A stretch of 64,000 nucleotides of DNA from Marinifilum caeruleilacunae (lineage in GTDB: Bacteria; Bacteroidota; Bacteroidia; Bacteroidales; Marinifilaceae), in contig NZ_RZNH01000021.1 of the NCBI RefSeq assembly GCF_013141825.1, positions 1 to 64,000 on the forward strand, read 5' to 3'. The notes beneath the pieces are model-generated. The model was not told where the DNA came from. It saw only the letters and a program-made list of their open reading frames with translations, and did not search any database. Each line of letters begins with the position of its first letter. Position 1 is the first letter of the stretch. Both the position numbers and the translations under genes were made by a program. This document shows, piece after piece, positions 1-64,000 of this stretch.

Positions 1-3000
1 AATTCCCACTTGCTGATACTGTGATGGTCTGAGTCGTTGCACCATTTGACCATAAATAGGTTGCTCCCGGATTGCCCGCATCCAATGTGATTGTATTTCC
101 AGCACAAATTCCCTGATCTGCACCCAAATCGACTGTTGGGTTAGGATGAACGCTTACATTTACATCATCAGAAGCAGAACAACCATTTGCATCAGTTACC
201 ACAACTGAATAGTTGCCTGAAGCTGAAACCGTGATGGTCTGGCTTGTCGCACCATTTGACCACAAATATGTTGATCCTGCATTGCCTGCATCAAGCGTAA
301 TTGTGCCGCCTGTACAAATTTCACGATCTGCGCCCAAATCAACCGTTGGAGGTGCATTTGCAAAAATATTTGCATCATCCATTCCCACACAACCATTTAC
401 ATCCGTTACCACAACAGAATAATTACCTGCAATTGGTGTAAATATGGCCTGTAGCGTTTCACCATTGCTCCATAGATAAGTTGAACCCGGATGTCCGGCA
501 TCGAGCATTACAGCAACACCATCACAGGTAGTCTGATCTGGACCTAAATCAATCACAGGATTGGCGTGCACGGTAACATCCACATCATCAGATCCTGTAC
601 ATCCATAAATATCTGTTACATGAACCGAGTAGTTGCCTGCTGTTTTCACAACAATCGATTGACTGCTTGCTCCGGTATTCCACAAATATGTGCCACCAGC
701 ATAATTCGCTGTAAGGGTAACAGAATCTCCATGGCAAAATTCTCTATCTGATCCTAAATCGATAGACAAGTTTGCGTTAATATCAATTCTTAAAGTATCT
801 GCATCAGGAACTGTACAAGGACTCATTGGTTGAGCACTTAATTCAATATCAACATATCCATTAGCAATATCGGAAGCACCTGGCGTATAGGTTGGTGTTA
901 GAATTGTTGAATTATCAAAAGTTCCATCACCCAAAGTATTCCAAATAAATGATGAAGCATTATTTACAGTACCATTTAATGAAGCAGTACCTGTTTCACA
1001 AATCACAAGATCATTTCCTGCATCTGCCTCAACGTGCTGAATCACGGTAACGGTAACATCTAATGGAATTTCAGACAATTTAAACATACTGATACCATCA
1101 AATGCAAATGCATTGTCTGTTCCGGTAGTTGATACATTATTGATTTGAATATTGAGTTGTGAATCAGTATCAGTATAAACTAAAGTTTTGTATTCTGTCC
1201 AATCGCAAGGATTCGCAGTGCTAAATTGCATCACTACTTTTCCATTTATTACCAATTCAAAATCATCTGAACTTGAATTTTTAAGATTGGTTACATTTAA
1301 GGAGAAAGTATAGTAACTGTCTGTATCAACATTGATATCTTGTTCCCAAACTGTACTGTTAACATTTCCTCCTTCTACAACTAAAACATTATCCGGGCTA
1401 TTTCCTGTAACCCCACCACAATCACTTTTATCTGATCCAAATGCGTCAGTGTCATTATCAATTGTATATTTACTTGATCTCGAACGACAAGATCTGTAAT
1501 AAGTTCTGCGACAATAGTAATAATCACTTTGAAAACCGATATTGCCCAGGCTAAAATCACCATTATTAACCAACTCCAGGGTTTTATCTACATAAAAAAG
1601 CCTTAGATTGTAAGTTGTTGTTGAATCAGGAGTAACCACAACGCGAGAGGATAATCCATCAACATCCCAATTGAATAGGAAATCGTTCCCTGCATAAAGC
1701 TCAACCGATTCATCTCTACAGATGATTGTATCATTCAAAGTTACAGGTGGAATGGTACCTGTGGCACTGGTAATGTTAATCATGTCCATGGCTGAACACC
1801 CATTGATATCCATTACACGAACGGCATACAAACCAGGTTTATCAACATTTAAATATCTTCCTCTCGATCCATCATCCCATACATACATGAAATGAATACC
1901 TGCATCTAATGTAATTACATCGCCATCATTAATCACTTGATCTGGTCCTAAATCAACTACTGGCGGCGGAACCAAATTTACATTTACATCATCACTTGCA
2001 TCACAACCATATGAATTTGTAACTGTTACCGAATAATTTCCAGCATTATATACAATAATTTCCTGTGTAGTTTCACCGGTACTCCATAAATAAGTGGCAC
2101 CAGAAATTCCGGCATCCAAAACAACCGGTTCCCCGGTACAAACAGTTCGATCAGGTCCTAAATCTATGGTCAGGTCGGCATAAAAACCAACATGAACAGT
2201 ATCAGATTCAACACAACCAAATGCATTTGTAACTTCCACCCAATAATCTCCATCGGTAGAAACGCTAATGGTTTGGGTAGTTTCACCTGTATTCCAGATA
2301 TAATCAGATCCTGGATTACCAGCATCCAATGTTAAATCTCCGCCTCCACAAGAAGCCTGATGATCACCAAATCCGATCACCGGAACTGGGTTCAATGTTA
2401 GAGTAAGGTTATCGCTTACAGGACCACAAGGACTATTTGAATTTGCAGTAGCTGTCAATATTACGGATCCGTTGGCAATATCTGCAGGCCCTGGAGTATA
2501 ATTTGCATTCACATTAGTAGATGCATCAAAAGTACCATCGCCCGATGTTGACCATGAGAAGCCTGCCTCGTTGGAAACTGAAGCAGAAAGTGCTGCCTGT
2601 AGGTTACCACAAATGGTTTGATCCGGCCCGGCATTTACATTGGCAGGATCAATAACTGTAACTGTTCTTGAATCAGGCACTTCAACCAATGGGTTAAAAG
2701 AAATTCCATCCAACGCATAATCATTACCACTTCTAATTAGATTCTTATTTACAATTGAAATCTCAATTGAAGTTTTTGATCCTGAATACCATAGCGAGTA
2801 AAACTCCTCCCAATTACAAGTCGATCCGGAACTTGGTTCAATGTAATCACCCATCAAGACTCCGTCGATCATAAATTCAAGTCGCGCCGGATTGGTAGGG
2901 TGTACATTACAAGCCCAGGTAGAAAAAGCATAATACTGGTTAGGGTTCACAGTGATGGTTTGACTCCATACCACTACATTTTCATCGGGAGCACCATTTA

Positions 3001-3469
3001 CGATCAAATAGTTATCTGGATTATTTCCTGAGTGCCCTCCACAATTCGAAAAATTGGCATGATAAGCGTTTGGATTATCATCTACAGCATATCTTCCCTC
3101 CTGCCATAAAGACTGAGAGTGAGAATGGTTAGCAGATGATAAAACAGGATCGGGACAATATACATATTCACTATAAAATCCTGTATTTCCATAGTCAAAA
3201 TCACCATTGGTAATTAATTCCGTTCCTGTATCAGGAATAAAAACACGAAGAGAATATGAAGTTGTTGTTGCTGGTGTAACTGTAATAGAATTAGACAAAT
3301 CGCCAGTACTCCAATTGTACATATACGAACCGGGAGCTGCCTGAAGAATTACAGATTCTCCAACGCAAATAGTGGTATCATTTTGTGGACTGATAATCTG
3401 TCCTGAAACAAAATGATAACCAAATATAAAAAAACACGTAGAACAAAAAAGTCGTAAAAGTTTTTTCAT
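1..3469 (-). CDS. Giant secreted repeat protein (adhesin-like, probable T9SS substrate), C-terminus off the window
   Basis: Open frame of about 1156 codons running off the left edge. It starts MKKLLRLFCSTCFFIFGYHF, a signal peptide ending near VSG-Q. An Ig-like start (NDTTICVGESVILQAAPGS) and a carbohydrate-binding-like module (about 3220-2680) follow, then a 'GDGTFD' module, then about three 70-aa repeats of the type DLGPDQ-x-IC-x-LDAGNxGATYLWSTG-xTTQ-x-V-x-GNYxVxVT-x-GC. At about 1760 the same order begins again: Ig-like start, second binding-like module (1570-1060), second GDGTFD module, and four more repeats to the edge. Known of the family: Bacteroidota proteins of this kind are surface or secreted and usually end in a type IX sorting or gliding-type domain; that end is outside the window. 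Adhesion or glycan binding is inference. The frame was translated through most of its length and is uninterrupted there. Confidence 0.85.
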   Translation of the reverse strand, partial: MKKLLRLFCSTCFFIFGYHFVSGQIISPQNDTTICVGESVILQAAPGSYMYNWSTGDLSNSITVTPATTTSYSLRVFIPDTGTELITNGDFDYGNTGFYSEYVYCPDPVLSSANHSHSQSLWQEGRYAVDDNPNAYHANFSNCGGHSGNNPDNYLIVNGAPDENVVVWSQTITVNPNQYYAFSTWACNVHPTNPARLEFMIDGVLMGDYIEPSSGSTCNWEEFYSLWYSGSKTSIEISIVNKNLIRSGNDYALDGISFNPLVEVPDSRTVTVIDPANVNAGPDQTICGNLQAALSASVSNEAGFSWSTSGDGTFDASTNVNANYTPGPADIANGSVILTATANSNSPCGPVSDNLTLTLNPVPVIGFGDHQASCGGGDLTLDAGNPGSDYIWNTGETTQTISVSTDGDYWVEVTNAFGCVESDTVHVGFYADLTIDLGPDRTVCTGEPVVLDAGISGATYLWSTGETTQEIIVYNAGNYSVTVTNSYGCDASDDVNVNLVPPPVVDLGPDQVINDGDVITLDAGIHFMYVWDDGSRGRYLNVDKPGLYAVRVMDINGCSAMDMINITSATGTIPPVTLNDTIICRDESVELYAGNDFLFNWDVDGLSSRVVVTPDSTTTYNLRLFYVDKTLELVNNGDFSLGNIGFQSDYYYCRRTYYRSCRSRSSKYTIDNDTDAFGSDKSDCGGVTGNSPDNVLVVEGGNVNSTVWEQDINVDTDSYYTFSLNVTNLKNSSSDDFELVINGKVVMQFSTANPCDWTEYKTLVYTDTDSQLNIQINNVSTTGTDNAFAFDGISMFKLSEIPLDVTVTVIQHVEADAGNDLVICETGTASLNGTVNNASSFIWNTLGDGTFDNSTILTPTYTPGASDIANGYVDIELSAQPMSPCTVPDADTLRIDINANLSIDLGSDREFCHGDSVTLTANYAGGTYLWNTGASSQSIVVKTAGNYSVHVTDIYGCTGSDDVDVTVHANPVIDLGPDQTTCDGVAVMLDAGHPGSTYLWSNGETLQAIFTPIAGNYSVVVTDVNGCVGMDDANIFANAPPTVDLGADREICTGGTITLDAGNAGSTYLWSNGATSQTITVSASGNYSVVVTDANGCSASDDVNVSVHPNPTVDLGADQGICAGNTITLDAGNPGATYLWSNGATTQTITVSASGN

Positions 3470-3816
3470 TTCCTCTCCTCTTTTTACCTAGGCTCACGAT
3501 TCTCTCACAACAACCTATTTTGACGAATGGTTACTTTTATTTCTTTAACTACGTAAATTTAGTGATTAAAGTTTGATAAAACCTTATTTATTCTTTAAGT
3601 TTTCTTAAACAAATATTCATCTGTTTGATAATGAGAACATTCCCAATTGCATGGATTTTTATTCAAAATGAGATTAAATAATCAGAAGAAAGCTAACAAT
3701 AAGTATACTTTTAAGTTAAGGTACTAGTATACCTTCCCAGCTTGAAATTTATAGATCATCTAGGAAATTCAGACTAACAGGTAAGTTAGCTATTTGTACA
3801 TAATGATGGAAAGATC
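3470..3816. other. Intergenic region upstream of the giant repeat protein
   Basis: No gene seen. A TAAATTTA sequence on the minus strand about 95 bp upstream of the repeat-protein start differs from the TAnnTTTG -7 box only in its last base. A short inverted repeat (AAGGTA/TACCTT, 3718-3735) lies between this gene and the end of rluF. No clear T-tailed terminator is visible after rluF. Confidence 0.4.
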
Positions 3817-4554
3817 TTAAAATCCGTCGTGAGTTTTACGCGAATCTTCACATAAAACCAATAGGTCTTTTAACTCTTTTTTGGTAAACGAGCGGTATTT
3901 TCCGGGTTTAAGAGTGCCCAATTCAATATTCATGATACGAAGACGTTTAAGCATCGTCACTTCATAGCCCAAATATTCACACATTCTGCGAATTTGGCGA
4001 TTAAGCCCCTGGGTAAGAACGATTTTAAAAGTGTGGTTGTTCACCTTCCACACTTTACACTTTTTAGTTACGGTATCTAAAATTGGAATTCCATTGCTCA
4101 TTCTGCGAATAAAATCATTGGTAATTTTTTTATTCACCCTAACAATGTATTCCTTTTCATGATTATTCCTTGAACGAAGTATTTTATTTACGATATCCCC
4201 GTCGTTGGTCATAAAAATTAAACCTTCGCTTGGTTTATCCAATCTGCCAATCGGGAATATTCTTTCCGGATAATTGATGTATGAAACAATATTGCCTTTT
4301 ATCCGAAGATCGGTAGTACAAGTAATTCCAACCGGTTTATGAAACACAAGGTAAATATTGCGAACCGTTTTGGTAACCACTTCTCCTTTAACCGAAATCT
4401 CATCTGCGGCGGTAACCTTCACACCCATTTCGGCCACTTTGCCGTTCACTTTCACCTTGCCCATTTCAATTAGCTTATCTGCCTCTCTTCGGGAACAGTA
4501 ACCAGTCTCTGCAATTGCCTTATTTAATCGGGTAAATTCCATACTTATCTCCAA
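3817..4554 (-). CDS. rluF: 23S rRNA pseudouridine synthase, RluF type
   Basis: 245 aa. An N-terminal S4 RNA-binding domain (about residues 6-55, CSRREADKLIEMGKVKVNG) is followed by an RsuA/RluB/E/F-type catalytic domain. The catalytic aspartate is D106 in GRLDKPSEGLIFMTNDGD. The stretches NHEKEYIV, GIPILDTVTKKCKV and QGLNRQIRRMCEYLGYEV are typical of RluF, which makes pseudouridine in 23S rRNA (position 2604 in E. coli). Met5 is an equally possible start (4542); the E. coli protein has a different N-terminal tail. A -7-like box lies 26 bp upstream. The gene stands alone, with beta-carbonic anhydrase upstream on the same strand. Confidence 0.9.
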   Translation of the reverse strand: MEISMEFTRLNKAIAETGYCSRREADKLIEMGKVKVNGKVAEMGVKVTAADEISVKGEVVTKTVRNIYLVFHKPVGITCTTDLRIKGNIVSYINYPERIFPIGRLDKPSEGLIFMTNDGDIVNKILRSRNNHEKEYIVRVNKKITNDFIRRMSNGIPILDTVTKKCKVWKVNNHTFKIVLTQGLNRQIRRMCEYLGYEVTMLKRLRIMNIELGTLKPGKYRSFTKKELKDLLVLCEDSRKTHDGF

Positions 4555-4579
4555 TTTGTTTCAAATCTTAAACGGATGA

Positions 4580-4587
4580 CAAAAGTA
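4580..4587 (-). promoter_or_regulatory. Putative -7 box of rluF
   Basis: The minus strand reads TACTTTTG, a full match to the Bacteroidota -7 consensus TAnnTTTG, about 26 bp before the rluF start. No convincing -33 element was found. Confidence 0.45.
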
Positions 4588-4605
4588 AAGGAATATTCCC
4601 AACAA

Positions 4606-5145
4606 TTATTCATCAATCATGTACAATTTATTATTATCCACATTGTAGAATAATGGCGCGACGGTAATATTTGGATATTTCCCACGCAATCTTTTGGCTT
4701 CAACTGCCACGAATTCTGCTGCATTTCCAACTTCGAACATGGGTGCAAAATTATTAAAATGCTCTTCGGCTCGTTCGCTGGTCCAACCTCCATTACTCAC
4801 CAAACCTTCAATAAATGATTCTTTTTTCGAAGCCAGGTTTACCATTCCGCAATTGTTATGGCCGATAAGAGCAATGTGCTTAATTCCTCCAACCGAAATG
4901 GCATAGGAAACTTTAAATTCACTATATCGAAGATTGGCACCTCCTGTACGAATAATATAAGAGAAGTTATCTGGAATATGCAAATGCTTTCTATGATCCA
5001 TACACATTCCTACCAGCAATTCTGCTTTGGTATAATCGGTAAATTCTTTATCCAGATTATGATATTCCAAGAGCAAAGCAATAGGCGTATTCTTATATTT
5101 TGAAAGGATATCTTCAGAAGAGTTAATTTCAATCAATTGATTCAT
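4606..5145 (-). CDS. Beta-class carbonic anhydrase
   Basis: 179 aa. Interconverts CO2 and bicarbonate with a zinc ion. The beta-class ligands are visible: C48 with the D50/R52 pair in CMDHR (CxDxR), then H96 and C99 in GHNNCGM (HxxC). The IRTGGANLR stretch also matches the family. No signal peptide, so cytoplasmic. The protein is short, like the small prokaryotic beta-carbonic anhydrases. It lies on the same strand as the glutaminase upstream, with an 81-bp gap, so co-transcription is possible but unproven. Bicarbonate supply or pH balance are the usual roles; which applies here cannot be told from sequence. Confidence 0.85.
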   Translation of the reverse strand: MNQLIEINSSEDILSKYKNTPIALLLEYHNLDKEFTDYTKAELLVGMCMDHRKHLHIPDNFSYIIRTGGANLRYSEFKVSYAISVGGIKHIALIGHNNCGMVNLASKKESFIEGLVSNGGWTSERAEEHFNNFAPMFEVGNAAEFVAVEAKRLRGKYPNITVAPLFYNVDNNKLYMIDE

Positions 5146-5226
5146 GGTTATTTTGATAAATAGTTAATGTTTAGAATAATTCTAAAGATAACCAATTGAA
5201 TCACTTTTACAAATAGTTCATCTAAA

Positions 5227-6141
5227 TCAAAAAATCGATGATTCGGTATAACTTGTAAACTCTTCTAAAAACTGCATTCCCTTGTTTGAGTTTCCTTTTT
5301 TGTTTAAACGCGGACTCCATACAACCATGCTGTATTTGCCAGGGTGCACAACTGCGATTCCTCCGCCAACACCACTCTTTCCGGGCAATCCAACTTTAAA
5401 GGAAAATTCTCCGGCCTCGTCGTACAAGCCGCAAAGTTGCATTACTGCATTAATTCTTTTCGATTTACTTGAACTTACGATTTGATTTCCAGAGATTGGA
5501 TCCTTTCCATAATTGGCCAAAAACAAGAAGGTTCTGGCCAACTCTTCACAAGTCATTTCAATGGAGCACAAATCGAAATAAAATTCGATGACTTCATGAA
5601 TATTATTCTCAATGTTTCCAAAGGATTTCATCAAGTTGCATAAAGCTGCATTTCGATGTCCTTTTGATTTCTCGGACTGAGCAATGCGCTCGCTGTAATT
5701 AATTGTATTGTTTCCTGAAAGTTTTCGAACGAAATCAAGAAAATCTCTCTTTGGGTTTTCCAGTTTACTCACCAAAACATCGGCAACTACAATTGCTCCA
5801 GCATTGATAAATGGATTCCTTGGAATTCCTTCATCATATTCCAATTGCACCAAAGAATTGAATGGATTACCCGAAGGCTCTACACCTACTCTTTTCCACA
5901 AATCCTCCTGTTCAATTTCAAAAGCCAATGTAAGCGACAATACTTTGCAAATGGATTGTATCGAGAACTTCTCTTCTGAATCGCCAAACTGGTAATTTTC
6001 ACCTGTTACCGTGCACAAATGCACACCAAATTTAATCGGTGCAACCTTTTTTAATTCCGGAATATAAGATGCTACCTTACCATTGTCATGATATGATTCC
6101 AGGCTCTTACTTATCTCACAAAAAACTTTATTGTAGTCCAT
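5227..6141 (-). CDS. glsA: Glutaminase A
   Basis: 304 aa, the usual length of bacterial GlsA. Hydrolyses L-glutamine to glutamate and ammonia with a serine-dependent beta-lactamase-like fold. The catalytic S63-x-x-K66 lies in FSIQSICKV, and the family signatures NPFNSLVQLEYDEGIPRNPFINAGAI and GLPGKSGVGGGI are present. No signal peptide, so cytoplasmic. A -7 box (TATTTTTG) lies 27-34 bp upstream. Glutamate and ammonia release can support acid resistance or nitrogen metabolism; the carbonic anhydrase neighbour would fit a pH-homeostasis link, but that is inference. Confidence 0.93.
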   Translation of the reverse strand: MDYNKVFCEISKSLESYHDNGKVASYIPELKKVAPIKFGVHLCTVTGENYQFGDSEEKFSIQSICKVLSLTLAFEIEQEDLWKRVGVEPSGNPFNSLVQLEYDEGIPRNPFINAGAIVVADVLVSKLENPKRDFLDFVRKLSGNNTINYSERIAQSEKSKGHRNAALCNLMKSFGNIENNIHEVIEFYFDLCSIEMTCEELARTFLFLANYGKDPISGNQIVSSSKSKRINAVMQLCGLYDEAGEFSFKVGLPGKSGVGGGIAVVHPGKYSMVVWSPRLNKKGNSNKGMQFLEEFTSYTESSIF

Positions 6142-6167
6142 TTTTGGTAGTCAATTGATTTTTTTTG

Positions 6168-6175
6168 CAAAAATA
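6168..6175 (-). promoter_or_regulatory. Putative -7 box of glsA
   Basis: The minus strand reads TATTTTTG, matching TAnnTTTG, 27 bp before the glsA ATG. No clear -33 TTG was found. Confidence 0.5.
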
Positions 6176-6188
6176 GAAATTAGGCTGA

Positions 6189-7532
6189 TTAATCCTTATG
6201 GTTTCTCTGATGCTTTCGGATAATATTGTAAATTTCTTCCCTCTTAAAAGGTTTAGGAATATAATCGGTACAGCCAGCCTCTAATGCTTGAATTTTCTCA
6301 TCGCCTAAAACAAAAGCGGTTTGTGCAATAATTGGTACTTGCGAATCAAATTCCCTGATCCTACGAGTTGCTTCATAACCATCAACAACTGGCATCTTTA
6401 TATCCATCAGAATCATACTAATCTTGTCGTTTTCCTGGTACATTTCTACTGCCTCTTTCCCATTCTTTGCACGCCAAATTTCTATGCCAAGATCTTGCAA
6501 TATTTCCATCAAGTACAAGTAGTTGCTGTCTTCGTCTTCTGCAATTAAAAGACAATCATCCTGAATTAAAACATCATTCTTCTCCTTTTCTTCTTCAGGT
6601 TTTTGATGGCTTGCAGCTACAAAGGGAATATTAAAATAAAAATCAGAGCCTCTGCCAAATTCCGATTCCACCCATATTTTACCACCCATTTCACCTACAA
6701 TTCCTTTGCAGATGGCCAAGCCAAGGCCGGCACCTCCAATTAACTTTGTGGTTTCGATTTCCGCACGTTCAAATCGATTAAATATTTTATCAATTTGTTC
6801 GGGCTTTATCCCCACTCCGGTGTCTTTTACAAAAAACAATAAGGCATTATCCTGTTTTTCAAATCCAAACTCAATTTTACCTTTCGATGTAAACTTCCCG
6901 GCATTGCTCAGCAGGTTATCAAGCAATTGCTTTAACTTTACTGCATCGGTTACAATTTCAAGCTCTTCTGATTTCGTAATTTGTTCGAGGCTAACACCTT
7001 CTTTCATCGATTCTGAATAAGACAGGTACAGCTCGTCCATTAACTTGTTGAGATGGATGGATTCTTTTTCGAGTTTCACATTTCCCGTTTCAATTAGGGA
7101 TAAATCAAGTACATCATTCACTACTCCAAGCAGTTGGTCGGAGCATTTAAGAATGATATCCATATATCGCTCACGTTGTTCTTTCGATAAATTTTCGTTC
7201 CTTAACAACTCCACAAATCCAATGATCCCATTCATGGGAGTACGGATTTCGTGCGACATATTTTGTAAAAATGCTGATTTTAGCGATTCGCTCTCCTTGG
7301 CTTTTTTCTGAGCTTTGCGAATTTTAATTAAATCTTTCTTCAGGTATACATAGAAGAGAATTCCTGTAATGAGAACATAGAACCAACCTTTGTAGGTTTG
7401 AACTGCGGTTAAAACATTGATATCAGAAATTAATGATTGAACAATGCGATCGGAGAAAAGAATCCAGGCTCCTCCAACCAACAGATATACGATCAAAAAT
7501 TTATATTCAAATTGAATTTTTCCTTTTTTCAC
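6189..7532 (-). CDS. Membrane-bound hybrid histidine kinase with C-terminal receiver
   Basis: 447 aa. Two membrane segments (about 11-33 and 49-65) enclose a very short periplasmic loop. HisKA follows with H94 in SHEIRTPMNGIIGF, then an HATPase domain (GVGIKPEQ, GAGLGLAICKGIVGEMGG) to about residue 300. The C-terminal receiver has the acidic AEDED pair, phospho-acceptor D377 in MDIKMPVVDGY and the conserved KPF lysine. No PAS or other sensor domain is present, so the signal may be membrane-linked or come from a partner. No response regulator or HPt protein is adjacent. It lies 47 bp upstream of glsA on the same strand; a functional link is unproven. Confidence 0.9.
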   Translation of the reverse strand: MKKGKIQFEYKFLIVYLLVGGAWILFSDRIVQSLISDINVLTAVQTYKGWFYVLITGILFYVYLKKDLIKIRKAQKKAKESESLKSAFLQNMSHEIRTPMNGIIGFVELLRNENLSKEQRERYMDIILKCSDQLLGVVNDVLDLSLIETGNVKLEKESIHLNKLMDELYLSYSESMKEGVSLEQITKSEELEIVTDAVKLKQLLDNLLSNAGKFTSKGKIEFGFEKQDNALLFFVKDTGVGIKPEQIDKIFNRFERAEIETTKLIGGAGLGLAICKGIVGEMGGKIWVESEFGRGSDFYFNIPFVAASHQKPEEEKEKNDVLIQDDCLLIAEDEDSNYLYLMEILQDLGIEIWRAKNGKEAVEMYQENDKISMILMDIKMPVVDGYEATRRIREFDSQVPIIAQTAFVLGDEKIQALEAGCTDYIPKPFKREEIYNIIRKHQRNHKD

Positions 7533-7680
7533 CCTTAAAAAAACTCTTGCAGATTAACAAAAAATCGTTAACAACACCATTTAATTTGGGCGTAAAAATA
7601 CATATTTCAACAATTTAAACAACTACGATACTAAATTTAATATTTAGAGTCGTTTAAATTTACATATCGGAAAGTGAGCT

Positions 7681-8727
7681 TTAATCTTCAAAAATATTGT
7701 ACTTGGCTTTTCTCTCCTTCCACCTTTCTTTGGCATATTGTTGCATATCGACAATTTTGTCTCGCTCATCAATAATTTCCAGACCAAGTAGTGTTTCAAT
7801 AATATCCTCCATGGTTACGATACCATCCATTCCGCCATACTCATCAACTACAAGGGCAATGTGTTCTTTTTCATTGAGCAATTTATCCCAGGTATTCAAC
7901 AAAGTTTGAAATTCAGGAACCACAACAATAGGACGAATCAAATCCTTTAATTTCATGTCTGTTTTGCCTTCGGCAATACGCTCAAAAACTGTCTGGCGAA
8001 ATACATAACCGGTAATATTGTCTTTATTATCCTGATAAACAGGAATTCGGGAGTAATACAAGTATTTTTTCTTGCCTAAAAAATCTTTTAAATGCATATT
8101 CTCATCAGCAACTTCTACCACTACTCTTGGGGTCATCACCTCAGTAACATTTAAACTTTTTAGTCTGATCAGGTTCTGAATAATTCGATTTTCCTTCTCT
8201 TCAAAAACACCTTCTTCGGTTCCAATATTTGCCATTGCAGAGATCTCTTCTCTACTAACCGATACTTCATCCTCTCCTTTCGAAAACATTCTTGAGATGT
8301 AACCTGTAAAAATCACCAATGGATAGGTTAAAAATACCATTCCATTGATAATTAAACCTGAGGCAATGGCTAGGTTTCTCCAATACAAGGCACCAATAGT
8401 TTTAGGAATAATCTCGGAAAATATCAGAATTAGAAAAGTTAAGACTGCCGATATCAGACCAAAATTTGCATCGCCAAATAATTTGGTCGCCTCGGCGCCA
8501 ACTCCTGCAGCCCCAATGGTGTGAGCTATGGTGTTTAACGACAGTATTGCAGATAATGGTCTCTCGATATTTTCTTTCAAACGAATAAAAACGTTCGCAG
8601 CCTTTACTCCATTCTCCTTTTTAACATTCAGGAAGGATACTGGGGTTGACAAAAGAACCGACTCCATGACCGAGCAAAGAAAGGAAACGAACAGTGCCAG
8701 AAAGAGGTAGAAAAATAGCAGAAACAT
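7681..8727 (-). CDS. DUF21 (CNNM)-CBS pair membrane protein
   Basis: 348 aa. N-terminal DUF21/CNNM membrane domain (about 1-180; starts MFLLFFYLFLALFVSFLCSV, with the SEIIPKTIGALYWRN motif) followed by two CBS motifs (about 195-315; MTPRVVVEV and VVDEYGGMDGIVTMEDIIETLLG). The CorC/HlyC-type C-terminal domain of longer relatives is missing; the protein ends shortly after the CBS pair. CNNM/CorC relatives are linked to magnesium or sodium-coupled divalent cation transport, which is the likely role here. Often annotated as 'hemolysin', for which nothing in this sequence argues. Single gene between the kinase and pbpC on the same strand. Confidence 0.88.
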   Translation of the reverse strand: MFLLFFYLFLALFVSFLCSVMESVLLSTPVSFLNVKKENGVKAANVFIRLKENIERPLSAILSLNTIAHTIGAAGVGAEATKLFGDANFGLISAVLTFLILIFSEIIPKTIGALYWRNLAIASGLIINGMVFLTYPLVIFTGYISRMFSKGEDEVSVSREEISAMANIGTEEGVFEEKENRIIQNLIRLKSLNVTEVMTPRVVVEVADENMHLKDFLGKKKYLYYSRIPVYQDNKDNITGYVFRQTVFERIAEGKTDMKLKDLIRPIVVVPEFQTLLNTWDKLLNEKEHIALVVDEYGGMDGIVTMEDIIETLLGLEIIDERDKIVDMQQYAKERWKERKAKYNIFED

Positions 8728-8803
8728 ATATTTTTTGTGTTATTAATTATCAGCCCACAAATTACTTCTTTTTACTGATTTTTAATCAGCATAATCCCTA
8801 ATT

Positions 8804-11191
8804 TTAATCATTAATTTGATGTTGCTGTTTTCCAACCACTTCAAATTGCTTTACCAGGGAATTTCCTTCATCATCAACGAAAGTGATCACATGTTTTCCT
8901 TCTCCAGGATCTAATTCCTGTTGGTGATTCCCACAAGTCGTTCCCATAAATTCACCATTTAAGTGCCAATACACATTGGCATCCGGATTATGATGCGCAA
9001 GCTCAAATACCACTTTACCTCTTGTGCCATTCAATTCAATGGGAATAAAAATTCTATCGTTGGATTTCGGGTAAATCAACTCCATTGCCTGATTCTCATC
9101 CACTCCAGTGCAATCATCGCGATATGGAGGCAATGGCCTGTACAATGGGTTTCTTTTCTTGTAGTACCATTCAATGGCAGGAGGCAAAACAAACCATGAT
9201 CGATGGATCATATTTCCCACCTTCTCACATTCTGAATTGACCCTGTATTGTCCTGTTGCATCGAGGTGAACCTGTTTGTGATATGGGCAAACATTACTCG
9301 CAAGGCCAGTTTTGCCTATCCAGAGGGTATCCACCTGATCGCACCATCGACTGGCCCTGTGTCCACTATTTCTGCATATGGGAACCATTTCCATTTCGTC
9401 TATTGGCTGCTCGAACCATTCAGATGCTGGCAACACATCGAACACATCGAACATGACTGGAGCAGCTGCTCCCACGCCTGTTAAGCCTGGTCTTCCCTCG
9501 CCATCGGCATTTCCAACCCATACGCCTACAACATAGTTCGTATTTACACCAATCGACCATGCATCTCTAAATCCGAAACTGGTACCCGTTTTCCAAGCTA
9601 TTTTTTGCGATGATGAAAATGACTTCCAACCGCTTTCTCCATCGGGGCGATTGACTTCCAGTAAAGCTTCAAATGTCTGGTAAACCGAGGAGGCCTTTAA
9701 AAACGCCTGTGAGTCTGGATTTTTCCATTCAATTGAATCGTTTGTATAGCGGATCGTTTGAAATTCGTTGGAATAGTACGAAGCATCATTCCAATTGTAA
9801 TGATTCAATATGCCAGCCATACTCGCATACATTCCACAAATGTCCCACAAACTGCCTTCAGCCCCACCAAGAATTAAAGACAAACCGTAATGACTGGCAG
9901 GTCTGTTCAGACTTTTCATGCCCATTTTTTGCAGAAAAAAATGAAATCGTTCCACACCGTAATCCCGTAACATGCGCACTGCAGGTACATTTAATGATCG
10001 AGCCAATGCTTTTTGAGCCGGAACTGCGCCATTATATCGCAAATCGAAATTTTTGGGTGAATAGCCAGCAATCTGGGTTGGAATATCAGGAACCAGTGTA
10101 TTGGGCAAAAGTTCGCCTTCGTTTAGCATACTGGCATATAAAAAAGGTTTTAAAACACTTCCTGTACTCCGCAAAGATCGAATAATATCCACCTGGTTGC
10201 CATGATTCACATCACCATTCTTCTCGGTGTTTCCAACATAAGCCAATGCTTCTCTTGTTTTGGTATCAACAACCAAAACAGCCATATTGTAAATTTGGTT
10301 GGCTTCAATATTTTTTTGGTGCCTTTTAACAATTTCGTTGACCCGATTTTGCAAATCAAACTGAAGCGAAGATGTGACCCTTTCTCCTTTCTTTCTCTTG
10401 TGCACCTGGTCTAGCAAATGTGGTGCAATTCGAGGCAAGCGATGTATTTCTCGCGGTACATCTTCCAATTTAGCCAACTCACAGGTAGTAGAATCAATTT
10501 CTCCGATTCGATACAGTTTATCCAGCAAGTTGTTTCGCTTTTTTAATAATCTCTCACTATTCTTTCCCGGGTAAATTAAAGATGGAGCATTGGGTAAAAC
10601 CGCCAGAGTAGCTGCTTCGGCCCAGGAAAGTTCATCTGGTGTTCTGCCGAAAAAACGCCAGGCGGCAGCTTCCAACCCAACCACATTACCACCAAATGGC
10701 GCATGAGATGCATACAAGGCTAAAATCTCTTTTTTCGCGTATCTTATTTCGAGGCGTGTGGCCAATATCATCTCCTGAATTTTTCGAAGCACGGTTCGCG
10801 ACTTCCCTTTTTGCGATATTCTGATCAACTGCATGCTAATGGTACTACCACCACTCACCACCTTACCGGCTTTCATATTCTGCATAAAAGCCCGCCCAAT
10901 GGAAACAGGGTTAACACCAGGATGAGAATAGAAATATTGATCCTCGAATGCCAGTAATGATTTTTCAAATTTTAATGGAACCGATTTTGATTCCGGGAAA
11001 CGCCACTGTCCATCATCGGCAATTCGGGCTCCGAGGAGTTTTTGCTCCGATGAGTACAAAATAGTAGAGCTGGGATCGTTGAAGAGTTGCTTTGGCAATG
11101 AAAACCAGAAGCCAACACACAACAGAAAAAATGCCAACAATAAAATGCGGCATTTCTTCGAATTACAGTATGTAAAGTTTTTAATATTCAT
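8804..11191 (-). CDS. pbpC: Penicillin-binding protein 1C (bifunctional murein synthase)
   Basis: 795 aa. An N-terminal membrane anchor (about 14-32) precedes a GT51 glycosyltransferase with catalytic E83 in FEDQYFYSHPG and GGSTISMQL. The transpeptidase domain has S345-V-L-K348 (GSVLKPF), SLN and KTGTSFGFRDAW. The C-terminal BiPBP_C-type domain (about 715-790) is diagnostic of PBP1C. It polymerises glycan strands and may cross-link them in the periplasm. It lies 78 bp downstream of the alpha-2-macroglobulin gene, the same pairing as E. coli yfhM-pbpC, where the macroglobulin is thought to trap proteases in a damaged envelope and PBP1C to repair peptidoglycan. Confidence 0.95.
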   Translation of the reverse strand: MNIKNFTYCNSKKCRILLLAFFLLCVGFWFSLPKQLFNDPSSTILYSSEQKLLGARIADDGQWRFPESKSVPLKFEKSLLAFEDQYFYSHPGVNPVSIGRAFMQNMKAGKVVSGGSTISMQLIRISQKGKSRTVLRKIQEMILATRLEIRYAKKEILALYASHAPFGGNVVGLEAAAWRFFGRTPDELSWAEAATLAVLPNAPSLIYPGKNSERLLKKRNNLLDKLYRIGEIDSTTCELAKLEDVPREIHRLPRIAPHLLDQVHKRKKGERVTSSLQFDLQNRVNEIVKRHQKNIEANQIYNMAVLVVDTKTREALAYVGNTEKNGDVNHGNQVDIIRSLRSTGSVLKPFLYASMLNEGELLPNTLVPDIPTQIAGYSPKNFDLRYNGAVPAQKALARSLNVPAVRMLRDYGVERFHFFLQKMGMKSLNRPASHYGLSLILGGAEGSLWDICGMYASMAGILNHYNWNDASYYSNEFQTIRYTNDSIEWKNPDSQAFLKASSVYQTFEALLEVNRPDGESGWKSFSSSQKIAWKTGTSFGFRDAWSIGVNTNYVVGVWVGNADGEGRPGLTGVGAAAPVMFDVFDVLPASEWFEQPIDEMEMVPICRNSGHRASRWCDQVDTLWIGKTGLASNVCPYHKQVHLDATGQYRVNSECEKVGNMIHRSWFVLPPAIEWYYKKRNPLYRPLPPYRDDCTGVDENQAMELIYPKSNDRIFIPIELNGTRGKVVFELAHHNPDANVYWHLNGEFMGTTCGNHQQELDPGEGKHVITFVDDEGNSLVKQFEVVGKQQHQIND

Positions 11192-11269
11192 TGCTTATCA
11201 AAACTCTTCTCTGATTTCTATTATAAAGAATGCAGAGTTAAAAATACTCTGCAATCTTTTTAAGCTATT

Positions 11270-14200
11270 TTATTTTACAACTTCTACCCACTGACCTGGT
11301 TTACGTGCATTGATATTATTATCGTACATCGCTTCACAAGAAATGGTCGGTAAATAATACTTACCTACATAAGCGGCTGTAAGCGAAATTGTAAATGTTT
11401 TGTCTTTGTATCGATCCAAACCAAAATAGGAATAAACACGATCATCCCTAATGTCCTGGTAGTCTGGCATGTCGTTCTCATTCACCTGGTCTACCTCACC
11501 AAATCGTGTATTCAAAATCTCCCAACCCGATGGGAAAATTTGGGTAAGAGCCATTTGCTCATACTTATTAACACTTGGATTTTCGATACTAACCTCGGCT
11601 TTAAAGTCTGTTCCCTGCTGTAGCTTGCTTACATCAATTGCATTGCCTTGCATGTCTTTATAAACAATTCTTAGCTTCAGGTTTTTTTCAACCGCTGTAC
11701 TATCGCCGGCAACAGGAATTCCACTTGCAACTACTCTTGTATAAAGCACTCCATCCGATAAGTTTTCTATTTTCACATTAGGTTTTCCAGATTTTAGATC
11801 GATTGGAATTTGTTTTACCGGACTGTAACTAATCATCTCTTCCGATTTTCCGTTTATAGTGTAAGCGAATGACATTTGTCCCGGAGTTTCTCCTCCAGCA
11901 AACTCGGCCATTGCTACCAGGCAATAAGCTGTAGTTTGGGTACTCATCCATGAATCACCCGAAAGTCTTTCCGAAATCTCTTTCACCAATGGGAAGGCTT
12001 TGGTTCGCTGATTCAACAAACTTAGCGTCTCTAAAATCATTGCTTTATCACGTAAGGAAGAACCGAAACTACCCGAGTGTTCACGGTAGGTTTTCACTTC
12101 TGTGCTAAGGCCAGAAATCAACTCTTCCGCAACCTCTTGCTTGCCAATAATTCTGTAAGCAGCTGCCAATCTCCATTTGGCATCATCCGATAATTTGGTT
12201 TGTTCTCTCAACCTGTTCATCGAAGCCAAATCAGGCACATCGGCCAAAGCCAAAGTGTATAATCTATATGCTTGCAGCAAGTCGTTTCTACGATAATAAT
12301 AGCCACTATACGATGATTTTTTCCATGATTTTGCAGCAGATTTCTGATACTTCAGCCACGAGGATCTTAAACCAATTGGCAAGGTGTAACCTTTCTCTTC
12401 AGCCATTAGCATGAAATGACCGGCATAACTTGTTCCCCATGAGTCAGCTGAATATCCTCCCGGCCAGTAGCTAAATCCTCCATTGGCCAATTGGAATTTC
12501 AACAACCTGCTCAATCCGGCACGAACATTTTCTTCTATTCTCACCTTCTGATCTGCCGTTAGCTCCACAATTCCATCGAGGTACATCTGTGGAAACACAG
12601 AAGAAGTGGTCTGCTCAATACATCCATGCGGATAATCAATCAGGTATTCCAACCTTCTGCCAAAATCGATTGGAGGAATATTCGAAAGTTCCAGAACTGC
12701 TTTATTTGTTCCTTGCATTCCCGGTAAATTCACTTCCATTTGGAAACTTTCTCCTTGGTTTAGCAGGGTATCGGTAACGTTCACAACTCTTGGATTTGGA
12801 TTACGAACGTCAAGTTCAATATCATAAGTAGCTTTTAGGTTGCCACTCTCAGCAATCACTTTTACCTTAGCAATGCCAAGCTTTGCCGCTACGTTTAAAT
12901 CAAAATTAACAACCTGCTCTCCAGTCTTTTCAAACACGATTGCCTTTTCTGTTCCATCCTGCGGAAGTAAAAATTCGTTAGGCTCAATTCTCAGCTTCAC
13001 ATTTTTCACCTTTGGATCCATTGCGAAAACCGTAACTGGCAATTTCACACTTTCCTTCGGCCCAACAACACGTGGTAAAGTTGCCAATACCATTAATGGT
13101 TTGCGAACTTTTGAAGTTTTCTGTGCATTACCATAAGCACCTTTGTTACCTGCCACAACCATGGTTCTTACCGATCCAACATAGTTTGGCATTTCAATCC
13201 TATGCTTTTTCGAATCGCCGGAATGTAAAGTAAATGGTCCATAAAACATCACCACCGGTTTGAATCGGTTTGCTTTCGCCTGCTTTTTGCCTTTCAGATC
13301 CTCATCACCACCAATTGCAAATGCATTTTCGAGACGAGCTCCGAAAGCCCCCATTACCATATCAAACATATCCCATGTTTTCACACCTAGAGCTTCGCGA
13401 GCGTAAAAAGTGTGCCATGGGTTAGGCGTTCTAAACCTTGTTAAATCCAACAAACCATCATCTACCACAGCAATGGTATAGGTCATCGGTTTGCCATCTT
13501 TTTCCGAAACATTCACCACAAATTCCTTTTCAGGTTCCAATACCTCAGGCATGTCAATTTGTGGATTCAATTTAGTATCAGGATCCTCAACCTTTATCGG
13601 AATCACACCATACATTCGAATTGGCAGATCGTTCTCAACATTGGCATGTGGTTGAATCAAACTAACATTTATGTAGGCATTTGGTGCCATTTCCGGCGTA
13701 ATCTCAAAACTAAATTTTGATTCTCTCGAATCGGTTTCAACCCAAAATGCATCCAGAACTTTAGCACCAGTTTCAATACTTACCAATGCTTTACCAGTTT
13801 TTGAAGATGGAATGGTTACCATTGCCTCTTCACCAACTTCATATTTGTCTTTATCGGAAACAAAAGAAAGCAAACTTGCATTGCCTGGCATTCCTTCAGG
13901 CGATCTGCCATAGTATTCCGAGAAATAGGCTGTAGTTCCTGTTGAGTGTCCACTTTCCTGATCAAATACCTGGATCAAATATCGACCATAGTCGGTCCAG
14001 TCGTTATATTCAATATTCAATTTATAGGTAGCCTGTCCATTTTTTGTCGAAATGGTTTTGTAATCGATAATTCGAGTAGAAGACCTTCTGATATAGGAAG
14101 CCAGGTTCTCTTCACCAGAATCCCACCACCAGCGCCAGCCAATCTTGTATACTTTCACCACAATTTTTTTCCTGTCAACAGGATTTCCATCTGCATCAAC

Positions 14201-16822
14201 CGTCGCAATTTTTAGCTCATGATCCCTATCGGTCAAGTACCAACCTCGTTCCGATTCTGGCATCTGCATGCCCACAAAAGAGTTGTAAGGAGCAAATTTC
14301 ACCTTCTGCATATCGATACTAAAATCGCCCCCTTCTTCGAACACTTTCGTGATAAAATTGGCATTCAACATCCCTGGTGCCGATTTATTTCCCTTTAGTT
14401 TCAAAGGAACAATGGCCTTACCATTCTGATCTATTTTACCTTCGAAAACAACCTGCTCGTCGGCATCGAACTCTTTGGCAGGATCATCGAAAATGTATGC
14501 TTTGTAATTTTTAAATGATGTTTTAGTAGGCGCGAACTTAAGGCTTACATTTGATTTTAAATTACGTGCCGTAGCTCCATGCAACCATTTCACCTCCATA
14601 TCAAGATTCTGACCTGAAGCCTTCGATTTCAAAATCTCAGTTCCAAAATCCAGGTTTATTTTTAAACGGTTTGGTTTTACGGTCTCAATTTTAATCCTCT
14701 TGCTAAAACTTGCCCCTCCAACTTTCACTCTTGCCATCCAGTTTCCGGTTGGTGCCTCTGCATCGGTTTCACAATTGAACGAATAAAAACCATTTACACC
14801 ACTGGTACTTACCCTATGAACCACTGTTTGTCCTTCCGGATTAATCAATTCAAAAACAACAGGGTGGTTTTCAGGCAAGGTCTTTCCTGCATCTTCCAAA
14901 ACAAAAGTAAGGAACAGCTTATCGCCTGGTCTCCAAACGCCACGTTCGCCATAAATAAACCCTTTTATGCCTTTTTGAATTCTTACGCCACCAACGTCAA
15001 AATTACTAAGCGATAGCGAAGAACCATCATCCAATCGAAGATAGCCTCGTTGTTTCCCTTTTTTGGCAACCAATAAGAATGGTTTTCTATCTAACTGCAC
15101 GCTGGCAAAGCCCTGGTCATCGGATTTTAGCCTGGCCATTAATTGCTTTTGGTAGTTGTAAACCTCCAGTTCAACGCCAACTTCTGGTTGCGCACTTAAC
15201 AAGTTGGTCACTGCAAAAGTGATTGATTTATCATTTCCTGCTTTGGCAATCAATCCCAAATCCGATGCAAATATATTTCGATTGATAAATCGACCCGATC
15301 GATAATAGGAAACATGACATGGATTCTCTCTTTCGTTCCACTCATAACCATTTGGATAGTAATAATCGTCGTACCATCCTGGCTTATCCCATTGTTTCAT
15401 TTCATTTTCCAGTTCCTGCTCAGCAATCATTTCATCTACCGATGCCAAATTGCTGTCTTTTTCCTTTTCATCCTCGCAACCATAAAGGGAATATTCCTTT
15501 CTAAATCGCAGTTCCAGGCGGTAAATGGCACCCGGATTTACATCGATAAAACCAGCTACATCAATGGTATGCGCATTCCATTTTCTAAGATCGATTGCTT
15601 CATTCTTTCCAAGATCAACGCGTTTCTGCAGAATTAAACGACCAACTCTTCTTAGCTTCTCGTTTCCACCCATTCTGTTGTCCTGCAGAAACTGATGAAC
15701 GTTATTTTCGAAGATTTCGATGACACGCAAATCAACCGCTTTCAAACTTACAGCTTCGAAAGGCAGAATTAATCCTTGCGAGGAAGGAGATATCACACCT
15801 TTCCCCAATAAACGAACTGCAGGTTTGATATTCTCAAAAATCAATTCCAGTTTCTTACTCTTTGTCAGAGAATAATCCAAAGCATTTTTGATTCCTTCTT
15901 CTATCTCAATGGTTCTCTTTCCTGCCAATCGGTATTGAGGATAGGCTCTTACTTCATTTCCATCGATAATAAACTTGAAGCTCGATTGGGCATCGATACG
16001 AATTAATCCTTTTAAATTCTGATCTTTCTTTAACGGATCCGAAAAACGCAGCGAAACATACTGTTCTGGCTGCTGAATTACAGTTGCACTCATTAGCTTA
16101 AACACATTCAGTGCAGGAATTTCAACTTCTTGTTTTCCACTTTCCTTGATCCCAATTCTTTCTCCGTCCCATCTTACAATCAGCTCCCTTTTATCTTCGG
16201 TTCTCAGTAAACTATCAACCACAAAATGGTGAGTTTTCCCATCGCCCGAGTGAGTCCAACTAATTGGCTTTTCTTCCCCATCCAGACTTGCAGTAAGTAC
16301 CGATTCTATTTCATCATCGTTAATGATATCCGCAGTGGTAAGGTAGCCTTTGTATTTCTGCGAAAGCATATCTGTTTTATCGTACGATTGTAATCCTTCA
16401 CCCGTAAAATTGAAGCTTTGCTTAATAACCTGGAAATTAAATTTCAAATTTTGATATTTTTCAGGCACTTCCATCAGCTTACCAATCTTTACATTCACAT
16501 TGTAAACACCGCCCGATTTCATTCTCGAATCGGCTCTAAACTCAATGGTTCTAGGATCTTTCCAATAGGCTTTACCTCCTAATTTTGGCGAAATACTAAA
16601 AATTCCCGCTTCCAGCTCCTGACCTGGCTCAATAGCTTTGTTATAGTCATTTACCAAACGAATCTCAATCACCGATTCGGCCGAAACCACACCCGAAGTA
16701 AATGCGGCTATGTATTGTCCAAAACCCGGATCAACTTTTCGTTTTGTGACCTTTTTTTTACATGAATTGACAGCCGTAAGAAGGAGTAACGGCATAATTA
16801 GGAGGCAAAAAATTTTTCTCAT
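11270..16822 (-). CDS. Bacterial alpha-2-macroglobulin-like lipoprotein (YfhM type)
   Basis: 1850 aa from the chosen start. An ATG 45 nt upstream (16867) extends the frame, but the later ATG (MRKIFCLLIMPLLLLTAVNS-C) gives a clean lipoprotein signal, so it is preferred. MG-type beta domains come first, including the YGERGVWRPGDKLFLTFVL region of MG3/4. The bait and alpha-2-macroglobulin region follows (about 1050-1300), then the thioester motif G-C-I-E-Q near residue 1400 inside an alpha-helical toroid (GGFSYWPGGYSADSWGTSYA). The C-terminal receptor-type domain carries ALTQIFPSGWEI. Known role: a protease trap that covalently captures proteases through the thioester. It sits directly upstream of pbpC. 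Confidence 0.93.
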   Translation of the reverse strand: MRKIFCLLIMPLLLLTAVNSCKKKVTKRKVDPGFGQYIAAFTSGVVSAESVIEIRLVNDYNKAIEPGQELEAGIFSISPKLGGKAYWKDPRTIEFRADSRMKSGGVYNVNVKIGKLMEVPEKYQNLKFNFQVIKQSFNFTGEGLQSYDKTDMLSQKYKGYLTTADIINDDEIESVLTASLDGEEKPISWTHSGDGKTHHFVVDSLLRTEDKRELIVRWDGERIGIKESGKQEVEIPALNVFKLMSATVIQQPEQYVSLRFSDPLKKDQNLKGLIRIDAQSSFKFIIDGNEVRAYPQYRLAGKRTIEIEEGIKNALDYSLTKSKKLELIFENIKPAVRLLGKGVISPSSQGLILPFEAVSLKAVDLRVIEIFENNVHQFLQDNRMGGNEKLRRVGRLILQKRVDLGKNEAIDLRKWNAHTIDVAGFIDVNPGAIYRLELRFRKEYSLYGCEDEKEKDSNLASVDEMIAEQELENEMKQWDKPGWYDDYYYPNGYEWNERENPCHVSYYRSGRFINRNIFASDLGLIAKAGNDKSITFAVTNLLSAQPEVGVELEVYNYQKQLMARLKSDDQGFASVQLDRKPFLLVAKKGKQRGYLRLDDGSSLSLSNFDVGGVRIQKGIKGFIYGERGVWRPGDKLFLTFVLEDAGKTLPENHPVVFELINPEGQTVVHRVSTSGVNGFYSFNCETDAEAPTGNWMARVKVGGASFSKRIKIETVKPNRLKINLDFGTEILKSKASGQNLDMEVKWLHGATARNLKSNVSLKFAPTKTSFKNYKAYIFDDPAKEFDADEQVVFEGKIDQNGKAIVPLKLKGNKSAPGMLNANFITKVFEEGGDFSIDMQKVKFAPYNSFVGMQMPESERGWYLTDRDHELKIATVDADGNPVDRKKIVVKVYKIGWRWWWDSGEENLASYIRRSSTRIIDYKTISTKNGQATYKLNIEYNDWTDYGRYLIQVFDQESGHSTGTTAYFSEYYGRSPEGMPGNASLLSFVSDKDKYEVGEEAMVTIPSSKTGKALVSIETGAKVLDAFWVETDSRESKFSFEITPEMAPNAYINVSLIQPHANVENDLPIRMYGVIPIKVEDPDTKLNPQIDMPEVLEPEKEFVVNVSEKDGKPMTYTIAVVDDGLLDLTRFRTPNPWHTFYAREALGVKTWDMFDMVMGAFGARLENAFAIGGDEDLKGKKQAKANRFKPVVMFYGPFTLHSGDSKKHRIEMPNYVGSVRTMVVAGNKGAYGNAQKTSKVRKPLMVLATLPRVVGPKESVKLPVTVFAMDPKVKNVKLRIEPNEFLLPQDGTEKAIVFEKTGEQVVNFDLNVAAKLGIAKVKVIAESGNLKATYDIELDVRNPNPRVVNVTDTLLNQGESFQMEVNLPGMQGTNKAVLELSNIPPIDFGRRLEYLIDYPHGCIEQTTSSVFPQMYLDGIVELTADQKVRIEENVRAGLSRLLKFQLANGGFSYWPGGYSADSWGTSYAGHFMLMAEEKGYTLPIGLRSSWLKYQKSAAKSWKKSSYSGYYYRRNDLLQAYRLYTLALADVPDLASMNRLREQTKLSDDAKWRLAAAYRIIGKQEVAEELISGLSTEVKTYREHSGSFGSSLRDKAMILETLSLLNQRTKAFPLVKEISERLSGDSWMSTQTTAYCLVAMAEFAGGETPGQMSFAYTINGKSEEMISYSPVKQIPIDLKSGKPNVKIENLSDGVLYTRVVASGIPVAGDSTAVEKNLKLRIVYKDMQGNAIDVSKLQQGTDFKAEVSIENPSVNKYEQMALTQIFPSGWEILNTRFGEVDQVNENDMPDYQDIRDDRVYSYFGLDRYKDKTFTISLTAAYVGKYYLPTISCEAMYDNNINARKPGQWVEVVK

Positions 16823-16924
16823 TTTGTTTATAGATAGGATTTGTAATGTCAGCATAATATTAGCCATTGAAAATGAATATTCAAACTAAATACCGATCAT
16901 AATGATTCTAATTATAAAACTCCA

Positions 16925-16962
16925 CAAAAAAAGATCGAACAGACTGCTCTATTCGATCTTTT
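16925..16962 (-). terminator. Rho-independent terminator after the rhlE operon
   Basis: 9-bp stem (AAGATCGAA/TTCGATCTT) followed on the minus strand by seven T. It lies about 40 bp after the stop of the 70-aa gene. Confidence 0.75.
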
Positions 16963-17001
16963 ATGAACAGCTCTTTAAGCTGCTGTATTTTACAAAGAAC
17001 G

Positions 17002-17214
17002 CTATTTCTTCTTGATCTTGCTAAGTTCCATTTTTCGAATACGAGCACGCACAGCTCCTTTGGTTCTTTTTAGTTTTACAGCCATTTCGCCAACGGGCAC
17101 TCCGTCAAAAAAGAGGTTAATCAGTTCATCATCAGCCTCCCTGTTCCAAGGGCTATAAGCTTCTCTGTGTTCTTTTTTAATCTTCCTGATTTTGTCGAAA
17201 TCTTTCTGATCCAT
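17002..17214 (-). CDS. Small basic SANT/HTH-like protein downstream of rhlE
   Basis: 70 aa, strongly charged. The centre (SPWNREADDELINLFFDGV-PVGEMA-KLKRTKGAVRARIRKM) has the W-x-x-x-x-D-x-x-L spacing and recognition-helix look of Myb/SANT-type or short helix-turn-helix domains. A nucleic-acid-binding role is likely but unproven. It starts 3 bp after the rhlE stop and ends before a strong terminator, so it is almost certainly co-transcribed and perhaps translationally coupled with the helicase. I do not recognise a named family. Confidence 0.75.
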   Translation of the reverse strand: MDQKDFDKIRKIKKEHREAYSPWNREADDELINLFFDGVPVGEMAVKLKRTKGAVRARIRKMELSKIKKK

Positions 17215-17217
17215 AGC

Positions 17218-18552
17218 TTATCTTTTAAATGATCTTTTCTTTCCTGACCTCTTGGGTGATCCAGGTCTATTTTGCGATCCAGATCGACCTTTTGAATTAG
17301 ATTTTCTTCTCCAATCCTTCTTGCCCGAATTATTGGATTTAGCTGATCGTGAACGAGGCTTCTTTTTCTCGCTATTATTTTCAAGATTTTTCTCCTCCTT
17401 AGGAAGTTCAGGCATATCTTCAGCCGGAAAAGGATGATCTTTCACAACCGGAATGCTCTTTTTGATCAATCGCTGAATATCCTTTAAATATGGCATCTCA
17501 TCCTGACTGCAAAAGGAAATGGCTACACCACTCGCATTGGCTCTACCAGTTCTTCCAATTCTGTGCACGTAAGATTCTGGAATGTTAGGCAAATCGTAAT
17601 TCACCACCAAAGCCAAACCTGCAACATCAATCCCACGAGCTGCAATATCGGTAGCTACCAGCACTTTCGTTGTACCTTCCTTGAAATTATTTAGTGCTTT
17701 CTGTCTTGAATTCTGGGTTTTATTCCCATGAATGGCTTCTGTTTTAATATCAGCCTTCTTTAGTATTCTTGCAATTTTATCAGCTCCATACTTGGTTCTC
17801 GAAAACACCAAAGTAGATCCCAACTCCCTCGATTTTAACAAGTGCGTTAAAAGTTTCGACTTCAATCTTTTGCTGGTAAAATAAATGGATTGCTCAACAC
17901 GCTCAGCCGTTGTTTGCTGCGGTTGAATGGTAATTTTTTCAGGATTTCCCAAAATCTGCTTCGACAGGCTTACAATTTTAGGAGGCATTGTGGCCGAAAA
18001 AAACAATGATTGTCTGCGCTTTGGCAACTGATCTATAATTCTTCGGATATCGTAAATAAATCCCATATCCAGCATCTGATCTGCCTCATCGAGCACAAAA
18101 TACCTGATATCCCGCAAGGAAATAAACCCCTGATTCATTAAATCAAGCAAACGGCCTGGTGTTGCAACCAGCACATCAACACCTTTTTCCAAAGCTTGTG
18201 TTTGTGCTCCCTGTTTTACACCTCCAAATACTACCGTATTTTCAATATCTGTATGTAATCCGTATTCGGTAAAGCTATCTTTGATTTGAATGGCCAGCTC
18301 CCTGGTAGGAGTCACCACCAATGCCTTAATTTTTCGCTTTCCTTTACCTCTCCCATCTTCCAATAAATTCTGAAGAATTGGAATGGCAAAGGCTGCCGTT
18401 TTTCCGGTTCCTGTCTGAGCACAGCCCAAAAGGTCTCTTTTTTCTAATAAAACTGGAATTGCTTGTTCCTGAATTGGAGTGGGATTGGTATATCCTTTCG
18501 CCTCTATCGATCTTAATATTGGTTCTACAATATTTAATTTGTCAAATGTCAT
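17218..18552 (-). CDS. rhlE: DEAD-box ATP-dependent RNA helicase, RhlE type
   Basis: 444 aa. Q motif ([14 protein letters not shown]), motif I AQTGTGKT, Ia [27 protein letters not shown] and [10 protein letters not shown] are all present. The tail after about residue 365 is low-complexity and rich in R, K, S, G ([19 protein letters not shown]), as in RhlE proteins, where it increases RNA affinity. Likely roles are ribosome assembly or RNA turnover. The start is ATG with FDKLNI-type N-terminus; a TACCTTTG -7 box lies about 21 bp upstream. A 70-aa gene follows after 3 bp. Confidence 0.93.
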
Positions 18553-18572
18553 AAATTTTTATAAATGAGCGG

Positions 18573-18580
18573 CAAAGGTA
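18573..18580 (-). promoter_or_regulatory. Putative -7 box of rhlE
   Basis: The minus strand reads TACCTTTG, a full TAnnTTTG match, 21 bp before the rhlE ATG. Confidence 0.5.
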
Positions 18581-18644
18581 AAGGAATAGTTGGGATTAAC
18601 GATACAAGACAAAAATGTTTTCGATATTTACGTCTATAAAAAGA

Positions 18645-18672
18645 CAAAAGCCGCAATATTTCGCGGCTTTTT
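18645..18672 (-). terminator. Terminator of the VOC-protein gene
   Basis: 9-bp stem AAAAGCCGC/GCGGCTTTT with an 8-nt loop, 27 bp after the VOC stop on the minus strand. It has A/T-rich flanks on both sides and could act in both directions. Confidence 0.65.
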
Positions 18673-18698
18673 GATAAAATATCATCTTTCAAAAACTT

Positions 18699-19136
18699 TT
18701 AATGTCCTTCCAACTGAAAGCTCACCATCCACTGAATACCAAATTTATCGACAAACATCCCAAAGTACGAACCCCAAAAGGTCTTATCCATTGGCATAAT
18801 TACATTTCCACCATCCGAAAGTCCTGCAAAAATTCGATCGGCTTCCTCTTTGGAATCTGTATCGAGCGACAGTGAAAAGTTATTTCCTTGTGTTGGAAGT
18901 GGGCCAAATGCTTCTGATGAGTCGCTCCCCATTAATACAGTTTCTTTACTTATTGGTAAGGAAACATGCATTATCAGGTTTTTATCTTTTTCAGAAATCG
19001 GCCCACAGTTATCCGAAGGAGGCATTTCACCAAAGCGAGCTACATGTGTAAATTCTCCACCTAAAACCGATTTGTAAAAGTCGAAAGCTTCTTCGCAATT
19101 TCCATTAAAAGTAAGGTAAACATTAAGTGTTGTCAT
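18699..19136 (-). CDS. VOC-family (PhnB/YjdN-like glyoxalase fold) protein
   Basis: 145 aa. Opens TLNVYLTFNGNCEEAFDFYKSVLGGEF, the typical start of PhnB-like VOC proteins. GSDSSEAFGPLPTQGNNFSL and the C-terminal WGSYFGMFVDKFGIQWMVSF also match the family. Members are annotated as glyoxalase/bleomycin-resistance-like or '3-demethylubiquinone methyltransferase-like', but the substrate is usually unknown and cannot be read here. Cytoplasmic, single gene with its own terminator. Confidence 0.85.
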   Translation of the reverse strand: MTTLNVYLTFNGNCEEAFDFYKSVLGGEFTHVARFGEMPPSDNCGPISEKDKNLIMHVSLPISKETVLMGSDSSEAFGPLPTQGNNFSLSLDTDSKEEADRIFAGLSDGGNVIMPMDKTFWGSYFGMFVDKFGIQWMVSFQLEGH

Positions 19137-19256
19137 AATTTGAGTATTAAGATTTGTATTAAATTCTAATTCAAAAGCAGTTTATCTCAATCAAACTTCT
19201 ATTGAAATTACACAAGATATCATGTAAAATCAATAGCCTGTTAAAAGTTTAAGCTT

Positions 19257-20303
19257 TTAGTAAGATGAGCTCAACAAGACATTTTCCAGTTCTACACAAA
19301 AACGATCAGGCTCTTCAAAAAATGGAAAATGAGCGGAATTTTCGAAATAGATTAATTCTTTTCGAGGTGCTTGTATCTGGTTAAAATATCGTTCTACAAG
19401 CTCAAATGGCGTTGTATAATCCTTTTTACCTGCAAAAAAATAAACTGGAATCTTATAGTATTTAACACTCTTTAGTATACTCGAATCCAATACATTGTAT
19501 TTCATATGTTGCGAACTAAATGAAGATCCTTTTGCCACGGCACTCACTTCGGGAAGTGCATATTCGGGTGCTTGTAAGCCCGACAAAATCAGTGGAAGAA
19601 AAGAAGTGCTGTTCTTTAATTCGGCTCCAAACTTGAACAACCAATTCTCATAATACATTTCATCACCGTTTTCTAATTCCAGTGCCAAACTGTCCATTCC
19701 CCTGTTTTGTGCTTCACGAATCAGAAATTTCTTCTGAATTTTTATGGCTTCGTGGGAATCAACCACCTGTCCAACACTCACATAAGCATGAAACATTTCT
19801 GGTTTTTCGTGAACCATGATACTTGATAAGTAGGAGCCAAAAGAGTGTCCAACTAAAAAAACTTTGTCATGATTATAACGATTTGTAAGCGTATCAATCA
19901 AATCGTATGCATCCTGAATAACTTGCCTGACAGACATACTCTGCGGATTAGGCACATTTCGTGCAAAAGTTTTTCCAGCTCCCCGCCTGTCCCATTGTAC
20001 AATGGTAAAGTTCTTTTCCAAAGGTCGCTGAAATTCATGAGCCAAATACATCATTGGCATTCCCGGTCCGCCATGCATAAATAACAAAATTGGGTTCTCC
20101 TTATTGTGTGAGCGAATGAGAACCGATTGCTCTACACCGCCAATTGCAATATATTCAAGGGATGCAATTGAATTTTTAGATTTAATCTTTGGAGTACGAG
20201 CAGGATATATCCACCAAATCAATACAAGAATAACAATTGCACTTATTCCATAAACGATGGCCTTAATTAGTGTTTTAAGTTTCATGATCTTTAGTTTGGG
20301 CAT
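19257..20303 (-). CDS. Alpha/beta hydrolase, prolyl-aminopeptidase-like, membrane-anchored
   Basis: 348 aa. One N-terminal membrane segment (about 11-30, TLIKAIVYGISAIVILVLIW) precedes the hydrolase domain. Oxyanion loop HGGPGMPM, the WDRRGAGKTFARN motif of proline iminopeptidases, nucleophile Ser in VGHSFGSYLSS and a late His in NSAHFPFFEEPD are visible. It may cleave N-terminal proline or a small ester or amide; the substrate is unknown. The Met7 start (20285) is as plausible as Met1. The anchor suggests an enzyme facing the periplasm. Confidence 0.85.
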   Translation of the reverse strand: MPKLKIMKLKTLIKAIVYGISAIVILVLIWWIYPARTPKIKSKNSIASLEYIAIGGVEQSVLIRSHNKENPILLFMHGGPGMPMMYLAHEFQRPLEKNFTIVQWDRRGAGKTFARNVPNPQSMSVRQVIQDAYDLIDTLTNRYNHDKVFLVGHSFGSYLSSIMVHEKPEMFHAYVSVGQVVDSHEAIKIQKKFLIREAQNRGMDSLALELENGDEMYYENWLFKFGAELKNSTSFLPLILSGLQAPEYALPEVSAVAKGSSFSSQHMKYNVLDSSILKSVKYYKIPVYFFAGKKDYTTPFELVERYFNQIQAPRKELIYFENSAHFPFFEEPDRFCVELENVLLSSSY

Positions 20304-20362
20304 TTCATCTATCTAATTTAAAAAAGCCCCGATTAAAGTGCAATTACAATCTTCCCATCCGT

Positions 20363-20941
20363 TTATTTTTGATAGCTATAATGTCCAATTATGGCATATC
20401 TGTTCAGTATATCCTCCACAACCTGGCCCGCACCAATATTGTGAACAATCAAAGGTCTTTTCCCATCCTTCGACATCTGATCGATTACGATTCCGATATG
20501 AGTAATTCCTCCACCTAAATCCCAACAAACAATATCTCCAGCCAAGTAATCTTGCGGTTTTCCACTCTTTTCCTTTACACTTCCTTTTCGTTCAAAAAAG
20601 GTCATCAGGTTCGGCACTCTTCTGTGATCAATATTCTTATCGGTGGTTTTCAATCCCCAATTATTGGGATACAAAGAAAAATTAGCCTTCATATCCTCGT
20701 GCACTTCCTTTTGCAGATCGATTCCCAACAAACGATAGGCACGAATCACAACATCGGTACACACTCCTCTATCTGCTGGAACATCACCATTGGGATAATC
20801 TATTGCAAAATAAGATGGATCGTAAATTACCTCCTGGTTGATGATTTCTTTTGCTGCATCGGATAATTTCTGTTGGAACTCTTGTGCATAAGAGTTGAGG
20901 AGCAGAAGTACAAAAAGTATGCTTAGGAATATTTTTTTCAT
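20363..20941 (-). CDS. Secreted DUF1287 (YijF-like) protein
   Basis: 192 aa with a signal peptide (MKKIFLSILFVLLLLNSYAQ). The mature part carries the DUF1287 pattern: DPSYFAIDYPNGDVPADRGVCTD, where a Cys follows DRG; then HRRVPNLMTFFER, GDIVCWDLGGGITHIGIV and a His in LIVHNIGAG. The Cys...His arrangement resembles NlpC/P60-type cysteine peptidases, and the family is thought to be envelope-associated. The enzymatic activity is inference. Single gene, 59 bp after the alpha/beta hydrolase start on the same strand. Confidence 0.85.
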   Translation of the reverse strand: MKKIFLSILFVLLLLNSYAQEFQQKLSDAAKEIINQEVIYDPSYFAIDYPNGDVPADRGVCTDVVIRAYRLLGIDLQKEVHEDMKANFSLYPNNWGLKTTDKNIDHRRVPNLMTFFERKGSVKEKSGKPQDYLAGDIVCWDLGGGITHIGIVIDQMSKDGKRPLIVHNIGAGQVVEDILNRYAIIGHYSYQK

Positions 20942-21044
20942 GGCAATGAATCTTTATTGGATGAATAATGGAACTGAGTACAAGAATCATTCCGAACAAA
21001 ATCAGTTTACCTGGATTAGCCTTTGTTCAGATTTAAAAACATAA

Positions 21045-21080
21045 AAAATCTCCCTGCTCATTTCAGAACAGGGAGATTAC
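21045..21080 (-). terminator. Rho-independent terminator of the outer-membrane barrel gene
   Basis: Perfect 10-bp stem AATCTCCCTG/CAGGGAGATT with a 12-nt loop. On the minus strand it is followed by a run of T, about 35 bp after the stop of the barrel gene. Confidence 0.85.
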
Positions 21081-21113
21081 AATTAAACTAATTGTATGTA
21101 GTTGTTGTAATTT

Positions 21114-23543
21114 CTACATAAATCCGCCGCCACCTTGCGTTTCGCGATTATCTCTTCGCTTGCGCTGCTTGGCTTTGTTTTTACCGCTACCAAATCGGTA
21201 AGAGAAACCCAGGTAAGCTGTTCTGCTCTCCCAATGGAACTCACCATTTTGTTTGTATGGTACTTCAGAATCGAACTTAAATTTCATTCCTTCAAAAATG
21301 TCATTCACCCTAAAGGTGATCGTTCCTTTTCCTTTTAAAACTCTGTAGCTTGCACCAGTGTTAATCATCCACATTGGATCAACTTCGAACTGAAGGTCTT
21401 TTCCACCACCACGATACATGGCAAACAACTGGAATCTTAATTTTTTGGTTGCCGTAAAACTATTTGCTACCCTAACATTAAATGAGTTGTTGGTAATCTC
21501 AAGATTCTCATCATTGGAAACTCCTGTTTCTTTCTGAATGTAAAGGTCGGAACTGGCATTCATCGACCACCATTTTGCAAATCGATAGTTGGCTGATAAT
21601 TCAACACCATATCGATCGTTGCTATCTGTATTATAGTACGACATTTCTACCTTTTCAACATCCAAAGGATCTTTGTTCAGAACCCTTGAAATATTTCCAT
21701 TTACTCGACGGTAGAAAACCCCAAATGTAGCCGAACCTTTCTTTAAACCTTTTGTATAGTTGAACTCAAAAGAGTTGGTAAACTGTGGTTCCAGATCAGG
21801 ATTACCAAAAGAACTGATCAATGGAGTACTCCACTCACGAATTGGATTCACCTGCTGAATTGAAGGACGATCGACTCTTCGGCTATAGCTTAATTGAAAC
21901 TGGTTCTTCTCGCTTGGGTTGAAAGTGAAGAAAACAGAAGGATAAACGGTAAAACGACTATCGGTATATTTAGCTCTTTCATCCCCCTTCATAAATTCTC
22001 CATCTACTTCATACTGCTCAAGTCTCGCTCCAACCTGCATCGAGAATTTATCAATCTTATGGTTTACATTCACATATCCCGAATAAATGCTTCGATCGTA
22101 AGTAAAGGCCGAATTGTCAATTTTGGTATTTGTAAAATCGAACTGATCTGTTACTCTTTGGTTTTCGGTATCATTATATCTAAGCTCCAAACCCAATTCC
22201 AGTTTGGTATTCTCCGATAATGGATTGGTATAATCCAAATTTAAAAGCGTGTTGGTATAATCATTTTCGATATTATCTGAATAATTCGAAGTTAAATCAT
22301 CTGGGTTTAACAACTCCGTATAGTTTGCATCTTCCGGAGAATCACTTTCGCTATAGGTCGCTTCAAATTCAAGATTATGCCCTTCTTTTTCGAAGTCAAT
22401 CTTATAGTTAATATTATATGTACCCGTAGAATTATCGGTTTTCGATTTCATTAAATTGTGAAAATCCAGGCTATTGCCTCTATAAATCTTCGTGGTTCCA
22501 TCAAAATCACCTTCACGAAAGTTTTGTGTCGTATAAAAAGAAAGTGTATTCTTTTCATTTAAATAGATATCGGCTCCTACCTTTAATAAGTGAGAGTAGT
22601 TTTCGCTATCAAATTCAAATTTCTGAAAAAGGTCATCCGTTAAAATTGCCTCTCCATTCTCATCCAGCGAGCTTCTCAACACATCACCATAGTTATTTCT
22701 TTTACCTCCATTGGCACCGTAGTTTAGGAAAAAGTTCACATTCCCGGTTTTATAGTTCATATCAAGGGAACCATTACCACGTGTATTTTTACCCCTGGTA
22801 ACTCCCAGGTTCAGGTTACCATTAAAACCAATGTTCGAATTTTTATTCAAAACAATATTAATAATTCCACTCATTCCTTCCGGATTATACTTGGCAGAAG
22901 GATTGGTAATCAGCTCGATACTTTTAATCGATGTTGATGGAATTTGCTGTAACAATTGAGCCGGACTAATATTCGTAGGTTTTCCATCTACCAAAATTCT
23001 CACATTTTCGTTCCCTCTTAAACTAACTGCTCCTGTCTGACTGTTCACACTTACCGATTGAACATTATCCAAAACTTCCGAAGCTGTAGCTCCTGCTGCG
23101 GTTAGGTCTTTACCCACATTCACCACCTTACGGTCGATTTTCTGAGTTATGGTCGATAATTCAGCTCTTACCGTCACCTCGCCCAACATCTCTGTATCTT
23201 CCTCTAATCGAACTGTACCTAGTTTATGCGCCGAGATTTTTTTAGAAAAATCCAATTGTCGTTTATATGGTTTGTATCCCATAAATTGAATTTCAACAAG
23301 GTTTTTCCCGTGTGGGATTTTTTTAATGCTAAATTTTCCTTCCATATCAGTAATACCACCAGTTAAAATTTTCTGATTGGCATCACGAATTACAATATTT
23401 ACATATGGCAGAGGCTCTTTGGTTTTCTCATCAATAATCACACCCGTTAACGAACCATTCTTATCACCCACAGCCACTTCGGTTTCGGCAAAAACAGCGA
23501 AACTAAACAACAATAGAATGGTTACTAGTAATTTTTCTTTCAT
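21114..23543 (-). CDS. TonB-dependent-receptor-like outer-membrane beta-barrel protein
   Basis: 809 aa with a signal peptide (MKEKLLVTILLLFSFAVFA). A carboxypeptidase regulatory-like domain (about 28-112, GSLTGVIIDEKTKEPLPYVNI) precedes a plug-like domain (about 125-225, VLDNVQSVSVNSQTGAVSLRGNENVRILVDG). The C-terminal barrel is of the OMP_b-brl_3 type (SYSRRVDRPSIQQVNPI, then the final YLGFSYRFGSGK) with a basic, Gly-rich tail. Proteins of this class often appear as single genes without a SusD partner, as here. The ligand is unknown. A strong terminator follows. Confidence 0.88.
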   Translation of the reverse strand: MKEKLLVTILLLFSFAVFAETEVAVGDKNGSLTGVIIDEKTKEPLPYVNIVIRDANQKILTGGITDMEGKFSIKKIPHGKNLVEIQFMGYKPYKRQLDFSKKISAHKLGTVRLEEDTEMLGEVTVRAELSTITQKIDRKVVNVGKDLTAAGATASEVLDNVQSVSVNSQTGAVSLRGNENVRILVDGKPTNISPAQLLQQIPSTSIKSIELITNPSAKYNPEGMSGIINIVLNKNSNIGFNGNLNLGVTRGKNTRGNGSLDMNYKTGNVNFFLNYGANGGKRNNYGDVLRSSLDENGEAILTDDLFQKFEFDSENYSHLLKVGADIYLNEKNTLSFYTTQNFREGDFDGTTKIYRGNSLDFHNLMKSKTDNSTGTYNINYKIDFEKEGHNLEFEATYSESDSPEDANYTELLNPDDLTSNYSDNIENDYTNTLLNLDYTNPLSENTKLELGLELRYNDTENQRVTDQFDFTNTKIDNSAFTYDRSIYSGYVNVNHKIDKFSMQVGARLEQYEVDGEFMKGDERAKYTDSRFTVYPSVFFTFNPSEKNQFQLSYSRRVDRPSIQQVNPIREWSTPLISSFGNPDLEPQFTNSFEFNYTKGLKKGSATFGVFYRRVNGNISRVLNKDPLDVEKVEMSYYNTDSNDRYGVELSANYRFAKWWSMNASSDLYIQKETGVSNDENLEITNNSFNVRVANSFTATKKLRFQLFAMYRGGGKDLQFEVDPMWMINTGASYRVLKGKGTITFRVNDIFEGMKFKFDSEVPYKQNGEFHWESRTAYLGFSYRFGSGKNKAKQRKRRDNRETQGGGGFM

Positions 23544-23881
23544 AATAATTTCTTTAATACTTTAGTGGTTAATTGTTTGACTCCCTAATTTCTTCAATGC
23601 TTACAAGCGGCTTAAACAAAACCCCAATATTTGTTTACAAGCAAAGCATTGTAATGGATAGACAAAGCGTAAAAACAATTTAAAATCGCATGCACCACCC
23701 TAATAACACTTTTAATGCCACACATTACATTGCTCTCATTTTGTGATCATTACAAAAATTAGGCAAATAATATTTGTCCGCTAACGGACAAATGCATGTA
23801 CGATTTCATCGAAAACGAAAAGAGATTTTTTAAAAAGTGTAGATACCAACTTGGGAAGGTGATCGGAAAATGAGGAACAAC
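23544..23881. other. Intergenic region with a perfect 9-bp hairpin
   Basis: About 340 bp with no supported gene. At 23772-23793 lies a perfect hairpin (ATTTGTCCG-CTAA-CGGACAAAT) without a T-run on either side. The rest is AT-rich upstream sequence of the barrel gene. Confidence 0.5.
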
Positions 23882-23910
23882 AAAAAAAGGGTAGCAATTT
23901 GCTACCCTTT
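23882..23910 (-). terminator. Terminator of the tRNA-Arg operon
   Basis: GGGTAGC/GCTACCC stem. On the minus strand the hairpin is followed by TTTTTTTG, directly after the second tRNA-Arg. Confidence 0.85.
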
Positions 23911-23912
23911 CG

Positions 23913-23987
23913 TGATCCAGCCAGGATTCGAACCTGGGACCCACAGCTTAGAAGGCTGTTGCTCTAATCCAACTGAGCTACTGGACC
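23913..23987 (-). tRNA. tRNA-Arg(TCT), copy 2
   Basis: 75-nt cloverleaf. The acceptor stem pairs GGTCCAG with CTGGATC. The anticodon loop CTTCTAA reads AGA codons (anticodon TCT). The T arm GGTTCGAATCC is present. CCA is not encoded. The sequence is identical to the upstream copy. Confidence 0.95.
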
Positions 23988-24035
23988 GGCCTTATAGAAA
24001 CATTAAATTTTTAAACTCCTTTAAGAAAGTTTTTG

Positions 24036-24110
24036 TGATCCAGCCAGGATTCGAACCTGGGACCCACAGCTTAGAAGGCTGTTGCTCTAATCCAACTGAG
24101 CTACTGGACC
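24036..24110 (-). tRNA. tRNA-Arg(TCT), copy 1
   Basis: Same 75-nt sequence as the downstream copy, 48 bp away. It is the promoter-proximal gene of a two-tRNA unit; a TATATTTG -7 box lies 18 bp upstream. Confidence 0.95.
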
Positions 24111-24127
24111 ATCCTTAAAAGGCGATG

Positions 24128-24160
24128 CAAATATAGGGATTAATTGCGTTCCTACGCAAA
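24128..24160 (-). promoter_or_regulatory. Promoter of the tRNA-Arg operon
   Basis: On the minus strand, TTTG (24160-24157), a 21-nt spacer and TATATTTG (24135-24128) match the Bacteroidota -33/-7 consensus. The same TATATTTG box drives the other tRNA array at 37.4 kb. Confidence 0.7.
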
Positions 24161-24209
24161 TGTTTTTACGATTTTTTTTCAAAAAAAATAGCCACAGAAC
24201 AGTAAATAC

Positions 24210-25991
24210 TTAGGTTTCAGAAAGAATCCAATTTACCAATCCCTTACAATCGATAATTTGCTTTAGTTTATCCGGCAATACCGGAATGTTAAACTCTTTG
24301 TCTCCCATTAAAATTGTTCCTTTCTGGAAATCAATATCCAACTTATAACCCCTGCAATAGGCATCAACAATTTCTCGGTTTACAATCAACAACAAGCCCT
24401 GGTTAATGGCCGACCGATAGAATATTCGATTCACCGATTTTGCAATTACCGCTTTAACACCAACATGAGCCAAACCAACAGCAGGATGCTCACGTGAACT
24501 TCCACAACCAAAATTCTCTCCTGCAATAAGGATATCATTTTCCTCCACTTTAGAAGCAAAATTTTCATCAAAATCCTTGAACAAATATGGTCGAATTCCC
24601 TCTGGATCAGAGCTAAGAATCTCATAAGTCAAACTCCCTGAGAACATCTGGTCGGTATTTAGGTTATCGATATCTGAATAATCCCAAACCCCACTATGTT
24701 TTCTATTATCATCCCTGGCAATTTGATTCTTGGAATTGTATAGTTTTCTGAAAGGATATGTTCGAACCTCAATTTCCTCACCCCTCGGATCGCTAATCTC
24801 ACCTTTCAAAGCCGAAACGGCCACTGTGGCAGGCGAAGCTAGGTAAATACTGGCATTTTTATTGCCCATGCGTCCCAAAAAATTACGATTGGCAGTAGAA
24901 ATTACACTAAATCCATCGGCAGGAATCCCCTGTCCGGTTCCCAAACATGGTCCGCAGGAAGGCCCCAACAAAGTTGCTCCTGCTTGCAAAAGGGTAGAAA
25001 TAATGCCTTCATCTATGGCTTCCAGGTAAATATCTTTTGAGGCAGGCGTAATTAGCAATTGAAAACCATCTGCAATTTTCTTACCATCCAAAATATCTGC
25101 AACTATTTTTAAATCCTCTATTCTCCCATTGGTACAAGTTCCTATCAATCCTTGCTGCAATTTCTTTCCCTGCAACTCACATATCGATTTTACATTATCT
25201 ACATGATGGGGAACTGCTGCCAATGGAATCAAATCATTCAAATCAACTTCGTACTCCCTATAGTATTTTGCTCCCGAATCGGCCCAAACTCCTTTCACTT
25301 TTTCGCCATAATACCTTTCCAAAACTTCATCGGGTGGAAATACTGCATTCTTGGCTCCCATTTCCGAAGCCAGGTTGGCAATGGTCATTCTTTCAGAAAT
25401 ACTAAGGTGCTTTACTCCAGGGCCATGATACTCTATCGACATGTAATTGGCTCCGGCCGATCCGATCATGCCAATAATCCAAAGAGATAAATCCTTGGCG
25501 TAAACTCCTTTTGGCAACTTTCCTTTTAAGGTAACTTTTATTGTTTCGGGAACTCGAAACCAGGTCTCGCTTCTTTTCCACAAGCCAGCTGCCTCGGTTC
25601 TGTCTATTCCAACTGCCAAAGCATTAAAAGCTCCAGCCGTGCAGGTATGGCTATCGCTCCCAACAATTAACATTCCCGGTTTTGCATGATTCGACATAAT
25701 TTGATGGCAAATTCCGCAGCCCGAATCGTAAAATTTTTCAATTCTCTGTTTGGCAACCATCTCTCTTACCGCCTGGTAATCGTTGGCAAGTTTTGCATTG
25801 GTAGGAGGTGCGTTATGATCTAGCACTACCAACAATTGGTTGGGGTCGAGAATTTTTTCTCCTCCCATTTTATAAAAGGTTTTCTGTATGCTTGCAGTAT
25901 TATCATGGGTCAATACAATATCAGGTTTTTTAAAGACAATGCTCCCACATTCTGCCCCTAAGATCTTCTCAACAAATGTAAGATTTAACAT
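24210..25991 (-). CDS. Fused aconitase/isopropylmalate dehydratase-family hydro-lyase (large + small subunit)
   Basis: 593 aa. The LeuC/aconitase-like large part (about 1-420) keeps the catalytic Asp-His as DHNAPPTN, then SDSHTCTAGAF, and the [4Fe-4S] cysteines in GTCTNGR and SCGPCLG. The swivel (LeuD-like) part follows, with GENFGCGSSREHPAVGLAHVGVKAVIAKS. Isopropylmalate isomerase is normally two chains, so this is a natural fusion. Substrate unknown: citrate, homocitrate, isopropylmalate or a methylated malate are possible. No leuA, leuB or citrate synthase gene is nearby. The second gene of a pair, 16 bp after its paralogue. Confidence 0.88.
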   Translation of the reverse strand: MLNLTFVEKILGAECGSIVFKKPDIVLTHDNTASIQKTFYKMGGEKILDPNQLLVVLDHNAPPTNAKLANDYQAVREMVAKQRIEKFYDSGCGICHQIMSNHAKPGMLIVGSDSHTCTAGAFNALAVGIDRTEAAGLWKRSETWFRVPETIKVTLKGKLPKGVYAKDLSLWIIGMIGSAGANYMSIEYHGPGVKHLSISERMTIANLASEMGAKNAVFPPDEVLERYYGEKVKGVWADSGAKYYREYEVDLNDLIPLAAVPHHVDNVKSICELQGKKLQQGLIGTCTNGRIEDLKIVADILDGKKIADGFQLLITPASKDIYLEAIDEGIISTLLQAGATLLGPSCGPCLGTGQGIPADGFSVISTANRNFLGRMGNKNASIYLASPATVAVSALKGEISDPRGEEIEVRTYPFRKLYNSKNQIARDDNRKHSGVWDYSDIDNLNTDQMFSGSLTYEILSSDPEGIRPYLFKDFDENFASKVEENDILIAGENFGCGSSREHPAVGLAHVGVKAVIAKSVNRIFYRSAINQGLLLIVNREIVDAYCRGYKLDIDFQKGTILMGDKEFNIPVLPDKLKQIIDCKGLVNWILSET

Positions 25992-26007
25992 GGTTATTTA
26001 CTGATGA

Positions 26008-27819
26008 TTAGAACAAGCCACCATTTTGGTAGATTTCAAGTTGAACCTCGGAGAAGCGTTCTCCAAGTACAGAGATTTCTTTGGTCAGATTTTGAATCTC
26101 TCCAGTTTCGAAGTTTATGCGAACATCATCGCCATTTGATAAGTGCAGGTTGGATATCGCTTTACAGGTAACAATAGGGAAAGCTGCGTTAATCGCATTC
26201 CTCTCATAAATGGCTCCATACGATTCGGCAACAATAGCCTGCACACCCAAAGCCTTGAAACAATCAACAGCCTGCTGCCTTGAACTTCCACTTCCAAAAT
26301 TTTTATGAACCACCACAATATCTCCAGCCATCACAACCCTTGAAAAGTTTTCAAATCCCTTCAAATTATCAAAGGTGTATTTTCCCATCTCATCTAAATC
26401 GGTTATTGTTAGATATCGGTTGTGGAAAATCATATCGGTATCGATATTATCCATAGGAATGTACCACACTCTGCCCTCAACAACTTTTGGCTTTGAGTCT
26501 TTTTCGCCAGGAATTTGATCCAAAGTATCAGTTACAATTCGATTTGAAGTATGATCCCGAACCAAGGGTTTATCAGGTATTTTATCGGGCGATACAATAC
26601 AGCCTGCAATGGCCGATGCAGCAACAGTAGCCGGCGATGCCAGGTATACTTTTCCCTTGCCTTGTTTCCCCGGAAAATTTCTATTTCCTGTACTAATGCT
26701 TACTTCTCCTTCACCATTCTGACCAACCTGTCCGGCTGCACAGCCAGCACAGCCAGCATTGGAAACCATGGCACCAGCTTCTTTAAAGATGTTGATTAAC
26801 CCTTCCTTCAAGCATTCATTCCAGATTTCATCGGTAGCTGGAACAATTTTAAACACAACTCCAGGTGCAATTTTCTTCCCTTTCAGGATTTTGGCAGCAA
26901 TTCTAAAGTCTTCCATTCTGCCATTGGTGCAACTCCCAATAAAAGCTGAATCGATATGCACACCTGTCGATTCTTTCACAGGAACTGTATTGTGCGGCTC
27001 TCCAGGTAAAGCAAGTCTTGGAACGAAGCGATCCAGATCCAAATGAAATTCCTGTTCATATTCAGCATCTTTATCGGCCTTAATCAATTCCAATTTCTCA
27101 CCTCGGCGAAATTCACTGTACTCCATTATTGCTTCGTTGGGCGTGAATAATAGGATGATGCAACCCATTTCCGTTCCCATAGAAGCAATCGTAATCCTTT
27201 CGTCCAGGGTCAATTTATCAACCTCTTCCCCATACAGCTCTACCGAATATCCAAGTAGCGAATTCGCTCCAAAATGGTCCAACAGGCCAAGTACAATATC
27301 TTTGGCGTAAAGCCCTTTAGGTCTTTTTCCTCTAAGGTTAATTTTAACAGATTTTGGCACTTTGAACCATACTTTTCCCTTGTGAATTGCAGCGGCAATA
27401 TCTTTATCGCCCATTCCCTGACCGAAAGCCCCAACAGCACCCAATATATTTGCATGAGAATCGGTAGTTACCGCAGTAGAACCAGAGTAAGCCAAGCCTT
27501 TTTCAATTAAAGTGTGGGTACCAATTCCTGTATTGATATCGAAAACTTTCACACCATTATCGCGGGCAAACAAACGACATATTTGTTGGTTTACTGCGTA
27601 TTTTTGATCCGATCCGGTTGGATTGCAATCGAAAGTAAAGAAGGTTTTAGAAGGATCGTGAATTTTCAGTTGATGATCCTGCATATTTTTAACCACATTG
27701 GCACCTCCAAAGTCGCGCGCAGCACGCACATCTATCTCAATATCCACGATATCTCCCGGACAAACGACTTTCTCCTTGGAATGGTTCGCCAGGATTTTTT
27801 CGATTAGTGTCATTCCCAT
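26008..27819 (-). CDS. Fused aconitase-family hydro-lyase paralogue with altered active-site motif
   Basis: 603 aa. Same large+small fusion as its neighbour, with SCTNGRMED and AGCAGCAAGQ as [4Fe-4S] cysteines and a swivel part with HKNFGSGSSRQQAV. It differs at key places: the usual D-H-N is D-C-N (FDCNPTGSD), and SHTCT is SHANI (TDSHANILGA). It may act on another substrate or form a hetero-pair with the neighbour. The frame is intact and well conserved elsewhere, so a dead gene is unlikely. Met3 is an alternative start. First gene of the pair, divergent from the MFS gene. Confidence 0.86.
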   Translation of the reverse strand: MGMTLIEKILANHSKEKVVCPGDIVDIEIDVRAARDFGGANVVKNMQDHQLKIHDPSKTFFTFDCNPTGSDQKYAVNQQICRLFARDNGVKVFDINTGIGTHTLIEKGLAYSGSTAVTTDSHANILGAVGAFGQGMGDKDIAAAIHKGKVWFKVPKSVKINLRGKRPKGLYAKDIVLGLLDHFGANSLLGYSVELYGEEVDKLTLDERITIASMGTEMGCIILLFTPNEAIMEYSEFRRGEKLELIKADKDAEYEQEFHLDLDRFVPRLALPGEPHNTVPVKESTGVHIDSAFIGSCTNGRMEDFRIAAKILKGKKIAPGVVFKIVPATDEIWNECLKEGLINIFKEAGAMVSNAGCAGCAAGQVGQNGEGEVSISTGNRNFPGKQGKGKVYLASPATVAASAIAGCIVSPDKIPDKPLVRDHTSNRIVTDTLDQIPGEKDSKPKVVEGRVWYIPMDNIDTDMIFHNRYLTITDLDEMGKYTFDNLKGFENFSRVVMAGDIVVVHKNFGSGSSRQQAVDCFKALGVQAIVAESYGAIYERNAINAAFPIVTCKAISNLHLSNGDDVRINFETGEIQNLTKEISVLGERFSEVQLEIYQNGGLF

Positions 27820-28010
27820 AGTTCAAAGTTTTTTCAAGTTGAACATTTCCACGTTCGAGTCTACTATTTTTCCACCCAAACTCAACACAAAATCAAGCCC
27901 TTACTCTTAAATTTACGGAAAAATTATCCCATATCCATCAGATTTACAGAAGAATATTTCAACAATCATATCTCTTTTATCAAGATATTTTAAGATTTGA
28001 ATAGAGAAAT

Positions 28011-28018
28011 TATCTTTG
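28011..28018 (+). promoter_or_regulatory. -7 box of the MFS gene
   Basis: TATCTTTG matches TAnnTTTG and lies 18 bp before ATG 28036. It sits downstream of the TTG at 27997, so that TTG cannot be the start of a transcript from this promoter. Confidence 0.6.
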
Positions 28019-28035
28019 CAGTTCAATTCACAAAA

Positions 28036-29208
28036 ATGACAAGAACTTACGCCGGAAATATTCCCAAACTATACGCTATTAAAATAGCAAAGTGGTTCAT
28101 GCTTACCATGCCCATTATTGTTCTGTTTTACCAGGAAAATGGATTGAGCATGCAGGATGTTCTTACCCTTAAAGGAATTTATTCGGTTGCTGTGGTCATT
28201 CTCGAAATACCGTCGGGTTACCTTGCCGATGTATGGGGACGAAAAAAATCACTCATTTTAGGGTCAATTCTTGGTTGTCTTGGTTTTGTGGTCTACTCGT
28301 TCAGTTATGGTTTTACAGGATTTCTTGCGGCAGAATTAATTCTTGGAATTGGGAGTAGTTTTATTTCCGGTTCCGATTCAGCGATGCTTTACGATAGTCT
28401 CTTAAAAATGAAAAGAGAAAAGGAATATTTAAAGCAGGAAAGCCGGGTGATGTCTATCGGTAATTTTGCCGAAGCCATTGCTGGTATTGCTGGCGGAAGC
28501 CTGGCATTAATTAGTTTACGTACGCCATTTATCCTGCAGTCTTTTATTGCATTTATTGCCATTCCGGCAGCCATATTGCTTCTTGATCCAAATCAGGACT
28601 CCAAAAAAACAAAAGCAGGATTCACGCACATTCTGTCCATTGTAAAATTCTCACTTTGGGATAGTGCAAAACTTCGCTGGAACATCATGCTTTCTTCAGT
28701 TATTGGTTGCGCTACACTTACTTTGGCCTGGTTTATTCAGCCCTATCTTAAAGATTTAAATATGGAAGTAAGCACCATTGGTGTAATATGGACCTTACTG
28801 AATTTAACCGTTGGCTTCGTTGCCCTCTTAGCTCATCGGGTCGAAGGATATTTAGGGAAAATTGGTACCTCTGTTTTTATCGTAATCGGGATATCAAGTG
28901 GCTTTATCCTAAGTGGATGGTTTCACTCTTTAATTGGTGTTGGCGTTCTGTTTTTCTTCTATTTCGTTCGAGGTATTGCTACTCCTGTACTGAAAGATTA
29001 TATCAATCGGATTACCGAATCTGACATGAGAGCAACTGTTCTTTCGGTACGTAATTTTATCATCAGAATTTGCTTTGCTGCCATTGGACCATTTCTTGGT
29101 TGGTATACCGATCATTACAGCATTTCGTCGGCTTTAATGCTTGCCGGAACAATTTTCCTGATACTGGGTGGAGTAAGCGTAATTTTTATCCGAAAAGTAG
29201 AAAAATAA
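28036..29208 (+). CDS. Major facilitator superfamily transporter
   Basis: 390 aa from ATG 28036. An upstream in-frame TTG (27997) was rejected because a -7 box lies between the two. About twelve membrane segments. The loop after TM2 has the MFS motif A pattern as GYLADVWGRKKSLILGS. It is related to the drug or sugar MFS exporters with ~400 aa; the substrate cannot be read. N-terminal MTRTYAGNIPKLYAIKIAKWF matches the common start of this subgroup in which TM1 follows directly. Divergent from the aconitase pair. Confidence 0.87.
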   Translation: MTRTYAGNIPKLYAIKIAKWFMLTMPIIVLFYQENGLSMQDVLTLKGIYSVAVVILEIPSGYLADVWGRKKSLILGSILGCLGFVVYSFSYGFTGFLAAELILGIGSSFISGSDSAMLYDSLLKMKREKEYLKQESRVMSIGNFAEAIAGIAGGSLALISLRTPFILQSFIAFIAIPAAILLLDPNQDSKKTKAGFTHILSIVKFSLWDSAKLRWNIMLSSVIGCATLTLAWFIQPYLKDLNMEVSTIGVIWTLLNLTVGFVALLAHRVEGYLGKIGTSVFIVIGISSGFILSGWFHSLIGVGVLFFFYFVRGIATPVLKDYINRITESDMRATVLSVRNFIIRICFAAIGPFLGWYTDHYSISSALMLAGTIFLILGGVSVIFIRKVEK

Positions 29209-29220
29209 ATACTTTTCGAC

Positions 29221-29275
29221 CTTTTGACTTTTAGACTCTTAGACCTTTAGACTCTTAGACCTTTAGACCTTTAAA
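29221..29275. repeat. 8-bp tandem repeat (TTAGACYY) at a convergent gene junction
   Basis: About six near-copies of TTAGAC(C/T)(T/C) in a row, with two longer units TTTAGACTCTTAGACC. It lies between the MFS stop and the MBL-hydrolase stop and overlaps the last codons of the latter. Confidence 0.75.
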
Positions 29276-30035
29276 CTTCTATCGTCAACTCATCGTAGGC
29301 CAGGTAGACATTTTCGGGAAGTTCGGCCTGAATATCATCATAGAATCCCATTTGGTGACTGATATGTGTAAAATAAGCCTTTTCGGGTTTGATTTCTTCT
29401 ACCAATTCCAATGCTTCAGATAAATTGTAATGAGAAATATGCTTCTCTTTTCGCAGTGCGTTAACCACTAATATTTTTGCTCCTTTGATCTTCTCTTTTT
29501 CCTCTGGCGAGATGTAATTCACATCGGTAATATAAACCAAATCGCCTATGCGATATCCATAAACCGGTAATTTTAGGTGCATTCCTCTAATGGGCTGAAT
29601 GGTGGTGCCATTAATTCGAAAAGGCTGATTTGTAACCTCAATTAAATTCATTTGTGGTATACCAGGATATTTGAACTCTGCAAATACATAGGCGAACTCC
29701 TTTTTCAATGACTCCTGCACACGTTTTTCGGCATAAATATTTACGGCAGTTTTGTTCACCCAATTAAATGCACGAATATCATCTAATCCTGCAGTATGGT
29801 CTTTATGTTCGTGCGTAAACAGTATGGCCGAAATGTTTTCAACCCCGGCTCGAAGCATTTGATACCTAAAATCAGGTCCACTATCAATTACAATATTCTG
29901 ATTGTCTACATGAACCAAAACAGAAGTTCGCAATCGCTTATCCTTCTTATTTTTGGATTGACACACGGGACATTTGCATGCAATAATGGGCACTCCCTGA
30001 GAAGTTCCAGTTCCAAGAAAAGTTAGTTTTACCAT
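29271..30035 (-). CDS. Metallo-beta-lactamase-fold hydrolase, PhnP-like
   Basis: 254 aa. Metal ligands H75-x-H77-x-D79-H80 in FTHEHKDHTAGLDD. The N-terminal C20-x-C22-x-x-C25 (ACKCPVCQS) is a structural zinc-type motif typical of PhnP. The family hydrolyses cyclic phosphodiesters such as 5-phosphoribosyl 1,2-cyclic phosphate. No other phn gene is present, so the natural substrate is uncertain; a general cyclic-nucleotide or lipoate-related role is possible. It lies 12 bp downstream of the BASS transporter start on the same strand. Confidence 0.88.
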   Translation of the reverse strand: MVKLTFLGTGTSQGVPIIACKCPVCQSKNKKDKRLRTSVLVHVDNQNIVIDSGPDFRYQMLRAGVENISAILFTHEHKDHTAGLDDIRAFNWVNKTAVNIYAEKRVQESLKKEFAYVFAEFKYPGIPQMNLIEVTNQPFRINGTTIQPIRGMHLKLPVYGYRIGDLVYITDVNYISPEEKEKIKGAKILVVNALRKEKHISHYNLSEALELVEEIKPEKAYFTHISHQMGFYDDIQAELPENVYLAYDELTIEV

Positions 30036-30047
30036 ACTTTATTCCTA

Positions 30048-31025
30048 TCAGAGTTCACCTCTTGATTTGTCTGGTTTTTTCTGATCCCGAAGTTCTTTTC
30101 GAATGGAAAGGAATAATAAGTAAGCCAGGACAAATACAGCTAATACAGCCGATGGAATTGCAGCTTTTTCGCCAAACAACGTTAAGGCTGTTACTACGGC
30201 AAATCCAGAACTTTTTACAGTCACCAACAAATTCTGAGTCATGGCCACAGGTGCCGAAACACCCATTTTTTTACTTATTTTTTCATAGGTCCATCCCAAT
30301 CCAAAAATCCCAAGGAATAATACCAGGGAAACCAGCAAGAGTATCTCAAAATTAGAAAAAAATACTTGTCGGTTTAAACCTACAGCCGTAAAAATTATTA
30401 GTGCAAAACCCCAGTCGACAATTCGCCCCCTTACCTTTTCGATGGTGGGTTTAATTGGCGCCCACAATAAGAAGCGGGAAATCAGTAATGGTATTAATAC
30501 CAGCTGAACCATGGCAATAAACAAATCTATGGGATTAATTCCCCCATCAACATTAGAAAACAGGCCTACAATGAGGGGCGCAAAAAACAAAGAAGAAATA
30601 AAGGCTCCCAATGTTCCTACAATGGCATATTTTAAATCCCCGTCAAGGATATGAGAAAATGGAATAACAGCAACCCCAGGCGGCGTAGATGCAATCACTA
30701 CAAAGCCAAGAAACAATTCCGGTGTTGGCATAATAAAATAGGAAAGTGTAATTACCACTGCCCCAAAAACCACATAATTTAAAAGAGAACCCATTATCAT
30801 TGGCTTGATCATCTCTTTTAATGGGAACATGGCTTTGGTTGAAATACCTGTAGTTGAAAAGGTCATAACTACGGCCAAAACATAAAAAGTATAGTTTTTG
30901 AACAAAGAAGCGTACTGACCAATTAGTAAACCCAAAATAACAGCCAAGACCAGGATAAAGTTTCTATTTAATATGATTTTTGTAGCAAATTCTTTCATTT
31001 TGTAAGACAATCCTATGATTTTCAT
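30048..31025 (-). CDS. BASS-type (bile acid:sodium symporter) family transporter
   Basis: 325 aa with about nine membrane segments. It has the BASS pattern of MTFSTTGISTKAM, then the Pro/Gly-rich IASTPPGVAVIPFSHILDGD. A late segment MTQNLLVTVKSSGFAVVTAL carries the family's second half-motif. Members move organic anions such as bile acids or pantoate, or related substrates; the substrate is unknown here. Met10 (30998) is an alternative start and would leave a better N-terminus (MKEFATKIIL). The only gene upstream of the MBL hydrolase on this strand. Confidence 0.82.
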   Translation of the reverse strand: MKIIGLSYKMKEFATKIILNRNFILVLAVILGLLIGQYASLFKNYTFYVLAVVMTFSTTGISTKAMFPLKEMIKPMIMGSLLNYVVFGAVVITLSYFIMPTPELFLGFVVIASTPPGVAVIPFSHILDGDLKYAIVGTLGAFISSLFFAPLIVGLFSNVDGGINPIDLFIAMVQLVLIPLLISRFLLWAPIKPTIEKVRGRIVDWGFALIIFTAVGLNRQVFFSNFEILLLVSLVLFLGIFGLGWTYEKISKKMGVSAPVAMTQNLLVTVKSSGFAVVTALTLFGEKAAIPSAVLAVFVLAYLLFLSIRKELRDQKKPDKSRGEL

Positions 31026-31171
31026 GCAAAGATGAAATATTTTTCATTGGATTCAAAATTATTTAGACTAATTCCAGATAGAAATAAATAATCAATTCTA
31101 AATCCCATTTTATGGTTGACTCATTTTGTATTCCAATTAAGCTCCAGACATTCATTGAATCAATTATTTTG

Positions 31172-31179
31172 TACATTTG
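31172..31179 (+). promoter_or_regulatory. -7 box of the RsmI-like gene
   Basis: TACATTTG matches TAnnTTTG, 19 bp before the ATG at 31198. The alternative TTG start at 31177 lies inside this box. Confidence 0.55.
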
Positions 31180-31197
31180 CCGAAAATAAACAGAATC

Positions 31198-31905
31198 ATG
31201 AAAGGCAAGTTATATTTGATCCCAACTACATTGGGTGATACATCAATCAATCAGGTTATTCCCCAGGACATTCAGGAGTTGATCCCAAACATTAAACATT
31301 TTATTGTAGAAAATATCAGGACTGCTCGCCGATATCTGAAAAAGGTAGATTCTGCCATCAATATTGATGAACTTCGATTTTATGAGCTGAACAAGCACAG
31401 TTCTCCCAACGAAATATCAGGCTACCTGAATGCGATTAAAGATTTCGATATAGGAATCATTTCTGAAGCAGGCTGCCCTGGTGTTGCCGATCCTGGTGCC
31501 GACGTGGTAAAATTGGCTCACGAAAAAAACATACAGGTGGTTCCTTTGGTTGGTCCTTCTTCTATTTTAATGTCGCTAATGGCCTCGGGTTTTAACGGAC
31601 AAAACTTTGCCTTTAACGGATATTTGCCCATAAAGGCCAACGAAAGAGCTAAAAAAATAAAACAACTGGACTCAAGATCATTAAGCGAAAACCAGAGCCA
31701 GATTTTTATTGAAGCGCCCTACCGCAACAATAAGCTGGTAGAAGATTTAATTGCCAATTGCAGTGGCGGAACAAAATTGTGCATTGCAGTTGACATTACC
31801 ATGGAGAGCGAATTTATTAAAACCATGCCGGTAAAAGCCTGGAAAGGAATGGATATCGATTTGCATAAAAAACCAGCAATTTTCCTTATTCACAGGGAGA
31901 AATAA
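31198..31905 (+). CDS. SAM-dependent tetrapyrrole-methylase-fold methyltransferase, RsmI-like
   Basis: 235 aa from ATG 31198. The RsmI-type motifs are EAGCPGVADPGADVV (compare AGTP-x-x-SDPG in E. coli RsmI) and VPLVGPSSILMSLMASG. LIPTTLGD at the N-terminus corresponds to the family's P-loop-like start. RsmI methylates the 2'-hydroxyl of C1402 in 16S rRNA. The N-terminus (MKGKLYLIPTTLGDTSINQ) and AGCPG instead of AGTP mark the divergent Bacteroidota paralogue group, so the target may differ. Confidence 0.8.
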   Translation: MKGKLYLIPTTLGDTSINQVIPQDIQELIPNIKHFIVENIRTARRYLKKVDSAINIDELRFYELNKHSSPNEISGYLNAIKDFDIGIISEAGCPGVADPGADVVKLAHEKNIQVVPLVGPSSILMSLMASGFNGQNFAFNGYLPIKANERAKKIKQLDSRSLSENQSQIFIEAPYRNNKLVEDLIANCSGGTKLCIAVDITMESEFIKTMPVKAWKGMDIDLHKKPAIFLIHREK

Positions 31906-31966
31906 AATCAAAAACAGCGCAGATTGTAAAACCTGCGCTGCGAAACTCATAGTTAAAAATTTAGGC

Positions 31967-31996
31967 ATAATCCCGACCGCCTAAAACCGGGATTAT
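31967..31996. terminator. Hairpin after the RsmI-like gene
   Basis: 9-bp stem ATAATCCCG/CGGGATTAT followed by TTCTTG on the plus strand. It lies between the convergent RsmI-like and nrnA genes. The T-run is poor, so it is a weak call. A second hairpin (CAGCGCAG/CTGCGCTG, 31915-31940) precedes it without a T-run. Confidence 0.4.
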
Positions 31997-32125
31997 TTCT
32001 TGACTTCGTCTCATGATATCCTAAAATTTACAAAACCACTATTTAAATTAAAGACAAGACTTTAGTCGTCTGAAATAGTGCAAATATCATACCATCAAGT
32101 CCTTTTTATCGTCTAAATAAAGGTT

Positions 32126-33160
32126 TTACTGATTTAAACTCTTATAAAAAGCCGGTAAAACCTCTTTAAATTTGGCAATAGCATCTTTCAGCTGATCGGT
32201 AGTTCGACCTCCTGCTGCATTCATATGACCACCTCCATTAAAATATTCGGCGGCAACAGCATTAATCGGCACATTTCCTTTCGAACGGAAGGAGATCTTC
32301 ACCATATCTTCCTTCTCGATGAAAATGACTGAAACCAGCATTCCCTGAATCGACAAAGGATAGTTTACAAAACCTTCAGTATCGCCGTCCTTGTAGTTGA
32401 ACTTCAATAAATCTTCTTTGGTAAGTGTAATAATTGCCGTTTGATATTCCGGCAAAACCTCAAGACCTCGATCCAAACAATGTCCCAACAACTTCATTCT
32501 GTCGGTAGAGAAGTTATCGTAAACATTCGAATGAATTTTACTTTTATCGATACCTCTTGCCAACAAATCGCCCACAATCTGGTAGGTTCTCGGGTTTGAC
32601 GAATTGTAGCTCAACCCGCCTGTATCAGTAACAATTCCAGTATACAAACACTCGGCAATATGAGTATCGATTAGGTTCTCATCTCCCAGGGCTTCTATAA
32701 ATTCATACATTAATTCGCAGGTTGCGCACATCGAAGTATCAGAGAACATTACATCCACAATTTGCTCTGGTTCGGGATGATGATCGATCATGATTTTTTT
32801 AGCAGGCAGATCCTGAAGAATTTTTTCCAAATCGCCCGATCGTTTAAAAGAGTTGTGATCGACAATAAAAACCAAATCGGATGATTTCAGATACTCCTCG
32901 GCAGCTTTTTTGCCATTGGTATAAATCATGACTTCCGAGTTTTTTGGCAACCAATTTAAAAATACCGGGTATGCACTTGGACTCACAATTTTAGGCATTT
33001 TACCTTTTTTCTTCAGATATTGGTACAATGCCAGCGATGACCCGATAGCATCTCCATCTGGACCAGAGTGGGGAATTATTGCAATTTTTTCCGACTCGTA
33101 CAACAAAGCTTCAGCCTTGGCAATCAAATCAATATCAATTCTATTCTTTATATTATTCAT
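32126..33160 (-). CDS. nrnA: DHH/DHHA1 phosphoesterase, NrnA type
   Basis: 344 aa. DHH motifs: IPHSGPDGDAIGSSLAL, a VDHN pair (FIVDHNSFKR) and MIDHHPEPEQI. The C-terminal DHHA1 domain carries GGGHMNAAGG. NrnA degrades short RNA oligonucleotides (nanoRNA) and dephosphorylates pAp. Length and motif order match the family. Cytoplasmic. Single gene, divergent from ndk. Confidence 0.92.
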   Translation of the reverse strand: MNNIKNRIDIDLIAKAEALLYESEKIAIIPHSGPDGDAIGSSLALYQYLKKKGKMPKIVSPSAYPVFLNWLPKNSEVMIYTNGKKAAEEYLKSSDLVFIVDHNSFKRSGDLEKILQDLPAKKIMIDHHPEPEQIVDVMFSDTSMCATCELMYEFIEALGDENLIDTHIAECLYTGIVTDTGGLSYNSSNPRTYQIVGDLLARGIDKSKIHSNVYDNFSTDRMKLLGHCLDRGLEVLPEYQTAIITLTKEDLLKFNYKDGDTEGFVNYPLSIQGMLVSVIFIEKEDMVKISFRSKGNVPINAVAAEYFNGGGHMNAAGGRTTDQLKDAIAKFKEVLPAFYKSLNQ

Positions 33161-33329
33161 TCTCTATTGAGTAAGATGATTCAATTTTAGTGGGTAAAGA
33201 TAAAGATTGCGGTGCAGATTTCATCATGAAAAAATAATCGATGATGGAATTGCACAAGCTTACGGAAAATTAATTAGAATTAATCCAAATAAATTCGTCC
33301 GATTCTATTGCATGCCTAAGCGGAAATAT

Positions 33330-33337
33330 TATTTTTG
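33330..33337 (+). promoter_or_regulatory. -7 box of ndk
   Basis: TATTTTTG matches TAnnTTTG, 33 bp before the ndk ATG. Confidence 0.5.
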
Positions 33338-33369
33338 TATACCAAGATTAAACTTATACACACAAATTA

Positions 33370-33789
33370 ATGAGAAGCGACAGAACTTTTACAATGATTA
33401 AGCCAGATGCAGTGGCAGCTGGACATATTGGAGCAATTCTTGCAAAAATTAACGAAGCTGGTTTTAGAATTGCAGCCATGAAATACACTCAAATTTCTAA
33501 AGAACAAGCTAAAAAATTCTACGAAGTACATAAAGACAGACCATTTTATGATGAGCTGACAGATTTTATGAGTTCAGGTCCGATTGTAGCAGCAATCCTG
33601 GAAAAGGAAGATGCTGTTGCCGCTTTCCGAAAACTGATTGGCGCTACCAATCCGGCAGAAGCTGAGGAAGGTACAATCCGTAAAGAATTTGCAGAATCGA
33701 TGTCGAAAAATGCAGTACACGGTTCTGATAGCGATGAGAATGCCTGCATTGAAGGTGCATTTTATTTCTCACAAACAGAAGTGATTTAA
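33370..33789 (+). CDS. ndk: Nucleoside-diphosphate kinase
   Basis: 139 aa, the standard length. [11 protein letters not shown] at the start and the phospho-histidine H117 in [12 protein letters not shown] are diagnostic. It transfers the gamma-phosphate between nucleoside triphosphates and diphosphates. A strong terminator follows. Confidence 0.97.
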
Positions 33790-33807
33790 AAGAATCTCAA
33801 ATACCTG

Positions 33808-33843
33808 GAAAGCACATCGATCATGAATTGATGTGCTTTTTTT
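33808..33843 (+). terminator. Terminator of ndk
   Basis: 9-bp stem AAGCACATC/GATGTGCTT with an 11-nt loop, followed by a run of seven T, just after ndk. Confidence 0.85.
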
Positions 33844-34132
33844 ATCTCACCACAATTTCATCGATGATATTGGCTTGTACTTCGCGATTAAGTGCTTTCA
33901 CCAGGCCATCTCTGATTATCATGAGCTCGTTTCGAATTACTGATGAACGAACGGCAACAAACAAGCGTCGGTTGCGAATGTAGATTTCGGTAGTAGCGTT
34001 GGCAACAGTTTTACCAATCACCTTTTCCCAGGAATTGACCAATTCATACTCTTTCAACTTAACATCAAGTTTCGATTCTTTCAGAACCTCTTTGATTAGT
34101 TCATCTATTTTTTGAGTGTTGCTTCTTCTCAT
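33842..34132 (-). CDS. DUF721 (DciA-like) protein
   Basis: 96 aa. Pattern of DUF721/DciA: IDELIKEVLKESKLDVKL, WEKVIGKTVANAT and RNRRLFVAVRSSVIRNELMIIRDGLVKALN. DciA-type proteins help load the replicative helicase; small DUF721 proteins next to recF are common in Bacteroidota. The start codon overlaps the recF stop by four bases (ATGA), so the two genes are coupled. Direct involvement in helicase loading is inference from the family. Confidence 0.88.
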   Translation of the reverse strand: MRRSNTQKIDELIKEVLKESKLDVKLKEYELVNSWEKVIGKTVANATTEIYIRNRRLFVAVRSSVIRNELMIIRDGLVKALNREVQANIIDEIVVR

Positions 34133-35238
34133 GAGTCTGAATTTACAATTGCACCATTATCGATTACAAACAACTGGTATTCCAGGGCAGATCCTGACAG
34201 AATATCATCCAAATGATCGCGATTCGTATCGGAAATAAATATTTGCCCAAAGCGTTCTTCCGAAACCAAGCGAACAATTTGTTCTACTCTATTGGAATCC
34301 AGTTTATCAAAAATATCATCCAACAAAAGAATTGGCGTAAAACCGGCTATTTGCTTAATAAATTCAAACTGTGCCAGTTTCAGAGCAATCAGGTATGATT
34401 TTTTTTGTCCTTGCGAACCCATTTTTTTTATCGGATATTTCCCAAGGTTCAACACCAAATCATCTTTATGAATACCCACAGTTGTGTATTGCATTACCTG
34501 GTCTTTCCAACGTGCATTGTCCAACAAATCGCGCATGGAGTGATCGTGTAGCTGAGATTTGTATTCCAGGCTAACAATTTCATTTCCTTGCGAAATAATG
34601 GAGTAATACTCCTGGAAAACAGGCATCAGTTTATGCAAGAAATCCTTACGTTTTTTATAAATCTCACTTCCTAAATTCACCAATTGCTCATCCCAAATAC
34701 TTAAGGTATCCTCATCGTATTTGGTTCCCGATGCAAAATCTTTTAATAGCTTATTTCTTTGTTGAATTACACGATTGTAACGAATTAAATCGTCGAGATA
34801 TTTTCTATCGTATTGCGAAATTACACTATCCATGTATTTTCGTCTCTCCTCGCTTCCATCGGTAATCAATCGGCCATCGGCAGGCGAAACCATTACAATT
34901 GGCAGTAATCCAATATGTTCCGATAACTTTTTATATTCCTTTTTGTTTCGTTTAAAGTTCTTTTTCTGTCCACGCTTTACACCACAGTAAATCACCTCTT
35001 CCAATTCCTTACGGTGATAATTACCCTCAAGAACCATAAACTGTGCATCATGATTGATGTTGTGCTGATCGGTAGATGAAAAGTAGCTTTTACAAAAGCT
35101 GAGGTAATAGACTGCATCCAAAAGATTGGTTTTCCCCATTCCATTATTTCCGATAAAACAATTGATTTTTGGAGAAAAATTCAATTCCAACTCAAGTATG
35201 TTTTTATAGTTTATTAGAGATAGTTTTTCCAGATGCAT
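34129..35238 (-). CDS. recF: DNA replication and repair protein RecF
   Basis: 369 aa from the ATG at 35238; the frame extends to a TTG at 35265, but that lies inside the -7 box. Walker A GNNGMGKTNLLDAVYYLSF, then the SMC-like signature GSQGQKKSYLIALKLAQ and Walker B ILLLDDIFDKLD. RecF binds gapped DNA and helps load RecA in repair of stalled forks. Coupled by a 4-base overlap to the DUF721 gene. Confidence 0.93.
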   Translation of the reverse strand: MHLEKLSLINYKNILELELNFSPKINCFIGNNGMGKTNLLDAVYYLSFCKSYFSSTDQHNINHDAQFMVLEGNYHRKELEEVIYCGVKRGQKKNFKRNKKEYKKLSEHIGLLPIVMVSPADGRLITDGSEERRKYMDSVISQYDRKYLDDLIRYNRVIQQRNKLLKDFASGTKYDEDTLSIWDEQLVNLGSEIYKKRKDFLHKLMPVFQEYYSIISQGNEIVSLEYKSQLHDHSMRDLLDNARWKDQVMQYTTVGIHKDDLVLNLGKYPIKKMGSQGQKKSYLIALKLAQFEFIKQIAGFTPILLLDDIFDKLDSNRVEQIVRLVSEERFGQIFISDTNRDHLDDILSGSALEYQLFVIDNGAIVNSDS

Positions 35239-35262
35239 GTGCAAAACTTTAAGGTAACGCTG

Positions 35263-35270
35263 CAAAATTA
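35263..35270 (-). promoter_or_regulatory. -7 box of recF
   Basis: The minus strand reads TAATTTTG (TAnnTTTG), 25 bp before the ATG at 35238. It overlaps the alternative TTG start, arguing against that start. Confidence 0.55.
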
Positions 35271-35372
35271 CGAAATAAAATCAATTCAAATCCGCGAAAG
35301 CGTGGCAATAATTAAGTTCTAATTTATTCTCATTTTTTATATTAATAATGCTTAATATTTGCTAAAAAAAAT

Positions 35373-35380
35373 TACATTTG
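35373..35380 (+). promoter_or_regulatory. -7 box of the TPR-protein gene
   Basis: TACATTTG (TAnnTTTG), 35 bp before ATG 35415. Confidence 0.5.
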
Positions 35381-35414
35381 CGTTAGAAAAAATAAACCTA
35401 TTAATTATTTGAGT

Positions 35415-36107
35415 ATGTCGAAGAACAAAAACAATCCGGAAACTGCGGATAATTTCGAGAATCTAGAAGAGGCGTTAAGTAAAACTGAACAATATATAGA
35501 GAAGAACCAGAAGAAATTAACCAGCATTGCATTTGCTGTTATTTTGGTTGCTGTTGCCATTTTTGCTTATCAAAAGTACTATAAAGCTCCTCTTGAACAA
35601 GAAGCTCAAAACCAATTGTTCCAGGCTCAAAGATATTTCGAACAAGATTCATTTAAAATGGCTTTAAATGGAGATGAGAACTATCCTGGCTTTTTGGAAA
35701 TTGCTGATGAATTCGGTTCAACTGCTGCTGGTAACTTGTCTAAGTATTATTCTGGAATTTCATACTTGAGAATTGGAGAATATCAAAATGCAATTGATTT
35801 CTTAAGCTCTTTTAGCTCTGATGATTTCTTATTAAGCTCTTTAGCAAAAGCTGCTGCTGGTGATGCTTATATGGAATTGGGCGAAAATGCAAAAGCTGCT
35901 TCAAACTATATGGATGCAAGCTCGATTAACGCTAACGAATTTACAACTCCTATTTATTTGCAAAAAGCTGGTTTGGCTTACGAAATGTTAGGAGACTATA
36001 AAAAAGCATTAGCTGCTTACGAAAAAATTGAAAAGGATTTTGCCAAGTCAGCAGAAGCTCGCGATATCGAAAAATATATCACAAGAGCTAAGGCAATGAT
36101 GAAGTAA
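35415..36107 (+). CDS. Membrane-anchored tetratricopeptide protein (YfgM-like layout)
   Basis: 230 aa from ATG 35415; a TTG two codons earlier is less likely. An N-terminal cytoplasmic stretch is followed by one membrane segment (about 38-55, LTSIAFAVILVAVAIFAYQKYY). Three or so TPR-like helix pairs follow (AAGNLSKYYSGISYLRIGEYQNAIDFL, AAGDAYMELGENAKAASNYMDA, AGLAYEMLGDYKKALAAYEKIEKDF). Layout resembles YfgM, a periplasmic chaperone-network protein, but the partner is unknown. A terminator follows. Confidence 0.85.
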   Translation: MSKNKNNPETADNFENLEEALSKTEQYIEKNQKKLTSIAFAVILVAVAIFAYQKYYKAPLEQEAQNQLFQAQRYFEQDSFKMALNGDENYPGFLEIADEFGSTAAGNLSKYYSGISYLRIGEYQNAIDFLSSFSSDDFLLSSLAKAAAGDAYMELGENAKAASNYMDASSINANEFTTPIYLQKAGLAYEMLGDYKKALAAYEKIEKDFAKSAEARDIEKYITRAKAMMK

Positions 36108-36130
36108 TTCTCTTTTAAAAGATATTGAAA

Positions 36131-36161
36131 ACGGAAACCTAATACTGGTTTCCGTTTTTTT
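36131..36161 (+). terminator. Terminator of the TPR-protein gene
   Basis: Perfect 9-bp stem ACGGAAACC/GGTTTCCGT, then a run of T. It may also serve the convergent lipid-kinase gene. Confidence 0.85.
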
Positions 36162-36164
36162 GTA

Positions 36165-37031
36165 TCAGCAAATCACCTTTAATGCCTTCTTTTCAATATT
36201 GACCTTAAGAGAAGTTCCTAGCCTTACAGGTTCACCATCCAAATGAGCAAATTCATTTGTTTGAGTAACTTCAAATGAAGATCCCAGGATTTGGCGCCAT
36301 GATGCATCTTTAAATACCTTACCATTTAAAATTCGATAGGCAAGTCGTGGAATTTGAAGAAAGGAAGGTTTTTTCATCAGGATAAGATTTAGAACCCCAT
36401 CTGAAACATCTGCTTCGGGCGCAATATAGGCGTTATTCCCAAACTGACTGGCGTTGGCGAAACAGAGCATAAAGCCGTTTAAGCGATATTCTTCATCATT
36501 GCACTTCACCATAAAGTTTTGATTCCGGCTTTGCTTAAAACATTTTAAACAGGCAATAATGTAGGAATATAAACCTCTTGCTTTCATTCTTTGAAACGCT
36601 CTGCTTACTTCAGCATCAAAACCGATTCCTGCAACGCAAAAAGAGTATTGCTCGTTAATTCGCATGGCATCCATCTCGAACAAGTCCATTTTATTAATTC
36701 GCTTCATGGCTCCTTTAAGCGATAAAGGAATTTTAAGGTGCCTGGCCAGTCCATTTCCCGATCCAACGGGAATAATACCCATTGGCATATTTGAGTGTAC
36801 CAGAACTCTTCCTACTTCGTTTACCGTTCCATCTCCTCCTACTGCAATAATGGCATGGTAATTCTCTGACAAAGCATCTCGACTAATTTCTGAAATGTGT
36901 TCGGGATATTCAGAAAAAATGAAAACCGGAGCATACGAATTTACATCAAGATATTTTTTAATTCTCTCAACAATGTTTGCACCTGAGCTCTTCCCGGCAA
37001 TCGGATTGATGATAAAAAGTAGTTTCTTCAT
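36165..37031 (-). CDS. Diacylglycerol-kinase-family lipid kinase (YegS/DagK type)
   Basis: 288 aa. Catalytic signatures IAVGGDGTVNEVGRVL and IIPVGSGNGLARHLKIP. The NPIAGKSSG stretch at the N-terminus is typical of this family. It phosphorylates a lipid such as diacylglycerol using ATP; the exact lipid is not readable. Single gene. Confidence 0.9.
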   Translation of the reverse strand: MKKLLFIINPIAGKSSGANIVERIKKYLDVNSYAPVFIFSEYPEHISEISRDALSENYHAIIAVGGDGTVNEVGRVLVHSNMPMGIIPVGSGNGLARHLKIPLSLKGAMKRINKMDLFEMDAMRINEQYSFCVAGIGFDAEVSRAFQRMKARGLYSYIIACLKCFKQSRNQNFMVKCNDEEYRLNGFMLCFANASQFGNNAYIAPEADVSDGVLNLILMKKPSFLQIPRLAYRILNGKVFKDASWRQILGSSFEVTQTNEFAHLDGEPVRLGTSLKVNIEKKALKVIC

Positions 37032-37332
37032 GAATTTTGGTAAGGATTTAATATCCCATTAAAATTGTAAGATCTTCTCAATCGAATATAATCATTATTC
37101 GTTGAATAATATTTCAAATCTTAGTGCTCAGCCAGTTAGACTTTTTGCACATCTATACAAGAACCACACATCACGCCATAAAACACTGTTTTACTGAACC
37201 TTAAACAACCATCCTTTAGTAAAATCTTAATGTGAAATGTTTATTAAAAAAAAATGACAAAAATATTTACTAGGAAATCAAACACTTACATAAAAAACTG
37301 CATTTTTTTTGAAAAAAAAATCTTCCAAGCCC
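37032..37332. other. Gene-free stretch before the tRNA promoter
   Basis: About 300 bp upstream of the tRNA array and of the lipid-kinase start. AT-rich with poly-A tracts; no gene or motif supported. Confidence 0.4.
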
Positions 37333-37362
37333 TTGTATATTCTATCAAAGCACCTATATTTG
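37333..37362 (+). promoter_or_regulatory. Promoter of the Tyr-Gly-Tyr-Gly-Ser tRNA array
   Basis: TTG (37333-37335), a 19-nt spacer and TATATTTG (37355-37362). A textbook Bacteroidota -33/-7 arrangement, 42 bp before the first tRNA. Confidence 0.8.
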
Positions 37363-37404
37363 CATCCGCAATCGAGAAACAAAGTTCTTTAAAAAATTGC
37401 TTTT

Positions 37405-37487
37405 GGGGAGATACCAAAGTGGCCAACTGGGGCGGACTGTAACTCCGCTGACTTTCGTCTTCGTAGGTTCGAATCCTGCTCTCCCCA
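37405..37487 (+). tRNA. tRNA-Tyr(GTA), copy 1
   Basis: 83-nt class II tRNA. The acceptor stem pairs GGGGAGA with TCTCCCC. The anticodon loop CTGTAAC contains GTA. The long variable arm and T arm AGGTTCGAATCCT are present. Confidence 0.95.
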
Positions 37488-37528
37488 CAATCGGATTGAA
37501 AACGTTCAATCTTTGAAAAAATATTCTT

Positions 37529-37601
37529 GCGGGAATAGCTCAGTTGATAGAGCATCAGCCTTCCAAGCTGAGGGTCGCGGGTTTGAGTCCCGTTTCCCGC
37601 T
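37529..37601 (+). tRNA. tRNA-Gly(TCC), copy 1
   Basis: 73 nt. The acceptor stem pairs GCGGGAA with TTCCCGC. The anticodon loop CTTCCAA contains TCC. The T arm GGGTTTGAGTCCC is present. Confidence 0.95.
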
Positions 37602-37621
37602 CAAAAGTACTGAAACATATT

Positions 37622-37704
37622 GGGGAGATACCAAAGCGGCCAACTGGGACGGACTGTAACTCCGTTGACTTATGTCTTCGCAGGTTCGAATCCTGCTCTC
37701 CCCA
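37622..37704 (+). tRNA. tRNA-Tyr(GTA), copy 2 (variant)
   Basis: 83 nt. Same acceptor and anticodon as copy 1 but with several substitutions in the D arm and variable arm. It is the second half of a tandem Tyr-Gly duplication. Confidence 0.95.
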
Positions 37705-37743
37705 CAAGCAGATTGAAAACGTTCAATCTTTGAAAAAATTCTT

Positions 37744-37816
37744 GCGGGAATAGCTCAGTTGATAGAGCATCAGCCTTCCAAGCTGAGGGTCGCGGGTTTG
37801 AGTCCCGTTTCCCGCT
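37744..37816 (+). tRNA. tRNA-Gly(TCC), copy 2
   Basis: 73 nt, identical to copy 1. It shares the preceding spacer as well (a stretch with GATTGAAAACGTTCAATC). Confidence 0.95.
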
Positions 37817-37826
37817 CAAATATTTT

Positions 37827-37911
37827 GGAGAGATGGCAGAGTGGTCGAATGCGGTGGTCTTGAAAACCATTGTACGGCAACGTACCGGGGGTTCGAATCC
37901 CTCTCTCTCCG
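37827..37911 (+). tRNA. tRNA-Ser(TGA), integration target
   Basis: 85-nt class II tRNA. The acceptor stem pairs GGAGAGA with TCTCTCC. The anticodon loop CTTGAAA contains TGA. The long variable arm is GTACGGCAACGTAC. Its last 21 bases form, with the next base, the 22-bp att repeat that recurs at 55882-55903, so the island end rebuilt an intact tRNA. Confidence 0.95.
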
Positions 37912-37912
37912 C
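37891..37912 (+). repeat. Left att site (attL), 22-bp core in the tRNA-Ser 3' end
   Basis: 22-bp sequence starting GTTCGAATCCC and ending CTCCGC; identical to 55882-55903 in the same orientation. Covers the T-arm 3' half and acceptor stem of tRNA-Ser. Confidence 0.85.
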
Positions 37913-37924
37913 ACTTATGCAGAC

Positions 37925-37957
37925 AAAGCTCCTGATTTTCAGGAGCTTTTGTTTTTT
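37925..37957 (+). terminator. Terminator after tRNA-Ser
   Basis: 10-bp stem AAAGCTCCTG/CAGGAGCTTT, then TTGTTTTTT. It lies inside the island end, so the island brings its own tRNA terminator. Confidence 0.8.
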
Positions 37958-38859
37958 AAGGGAAAGCACGGGGGAAAGAACAAGAATAATAAACCACAGT
38001 TACCCTGCTTCATCTTGAAACACTTCGCAACAAATTCCAACCCTCTTTTAAATAACTTTACCCCAGATAAACCACTTAAGATTTTTTTAGTCGTTAGAAG
38101 AAAAGTCTTTAATAAATATAAATGGTATCACACACTTAGGGTGAAAAAGTCAATTACTAAGTCACTGATCTAAGTTTCAGTATTGCTCTAAACCCCACTA
38201 AATACTGGTAGAGAACAGAAGATGTGATACAAGAAAAATCGAAAATTCTAAATAGCATATACCCGTATTACCACAATACGCTCCTGTTCTTTTATATATG
38301 AATTCACAGAAATAAGGAAACTTGAATAGGATAGAATTGAAGACAACCATACCCCCATACCAAATTCAAACATTGAAATAGAAATGGTTTATGGTATTCC
38401 GGAAAATGTATGATTCAGAAAGTTAGAAAATGAAATCTGATACCTAACAATACTTTGTATAAACGTTGTATTTCCTATTTTTAAAAATCATACTGAGAAA
38501 ATACAAACGACTAGATAGTTAACAGCATAAATAGAGACTAAAAACAGCACAAATGAAGAAGAAGACTTGACGTAAATGGTAAGCCATTGTATGTCTTCAG
38601 CTTAAATCAATCAAAATTACCATTTCTTTGAACCCATCTGTAAATTGAACTCCGAAAATATCTATTTGCTTTTGTTGAGTTTGACTGTGGTGAGCCAACC
38701 ATATAATGGTTAATTAAAGATGGATCGGGATTGTAAAATGAACCGAAATAATAGTACCACTTTAAATCACTACTTCTAGGTATATCTTTTCATTTTAATT
38801 GTTTGTATCATTAAAGCTAATAATCATAGGCATGGTGAGTCAAACTTAAAGTGTAATGT
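37958..38859. other. Left-end non-coding region of the island
   Basis: About 900 AT-rich bp without a supported gene. Two TGAACC hexamers (38630, 38739) match the GGTTCA motif that is clustered at the right end. A short hairpin (AATGG/CCATT, 38575-38588) is the only other structure seen. Confidence 0.4.
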
Positions 38860-39465
38860 ATGTTAAGTGAATTTATTGTAGAGAATGATTTGGGAAAAGT
38901 CGAGGTGAAGAAAAATTTTAAGGAAGTAATAGAATTAAAGTACTTACCTAAGGGAACCTTGTTACATGAAAAAGGAAAACCATTGGTTAAAAACTTTTTT
39001 ATTTTAAAAGGAATTGCCAGATGTTTCATGTATAAAGATGGGAAAGAGATAACCACTTATTTTGCAACTGATAATAGTCCGATTGTAGCCATTGATGTTA
39101 TTGAAAATGATAACAAAGTAAGCATGCTCACCATTGAATTGTTAGATGATTCTATTGTTGCTGAAATACAATTTCATAAAATAAGAGATATCATATTTAG
39201 TGATTTGAACTACAGTATAAAATATTGTTATTATTTGGATAATGAATATAGGAAACTGGCTATGAATCAAATTACCAATCGTTTTACAACTGCAAAAGAG
39301 CGATATATGAAATTTTGTAAGGAGAATCCCGAAATTCTTCGCAAAGTAAAACTCTCACACATTGCCTCTTATCTCGATATTTCTCTGGAAACCCTAAGCC
39401 GAATCAGAACTGAACAAAAACCAAGAAGGTTGAAACAATTTCAAGAAATGTTGATTAAAAAATAG
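38860..39465 (+). CDS. Crp/Fnr-family transcription regulator
   Basis: 201 aa. An N-terminal cyclic-nucleotide-binding-like beta-barrel (about 25-115) precedes a dimer helix and a C-terminal winged HTH (about 150-195). The recognition helix is SLETLSRIR, with the E-x-x-S-R pattern that in E. coli FNR reads TTGAT half-sites. The FNR-type N-terminal cysteine cluster is absent, so oxygen sensing by an Fe-S cluster is unlikely; the signal is unknown. It lies 133 bp upstream of the receptor operon on the same strand. A TTGAT-ATTT-GTCAA palindrome lies in that gap. Confidence 0.88.
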   Translation: MLSEFIVENDLGKVEVKKNFKEVIELKYLPKGTLLHEKGKPLVKNFFILKGIARCFMYKDGKEITTYFATDNSPIVAIDVIENDNKVSMLTIELLDDSIVAEIQFHKIRDIIFSDLNYSIKYCYYLDNEYRKLAMNQITNRFTTAKERYMKFCKENPEILRKVKLSHIASYLDISLETLSRIRTEQKPRRLKQFQEMLIKK

Positions 39466-39480
39466 CATTGAGGGCATTTT

Positions 39481-39524
39481 TTGATATTTGTCAAATACTT
39501 TTTAGACACTATTATTTTTCTTTG
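39481..39524 (+). promoter_or_regulatory. FNR-like operator and candidate promoter of the receptor operon
   Basis: TTGAT-ATTT-GTCAA (39481-39494) differs from the FNR consensus (TTGATnnnnATCAA) at one base. A TTTCTTTG -7-like box (one mismatch to TAnnTTTG) ends at 39524. If transcription starts six or so bases later, the operator is centred near -42, the class II activator position. The regulator gene just upstream has a matching recognition helix. The link is inference. Confidence 0.5.
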
Positions 39525-39564
39525 CACATATTAATTTAATCTCAATCTAAATTAAAAGAAGAGG

Positions 39565-39590
39565 AGTACTATGCTTAAATGTATAGTGCT
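39565..39590 (+). other. Leader hairpin with a short overlapping upstream ORF
   Basis: 8-bp stem AGTACTAT/ATAGTGCT with a 10-nt loop, just before the receptor ATG (39599). An SD-like GAGGAG precedes an out-of-frame ATG at 39571, opening a 36-codon frame that overlaps the receptor start. It could affect translation; no direct evidence. Confidence 0.4.
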
Positions 39591-39598
39591 GATTAATT

Positions 39599-42016
39599 AT
39601 GCAATTAAATCAAAATATAATAAGAAAATTTGTGTCCATTATTTTTCTGGTGATTCTATGTATCGGAAAATCAATGTCGCAAAGTAAAACTGTAACAATT
39701 AAAGGAACTGTTCTAGATCCTAATGATAATGCAATTCCATTTGCAACAGTATATGAGAATAATACAGAGAATGGAACAGTAACAGACGAGAATGGAGAGT
39801 TTAAAATAACAGTCTCGATAAAAAGTAATGTTGAATTGGTGTTTAGAAATTTAGGATTTCAAGAAAAAAGAATAATCATTCAACAAAGCTCCAATCCTGG
39901 ATTAATAGTGGTTCTTGAGCCAAGTTTGGAAAAAATAAACGAGGTAGACATTATTGCTAAAAGTACTTCGACAAAAATAGAAGAAAAAGGTTTTACTGCC
40001 ATTTCGCTTCCCGTAAAAGAACTACAAACACAATCAATTGAGATAAATCAGGTTTTAAGTCAGAGTGCAGGAGTTAGAGTTCGACAGCAAGGAGGATTAG
40101 GATCAAGAGTTAACTATAGTATTAATGGATTAGAAGGTAAAGCGGTTCGCTTCTTTCTCGATGGAATTCCAATGGATTACTTTGGTTCCTCCTTTTCAGC
40201 CGCAACCATTCCTATTTCACAAATTAGTAGAATAGATATTTATAAAGGTGTTGTTCCCGTCGAATTGGGAAGTGATGCCTTAGGGGGTGCTGTTAATCTA
40301 GTTTCTAAAAAAGATGTTAAAAACAATTTAGATTTCAGCTACTCTTTTGGATCATTTAATACCCATAAAGTTTCATTGTCTGGATTTTGGCGAAATAAAA
40401 ACAATGGATTAACAGGAAAAATTTCGGCCTTTTACAATTATTCCGATAACAATTATAAAGTATGGGGCAATGATATAAAGGTGGATGAGAAAGTTGTCAA
40501 TGAAGATGGTTTTGTAACCTATGTTCCAAAAAGAGGGATCACGGTTGAGCGTTTTCATGATGCCTTTGAGTCAAAAACAGTTAAGGCAGACTTTGGATTT
40601 ACAGGCATAGATCAAGCAGATCAGGTTTTTATCGGACTATTGTTGTCTGGAATGGATAAGGAAATCCAGCATGGAGCAACAATGTTTGTTCCATTTGGAG
40701 AAGCAACTTACGAGCAAAGTGTTATCATGCCATATCTTACCTATAAAAAAAATAATATTTTAACAGAAGGTCTTTCTTTAAACTTATTTACATCTTATTC
40801 TGAATTAATTCGTTCCAGGGTAGATACAACCCGTAACATTTACAATTGGCTAGGTGAAATTGAGGATGAGAAAAGAGTATTAGGAGGAGAACAAAAACGC
40901 ACTTTGAATAAATTAACCGAGAATGCTTTCTTAAATAGATTGAATATTGGGTATGATTTATCGGACAATCATAGTTTAGGTTTTAATACAGTTTTTACAC
41001 ATGTAAAAAGAACAGATGAAGATCCATTGGTTACCCAAAAAACCGATGGTTATTATGCACCACAATATTTTAAGAAAAGTGTAATGGGCCTTAGTTTGCA
41101 AAGCAAATTAATTGATCAGAGATTACAAACCAATCTATTCGCAAAATCTTATTACTATTGGGCCGATATAAAAGTATCTACCACCGAGGCAGGAGTTACG
41201 AGTTATGAAACCGTTTCAAGTAGTAAAAATAGTTTTGGGATTGGTATTGCTAGTTCTTTTGAATTGAATGAGAATTTTCTGATTAGTGCTTCTCTTGAAC
41301 ATGCTAATCGTCTTCCCGAAGCCAACGAGGTTTTAGGTGATGGTTTAAATATAATTTCGAATCCTCATCTAAAACCAGAGTCCAGTTTCAACGCTAACCT
41401 CGGATTTAATTGGAATATAAATTTAGATTCAGATAATAGAATTCAATTGGTTCCTAATCTATTTTACAGAAATGTAAGCCAAAAATTGAAGATGGTAACT
41501 GCTAGTGACCCTGGACTATTTCAGTTTGTAAACTTTGATAAAGTTAGAATAAAAGGAATTGATGGTCGAATTCAATTTTTCCATAAGCAAAGCATAAGAT
41601 TAACACAATCGGTATCCTACCTGAATCCGGTAATTAAAACGGACAAAGATGAATTGGGAAATGATAATGGATTGGCAAATACAAGAATGTCTAATACTCC
41701 ATTTTACCAAGCCAATTCTGAGGCCCGTTACAACTTTAAATCATGGCTAAAAAACAATGCCCAGGCATTTGTCTACTGGCGCTTTAAATATGTGGGATCT
41801 TTTTACAGATATTCTGAGAAATTCGGAAGTGAAAAAAAAGACCAAGTGCCTAAGCAAAATGTAAATAATTTCGGTATAGGCTATACTTTCCCAAATCAGA
41901 AATTAAGTATTAGTGCTGACGTTAACAATATATTCAACGTTCAGGCTTTTGATAATTATGCTGTCCAAAAACCTGGAAGAGCATTCTATATAAAAATTAA
42001 TTGTAAAATATTTTAA
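39599..42016 (+). CDS. TonB-dependent receptor (probable siderophore receptor, XusA-like)
   Basis: 805 aa. Signal peptide (about 1-28, ending KSMSQ). A carboxypeptidase regulatory-like domain (about 32-115, KGTVLDPNDNAIPFATVYEN) is followed by a plug (about 130-240, VRVRQQGGLGSRVNYSINGLEG, IDIYKGVVPVELGSDALGGAVNLVS). The long barrel ends in FYIKINCKIF. In the TonB-receptor family the plug gates import of ferric siderophores or similar ligands. The downstream lipoprotein, esterase and PepSY-reductase argue for iron-siderophore import. First gene of the operon; the next gene starts 28 bp after its stop. Confidence 0.88.
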   Translation: MQLNQNIIRKFVSIIFLVILCIGKSMSQSKTVTIKGTVLDPNDNAIPFATVYENNTENGTVTDENGEFKITVSIKSNVELVFRNLGFQEKRIIIQQSSNPGLIVVLEPSLEKINEVDIIAKSTSTKIEEKGFTAISLPVKELQTQSIEINQVLSQSAGVRVRQQGGLGSRVNYSINGLEGKAVRFFLDGIPMDYFGSSFSAATIPISQISRIDIYKGVVPVELGSDALGGAVNLVSKKDVKNNLDFSYSFGSFNTHKVSLSGFWRNKNNGLTGKISAFYNYSDNNYKVWGNDIKVDEKVVNEDGFVTYVPKRGITVERFHDAFESKTVKADFGFTGIDQADQVFIGLLLSGMDKEIQHGATMFVPFGEATYEQSVIMPYLTYKKNNILTEGLSLNLFTSYSELIRSRVDTTRNIYNWLGEIEDEKRVLGGEQKRTLNKLTENAFLNRLNIGYDLSDNHSLGFNTVFTHVKRTDEDPLVTQKTDGYYAPQYFKKSVMGLSLQSKLIDQRLQTNLFAKSYYYWADIKVSTTEAGVTSYETVSSSKNSFGIGIASSFELNENFLISASLEHANRLPEANEVLGDGLNIISNPHLKPESSFNANLGFNWNINLDSDNRIQLVPNLFYRNVSQKLKMVTASDPGLFQFVNFDKVRIKGIDGRIQFFHKQSIRLTQSVSYLNPVIKTDKDELGNDNGLANTRMSNTPFYQANSEARYNFKSWLKNNAQAFVYWRFKYVGSFYRYSEKFGSEKKDQVPKQNVNNFGIGYTFPNQKLSISADVNNIFNVQAFDNYAVQKPGRAFYIKINCKIF

Positions 42017-42044
42017 TATGTATAAACTCAAAAATAACTTTAAA

Positions 42045-43340
42045 ATGAAAAAGTATCTATCATTAGCATTTGTCTTTCTATTTGGCTTTGCTCTATTTTC
42101 TTGTTCTGATGATGACGATAATGATTCAAATCCTAATCCAGAGCCGGAACCAGAAGTTAGAGACAATTTCAGTGTCTTGGGAGTAATTGAAGGAGCTTAT
42201 TATTTGGCTCAAACTGAATCATTAAGTGAAGGAACTCTTAGCTTCGTGAACAATGGAACTCAATTGGAAGCCGATCAGGCAGCACGTATTATTGCATCTG
42301 GAGATTATTTGTATTCTCTAAACTATGGCACGGGTTTGTTAACACAGCTTAAAGCTAATACAAATGGAGGCTATGATATTGTGAAGGAAATTAATGCAGG
42401 ATTATCAGTTGGTACGAATCGTCCTAGATTTAAGCTGGCTAGCGAAGATATTATTATGGTATACAATGTAACTGTTGAGCCAATTAAAGATCAAGATGAC
42501 AACATTATCGACAATACCTGTACTCTACGTTTGGCTTCAGTTTCTATTCCTGATTTGACAATTGCCAATTTAAATGAATTTGTAATTCCTCAGTCGGATA
42601 ATGCAAAACAAGGCGGAACTATTGGTTATCACCCAATGCGTGTGGATGGTCCGGTAATTTCAGAAGATAAAATTTATTTTGGATTAATGCACATGGACAT
42701 GTCTGATCCTACAACTCCACCACCATTCCGTAAGCCAAAACAAACAGGATTGGAAACTTTGGTGTTTGACTATCCCTCACTAACCAATGGAACTGTAGTA
42801 GAATCAAGTGTAGCTTCAGGTCATACGACAGGTTACCGTGCACCATCAATGCACGTTGATGAGGAAGGCGATGTTTACCAGGTGAACTGGTTCATGAGTG
42901 GAAACTCTTTCGATCTATCTGCTGGTGATAAAACCGTTATTTCGCGATTAAGAGATGGTGTATATGATCAGGCATATTCATTTAATGTATCAGAGGCATT
43001 AGGTTTAAGTACAAATATTGCATCTGTTGGTTGGTTCTATGTTGGCAATGGAATTGGTTATATGCCAATTCAATTGGAAGATGAAGGGACTTACTATAAT
43101 TCAAATTCATGGTCAGTTGCCAAAATTGATGTGTACAATAAAACTGCGGTTAAACTTGACGTACCATTATCAGGATTATTCTCTTACGAAAATGGAGTAG
43201 CTGCAAACGAAATGTTCTACATGGCTATCAGTCCAATTGGTGGAGAATCATATGTATATGAATTCGACCCAGAATCAAATGACTTTACACAAGGACTTAA
43301 ATTGGATGGTGGAAACGTAGTTGTTGACGGCGTTTACTAG
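42045..43340 (+). CDS. Surface lipoprotein, DUF4374/XusB-like
   Basis: 431 aa from ATG 42045; an earlier in-frame ATG (42018) only adds a tail before the signal peptide. Lipobox in LFGFALFS-C, followed by an acidic SDDDDNDSNPNPEPEPE linker, the usual Bacteroidota surface-export-type tail. The rest is beta-rich with repeating blades (GTLSFVNNGTQLEADQAARIIASGDYLYSLNYG, YRAPSMHVDEEGDVYQV). I assign it to DUF4374, the family of XusB, the lipoprotein that in Bacteroides holds ferric enterobactin next to its receptor (from memory). A beta-propeller fold is likely. A terminator-like hairpin follows. Confidence 0.8.
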   Translation: MKKYLSLAFVFLFGFALFSCSDDDDNDSNPNPEPEPEVRDNFSVLGVIEGAYYLAQTESLSEGTLSFVNNGTQLEADQAARIIASGDYLYSLNYGTGLLTQLKANTNGGYDIVKEINAGLSVGTNRPRFKLASEDIIMVYNVTVEPIKDQDDNIIDNTCTLRLASVSIPDLTIANLNEFVIPQSDNAKQGGTIGYHPMRVDGPVISEDKIYFGLMHMDMSDPTTPPPFRKPKQTGLETLVFDYPSLTNGTVVESSVASGHTTGYRAPSMHVDEEGDVYQVNWFMSGNSFDLSAGDKTVISRLRDGVYDQAYSFNVSEALGLSTNIASVGWFYVGNGIGYMPIQLEDEGTYYNSNSWSVAKIDVYNKTAVKLDVPLSGLFSYENGVAANEMFYMAISPIGGESYVYEFDPESNDFTQGLKLDGGNVVVDGVY

Positions 43341-43370
43341 ATCTAGCTAATTTCGATTAATACCATAAAT

Positions 43371-43399
43371 CTCCGACAAATATACTGTCGGGGGTTTTT
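43371..43399 (+). terminator. Internal terminator/attenuator in the siderophore operon
   Basis: 8-bp stem CTCCGACA/TGTCGGGG followed by GTTTTT, between the DUF4374 gene and the next lipoprotein. Probably reduces read-through to the distal genes. Confidence 0.7.
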
Positions 43400-43420
43400 A
43401 CATTTTTAATACTCACTATC

Positions 43421-44041
43421 ATGAAAAATTTAATACTTATACTTACCATTGCTTTTTCATTTGCAGCATGCAGTAAAATGGGACCTAAAATTGGCCCTGA
43501 TTACAACAAGGTTAAACCAGAACTTGCTATGGATAAAAAGCAAGAGAAACAATTTGATCAAATAACAGGAAAATATACAGAACTTAGAATGGAGGCATTC
43601 GCAAAAGCTCGATCGGGTGGTAAAATGAACCGTGAAGCTATGATGGCTGAAATGAAAAAGTTATTTGCAAAACAAGGAGAGGAACTTAAGCCAGTATTGT
43701 CGGATCAACAATTTAAATATTTTACCGAATGGTTGCAAAAGCAGATTCCTGGTCCTGTGGGTTGGTCGAAAGAGTTAAGAGCAAAAATTAAAACAGAGCT
43801 GGCGTTTGACGATGAGAAGTCAAAAATGCTGGAGGCAGTAAACCAGGCTTTTGTTGAAGCTTATGTTGGAGCTCATGACAATTACCATGGAAATAATGAA
43901 GCCGCCAAAGAATATTGGACTGAGTTCAATAACAACAGAAATGATGCAATGAAACAACTGCTAAACAATGAGGAGTATAGTAAGTTTCTTGAGCTAACTA
44001 AAGAGGTTCGATTCAAAGGAGAACATGGTAAAGAAGAGTAA
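43421..44041 (+). CDS. Small helical lipoprotein (unknown function, internal duplication)
   Basis: 206 aa. Lipobox in IAFSFAA-C. The rest is charged and helical. Two similar halves can be seen: residues about 37-105 (MDKKQEKQFDQITGKYTELR ... LSDQQFKYFTEWLQK) and about 125-195 (FDDEKSKMLEAVNQAFVEAY ... LNNEEYSKFLELTKEV). The pattern recalls Spy/CpxP-type helical periplasmic proteins, but without clear LTxxQ motifs. Placed between the receptor lipoprotein and the esterase, with the next ATG 2 bp after the stop, so it probably belongs to the uptake system. Confidence 0.75.
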   Translation: MKNLILILTIAFSFAACSKMGPKIGPDYNKVKPELAMDKKQEKQFDQITGKYTELRMEAFAKARSGGKMNREAMMAEMKKLFAKQGEELKPVLSDQQFKYFTEWLQKQIPGPVGWSKELRAKIKTELAFDDEKSKMLEAVNQAFVEAYVGAHDNYHGNNEAAKEYWTEFNNNRNDAMKQLLNNEEYSKFLELTKEVRFKGEHGKEE

Positions 44042-44043
44042 GC

Positions 44044-44892
44044 ATGAAAGGTAGAATACTTTTTTTATTATTAATCTTAACATCTACAGCTGTCCTTGCA
44101 CAAAAGGACAGTTGTGCTATTACGATTAAAAAGCACATCATAAATTCAAAATTTCTTGATCAAGATCGTGAGGTATGGGTTGCCCTTCCAAAGACTTATG
44201 AATCTGGCAAAAAATATCCTGTATTGTATGTCCTTGATGCAGAATGGCATTTTGATTTGATTCGTGTATTGTCCAATAATCTGGCGAAAAGTAAAAAAAT
44301 ACCTGAGCATATTGTAGTTGGTATTCCGCATGTTTCGGTTTCAAAAGAACGTGTGAAAGATTTTACATTCAGTCTTTCAAATGTAAATCCGTATGGAAAA
44401 AAACAATTACCAAAATTTTTTAATGAAGCAAATTGTGGAGGAGGCATTCCATTTTTCTCCTTCTTGAATCAGGAAGTAGTTCAATGTATTGATTCTTGTT
44501 ATACAACCAATAACAATAATGTACTACTAGCTCATTCTCTTGCCGGATATTTTGCCTCATATACTTTATCTAGAAATCATAAATTTACTGCAATACAAAT
44601 TTACGATCCAAGCATTTGGTATAACAATGGTGAAGCAATAGAACAAATTAAAGACGTTGAATTTCTAAATAATGGTGTAAAGGTATTTATGGCAAACCAG
44701 ATTTTTCCAAATTTTCACTACCAAAACATGAATAAGTTTGCGATAGTTTTAAGGGAATGTAAGCATGTAGATTTTAAGCAGGTTGAGTTCAGTGATGAAA
44801 ACCATGGCTCGGTTTATCTCGATGGATTTTTAAAGGGCATTGATCATTTGTATAAGGATTATAAACTAGAACATTTTAAATTAAAGAAATAG
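44044..44892 (+). CDS. Esterase-family alpha/beta hydrolase (Fes/IroE-like, periplasmic)
   Basis: 282 aa with a signal peptide (MKGRILFLLLILTSTAVLAQ). Belongs to the esterase-D/IroE family by REVWVALPKTYESGKKYPVLYVLDAEWHF. Nucleophile Ser in LLAHSLAGYFA; the usual GHSxGG is AHSLAG. A late His lies in SDENHGSVYL. IroE-type enzymes cut the tri-ester backbone of enterobactin or salmochelin in the periplasm, which would release iron. Acting on a siderophore is inference from the operon. 2 bp after the preceding gene. Confidence 0.82.
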   Translation: MKGRILFLLLILTSTAVLAQKDSCAITIKKHIINSKFLDQDREVWVALPKTYESGKKYPVLYVLDAEWHFDLIRVLSNNLAKSKKIPEHIVVGIPHVSVSKERVKDFTFSLSNVNPYGKKQLPKFFNEANCGGGIPFFSFLNQEVVQCIDSCYTTNNNNVLLAHSLAGYFASYTLSRNHKFTAIQIYDPSIWYNNGEAIEQIKDVEFLNNGVKVFMANQIFPNFHYQNMNKFAIVLRECKHVDFKQVEFSDENHGSVYLDGFLKGIDHLYKDYKLEHFKLKK

Positions 44893-44912
44893 TTCATCGC
44901 TAATTGAAATGA

Positions 44913-47681
44913 ATGGTACAATTCAAAAAAGTAATATTTAAACTTCATTTATGGCTCGGACTTGCTGCTGGTCTGGTGATTTTTTTAGTATGCCTAACCG
45001 GTGCGATATATACATTTCGTGCCCAAATAGAGAATGGTCTTAATTATAAAAATATTGCTGTGAACGAGGAGGGAACACCTCTTTCTTTAGACTCTATTCG
45101 TGCTGAATTTAAAAAGAATAATCTTACAATTAATCAAATTGTTGTTCACCCTAAATTAAATCGCAGCATTGAAGTTTTCTATACCTCAATAGATGGTTCA
45201 GAATCTGGAATGTATTACGTAAATCCATTTACCGGAGCTATAATTGGTAACAGAAACTCAGCATTAAGTCCTTTTTTTGAGTTTGTATTATCCTTACACA
45301 AAAGCTTGTTACTAAATAATATTGGGAAACGAATTGTAGGAGCAAGTGTTTTGATTTTCGTATTCATGCTCTTATCAGGTTTGGCATTATGGTTTCCTAA
45401 AAAACTGAGAAGTTTAAAAAGAAAACTGCGATTTAAAAGGAGTGAAGGCAAAGCACGTTTAACTCTTGATTTACACCAAGTAAACGGTTTCTACTCTTTT
45501 CTTGTGTTACTATTAATTGCCATAATGGGATTGTATATTACCTACCCATGGATGAAAAGTACATTAATAGTTGTTTTTGGTGGCAATCCGGTATTATCAC
45601 AGGCTTCTGATAAGCAAAGTGAAAAGATTAAAATGGAATTGGCCGCATCATTTGCTGAATCCTTAAAAAAAATCATAGATCAAAATAATGAGAAGCAGGT
45701 TGATGGTAATTATTCCCTTGATACAATCCTTTTAAGAGCGAATGAGGCTTTACCATACAAATCAATAACAAGAATACAATTACCTACTGCCGAGAATTCA
45801 TGGGTAAGTGTAAGAAAGAGTAATAGGAAAAACTTATTGAGGGCAATATTGATAGATGAATTGGATTTTAACCAAAAAGCTGAGTTGAAAAACAAAAATC
45901 TATTTAAGGATAAAAGCCTGGATCAAAAGTTTGTGGCATTGTCGCTACCCTTGCATACGGGAGAAATATTGGGATGGCCAAGTTTGGTTCTATATTTTCT
46001 TGTAAGTCTTATTGGTGCATCTTTACCTGTTACAGGCACTTTAATGTGGTACAGACGTATGAAAACTCAAACTCGATTCAATCGAGCGGGCATTATATCA
46101 GAAAGTTTAGAAAAGGATTATTCTCACATAAGTACACAAAAATGGTTAATTGCTTATGCAAGTAAGTCAGGTAATTCGAAATTAATTGCACTTGCACTAC
46201 AACAACAATTTAAAAAAACGGGCTTAAATGTAAAATGTAGTAATATTTCGCAGGTTGGATTAAATGAAATTAGGGACCTAAGCCATTTATTTGTTACGAT
46301 AAGTACAGATGGACAGGGAGTTGAGCCACCATCAGCAAGAAAATTGTTCAAAGAACTGCGGGATTCAAAAAACGGTACTTTAGATCAGTTACAATATTCA
46401 ATTTGTGCTTTGGGCGATTCTGCTTACGACGAGTTTTGTAAGGCTGGTAAGGATTTGGAATCTTTATTGCTTAAGAATAAATCAAAAACACTTGTAGAAA
46501 GAGTTGATTGTGATACCGATTTTTCAAAAGAATCAAGGAATTGGATAATTGAGTGCATTAATAAATCGCTTTGCCTGAAGGATATTCCTTTGGATGAATA
46601 TGGAACAGGTGATATTAATTTAAACTCCAAACAAATTCAGTTACTAAAAGTTAAGGAAATTTTTCAATTAACTAAAGGGAAAACTCAAAAGCCATGTTTT
46701 CATATTACACTAGAGTCCGATCATGATATTAGCTATATAAAACCTGGTGATTCAATAGAAATTCACCCTAACAATCCTAAATGGTTGGTTAATGATATTC
46801 TAGATCGTTTACATATCCGTAAATCGAAATTACTGTTTAAAAACTTAAGTGAAGATAAAGAGTTAACCAGGCTGTCCAAAAATACTTTACAGAGGTATTA
46901 CAATATATCCCATGATGAAAAATTAAATCAATTATTGAATAGTTCTTCTAAATTGATTAAATATCTGACAAAGGCTAATTTTTATGACTTATTGATGGAT
47001 TTTCCATATTTTTTAAGTTCGAAACAATTGTTGGCGATCTTACCTCCAAAGAAAGGAAGATTGTATTCTGTTGCATCGAGCACTGCTGTTTATCCCCGGC
47101 AAATTCATCTTACTGTGAAATCAATTCGCTATCAGTTTAAATCAAGAAAACACGAAGGAGTTGGATCTATAGAATTAACCGAAAATCTGCAAATTGGTGA
47201 AATTCTGAAATATAAACATTATCCTAATTTTGATTTTAGATTGCCAGAATCTCCAGATGTACCCCTTCTGATGATTGGTATTGGAACTGGAATAGCACCC
47301 TTTAGAGCCTTTATTCAAGAGTGCATGTGGAATAATTATAATAATAAAATTTGGCTAATTTGGGGAGATAAAAATAGAGAGTCTGATTACTTGTATAAGG
47401 ATGAACTAGAAGAATTAAAGAAGAACAATAGTCAAATAAGAATAGATTTGGCATTTTCACGTGATGGTGAATCAAAAACATACGTACAAGATATAATTCG
47501 ACAAAATCAGAAGGATTTTATTAGTTACTTAATCAATGGTGCTCATGTTTATGTTTGCGGATCAATTAAAATGGCTAATGACTTACGGGAAGTTGTAAAA
47601 AATAGTCTGTATATGAGTTCCAATTTAAAAATTAGCTATGAGAAACTGAATAAAACCAAATATCATGAAGATACTTATTAA
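44913..47681 (+). CDS. PepSY-TM flavodoxin-FAD/NAD reductase fusion (probable ferric-siderophore reductase)
   Basis: 922 aa. A PepSY-type membrane domain (about 1-385; TM segments near 13-33, 142-161, 195-212, 356-380) carries the conserved histidines H12, H129, H188 and H348. A flavodoxin domain follows (about 411-550, YASKSGNSKL, TDGQGVEPPSARKLF, ALGDSAYDEF). An FAD-binding domain contains RLYS at 716-719. The NAD(P)-binding domain (about 785-905) has GIGTG at 789-793 and a Cys-Gly in VYVCGS. The order resembles a CysJ-type flavoprotein fused to PepSY. It can pass electrons from NAD(P)H across the membrane to a periplasmic ferric complex. XusC is the PepSY part of the Xus system. Confidence 0.88.
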   Translation: MVQFKKVIFKLHLWLGLAAGLVIFLVCLTGAIYTFRAQIENGLNYKNIAVNEEGTPLSLDSIRAEFKKNNLTINQIVVHPKLNRSIEVFYTSIDGSESGMYYVNPFTGAIIGNRNSALSPFFEFVLSLHKSLLLNNIGKRIVGASVLIFVFMLLSGLALWFPKKLRSLKRKLRFKRSEGKARLTLDLHQVNGFYSFLVLLLIAIMGLYITYPWMKSTLIVVFGGNPVLSQASDKQSEKIKMELAASFAESLKKIIDQNNEKQVDGNYSLDTILLRANEALPYKSITRIQLPTAENSWVSVRKSNRKNLLRAILIDELDFNQKAELKNKNLFKDKSLDQKFVALSLPLHTGEILGWPSLVLYFLVSLIGASLPVTGTLMWYRRMKTQTRFNRAGIISESLEKDYSHISTQKWLIAYASKSGNSKLIALALQQQFKKTGLNVKCSNISQVGLNEIRDLSHLFVTISTDGQGVEPPSARKLFKELRDSKNGTLDQLQYSICALGDSAYDEFCKAGKDLESLLLKNKSKTLVERVDCDTDFSKESRNWIIECINKSLCLKDIPLDEYGTGDINLNSKQIQLLKVKEIFQLTKGKTQKPCFHITLESDHDISYIKPGDSIEIHPNNPKWLVNDILDRLHIRKSKLLFKNLSEDKELTRLSKNTLQRYYNISHDEKLNQLLNSSSKLIKYLTKANFYDLLMDFPYFLSSKQLLAILPPKKGRLYSVASSTAVYPRQIHLTVKSIRYQFKSRKHEGVGSIELTENLQIGEILKYKHYPNFDFRLPESPDVPLLMIGIGTGIAPFRAFIQECMWNNYNNKIWLIWGDKNRESDYLYKDELEELKKNNSQIRIDLAFSRDGESKTYVQDIIRQNQKDFISYLINGAHVYVCGSIKMANDLREVVKNSLYMSSNLKISYEKLNKTKYHEDTY

Positions 47682-48154
47682 AAGAGAATGAAAGAGGTTT
47701 TATTTGATTGAAATCAAGAATAAATACAATAATGCCAGATACTTGTGGTGAATTCCAAACTAATTTTATTGACAGCTGGAAGATCTCAGAAATATTCAAT
47801 TTAACATATGTACAACCACTTTTATTAAGTGGCAAAATTAAACTTTCTTATTGCACTATTAAAAATGCATTCTACTAATCACTCTCCTACCCAGATGATA
47901 CTGACTGGAAAGAAAATTTTTACATCTACTACTAATTATACTCAACTAAAGATTTGTAAACACTACATGAATTCACATGATGAATTTATTGAAATAATTA
48001 TCACTTAAGAATAATGCCCCTAAATTTAACTATCTAATATTCTTTACAATCTGGAGTATAATATAAAAGTGAATCGGCAATTATAACTTCCTGATGAGTA
48101 TTGATTCATTTCGTTAATCACCGATTACTTAAATCATGTATAGCTTCGACTTCA
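47682..48154. other. Gap between the two convergent island modules
   Basis: About 470 bp, AT-rich. A possible 48-aa ORF (47732-47878, plus) has no recognised motif. A weak hairpin CCACTT/AAGTGG (47816-47832) without a T-run lies inside it. No strong terminator seen. Confidence 0.4.
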
Positions 48155-48406
48155 TTATTCTTTTGTATCTTCTTTCAACTTCTGCTCCATTTCAGCAATA
48201 AGATCTTCAATATGTTCCTTAGTACTCACCAACTCTTCAATGTTCATATCATCAAAGCCTTTGTCGTTTGATTCTGGTATATTTATACCTTGGCTTCTTA
48301 AAAATTCATTAATTTGAGCCTTGTTTTTATTGTATAAGTAATAAGCTCCCAATGAAACACCAACCCCAATTAAAATTCCCGTTGTAAGATTTCCTTTGTT
48401 TTCCAT
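48155..48406 (-). CDS. Small single-TM protein of the HMA-like module
   Basis: 83 aa. One Gly-rich membrane segment (about 7-25, LTTGILIGVGVSLGAYYLY), a short linker and a C-terminal amphipathic, acidic helix (about 53-80, MNIEELVSTKEHIEDLIAEM). The layout resembles YtxH-like or PacL-like small membrane proteins that accompany some P-type ATPases; I infer a scaffold or partner role. Last gene of the module, 22 bp after the preceding stop. Confidence 0.75.
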   Translation of the reverse strand: MENKGNLTTGILIGVGVSLGAYYLYNKNKAQINEFLRSQGINIPESNDKGFDDMNIEELVSTKEHIEDLIAEMEQKLKEDTKE

Positions 48407-48428
48407 AGTTAATTGTTTTATTGTTTAG

Positions 48429-49256
48429 TTATTGATTAAAATGCAATACCATTCCGTTTATATTTTTTCCTACGCCTTCAATAAATTCATCATGCGAATT
48501 CATTAGGTCCTTAGAGCCATCGAACATAGTATTTCTAAACCCTCCTCTTGTTAAAGCAAAGCTTTTCGATAGCTGATGAAACAAATCAGCAACAGTTCCC
48601 CTGTTTGGTAATTTCGAAACATTCAGATGATAGTATATTTTTTTGTTCTCTTCCTTTTTTCTTGCTACTTCCAGCACTATTCCCTCATTGTCATTAGTTG
48701 AAAAATGTCTGCCAAATGTACTTACCCAAGTAAGGGCAGTAGGAATAAGTAATCGCTGATTACTTACCACAGAATTCACCAGCAAGCCTATTGAAAGTAC
48801 TTCAGGATCAACACTACCTTTTTTACGATAATCAAATTCAGCATGTTCAATTACAGCAGCTGCCGTAGTTACAGCACTGATCCAATTTGTTGCCTTTTTT
48901 AATATGAGATTTTTAGAAAAAAGATTTAATGTAACCGCCGTAACAATACATAAGCCAGAAAATATTCCTTTGGAAGTAATGAATTCACCCTTTCCTTTCT
49001 GAGTAATTTTCACAGGAATCATATTATTTTCCACCGAATAAGCCACAGCAACTCGAATAAGAATTTCGTTAGCTTTTACTACTTCATTATTAAAGAAGAC
49101 CAGAACATTCTGACTTAGCGGATTATAATCGAATGATTCTATTCCACTATGTTCCAATACCTGAGACTTTAGTTTCTTGAAATGCTTGATGGGTTTCGAA
49201 AAATTTATTCGCAACCTATTATTCAATCGATGTTTTATTTTTAATACCAACTCCAT
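48429..49256 (-). CDS. HMA-like domain + membrane hairpins, resembles the ATPase N-terminal half
   Basis: 275 aa from the ATG at 49256; the frame extends upstream to 49340 inside the ATPase gene. That ATG overlaps the ATPase stop (TAATG), so the two are translationally coupled. Residues about 1-75 form an HMA-like domain (KIKHRLNNRLRINF; LVFFNNEV), without CxxC and with the PGR core degenerate. Membrane segments follow (GIFSGLCIVTAVTLNLFSKN, WISAVTTAAAVIEHAEFDYRKKG, SIGLLVNSVV, LIPTALTWVSTFGRHFS). They match the spacing and pattern of TM A to TM2 of the neighbouring ATPase. No phosphorylation (DKTGT) or ATP-binding motif. Function unknown; a regulatory or dimer partner of the ATPase is my inference. 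Confidence 0.75.
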   Translation of the reverse strand: MELVLKIKHRLNNRLRINFSKPIKHFKKLKSQVLEHSGIESFDYNPLSQNVLVFFNNEVVKANEILIRVAVAYSVENNMIPVKITQKGKGEFITSKGIFSGLCIVTAVTLNLFSKNLILKKATNWISAVTTAAAVIEHAEFDYRKKGSVDPEVLSIGLLVNSVVSNQRLLIPTALTWVSTFGRHFSTNDNEGIVLEVARKKEENKKIYYHLNVSKLPNRGTVADLFHQLSKSFALTRGGFRNTMFDGSKDLMNSHDEFIEGVGKNINGMVLHFNQ

Positions 49257-51454
49257 TACCTTTCCATTTTGAAAAAAAACAATCTTAACGAATTTGAAAC
49301 CACAGCCACTGTGGTCATATTGTGCAGAAATGCACCCCAAAATACTGGTAAAAGTCCAGTAGCTCCCAGAACAAGACCCAAACTATTAATTCCTATCGAA
49401 GCAATAAAATTCTGTTGCACAGTTTGCATTGTTCTACGGGAAAGTTGAATTGCCGAAGGAATTGTTAATGGGTTATCACTTTGTATGGCAATATCGGCAG
49501 CTTCCATTGCAATATCTGTTCTCTTGCTTCCCAATGCAATACCAACATCAGCATAAGCCAACGCAGGTGCGTCATTTATACCATCTCCAATCATTACTAC
49601 TTTAGAGCCTTTAGACTGAAGATTTAAAGCAAAGCGGGCTTTATCTTCGGGCATTAATTCCGACTTGTACCGATCGAAAGTCATTTTACTGGCAACCACC
49701 TCCGCCTGCTGTTCCACATCTCCAGTCAAAAGGATAATATCATCAACTTCAAGGTTTCGTAAACGATTAATGGTTTTTTTCATATTCTCCCTAAGAGGAT
49801 CATTCAGTCCTATTAATCCGCATAGTTTATTTGATTTAGAGACATAGACTATGTTTTCCCCACGAAGCATCAATCTCGAAATAATGTCTTTAGCTGGTTC
49901 CAACAGAATTCCATTCTCCTTCATAAATTTAGCATTACCAACCCTCACAATACTTCGCCCAATTTTAGTTTTCACTCCCCTGCCTATTACAACCTCAATT
50001 TCATTGTGTTTCGGGATTTTTATTCCATTTAACTTCACTCGTTGCATAATTGCATGAGCCACAGGATGTGTTGATGTTTCCTCAGCTGCTGCTACTATCC
50101 CAAGCAAATCAGGAATATTTAACTTTTCATCAACAGGAATAATGGATTTTACTTCAGGATTCCCTTCTGTCAAGGTTCCGGTTTTATCAAATATGACTGT
50201 ATCAACTTCTGCAAGGGTCTCAAGGTAGTTGCTGCCTTTAATTAATACTTTATTTCTGGCACCGGTAGAAATTGCTGCTGTAAGCGCTGTTGCTGTTGAT
50301 AAACGTATACTACAAGAGTAATCGATCACCAACATATTTAGCGCACGCATTGGACTTTTAGTAACAGCATATACGATACCTCCCAGAATGAAATTTAATG
50401 GTATGAGGCTGCCAGAAAATTTATCGGCAACATTTTGCACCTGTGCCTTATTGTGAGAGGCCTCCTCAACCATATGAATTATTTTCGAAGCAGCAGTATC
50501 TTCCTGGGTTTGTTCGGCCATAATGGAAACAGTTCCGGTTTTTATTGTACTGCCTGCAAAAACATAGTCACCTTTTGACTTCTCTTTTGGCATATACTCC
50601 CCAGTAATCGAGGAATCATCAACTGTTGCACTTCCATTAATTACCTTCCCATCAACACTGATGATCTCACCCGAATGCACAACAATGGTATCTCCTTTAT
50701 GTATTTCTTCTTGTGGTGTTTTTATCAATGAGCCATCCTGTTCTAATTTCCATACGAATTTTTCTCCGGTAGCAAGCATTGCCCTTATAGCTTTTCTTGT
50801 TCGATTCATGCTATATGCAGTAAGCAATTCAGCTATATCAGAAAGCAAAATAATAGTTAATGAGGAGATCCCATTACCTGACAGAAGACTAGCAAGAATA
50901 GATACAGCGCTTAACGTATCTGCATTGGGTCTCTTATTATACCGTAGAGATTCATAGCCACTCTTAAAAACCGGTCGGGCCAAACTCAAACTAGTCAGTG
51001 CAGTAAAATTTGTAAGTCTTCCAAACATGGAACGAGCTGGAGTGGTATTTCGTTTAAAAAGCGCCCAAGCCAGTGCTGCCGATCCTACCAATACATTTCG
51101 GAACAATTCTTCCACAGGCTCTTCCTGCAATCGCCGTTCATTTACGGTAAGTCTCGATTTTTCTTTTCGTTCTCCCTTAAATGCAGGAATGGAAAATTGT
51201 GAAATAATATCTTCTACTTTACGCAAAACAATTTTCGAATCAAATTCATCAGAATAATATATCAACACATTACTTGTTATGGGAGAGATTTTAACCGATG
51301 AAATAAAATGAACGCTTAACAGTAACTCTTCTATGTCCTTCTTATGATCCGAAAGAAATTTCAATGCACGGCAATATATTCGCATACGACCATGTAACTG
51401 GTGTATAGGATTACATTGTAGTAAAGGTCTTTTATAGTTCTGCCTCAAATTCAT
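49256..51454 (-). CDS. P1B-type heavy-metal ATPase with S-C-S metal-site motif
   Basis: 732 aa. The N-terminal HMA-like domain (about 17-75, IHQLHGRMRIYC) has HxxxGRxR but no CxxC. All ATPase motifs are present: TGE at 284-286, DKTGT with phospho-acceptor D423, an HP motif in STHPVAHAI, and GDGINDAPALAYADVGIALG. The TM6 metal-site motif reads S380-C381-S382 (DYSCSIRLST) where P1B pumps usually have CPC, CPH or SPC. From memory, YSC-x-IRLS-type motifs occur in the CtpC group of Mn/Zn exporters; not checked. Transport of a transition metal is likely, metal unknown. Its start overlaps the preceding gene by 23 nt. Confidence 0.88.
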   Translation of the reverse strand: MNLRQNYKRPLLQCNPIHQLHGRMRIYCRALKFLSDHKKDIEELLLSVHFISSVKISPITSNVLIYYSDEFDSKIVLRKVEDIISQFSIPAFKGERKEKSRLTVNERRLQEEPVEELFRNVLVGSAALAWALFKRNTTPARSMFGRLTNFTALTSLSLARPVFKSGYESLRYNKRPNADTLSAVSILASLLSGNGISSLTIILLSDIAELLTAYSMNRTRKAIRAMLATGEKFVWKLEQDGSLIKTPQEEIHKGDTIVVHSGEIISVDGKVINGSATVDDSSITGEYMPKEKSKGDYVFAGSTIKTGTVSIMAEQTQEDTAASKIIHMVEEASHNKAQVQNVADKFSGSLIPLNFILGGIVYAVTKSPMRALNMLVIDYSCSIRLSTATALTAAISTGARNKVLIKGSNYLETLAEVDTVIFDKTGTLTEGNPEVKSIIPVDEKLNIPDLLGIVAAAEETSTHPVAHAIMQRVKLNGIKIPKHNEIEVVIGRGVKTKIGRSIVRVGNAKFMKENGILLEPAKDIISRLMLRGENIVYVSKSNKLCGLIGLNDPLRENMKKTINRLRNLEVDDIILLTGDVEQQAEVVASKMTFDRYKSELMPEDKARFALNLQSKGSKVVMIGDGINDAPALAYADVGIALGSKRTDIAMEAADIAIQSDNPLTIPSAIQLSRRTMQTVQQNFIASIGINSLGLVLGATGLLPVFWGAFLHNMTTVAVVSNSLRLFFFKMER

Positions 51455-51815
51455 AGCCTTCTTCCTTTAGCTCTTTGTACATTTCATCTACCTTATTAAT
51501 CGTCATCTTTTCCTCCTTCGTTACGATTTCATATAGCTTTTCTCTTACTCTGTTAAGAAATGTCAGAATATGTTTATCAGAGGTTACATCCTTGTCATAT
51601 AAAATCAATGCTTTTGACGAAATAAAATTCACATTTAGGGATTGAATGCCTTTTAATCGGTATCGTTGAAAGAAGCTTTCTATTTCCTGAGGTTCAATTT
51701 TGTTTTTTACGTATTTAAGAATTGGTATTTTAACCCTTAACCTTCCGGGAATACTGTGCACCAATTGAATCTTGGATAAATTAAATGCAGTTCTATATAA
51801 GAGATTTGTAGACAT
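51432..51815 (-). CDS. Single HMA-like (HMA_2-type) domain protein
   Basis: 127 aa. Core motif HSIPGRLRVKIP (about residue 21), then a beta-alpha-beta pattern (KGIQSLNVNFISSKALILYDKD) and an acidic C-terminal tail (KVDEMYKELKEEGYEFEAEL). No CxxC, so classic copper- or zinc-chaperone binding is unlikely. The gene overlaps the ATPase gene by 23 nt, which ties the two together. Confidence 0.8.
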   Translation of the reverse strand: MSTNLLYRTAFNLSKIQLVHSIPGRLRVKIPILKYVKNKIEPQEIESFFQRYRLKGIQSLNVNFISSKALILYDKDVTSDKHILTFLNRVREKLYEIVTKEEKMTINKVDEMYKELKEEGYEFEAEL

Positions 51816-51867
51816 TATTTACGATTTAAGTTATTTCCGGGAGTTAAATTTACAAGTCAAGCTTTTA

Positions 51868-52416
51868 TCACGGCTTTTGCAAGTTCATATACGCCCAATA
51901 CAAAAAATTCAATCCAGGTGGCATTAGGTTGCGCTTGACTATCATCGAATAAGCTCCAAAACCAATAAATGAAGTAGTTACCAAACTCCTTAAATCCATT
52001 ACTCCATTGGTATACTCATAAACACCAGTATTTAGTGATTTAAACAAATCCTTTAACTCCTTTGTTAGCATTGAATTTGGAGATTTTTCAATTGATTTTT
52101 CAAGCCCTAATAATTTAACCAGGACACCCGTTAAGGTTTCAACATCAATATGATCCTTATCAAACTCAATTAATACTTTTCCCGTAATAGGATTGGGCGT
52201 GATACCATTGATTTGTTCCGCCTTTTCTAATTGAGTTTTTAATTGTTTACATTTGTCAGGCTCATTTTTTAGTGTAGGAACTAAAAATCGAACACGGCCA
52301 GGTATTAGATGCATTATTTCAACTATGCCTTTAAATCCTTTAAATCCTTTCATACCTTTGTTCATTAAATTTCCTGCCAATAGCCTTGCTATCAGTAAAC
52401 CTGTTATGATGCGCAT
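51868..52416 (-). CDS. HMA-like domain protein with hydrophobic ends
   Basis: 182 aa. Hydrophobic N-terminus (MRIITGLLIARLLAGNL), then HMA-like motif HLIPGRVRFLVP (about residue 36) with NPITGKVLIEFDKD. The C-terminal half has hydrophobic stretches (about 145-180, LVTTSFIGFGAYSMIV, LNFLYWAYMNL) that could be membrane segments. No CxxC. 52 bp before the 127-aa gene on the same strand. Confidence 0.78.
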   Translation of the reverse strand: MRIITGLLIARLLAGNLMNKGMKGFKGFKGIVEIMHLIPGRVRFLVPTLKNEPDKCKQLKTQLEKAEQINGITPNPITGKVLIEFDKDHIDVETLTGVLVKLLGLEKSIEKSPNSMLTKELKDLFKSLNTGVYEYTNGVMDLRSLVTTSFIGFGAYSMIVKRNLMPPGLNFLYWAYMNLQKP

Positions 52417-52793
52417 AATGTATTAGATGATTCGTTTTCCCTCTTACTAGTAAGATAATGAAAATTACCATTTTTAGAAAATCTACGAACTGGAATTCAA
52501 AGCTTTAATTTGAATCAATATTGTTTTTTATGAACACTTATATTTTAGTTTTTATTCAAACAGGCTGTTTAAGAAATACCTTAAAAACTTGATTTTTTAT
52601 ATAAAAATCATGAATTAAGAATTTGGCAAATAAGATTTCTGAGGTGAGAAATAACAGATGTTCATTAACAGAAAAAAACGCTGTATTCGAGGATTACAAC
52701 GAAAAACTATGCATCGTTAAGTCGAACGATATGAAGAGCAAAAGTTAAGATAAGAGAATTTTTGTCCTCACATATATCTTATTTTATGAATCA
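52417..52793. other. Gene-free stretch within the HMA-like module
   Basis: About 380 bp without a supported gene. A short inverted repeat (ATCGTT/AACGAT, 52713-52730) is the only structure. Confidence 0.4.
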
Positions 52794-52881
52794 AGAGATA
52801 GACAAATTTCAAACGTTTTAAACATCATTTGATAAGTGTATAACCGAATTATTTATAGAGATTATAAATTTGTCTATCTCT
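52794..52881. repeat. 16-bp perfect inverted repeat with a 56-bp spacer
   Basis: AGAGATAGACAAATTT (52794-52809) and its perfect complement (52866-52881). It lies 20 bp after the stop of the 168-aa gene. No T-run follows, so not a standard terminator. A small MITE-like element or a long stem-loop are possible. Confidence 0.8.
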
Positions 52882-52900
52882 AAATTCTATGTATAAGTAT

Positions 52901-53407
52901 TTATGAAATTTGATTAGATCGACGTCCATTCCCTATCAATCCATTCACTGATTTTTGAAGAGGTTTTCTATTTAAACCCATATGTCCTAAAACGATGCCG
53001 GTAAAAGCTGTCCCAAAAGCTATGTGCCATTTCTTACTATCAAATGCCAAGGCCCCTAGTGTTCCTGCGAAACTAATAATCATACCAGGATTTACAATAC
53101 TTCTCACTTTGCTTTTGTTACTCTTGGAACGTTTTGTAGTGATATGATCCTGCTCTGGTGGGAAACAACTTTTCCATTGTTCTTTTAGCCTCATTTGCAT
53201 GTTTTTCATTGATTCATCATCCTTATACAAAATCAGAATTGATCCAATACAATCATTCAACCTCACTTCTTTAACATGCTCAATGGTTCGAATCCTATCC
53301 ATGAATAAGTCAGTCTTTTTACGATCCAAAAAAACTTTATTCACACAGCGAATACGCCCAGGTATATGACTAACCACATTCATAGTTCTATCTCCTCTTC
53401 CAATCAT
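52901..53407 (-). CDS. HMA-like domain protein with two TM segments
   Basis: 168 aa. HMA-like motif SHIPGRIRCV (about residue 13) and VRLNDCIGSILILYKDDE. A basic linker (TTKRSKSNKSKVRS) precedes two membrane segments (about 107-145, VNPGMIISFAGTLGALAF and WHIAFGTAFTGIVLGHMGL). No CxxC, so not a typical metallochaperone. The Met9 start (53383) is preceded by a GGAGATAG stretch and is equally plausible. First gene of the module, behind its promoter. Confidence 0.78.
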   Translation of the reverse strand: MIGRGDRTMNVVSHIPGRIRCVNKVFLDRKKTDLFMDRIRTIEHVKEVRLNDCIGSILILYKDDESMKNMQMRLKEQWKSCFPPEQDHITTKRSKSNKSKVRSIVNPGMIISFAGTLGALAFDSKKWHIAFGTAFTGIVLGHMGLNRKPLQKSVNGLIGNGRRSNQIS

Positions 53408-53470
53408 GATTCAATTGTCTTCTTTTATAGATGTCAAACATTTTGGAACTGTTGTCCCATTTAAATTCAG

Positions 53471-53502
53471 ACAAAAATATCTAAAAAGCTGAATCATACA
53501 AA
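53471..53502 (-). promoter_or_regulatory. Promoter of the HMA-like module
   Basis: On the minus strand TTTG (53502-53499), a 20-nt spacer and TATTTTTG (53478-53471), matching the Bacteroidota -33/-7 pattern, 64 bp before the first gene. Confidence 0.6.
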
Positions 53503-54485
53503 ACTAGGCTTTTATTTAGACAATGATTTCATTATACCAAAGATTTAGAGTCAAATATGTATAGTTACATTATAAGTAGTTCCATAATAAGGGTACATTT
53601 TACATACCCAAACTATATTTAATGAACCAACATATGGTAGGTTCACAAAAGGCATACCCTATTCGCACCATATAGATATTTTTCAGGTTCATTTTTGAGG
53701 TGGGTTCAAAGCTGGGATAATTTTGATCGAATTAAGCTCAATTGTAGATCAATTTTGGGTTCAGGTTGAAGTGTACCCTATTTTGAACCTCTAATACATT
53801 GTGAATCTAATGTTATTAAGAAATGAGCCTAAAAATTATTTTCTCACTCAATTATCATTTTCTTTTAAAAAAAATACACATACAATACGTTGTGTATCCG
53901 TACCACTTTTTCTGCGTGATTTTTCAACAATCAAGACCATTTAGGTTCATTAGAATTGAGAATAACAAGTAGAAACTAAATGGCTTTTGATCACATCTAA
54001 TAGTCATATTACTTGATAATTACACTACCATTCACTTACTAGACTTATGTAGACATCTGAGAACGAAGCCAGCCATTGAGTTTGGATAATATCTGTGCTA
54101 AATTGGTAGAAGATAAGTAACTTAAAAAGTATGTGTATGCGTAACAATATTACCTGCGTATACACATACAATTTAATAGAAAATTGAAGTATTATTTGTG
54201 CTTAAAAGTATGTGTATCTGTACACATTTTTTCTGCGTTCATCATTCCAAATGCCCAGTAAAACCTACCATTCATAAGGTTTTATCAATAAGAGTAAATT
54301 GAATTATAAAGCATTTAGTCAATAATCTTAAAGGCAAATTTAATATTTTTTATTTACGGCCAAATAAATTAATTGTTTTTTGTTAAAACACTAAGTTGTA
54401 TTCCAGCTACTGATTTTGCCATCATCTTTCCATTCTCCATTCGGGAATGTTACACTGAAATTTACAGCATAACAACAGCCAACCA
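53503..54485. other. Right-end regulatory or recombination region of the island
   Basis: About 980 bp between the HMA-like module and the integrase, no gene. Seven GGTTCA/TGAACC hexamers lie between about 53624 and 53949. A longer motif with TGTGTAT-nnGTA is found near 53891, 54131 and 54210, one copy (54130-54171) being a near-perfect 13-bp inverted repeat (GTATGTGTATGCG/CGTATACACATAC). Confidence 0.6.
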
Positions 54486-55721
54486 CTAACCCCAATATTT
54501 CTGCATCGAATCAATAACAGATTTTTGTGAAGTCTTTTTATATTTTATTAAGGTTTTGGGATCCCGTATACCTGTAATTTTCATAATTATATGATCAGGC
54601 ATTCCCTTTTCACTTGACAAGGTGATAAAGGTTCGTCGAGCTGTATGACTCGACACCATTTTATATTTAGGATTGTAAACCACCTCTTTCTTAGTTCCCC
54701 TATATATGATTTCCTTTATATCTTCATTAAACTCGGCCAATTCGCAAACTTTCTGAATATGCTCGTTAAACTTCTGACTAGATATCCGGGGTAACTCCCA
54801 GTCATACTTATCTAAAAGCTCTTTTAATTTTAGATGCAATGGTATAAAACTTTCAGTTTCTGTTTTCTCAGCTTTCTTAATTATCATTTCTCCTTGAACA
54901 TCCGATTTCTCAAAAACCGAATAATCCGAAAATCTTTGTCCAGAATAAACACCTATTAAAAACAAATCTCTTACACGCTCCAATGATTTACGTGGCAATG
55001 AGATATTTTCAAGAATTGCAACCTCTTCACTAGTTAAAAAGACATCATCCGGTTGATACTTGTTTACGGGATTCTTTATTGTCTTTAGGTTGATATTGTG
55101 ATATTTCGTTTCAGACCAAATCAAGACAGTAATCAAGAAATTAATTGTACGGTGTAATGTGTTATCATTATGTGGTTTAAACGGTTTAACCCTGATAACA
55201 CGTAAAAACCCGCAAAATTCATCTATCCAATCCTGGGTAATTGAATTAAATTCTATTTTTCTTCTCTTTTTGGTTTCAAAAGCTATTAACTTGTTTTTAA
55301 GGTTCTTGTATTTCTGATTCCAGGAATGAGATTGTCCTTTAGACTTATTTTTAGTATCAATAAAATCCTGAATAGCATCTATGAGATACTGGCTCTCCCC
55401 TTTAATGGCTTTATGCTTGAATTTTTCATCAAACAATTGCTTTAGTAATTCTCTGGTTAAAGGCTTATTAAGCTTTTCATACTCTTTAATTTTTTCATCC
55501 AAAAAGTCGGAGTACATAGCTAATACGGAACCAAGATGTTTCAATTCTACACCCCCAGCCCCTCTTTTTACCACTGGCATTCGACTTTTACTATTCCAAT
55601 TATCAGGGTGAATCTTTTGATTAGTAGAATATTTAAAGTTTTTATTCTGATTTTTTAAAAAATAAATCAAATAAATTGGCGTGATTTTATCACTTTTGGG
55701 TTCTTTAAGAAAAAAATACAT
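54486..55721 (-). CDS. Tyrosine recombinase (integrase) of the island
   Basis: 411 aa. An arm-binding N-terminal region (about 1-100), a SAM-like core-binding domain (about 105-215) and a catalytic domain. Catalytic residues: R263 (GQRFSDY), H359-x-x-R362 (HTARR), Y394 (LIKYKK). The usual second His/Trp position (GHSS-type) reads ITGIRD. Typical of Bacteroidota integrases of tRNA-targeting islands. The gene starts 160 bp from the right att site and reads inward. A TATATTTG box (55741-55748) lies just upstream of its start. Confidence 0.93.
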   Translation of the reverse strand: MYFFLKEPKSDKITPIYLIYFLKNQNKNFKYSTNQKIHPDNWNSKSRMPVVKRGAGGVELKHLGSVLAMYSDFLDEKIKEYEKLNKPLTRELLKQLFDEKFKHKAIKGESQYLIDAIQDFIDTKNKSKGQSHSWNQKYKNLKNKLIAFETKKRRKIEFNSITQDWIDEFCGFLRVIRVKPFKPHNDNTLHRTINFLITVLIWSETKYHNINLKTIKNPVNKYQPDDVFLTSEEVAILENISLPRKSLERVRDLFLIGVYSGQRFSDYSVFEKSDVQGEMIIKKAEKTETESFIPLHLKLKELLDKYDWELPRISSQKFNEHIQKVCELAEFNEDIKEIIYRGTKKEVVYNPKYKMVSSHTARRTFITLSSEKGMPDHIIMKITGIRDPKTLIKYKKTSQKSVIDSMQKYWG

Positions 55722-55740
55722 AGCTTATATTTCGTTTCTA

Positions 55741-55748
55741 CAAATATA
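55741..55748 (-). promoter_or_regulatory. -7 box of the integrase gene
   Basis: The minus strand reads TATATTTG, 20 bp before the integrase ATG. No -33 found. Confidence 0.5.
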
Positions 55749-55881
55749 CAAAGGGGAAAGTTAAGGGGAAAGAAAAAGTGCTTTTAAAGTCAATTTTGAA
55801 GTAATTAAAAAGATAACAAACCTCGCATAAGCCTTTATTTATCTACATAGTACAGAATTCGAAATATTTTACAGATAGAAT

Positions 55882-55903
55882 GTTCGAATCCCTCTCTCTC
55901 CGC
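55882..55903 (+). repeat. Right att site (attR), 22-bp core
   Basis: Identical to 37891-37912; a copy of the tRNA-Ser 3' end without the rest of a tRNA. Followed by a terminator hairpin. Confidence 0.85.
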
Positions 55904-55907
55904 AGAC

Positions 55908-55940
55908 AAAGGGAACTTCAAAATTGAGGTTCCCTTTTTT
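55908..55940 (+). terminator. tRNA-type terminator after the right att site
   Basis: Stem AAAGGGAAC/GTTCCCTTT followed by a T-run. Downstream of the 22-bp att copy as it would be behind a tRNA. Confidence 0.75.
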
Positions 55941-56022
55941 ATGCATAAGTTTTGAAAATACAGGAAGAGGGATGATCCCGATTCTCGGGAGTAACATGTT
56001 CATGACGACTGAAAGAAGGAAT

Positions 56023-56039
56023 AATCCCTCTCTCTCCGC
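56023..56039 (+). repeat. Third partial att copy (17 bp)
   Basis: AATCCCTCTCTCTCCGC, the last 17 bp of the att core, 120 bp after the right att site. Probably a footprint of an earlier integration in the same tRNA. Confidence 0.75.
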
Positions 56040-56046
56040 TGAAAAC

Positions 56047-56082
56047 AAGCACTGAAGTTGAAAAACTTTGGTGCTTTTTTTA
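56047..56082 (+). terminator. Third tRNA-type terminator
   Basis: About 13-bp stem with a GAAA loop (AAGCACTGAAGTT/AACTTTGGTGCTT, two wobble pairs), then a T-run, after the third att copy. Confidence 0.75.
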
Positions 56083-56418
56083 TGCAATAAATTCAATGGA
56101 ATTAGAACCTCTGGGTTCGTAACATATTCATGAAAAAAGATTCCATCATCTTAAGTACCTAAATTAAATTTATTGTCATTGACCTCTTAATTTCAAATAA
56201 AGAACAAATTTTTCACACTAGTTAAGCATTGCAATATCAACTAAAATCATCTATAATTATTTGATATCAACACTTTACAAAATACTTCCATGTAATCTTA
56301 TAAATATTACATAATTATTTATCATTTGTTTTATAATCAAATACTTTCATCACATTTGAAAATCTAAACTTTATGATATAGCTTAGCAATATAAATATGA
56401 TTTTAAAGCAAAGATTAG

Positions 56419-58617
56419 ATGTTATTACGACTAAAACTCTACTTATTACTAAGCTTGGCAATATGTAACAATCTAACTGCCAAAAATTTTTTCACGAACC
56501 ACGCAAAATATACTACAGAGCATGGTTTGCTTACCAACAATATTTACAGTCTGTTTCAGGATCAAACGGGCTTATTATGGATTGGTGGAAGTAATGGCAT
56601 AAGTGTGTATAATGCATATCAGTTTAAGAGTTTCCCAATTCCCAATCATAACTTCATCGATACTGTTCAGCACATTAGTCAAATCAATAAAAATCAACTT
56701 TTCGTTGGAACCAATTTGGGTGTTTATGTTTTCGATATTTCCGGAAAGGATTATCGCCTCATACCGACTTCTGAGAAGCAGGTAAAAAATCTAGCTTTTA
56801 GCTTTCAAATTAAAGGACGATACTTTTTGGGTGGAAAAACAGGTATTTTTGAGTATCTGCCCCAAAAACAAACAATCCAAAAAATTAACAACATGTCAGT
56901 GAGTTGTGGTCAGCAAACACCAGGTGGAAAAATATGGCTTGGAACCTTTGATCAGGGCATACACGAAGTTGAACTAGTGAATGATCGGCTACAAAACAAA
57001 TCTATTTTCCATGAAATGGAAGAAAGCATAATTTCAATCCACTTTAAAGCCGATAATACTCCGCTTGTGCATACTCAAAATGGGTTGTGGATTCGTGACA
57101 ATAACGGATTTAGGCGTGATGTTGGTGGTACCTTCTCAACCACTGGAATTAACCTAAACGATGATATCTACATGACCGTGTACAAGAAAGGCTTCATGTA
57201 TCAAACCGATGATTCCAAATTGCCATACTTTGATGAAGGTGTAAACTCAGAATTAAACGATTATTACGAGAGGCAATTTACTGTTTCGTTAACTGATGAA
57301 TCGGGAGCCATATGGTTGGGAACCAAGGAATCTGGATTAATTAAAATCGACAATAAAAATATCTGCTATTCACAGTTCACGACAGGTCCAGACATTTCCA
57401 TTAATTATGTAAATGGTATACTGGCCATTGATAATAATGTTTTGGCTGGGTTGTCTCAAATTGGTTTGTTCTGTGTAGACATAAAAAAGAAACAACTGAC
57501 TCCATTACTAACCGATGAAAAAGTAAAATTTATAGAGGCAATTGTCCGTAAAGATAGCATGATCTTTCTGGGTACGAGGTATCATGGAGTCTTATCGGTA
57601 ATCATGCGAAAAGGCAATACATTTAAGCCCGAAGATATCAAACACATTTACGATGATAAAATTGGTCTTCTAAAAGATTCATATATCCTGGACCTTTCCT
57701 TGCAGAATGATATCATTAGCATTGCAGGAAGACAAGGCTGTTTTTCGTACTCCTTAAAAACGAAAACTTTTGAAAAAATCTCAGACATTCCATCCTATAA
57801 ATATCGAAGGGATTCTTTAGGGAACGATTGGAACGTTTCAACCAAAAATGAACTTTATTACAATGGCGATAAAATACACCCCAATACCTTTGTGTCAGAT
57901 TTTACCTTTGACAAGGATAACAACCTTTGGCTGGCAAGCAACGATGGACTTGCACTCATTAAATCCGGAACTCAAGAGTTAAGCTTCTTTAAGCCGCATC
58001 AAGGTAATTTTACATTTACCTCTCTTCTAATAGATCCGAATGGTCAGATATGGATTGGTTCACGTATGGGGATATTTTGTTATCATCCTGAAAAGAACAG
58101 CTTTGCCCGTTATAAAATTAAAGGAAAATCGACCAACAATAGCTTCAATAAAGGAACCATAACAATGTCGGAAGAAGGGCAAATTATGCTAGGTAGCAAC
58201 AATGGAATTATAGCGATTTGCTCCATGAAATACAAACTTCTTCCGCCACCTAAATTCCAGGTACAAGAACATATAAATGGCGAGGAAGGTATTTTCTCTG
58301 TTAGCAACCTTTCGTTTAATCACCAGGAAGACAATGCGATTGCATATCGATTTGTGCATCCTGACTCCACCTGGCACATTAACCAACACGATAATCGGAT
58401 TATTGACCTAAGCGATTTGCCCCCTTTCACATATGAGCTGGAATTTAATGCCATCAATTCCGATGGAGTCTGGGGCGAATCTTATACAACTTCCTTTTGG
58501 ACTGAGAATAAGGACAAACCAAGAATTTTCATTTATGCCATAGTCATCTTTTTTGTGCTACTACTCGTGCTCGCTAAATTCTTCCTAAAAAATGAAGACG
58601 AAAGCCATACGATTTAA
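56419..58617 (+). CDS. Reg_prop/Y_Y_Y propeller sensor without kinase domain
   Basis: 732 aa. Signal peptide (MLLRLKLYLLLSLAICNNLT), then two-component-regulator propeller repeats (TTEHGLLTNNIYSLFQDQTGLLWIGGSNGISVYN, KIWLGTFDQGIHEVE, GAIWLGTKESGLIKID, NLWLASNDGLALIK, QIWIGSRMGIFCYH). A Y_Y_Y-type beta domain follows (about 620-695). One membrane segment near the end (IFIYAIVIFFVLLLVLAKFF) is followed by about 10 residues only. Hybrid two-component sensors of this type normally continue with HisKA, receiver and AraC parts, which are absent here. It may act with a separate kinase or as a decoy. Confidence 0.88.
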   Translation: MLLRLKLYLLLSLAICNNLTAKNFFTNHAKYTTEHGLLTNNIYSLFQDQTGLLWIGGSNGISVYNAYQFKSFPIPNHNFIDTVQHISQINKNQLFVGTNLGVYVFDISGKDYRLIPTSEKQVKNLAFSFQIKGRYFLGGKTGIFEYLPQKQTIQKINNMSVSCGQQTPGGKIWLGTFDQGIHEVELVNDRLQNKSIFHEMEESIISIHFKADNTPLVHTQNGLWIRDNNGFRRDVGGTFSTTGINLNDDIYMTVYKKGFMYQTDDSKLPYFDEGVNSELNDYYERQFTVSLTDESGAIWLGTKESGLIKIDNKNICYSQFTTGPDISINYVNGILAIDNNVLAGLSQIGLFCVDIKKKQLTPLLTDEKVKFIEAIVRKDSMIFLGTRYHGVLSVIMRKGNTFKPEDIKHIYDDKIGLLKDSYILDLSLQNDIISIAGRQGCFSYSLKTKTFEKISDIPSYKYRRDSLGNDWNVSTKNELYYNGDKIHPNTFVSDFTFDKDNNLWLASNDGLALIKSGTQELSFFKPHQGNFTFTSLLIDPNGQIWIGSRMGIFCYHPEKNSFARYKIKGKSTNNSFNKGTITMSEEGQIMLGSNNGIIAICSMKYKLLPPPKFQVQEHINGEEGIFSVSNLSFNHQEDNAIAYRFVHPDSTWHINQHDNRIIDLSDLPPFTYELEFNAINSDGVWGESYTTSFWTENKDKPRIFIYAIVIFFVLLLVLAKFFLKNEDESHTI

Positions 58618-58648
58618 GCTGGACAATATAGCTTGATTGATACAATCT

Positions 58649-61285
58649 CTATTCCTGGTATTTCTTAAACACTTTCAGCAGCTGATCGCCTGCACCTATT
58701 TTATATCCATTTGATATATAGAAGATTTCTTTATTGGCAGAAATCATGGCTAAAACCGGAAACTGATTTTCAAAACTCTGCTTTGTTGCACTTTCAAAAT
58801 CTTGCAGCAATTGATCGTTTGTCACAAAAATTGAATTTTCAGGCAAGTTATAATCGTCTTTATTGAAAACTTTTGCCCGATCATCATTCGGCAATACAAA
58901 TACAAAGGGTGTTTGTAAATCGTCAAAAGACTGTTTTAAATCCACAAAATCTTTTAACACATGCTTTGTTGGTTCTTTGTCAGGATCGAGCCAAATCACA
59001 GCAATTCCATTACGCATCGATTCCGAATCCAATTGTTCTATTTGTCCATCAACAGTTTTTAATTCCGATGGCAAAAGGAAGCTTCCCAAAGATTCTAATG
59101 CTTTCTCTTCCTTTCTCAGTCCTACATCAATCTCTTTATGCTCGTCTTTCGACAGATTAAAAAAGGATAAGCGGGTTAACAGGCTTCCATCCTTTACTCG
59201 TTCGGCCGTATACAGCATATAGTTTCCGCTTGCCAACTTCAATTGAGCTGGAAAATCAGCCAAAGCTTTCTTAAATTCAAACTCCAATGTTTTGTAGCTT
59301 CCATTTTCGAATTTGGCCAACGTAAAGTTTTTATAATATTCACAGGCATCTTTGCTCGATTCGGTGGCTTTTAATTGAATGCTGCCAAAATCTTCTATTT
59401 CTTTCGGCTGTAATTTTCCCAAATAGACATTGGTCCAATCTTTACCAATTTTGTATTGAGCAATACCTGTAACTTTATCGATTCGGGCCACTACACCAGC
59501 AGTTCGGCACATGGCTACAAAAAGAATTTTTGCGCTACCCAAATCCGAAGTTTTCATTTCAAACACTCCTTTTGGTGTTGCTGGCACCCAAATGTAGTTT
59601 TCTCTTTCATTTATACTGATATTTTCCAAAATCCAATCTTTGGCTTTGCCAGGATCTTCCAGTATATCTCTCCAGAAATCATTCTCAAATTTTGGTCTTA
59701 AATAAGCTTTGTAAGCTGATAATTGCTCCATCGCAATTCTAGGATTCAAAACATACTGAACATATTCATCTTCTGAGTATTGCCCCTTGTATTCTATCGT
59801 ATTATTCATATGACTAAGCAGCACTTCAGCTTTAGCATCCCGTAAATCTTTTTCAGATATATGTTGAAGCAGCGACAAAATCCACATTTTACGATCGACA
59901 GGGGTCTTTGTAATTACATTTTGGATACTCTCCCAATTCCCTCTTGATGCTTTTATTTTCTGCCAAACTTCACTTGTATCCAAACGTTCAGCTTTTGCCA
60001 GTTCTATGGCTTTCTCTTTGACCATAAAGGTGTTTTCGTAGGCCAAACGAATGGAATCTTCGTAGGCCAATCGTTTTTTGTTGTTTTCCTTCCCTTCTGC
60101 CGACACTTTAAATGCAGCCTTTTTAACCGGAGGAATTAGATCCATATCTACAGTTCTCTCAGAAAAATCGCTCCCAGAAAGTTCAATGTTTAAAGTATCC
60201 ATATCGGCAACCGATACTTTTTCGAAATTAAATTTGTTCTCTTTCCATGTCCAAACCAGAACATCTCCCAAACCTAACTTCAGCTTGCACAAACCATTCT
60301 CATCGGTTTGTAAATCGGCAAGATGATACAATTCGGCATAGTTGCAAACTAAAAATCCAACATTGGCCTTTTCTATTGGTTTACGGTTTCGATCAAGCAC
60401 TTTAACAAAGAGATTTTTTGCAGTGGCGTAATTCTCAACCTGGTTTAATCGAGTATAATTTTCGCGTTTATAAATTAGGTCTGAAGTTTCATAATGACCT
60501 GGTGTTTGTGTCGCAGTCAATATCGCTCGTCGGCTAGGTTCCACAAACCATCCCTGGTTTACATCAGCTTCTGGTTCGCATGCACCCATAAAATACCATT
60601 CACCATCGGCCCAAAATTCAACCCATGCATGGTTATCGTCCTGGTGCACCCAACGCGGCGTATAAATCTGACGAGCTGGAATTCCAACAGCACGCAAGGC
60701 CGTTACCGTTAGCACCGACTCCTCGCCACAGCGCCCTTTTGCATTTTTAATGGTGGCCAAAGGTGCAGATGTTCTTCCATCGGTGCCTGTATAGGTTACT
60801 TTTTCATGACACCAGTGATTTACCTCAAGTGCAGCATCTTTCATACTCATATGCCTAACACGCTCCTTCAACTCTTTAAAAATCACAAGTCTTGCAGAAT
60901 CCATATTTTCGGTTCCTGCACGAGGAGGAAGTACAAAATGTAAAAAATCTTCTTTGCTGACTTTCTTTCCCCAATGAAATGTGTTTTGAGCTTTAAAAGC
61001 ATAACGAATCTGCTGCAGGTAATAATCTGAATCGTAATTACTCAAATCGCTTAAAGTTTCGTATGCATACAAAAACTCCAAAGCCTCACGTTCTTTTATA
61101 CTAATATCCGACGAAAAGACATCAAGCAATTGTTCTTGCCTGTTTTTTAAAAACTGCTCTTTTCTTTGCTCGAATTTCTCCTTAATCTCCTTTCTTTTCT
61201 TCGCATCGGAAACAAGGTGATCGGAACAAGCCGATAAAAACAAACCCAGTAAGAGTGTAATGTATAAAAAGCGCTTCGTCATCAT
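58649..61285 (-). CDS. Transglutaminase-like lipoprotein
   Basis: 878 aa. Lipobox in LLGLFLSA-C20. Transglutaminase-like core with C186 in GRCGEESVLTV, H219 in DDNHAWVEFW and an acidic residue in CEPEAD. The long C-terminal part contains beta-rich domains (a carboxypeptidase regulatory-like KVLDRNRKPIEKANVGFLVCNYAE at about 295) and a final thioredoxin-like stretch. Typical of Bacteroidota transglutaminase-superfamily proteins near glycosidases; a peptidase role is more likely than cross-linking. 31 bp downstream of the GH92 gene. Confidence 0.85.
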   Translation of the reverse strand: MMTKRFLYITLLLGLFLSACSDHLVSDAKKRKEIKEKFEQRKEQFLKNRQEQLLDVFSSDISIKEREALEFLYAYETLSDLSNYDSDYYLQQIRYAFKAQNTFHWGKKVSKEDFLHFVLPPRAGTENMDSARLVIFKELKERVRHMSMKDAALEVNHWCHEKVTYTGTDGRTSAPLATIKNAKGRCGEESVLTVTALRAVGIPARQIYTPRWVHQDDNHAWVEFWADGEWYFMGACEPEADVNQGWFVEPSRRAILTATQTPGHYETSDLIYKRENYTRLNQVENYATAKNLFVKVLDRNRKPIEKANVGFLVCNYAELYHLADLQTDENGLCKLKLGLGDVLVWTWKENKFNFEKVSVADMDTLNIELSGSDFSERTVDMDLIPPVKKAAFKVSAEGKENNKKRLAYEDSIRLAYENTFMVKEKAIELAKAERLDTSEVWQKIKASRGNWESIQNVITKTPVDRKMWILSLLQHISEKDLRDAKAEVLLSHMNNTIEYKGQYSEDEYVQYVLNPRIAMEQLSAYKAYLRPKFENDFWRDILEDPGKAKDWILENISINERENYIWVPATPKGVFEMKTSDLGSAKILFVAMCRTAGVVARIDKVTGIAQYKIGKDWTNVYLGKLQPKEIEDFGSIQLKATESSKDACEYYKNFTLAKFENGSYKTLEFEFKKALADFPAQLKLASGNYMLYTAERVKDGSLLTRLSFFNLSKDEHKEIDVGLRKEEKALESLGSFLLPSELKTVDGQIEQLDSESMRNGIAVIWLDPDKEPTKHVLKDFVDLKQSFDDLQTPFVFVLPNDDRAKVFNKDDYNLPENSIFVTNDQLLQDFESATKQSFENQFPVLAMISANKEIFYISNGYKIGAGDQLLKVFKKYQE

Positions 61286-61316
61286 ATTATGTGTCTTTCA
61301 ATTAGATTCTCAATTC

Positions 61317-63539
61317 TTATTGTGGTCTGTTTTCGAATGCACTGCCAAAAGTAAAATTTGGCTCGGCTCCCATCACAAACTTCAATGTTCCACCTTTCAC
61401 TATATCCTTATGGGTGATAAATGATTTGTGGTATGATTTTCCATTCAATTCAACAGATTGAATGTAGATATTCTCATCATTATTATTTTCGGTGGTAATT
61501 ACTAAAGATCTGTTTCCTGCTAAGTTAATTTTAGCCTCACTAACCACCGGACTTCCAAAAACATAAACTCCATTGGCTGAATTTACCGGATAAAACCCAA
61601 GTGCCGAATAGATATACCAGGCCGACATTTGCCCGCAATCTTCATTTCCTGATAATCCATTTGGGGCATCGTGATACAAAGTTTTAAGAATTTGACGAAC
61701 CCTTTTCGCCGTTTTCCACTGCTGTCCTACAAATGCATATAAATAGGTTGTGTGGTGCCCAGGTTCGTTCCCATGGGCATACTGACCTATTAAACCTGAG
61801 ATATCCGAAGATGCTTCTTCCCCAAGATCAGAACTAATGGTAAATAAAGAATCCAGTTTCTGAACAAATGCATCTTCACCTCCAAAAAGATCAATTAAGC
61901 CATATGGATCATGAGGCACCAACCATGTGTATTGCCAGGCATTTCCCTCACAATAATCATCGGCGCGATGTTTGGAATGTACAGGATCAAAAACTTCTCT
62001 AAATTCTCCCGAAGCAAGTTTGCCTCGCATAAAGCGAAGATCCTTATCGAAGTAATGAGTATAGGCTTTTGCTCTTTGTGAGAAATAATTGTAGTCTTCT
62101 GTTTTTCCCATCTTTTTCGCCATTGCTGCCACACACCAGTCATCAATGGCATATTCTAATCCAATTGCCACCGATTCGTGTATGGAATCAGCCGGAATAA
62201 AACCCATTTCTTTAACAAACTTCATCCCTTCAAAATCGAGCATGGAAGAAGCCTTTATCGCCTCAAATGCCAATTCTGCATCGAAGCCATCAAAGCCTTT
62301 TAGGTAAGCATCCACAATTACGGGTATGGCATGGTTTCCGATCATGGTATTGGTTTCGCTTCCCGATAAATGCCATACTGGTAATTTGCCCTGCTTCTTA
62401 TAAATCTCTAACATGGTATTCACCATATCGTTTACCTTATCGGCTTGGGTAATGGTAAATAAAGGGTGCAATGCCCTGTAGGTATCCCAAAGCGAAAACA
62501 CAGTGTAATGCTCTACTTGCGAATTTACTACGCGATCGTCCACGCCAATATAATCGCCATTGTGATCGTTAAAAAGCGATGGAAAAAAGGCCGTATGATA
62601 AAGCGCGGTGTAGAATATTTTTTCATCAGAAGGATTGTTGAATTTTGCCTCAATGGCTAGTAATTCATCATTCCATTTTTTTTCGGCCGCCATTTTAACT
62701 TTATTAAAATCCCAGTGCGGAACTTCGGCTGTTAAATTGTTTTTTGCACCCTCAATACCAATCGGTGAAAGTGCTGTTTTGGCCATTAACTCATTTCCTT
62801 CTTCAAATTCAATCAGAAAGGTTCGAGGATTACTCCCATTGCTATACTTCGTCTCTAAAACATTTACACTCTTAATTTTTAAAGAAAACTGAGCATGAAA
62901 ATACAATTTCTGGTTTTTCGACCAACCTTTTGAAAATCGATGGCCAGCAATGGTATAATCATCTATCTGTTCCAGTTTTCCATCAGTAAATTGATCCCAT
63001 CCAATGCCCGAATGAAGGTCGATAATTAACTGTGCAGCATCATTATTCTTAAATGTGTACCTGTGAACCCCTACTCTTTCGGTGGCAGTTAATTCTGCAA
63101 ACACATTGTATTTATCGATATGAATTGAATAATAGCCAGGCTGAACATGCTCATCGTCGTGAGTATACAAAGCAGTCCAATCTTCCATACCAATCTGATG
63201 CTTTGGTATAGAATCCAAAGCAACCGGCATAAATAACAGGTCGCCATAATCGCCAATGCCGGTTCCACTCAAATGTGTATGGGCAAATCCCGTAAGGGTT
63301 GAATCGGAATAATGATAGCCCGAACACCAATCCCATCCTTTAAAAACATTATTGGGTCCAAGTTGAACCATGCCAAATGGAAGGTTTGCTCCCACAAAAA
63401 CATGTCCATGACCTCCTGAGCCAATATATGGATCAACCTTATGGATATAGGAATTACTTTTTTGCCCGGTAGAAACACATGAGAGCAAAATGAAAATAGG
63501 AAGCGTTAAAAAAATCCTGAATGCAAAATGTTTATTCAT
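61317..63539 (-). CDS. GH92 alpha-1,2-mannosidase (lipoprotein)
   Basis: 740 aa. Lipobox FILLS-C. GH92 signatures: VDPYIGSGGHGHVFVGANLPFGMVQLGP, SGYHYSDSTLTGFAHTHLSGTG, SLWDTYRALHPL and GNEDCGQMSAWYIYSALGFYPV. The family is calcium-dependent and trims alpha-mannose from N-glycans. It lies 27 bp after the GH20 gene, so the pair likely forms an operon. Confidence 0.93.
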   Translation of the reverse strand: MNKHFAFRIFLTLPIFILLSCVSTGQKSNSYIHKVDPYIGSGGHGHVFVGANLPFGMVQLGPNNVFKGWDWCSGYHYSDSTLTGFAHTHLSGTGIGDYGDLLFMPVALDSIPKHQIGMEDWTALYTHDDEHVQPGYYSIHIDKYNVFAELTATERVGVHRYTFKNNDAAQLIIDLHSGIGWDQFTDGKLEQIDDYTIAGHRFSKGWSKNQKLYFHAQFSLKIKSVNVLETKYSNGSNPRTFLIEFEEGNELMAKTALSPIGIEGAKNNLTAEVPHWDFNKVKMAAEKKWNDELLAIEAKFNNPSDEKIFYTALYHTAFFPSLFNDHNGDYIGVDDRVVNSQVEHYTVFSLWDTYRALHPLFTITQADKVNDMVNTMLEIYKKQGKLPVWHLSGSETNTMIGNHAIPVIVDAYLKGFDGFDAELAFEAIKASSMLDFEGMKFVKEMGFIPADSIHESVAIGLEYAIDDWCVAAMAKKMGKTEDYNYFSQRAKAYTHYFDKDLRFMRGKLASGEFREVFDPVHSKHRADDYCEGNAWQYTWLVPHDPYGLIDLFGGEDAFVQKLDSLFTISSDLGEEASSDISGLIGQYAHGNEPGHHTTYLYAFVGQQWKTAKRVRQILKTLYHDAPNGLSGNEDCGQMSAWYIYSALGFYPVNSANGVYVFGSPVVSEAKINLAGNRSLVITTENNNDENIYIQSVELNGKSYHKSFITHKDIVKGGTLKFVMGAEPNFTFGSAFENRPQ

Positions 63540-63566
63540 GCTTAGTAATTTTAGTGTACAACTCGC

Positions 63567-64000
63567 CTATTCAGCTTTTGAGACGATTGCAGTTTTAAGA
63601 TCATTAAACATTTCTCCTTTGTAGGCTCTTGCTTTAATTTCACCTTCTTTTTTTACCACAAATGGTTCTGTGTAAAGCAATGAATTTCTTGTAGGAACAC
63701 TTCCGTCGAGTGTATAAAAAATTTCTACCCCGTCGTGCGGATATGCCAACTGCAAATTCACAGTGGTGGTATCGGTCAATTCAATTTTCTCTTTTAATCC
63801 TTCTACAGCCGGTATGTAATAGTAAATACCCATTTCATCCAGGCGAGAATAGTGTTTGTTGATTCGATGCGAAAAATCTTTAAAGTTCTTTTGCTCTTTT
63901 GCTGTCCATGCCGTTTCGGCCAAAGGAATTAAACGTGGAAAAGCCTGGTACTGTAAACGCTTAAAACTTGGAATCCACTCCGACCAAAGATTGGCCTGTA
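63567..64000 (-). CDS. GH20 beta-N-acetylhexosaminidase, 3' part (partial)
   Basis: The open frame continues past the right edge. The visible part reads QANLWSEWIPSFKRLQYQAFPRLIPLAETAWT, the conserved C-terminal end of the GH20 catalytic barrel. A chitobiase/beta-hexosaminidase C-terminal domain (CHB_HEX_C type, HDGVEIFYTLDGSVPTRNSLLY) ends the protein. The enzyme removes terminal GlcNAc or GalNAc. Upstream in the likely operon with GH92. Confidence 0.9.
   Translation of the reverse strand, partial: QANLWSEWIPSFKRLQYQAFPRLIPLAETAWTAKEQKNFKDFSHRINKHYSRLDEMGIYYYIPAVEGLKEKIELTDTTTVNLQLAYPHDGVEIFYTLDGSVPTRNSLLYTEPFVVKKEGEIKARAYKGEMFNDLKTAIVSKAE

Follow-up and report, generated by a model that had tools for sequence, protein, structure and literature searches.

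A P1B6-type ATPase gene cluster of Marinifilum caeruleilacunae as a probable ferrosome-type variant with additional HMA_2 proteins

Why should a heavy-metal P-type ATPase be encoded side by side with several proteins that carry the HMA-like domain of its own N-terminus, and what would such a set of proteins do? The question is raised by a locus of Marinifilum caeruleilacunae that lies in a stretch of 64,000 nucleotides (contig NZ_RZNH01000021.1), referred to here as the window. The ORF map of the window contains six ORFs, all on the minus strand, where a preliminary description of this DNA had placed them:

48155..48406, minus strand: small protein, FezA-like, 83 aa; glycine-rich hydrophobic stretch, then an acidic tail with KEHIEDLIAE
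48429..49256, minus strand: 48429 protein, 275 aa; degenerate HMA_2, four predicted helices and a beta tail
49256..51454, minus strand: P1B6-type ATPase, FezB-like, 732 aa; N-terminal HMA_2, DYSCS in TM4, LHN in TM6
50309..50323, minus strand: TM4 site D-Y-S-C-S of the ATPase, residues 378-382
51432..51815, minus strand: HMA_2 protein (HMA127), 127 aa; 23-nt overlap with the ATPase start; PF19991 match 3.5e-9
51868..52416, minus strand: full-length HMA_2 protein (HMA182), 182 aa; C-terminal extension; PF19991 match 1.5e-47
52901..53407, minus strand: FezC-like protein, 168 aa; HMA_2 and a hydrophobic C-terminal part with H128-x13-H142; PF19991 match 2.2e-10

The five downstream genes are densely packed: two of the junctions are the coupled starts that had been described (TAATG at 49256 and an overlap of 23 nt, 51454/51432), and the remaining gaps measure 52 and 22 nt. 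The start assigned previously to the 48429 gene, TTG 49340, is probably to be replaced by ATG 49256, which gives 275 aa.

Relatives of the ATPase were collected by scanning named genomes with a TM3-TM4 alignment, which gave 372 relatives; the best 80 were kept (33 type 1, 47 type 2), and L012 and L015 were added from a plasmid search. The assignment to the two types was made by hand from the gene map and afterwards checked by a tree. Type 1 comprises 35 loci (the window, L012, L016-L047 and L049), and type 2 comprises 48 loci (47 among the best 80 of the 372 relatives, plus L015 of Vibrio). The type-1 order, HMA182 > HMA127 > ATPase > HMA + helical protein > small protein, is complete and intact in 31 of the 35 loci and spans several phyla, so that the cluster is conserved in other genomes. 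HMA182 is found in 35/35 loci and HMA127 in 31/35, some of the HMA127 matches counted being short (64 and 69 aa); the incomplete loci L019, L020, L021 and L023 all lack HMA127, and in L020 and L021 the contig ends before the small gene. The six genes had been proposed to form one functional unit. A conserved block is indeed present, but the conserved unit consists of five genes, not six, because the 52901 gene lies 484 bp away from the other five and has a homologue beside the block in only 2/35 loci.

Type-2 loci, found in Deltaproteobacteria, Desulfovibrio, Brocadia, Nitrospira, Synergistaceae and Methanovirga, usually have the order small > ATPase, and some of them also encode a downstream HMA_2 protein. 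They resemble the window in having an ATPase of a sister clade, a homologous small protein (32/48 by the tail pattern given below) and, in part, a FezC-like protein with H-x13-H, whereas their TM4 mostly reads DYSCA, their small gene precedes the ATPase gene, and no set of HMA182, HMA127 and half-ATPase-like protein was recognised in them. In a tree of 88 ATPases, the type-1 (SH-aLRT 99) and type-2 sequences (SH-aLRT 98) each form one group, and a joint group of the two (SH-aLRT 96) excludes three CPC-type ATPases; the tree was made by a quick method with SH-aLRT support only, and the Priestia, Vibrio and outgroup branches are long. At a single locus of Nitrospira sp. (L058), two oppositely oriented genes encode FezB-like ATPases with DYSCA. 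L013, on plasmid pBM400 of Priestia megaterium, is a plasmid-borne set annotated as HMA2, HMA2, P-type ATPase, HMA2 and hypothetical protein, with DFICG in TM4.

Among 395 genomes sampled from the phylum, PF19991 was found at E<=1e-6 in one, the window's own, and none of five same-genus genomes had a match at 1e-3. Because PF19991 is this rare in the phylum and the genus, yet the block recurs in other phyla, the cluster is more than a chance assembly. The best 80 of the 372 relatives include thirteen Bacteroidota MAGs whose isolate names contain "Sed", so that the cluster does occur in the phylum, though sporadically. The closest ATPase by identity among these 80 (66%) belongs to a Bacteroidales MAG (L026), and the best ATPase match in the plasmid collection is from Fusobacterium vincentii (50.7% over 98%). 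The viral contigs searched contained no ATPase relative, and the 51868 protein had no match in the plasmid collection.

The ATPase itself matches PF00122 (5.3e-42), HMA_2 (2.4e-8) and TIGR01525, i.e., heavy-metal P-type ATPases (5.1e-164), and the initial view that a metal pump is central to the cluster is right or at least likely. Its metal site had been read as S-C-S, and TM4 is indeed VIDYSCSIRLS; at residue 382 the window has Ser, where all 34 other type-1 ATPases have Gly. P1B ATPases of the ZntA/CopA type have CPC in TM4 and CxxC in the HMA domain. The window ATPase shares with them the ATPase core and a putative ferredoxin-like N-domain, but has S-C-S in place of CPC and an HMA_2 domain without CxxC. 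FezB belongs to the P1B-6 class. Across the loci drawn from the best 80 of the 372 relatives, the plasmid search and the window, HN in TM6 is found in 35/35 type-1 and 45/48 type-2 ATPases. The available part of PMC9374683 names HN in TM6 as a P1B6 feature, and judged by this motif the window ATPase is of the P1B6 class.

Ferrosomes are recently described iron-storing organelles that have been demonstrated in few organisms, and the gene order in ferrosome clusters is fezABC. We consider it probable, with moderate confidence, that the cluster of the window is a ferrosome-type (fez-like) iron module, a variant with extra HMA_2 copies and a half-ATPase-like protein; both iron as the substrate and the formation of an organelle are what we infer. 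The HN mark of the P1B6 class supports this reading, as does the joint clade that the type-1 and type-2 ATPases form apart from the CPC types.

Six fez genes (RPA2333-2338) are given for Rhodopseudomonas palustris in an excerpt of PMC12016538, and fezAB of Clostridioides difficile correspond to CD630_05910-05920 (fezA 05910, fezB 05920) in an excerpt of PMC11651100. Compared by description, the fez clusters of Desulfovibrio magneticus (FezABC), R. palustris and C. difficile are like the window in having a P1B6-class ATPase and an iron context; a small membrane protein and a DUF4405-related cytochrome-like protein would be putative further features in common. However, several differences are noted. 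First, the gene order of the window is another one; in C. difficile, going by the locus numbers in that excerpt, fezA precedes fezB, provided that both are encoded on the strand along which the loci are numbered, and this is the opposite of the window. Second, the window has two extra HMA_2 proteins and the half-ATPase-like protein. Third, its FezC-like gene is set apart upstream, and its TM4 has S-C-S. The order small > ATPase > FezC-like, which fits the names FezA, FezB and FezC, occurs in type-2 loci of Deltaproteobacteria MAGs (labelled Myxococcota or Candidatus Adiutrix) and of one Desulfovibrionaceae MAG (L094). The ferrosome reading is weakened in that its link to FezA, FezB and FezC runs through family, gene order and description rather than direct alignment.

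The small protein is likely to have one TM segment, as had been proposed: in a simple hydropathy scan, the hydrophobic stretch exceeds the threshold in some of the relatives, while that of the window protein stays below. Its tail ends EMEQKLKEDTKE. The tail pattern [KR]E.[ILVM][ED]D[ILMF][IVLMYA]AE is present in 32/33 type-1 small proteins, the one miss being truncated by a contig end, and in 32/48 type-2 loci; in ORFs of 55-160 aa overall, family members included, it is found in 67/3171. Profile-profile alignment (hhalign) of the type-1 with the type-2 small proteins gave an E-value of 4.1e-8 with the tail shared. On this comparison, the small protein of the window is homologous to those encoded next to ATPases of the sister clade, and this homology between the two clades further supports the ferrosome reading.

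A small protein next to an HN-motif ATPase also calls to mind metal efflux platforms of the plasma membrane such as PacL/CtpC, in which the small protein would cluster the ATPase in foci and surplus metal, zinc or other, would be exported without any organelle. According to the part of PMC9374683 at hand, PacL proteins are small scaffolds encoded with P1B6-like ATPases, and P1B6 ATPases are typically encoded with small DUF6110 proteins, which are related to DUF1490 (PacL). Of seven type-2 small proteins examined, five have sub-cut-off matches to DUF6110 or DUF1490 (0.0021-0.071) and two have none, whereas the small protein of the window has no such match at E<=10, nor do 20 members of its family (the family alignment, A5, has 20 rows) at E<=0.1. 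A Rhodococcus plasmid locus (L014) has a DUF1490 protein (2.6e-40) beside an HN ATPase that shows, by eye, GRIR near its N-terminus; however, this ATPase is of the CPC type and falls outside the joint type-1 and type-2 clade, and TM4 of the window has S-C-S, not CPC. The HMA2-HMA2-ATPase-HMA2-small set on the Priestia plasmid also speaks for such a platform. The PacL1-CtpC platform of Mycobacterium tuberculosis resembles the window in its small partner protein and HN-motif ATPase but has a DUF1490 protein with a metal-binding end and CPC in TM4, whereas the small protein of the window has a single His in 83 aa and no His-rich end; HMA_2 companions and a cytochrome go unmentioned for PacL1-CtpC in that part of PMC9374683. 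Membership in the PacL/CtpC family proper was considered and rejected, as the DUF1490 small protein, the C-terminal metal-binding motif and CPC in TM4 are all absent. With a FezC-like protein and a siderophore operon that fit iron better, we consider an efflux platform unlikely.

The 52901 protein had been described as another HMA copy, but it is rather FezC-type-like. Its profile matches place it in a family that is encoded downstream of some type-2 ATPases and whose members combine HMA_2 with a hydrophobic C-terminal part ending in H-x13-H. All 16 proteins retained in the final profile run have this motif, and 15 of the 16 are encoded downstream of a type-2 ATPase; the seeds of the run already had the His pair, 33/48 type-2 loci yielded no member, and a coverage filter excluded L049, L075, L088 and L094, in which H-x13-H is visible by eye. 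H128 and H142 are invariant in all 15 rows of the family alignment (A3), which were selected from 20 candidates. Because H-x13-H at any place occurs in 166/870 other ORFs of 130-300 aa, it is the fixed aligned position of the motif that constitutes the evidence. DUF4405 matches residues 108-146 of the 52901 protein below the cut-off (0.074) and 2/15 family members at E<=0.1 (best 0.0028). A simple hydropathy scan gives one TM segment, and two helices in the hydrophobic part would be a guess. An excerpt of PMC11334425 describes FezC as a heme-B-binding protein of ferrosomes that is related to DUF4405, and presents it in a homodimer model. From its sequence, the 52901 protein looks like such a FezC-type cytochrome, putatively heme-binding, with its H-x13-H at the spacing expected of b-type cytochromes.

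This membership of the FezC-like family by profile, with both His residues, counts in favour of the ferrosome reading, which is, however, weakened by the sub-cut-off DUF4405 match and by the 33/35 type-1 loci in which no FezC-like gene was found beside the block. Only the window and L049 have one there, and some of the contigs end close upstream. When 15 other type-1 genomes were searched whole, partial matches only were obtained, none of the 15 extending past model position 126 of 201. Directly downstream of the 52901 gene, at 52788-52887, lies a 22-nt inverted repeat (91%) whose arms are 56 nt apart; a terminator scan listed no site at this place.

Next to the cluster, and convergent with it (tail-to-tail), lies an operon whose gene content is that of siderophore uptake:

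39599-47681, plus strand: Xus-like xenosiderophore uptake genes encoding a TonB plug receptor, a DUF4374 protein, a 206-aa protein (no Pfam match), an esterase and a PepSY_TM/flavodoxin/FAD/NAD reductase fusion

Xenosiderophore uptake in Bacteroidota involves a TonB transporter, a DUF4374 lipoprotein and a PepSY protein, with an esterase in the P. distasonis operon, according to an excerpt of PMC13142918. The gene content of this neighbouring operon fits an iron role and supports the ferrosome reading, as context rather than proof. In the flanks of the type-1 loci, where 109 of 145 ORFs were classified and 36 were left out for size, there is no common family or iron theme; the top count was 4, riboflavin genes from one set. 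ZIP "zinc" transporters and TonB receptors are equally frequent among these 109 ORFs (3 and 3), which weakens an iron-only context and is in keeping with an efflux platform of the PacL/CtpC kind.

An excerpt of PMC12574912 describes fezAB as repressed by Fur. The Clostridium acetireducens locus (L033) has an exact Fur-type palindrome, TGATAATGATTATCA, some 60 nt ahead of its first gene; counted alone among the Fur matches, this palindrome is suggestive and adds support to the ferrosome reading. No Fur-like site was found before the window's own genes. By position, the Fur matches in 34 type-1 loci gave 1/2 at <=1 mismatch (p 0.038), 4/16 at <=2 (p 2e-4) and 10/120 at <=3 (p 1e-4), and before type-2 small genes there was no match at <=2 mismatches and 0/18 matches at <=3. 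However, enrichment was not significant when the regions before type-1 first genes were compared with other upstream regions (3/27 versus 4/166, p 0.058; 6/27 versus 17/166, p 0.078). Fur regulation of the type-1 loci was rejected on this loss of the positional signal, and the ferrosome reading is weakened by the missing sites, both in the window and before type-2 small genes, and by the non-significant enrichment.

On its other side, the cluster adjoins a recombinase gene:

54486-55721, minus strand: phage-integrase-family recombinase, beside the cluster

Direct repeats of 13-35 nt and inverted repeats of 20-23 nt lie between this gene and the 52901 gene (53874-54238); they are perhaps candidate integrase sites, and the cluster may have arrived with a mobile element. 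A comparison with an empty site in the genus was tried and given up, as the neighbours 44913 and 56419 have only ~31-35% identity in other members and no empty site can be defined.

The same pump and the same metal would also serve an Fe(II) detoxification exporter, with iron leaving the cell and the HMA_2 proteins being merely regulatory. A P-type pump in an iron context would suit this function, and an internal compartment is not proven by the sequence itself; however, simple export would have no obvious need of FezA-like and FezC-like partners, and we regard an exporter as improbable.

What, then, are the HMA_2 domains for? PF19991 exceeds its 30-bit gathering cut-off in the four proteins that had been said to share an HMA-like domain (52901, 51868, 51432 and the ATPase N-terminus, with the E-values given above), and the 51868 protein aligns over profile positions 3-152 of 154. 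The 48429 protein matches under the cut-off (8.1e-4, 19.8 bits), consistent with the degenerate copy described earlier, and 23/28 members of its family match at E<=0.1 (best 1.1e-7). As had been stated, the domains are without CxxC: none is found in the first 110 residues of 35 HMA182, 31 HMA127, 35 ATPase and 35 48429-type sequences. The conserved feature of HMA_2 is G-R-x-R, present in 35/35 ATPases and with both Arg in 35/35 sequences of the 275-aa family; the leading His of the motif is found in 24/35, 22/31, 29/35 and 29/35 rows of the four type-1 families and in 1/15 FezC-like rows. The description of the domain as cysteine-free does not hold in general. Three Cys occur in the 52901 protein, and the N-domain of the ATPase contains C14 and C28; of the 35 type-1 ATPases, 18 have both, 12 have one and 5 have neither. 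C14 and C28 are semi-conserved and flank G-R-x-R of the pump's own HMA_2 domain; that they stand opposite each other on a single hairpin is a thought taken from a homologous model. As for the ferredoxin-like fold that had been assumed throughout, the prediction covers the 48429 protein, whose modelled fold is likely an HMA-like ferredoxin.

A classic HMA ion relay, in which the extra HMA_2 proteins would be metallochaperones handing metal to the ATPase, is very improbable, since CxxC is lacking, it is G-R-x-R rather than metal ligands that is conserved, and at least the 52901 and 48429 companions have hydrophobic or multi-helix parts, whatever the modelled fold of the 48429 protein and the cysteine pair of some ATPase N-domains may say for it. 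The HMA_2 domains may serve protein assembly, as had been suggested.

The 48429 protein goes beyond a degenerate HMA copy. Its helical part alone, compared with the first membrane helices of P1B ATPases alongside three controls, gave weak support for homology, and the protein may be derived, as a truncated copy, from the ATPase's own N-terminal half. H138 and R183-H184 are invariant in the helical part (28 rows of the half-ATPase-like family), and the His pair H138/H184 is a possible candidate for heme or metal ligands. A pump alongside a copy of its own front half would be an unusual arrangement for a P-type ATPase. A bolder version of the ferrosome reading, which we put forward as doubtful, is that a second, differently organised ferrosome-like lineage exists in Bacteroidota, Fusobacteriota and Clostridia, in which the catalytically empty copy of the pump's front half, with its His pair H138 and H184, would be an iron- or heme-binding membrane subunit that replaces the absent FezC.

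Under the ferrosome reading in its general form, the tail of the small protein and the HMA_2 domains would hold the pump in a membrane assembly, and the half-ATPase-like 48429 protein would be a subunit of the platform that carries the pump in the membrane, without a catalytic role of its own. The ATPase would drive Fe(II) from the cytosol into a membrane-bound compartment, and the FezC-like protein, as a homodimer with heme B, would move electrons across the compartment membrane, so that iron could be oxidised for storage and reduced for release. Such a gene set would be useful under a fluctuating iron supply, a role that fits because a siderophore-uptake operon adjoins the cluster.

In the open-licence literature, searched by titles and the starts of abstracts as a weak test, we found no report tying ferrosomes to gene clusters of Bacteroidota or Fusobacteriota, although the founding paper may list such clusters. 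With caution, what is new here is a variant of the ferrosome-like gene cluster, the kind itself being already known. If the type-1 clusters make ferrosomes, the trait would be extended to Bacteroidota, Fusobacteriota and several Clostridia, and a second gene architecture would be available for asking which parts build the ferrosome compartment.
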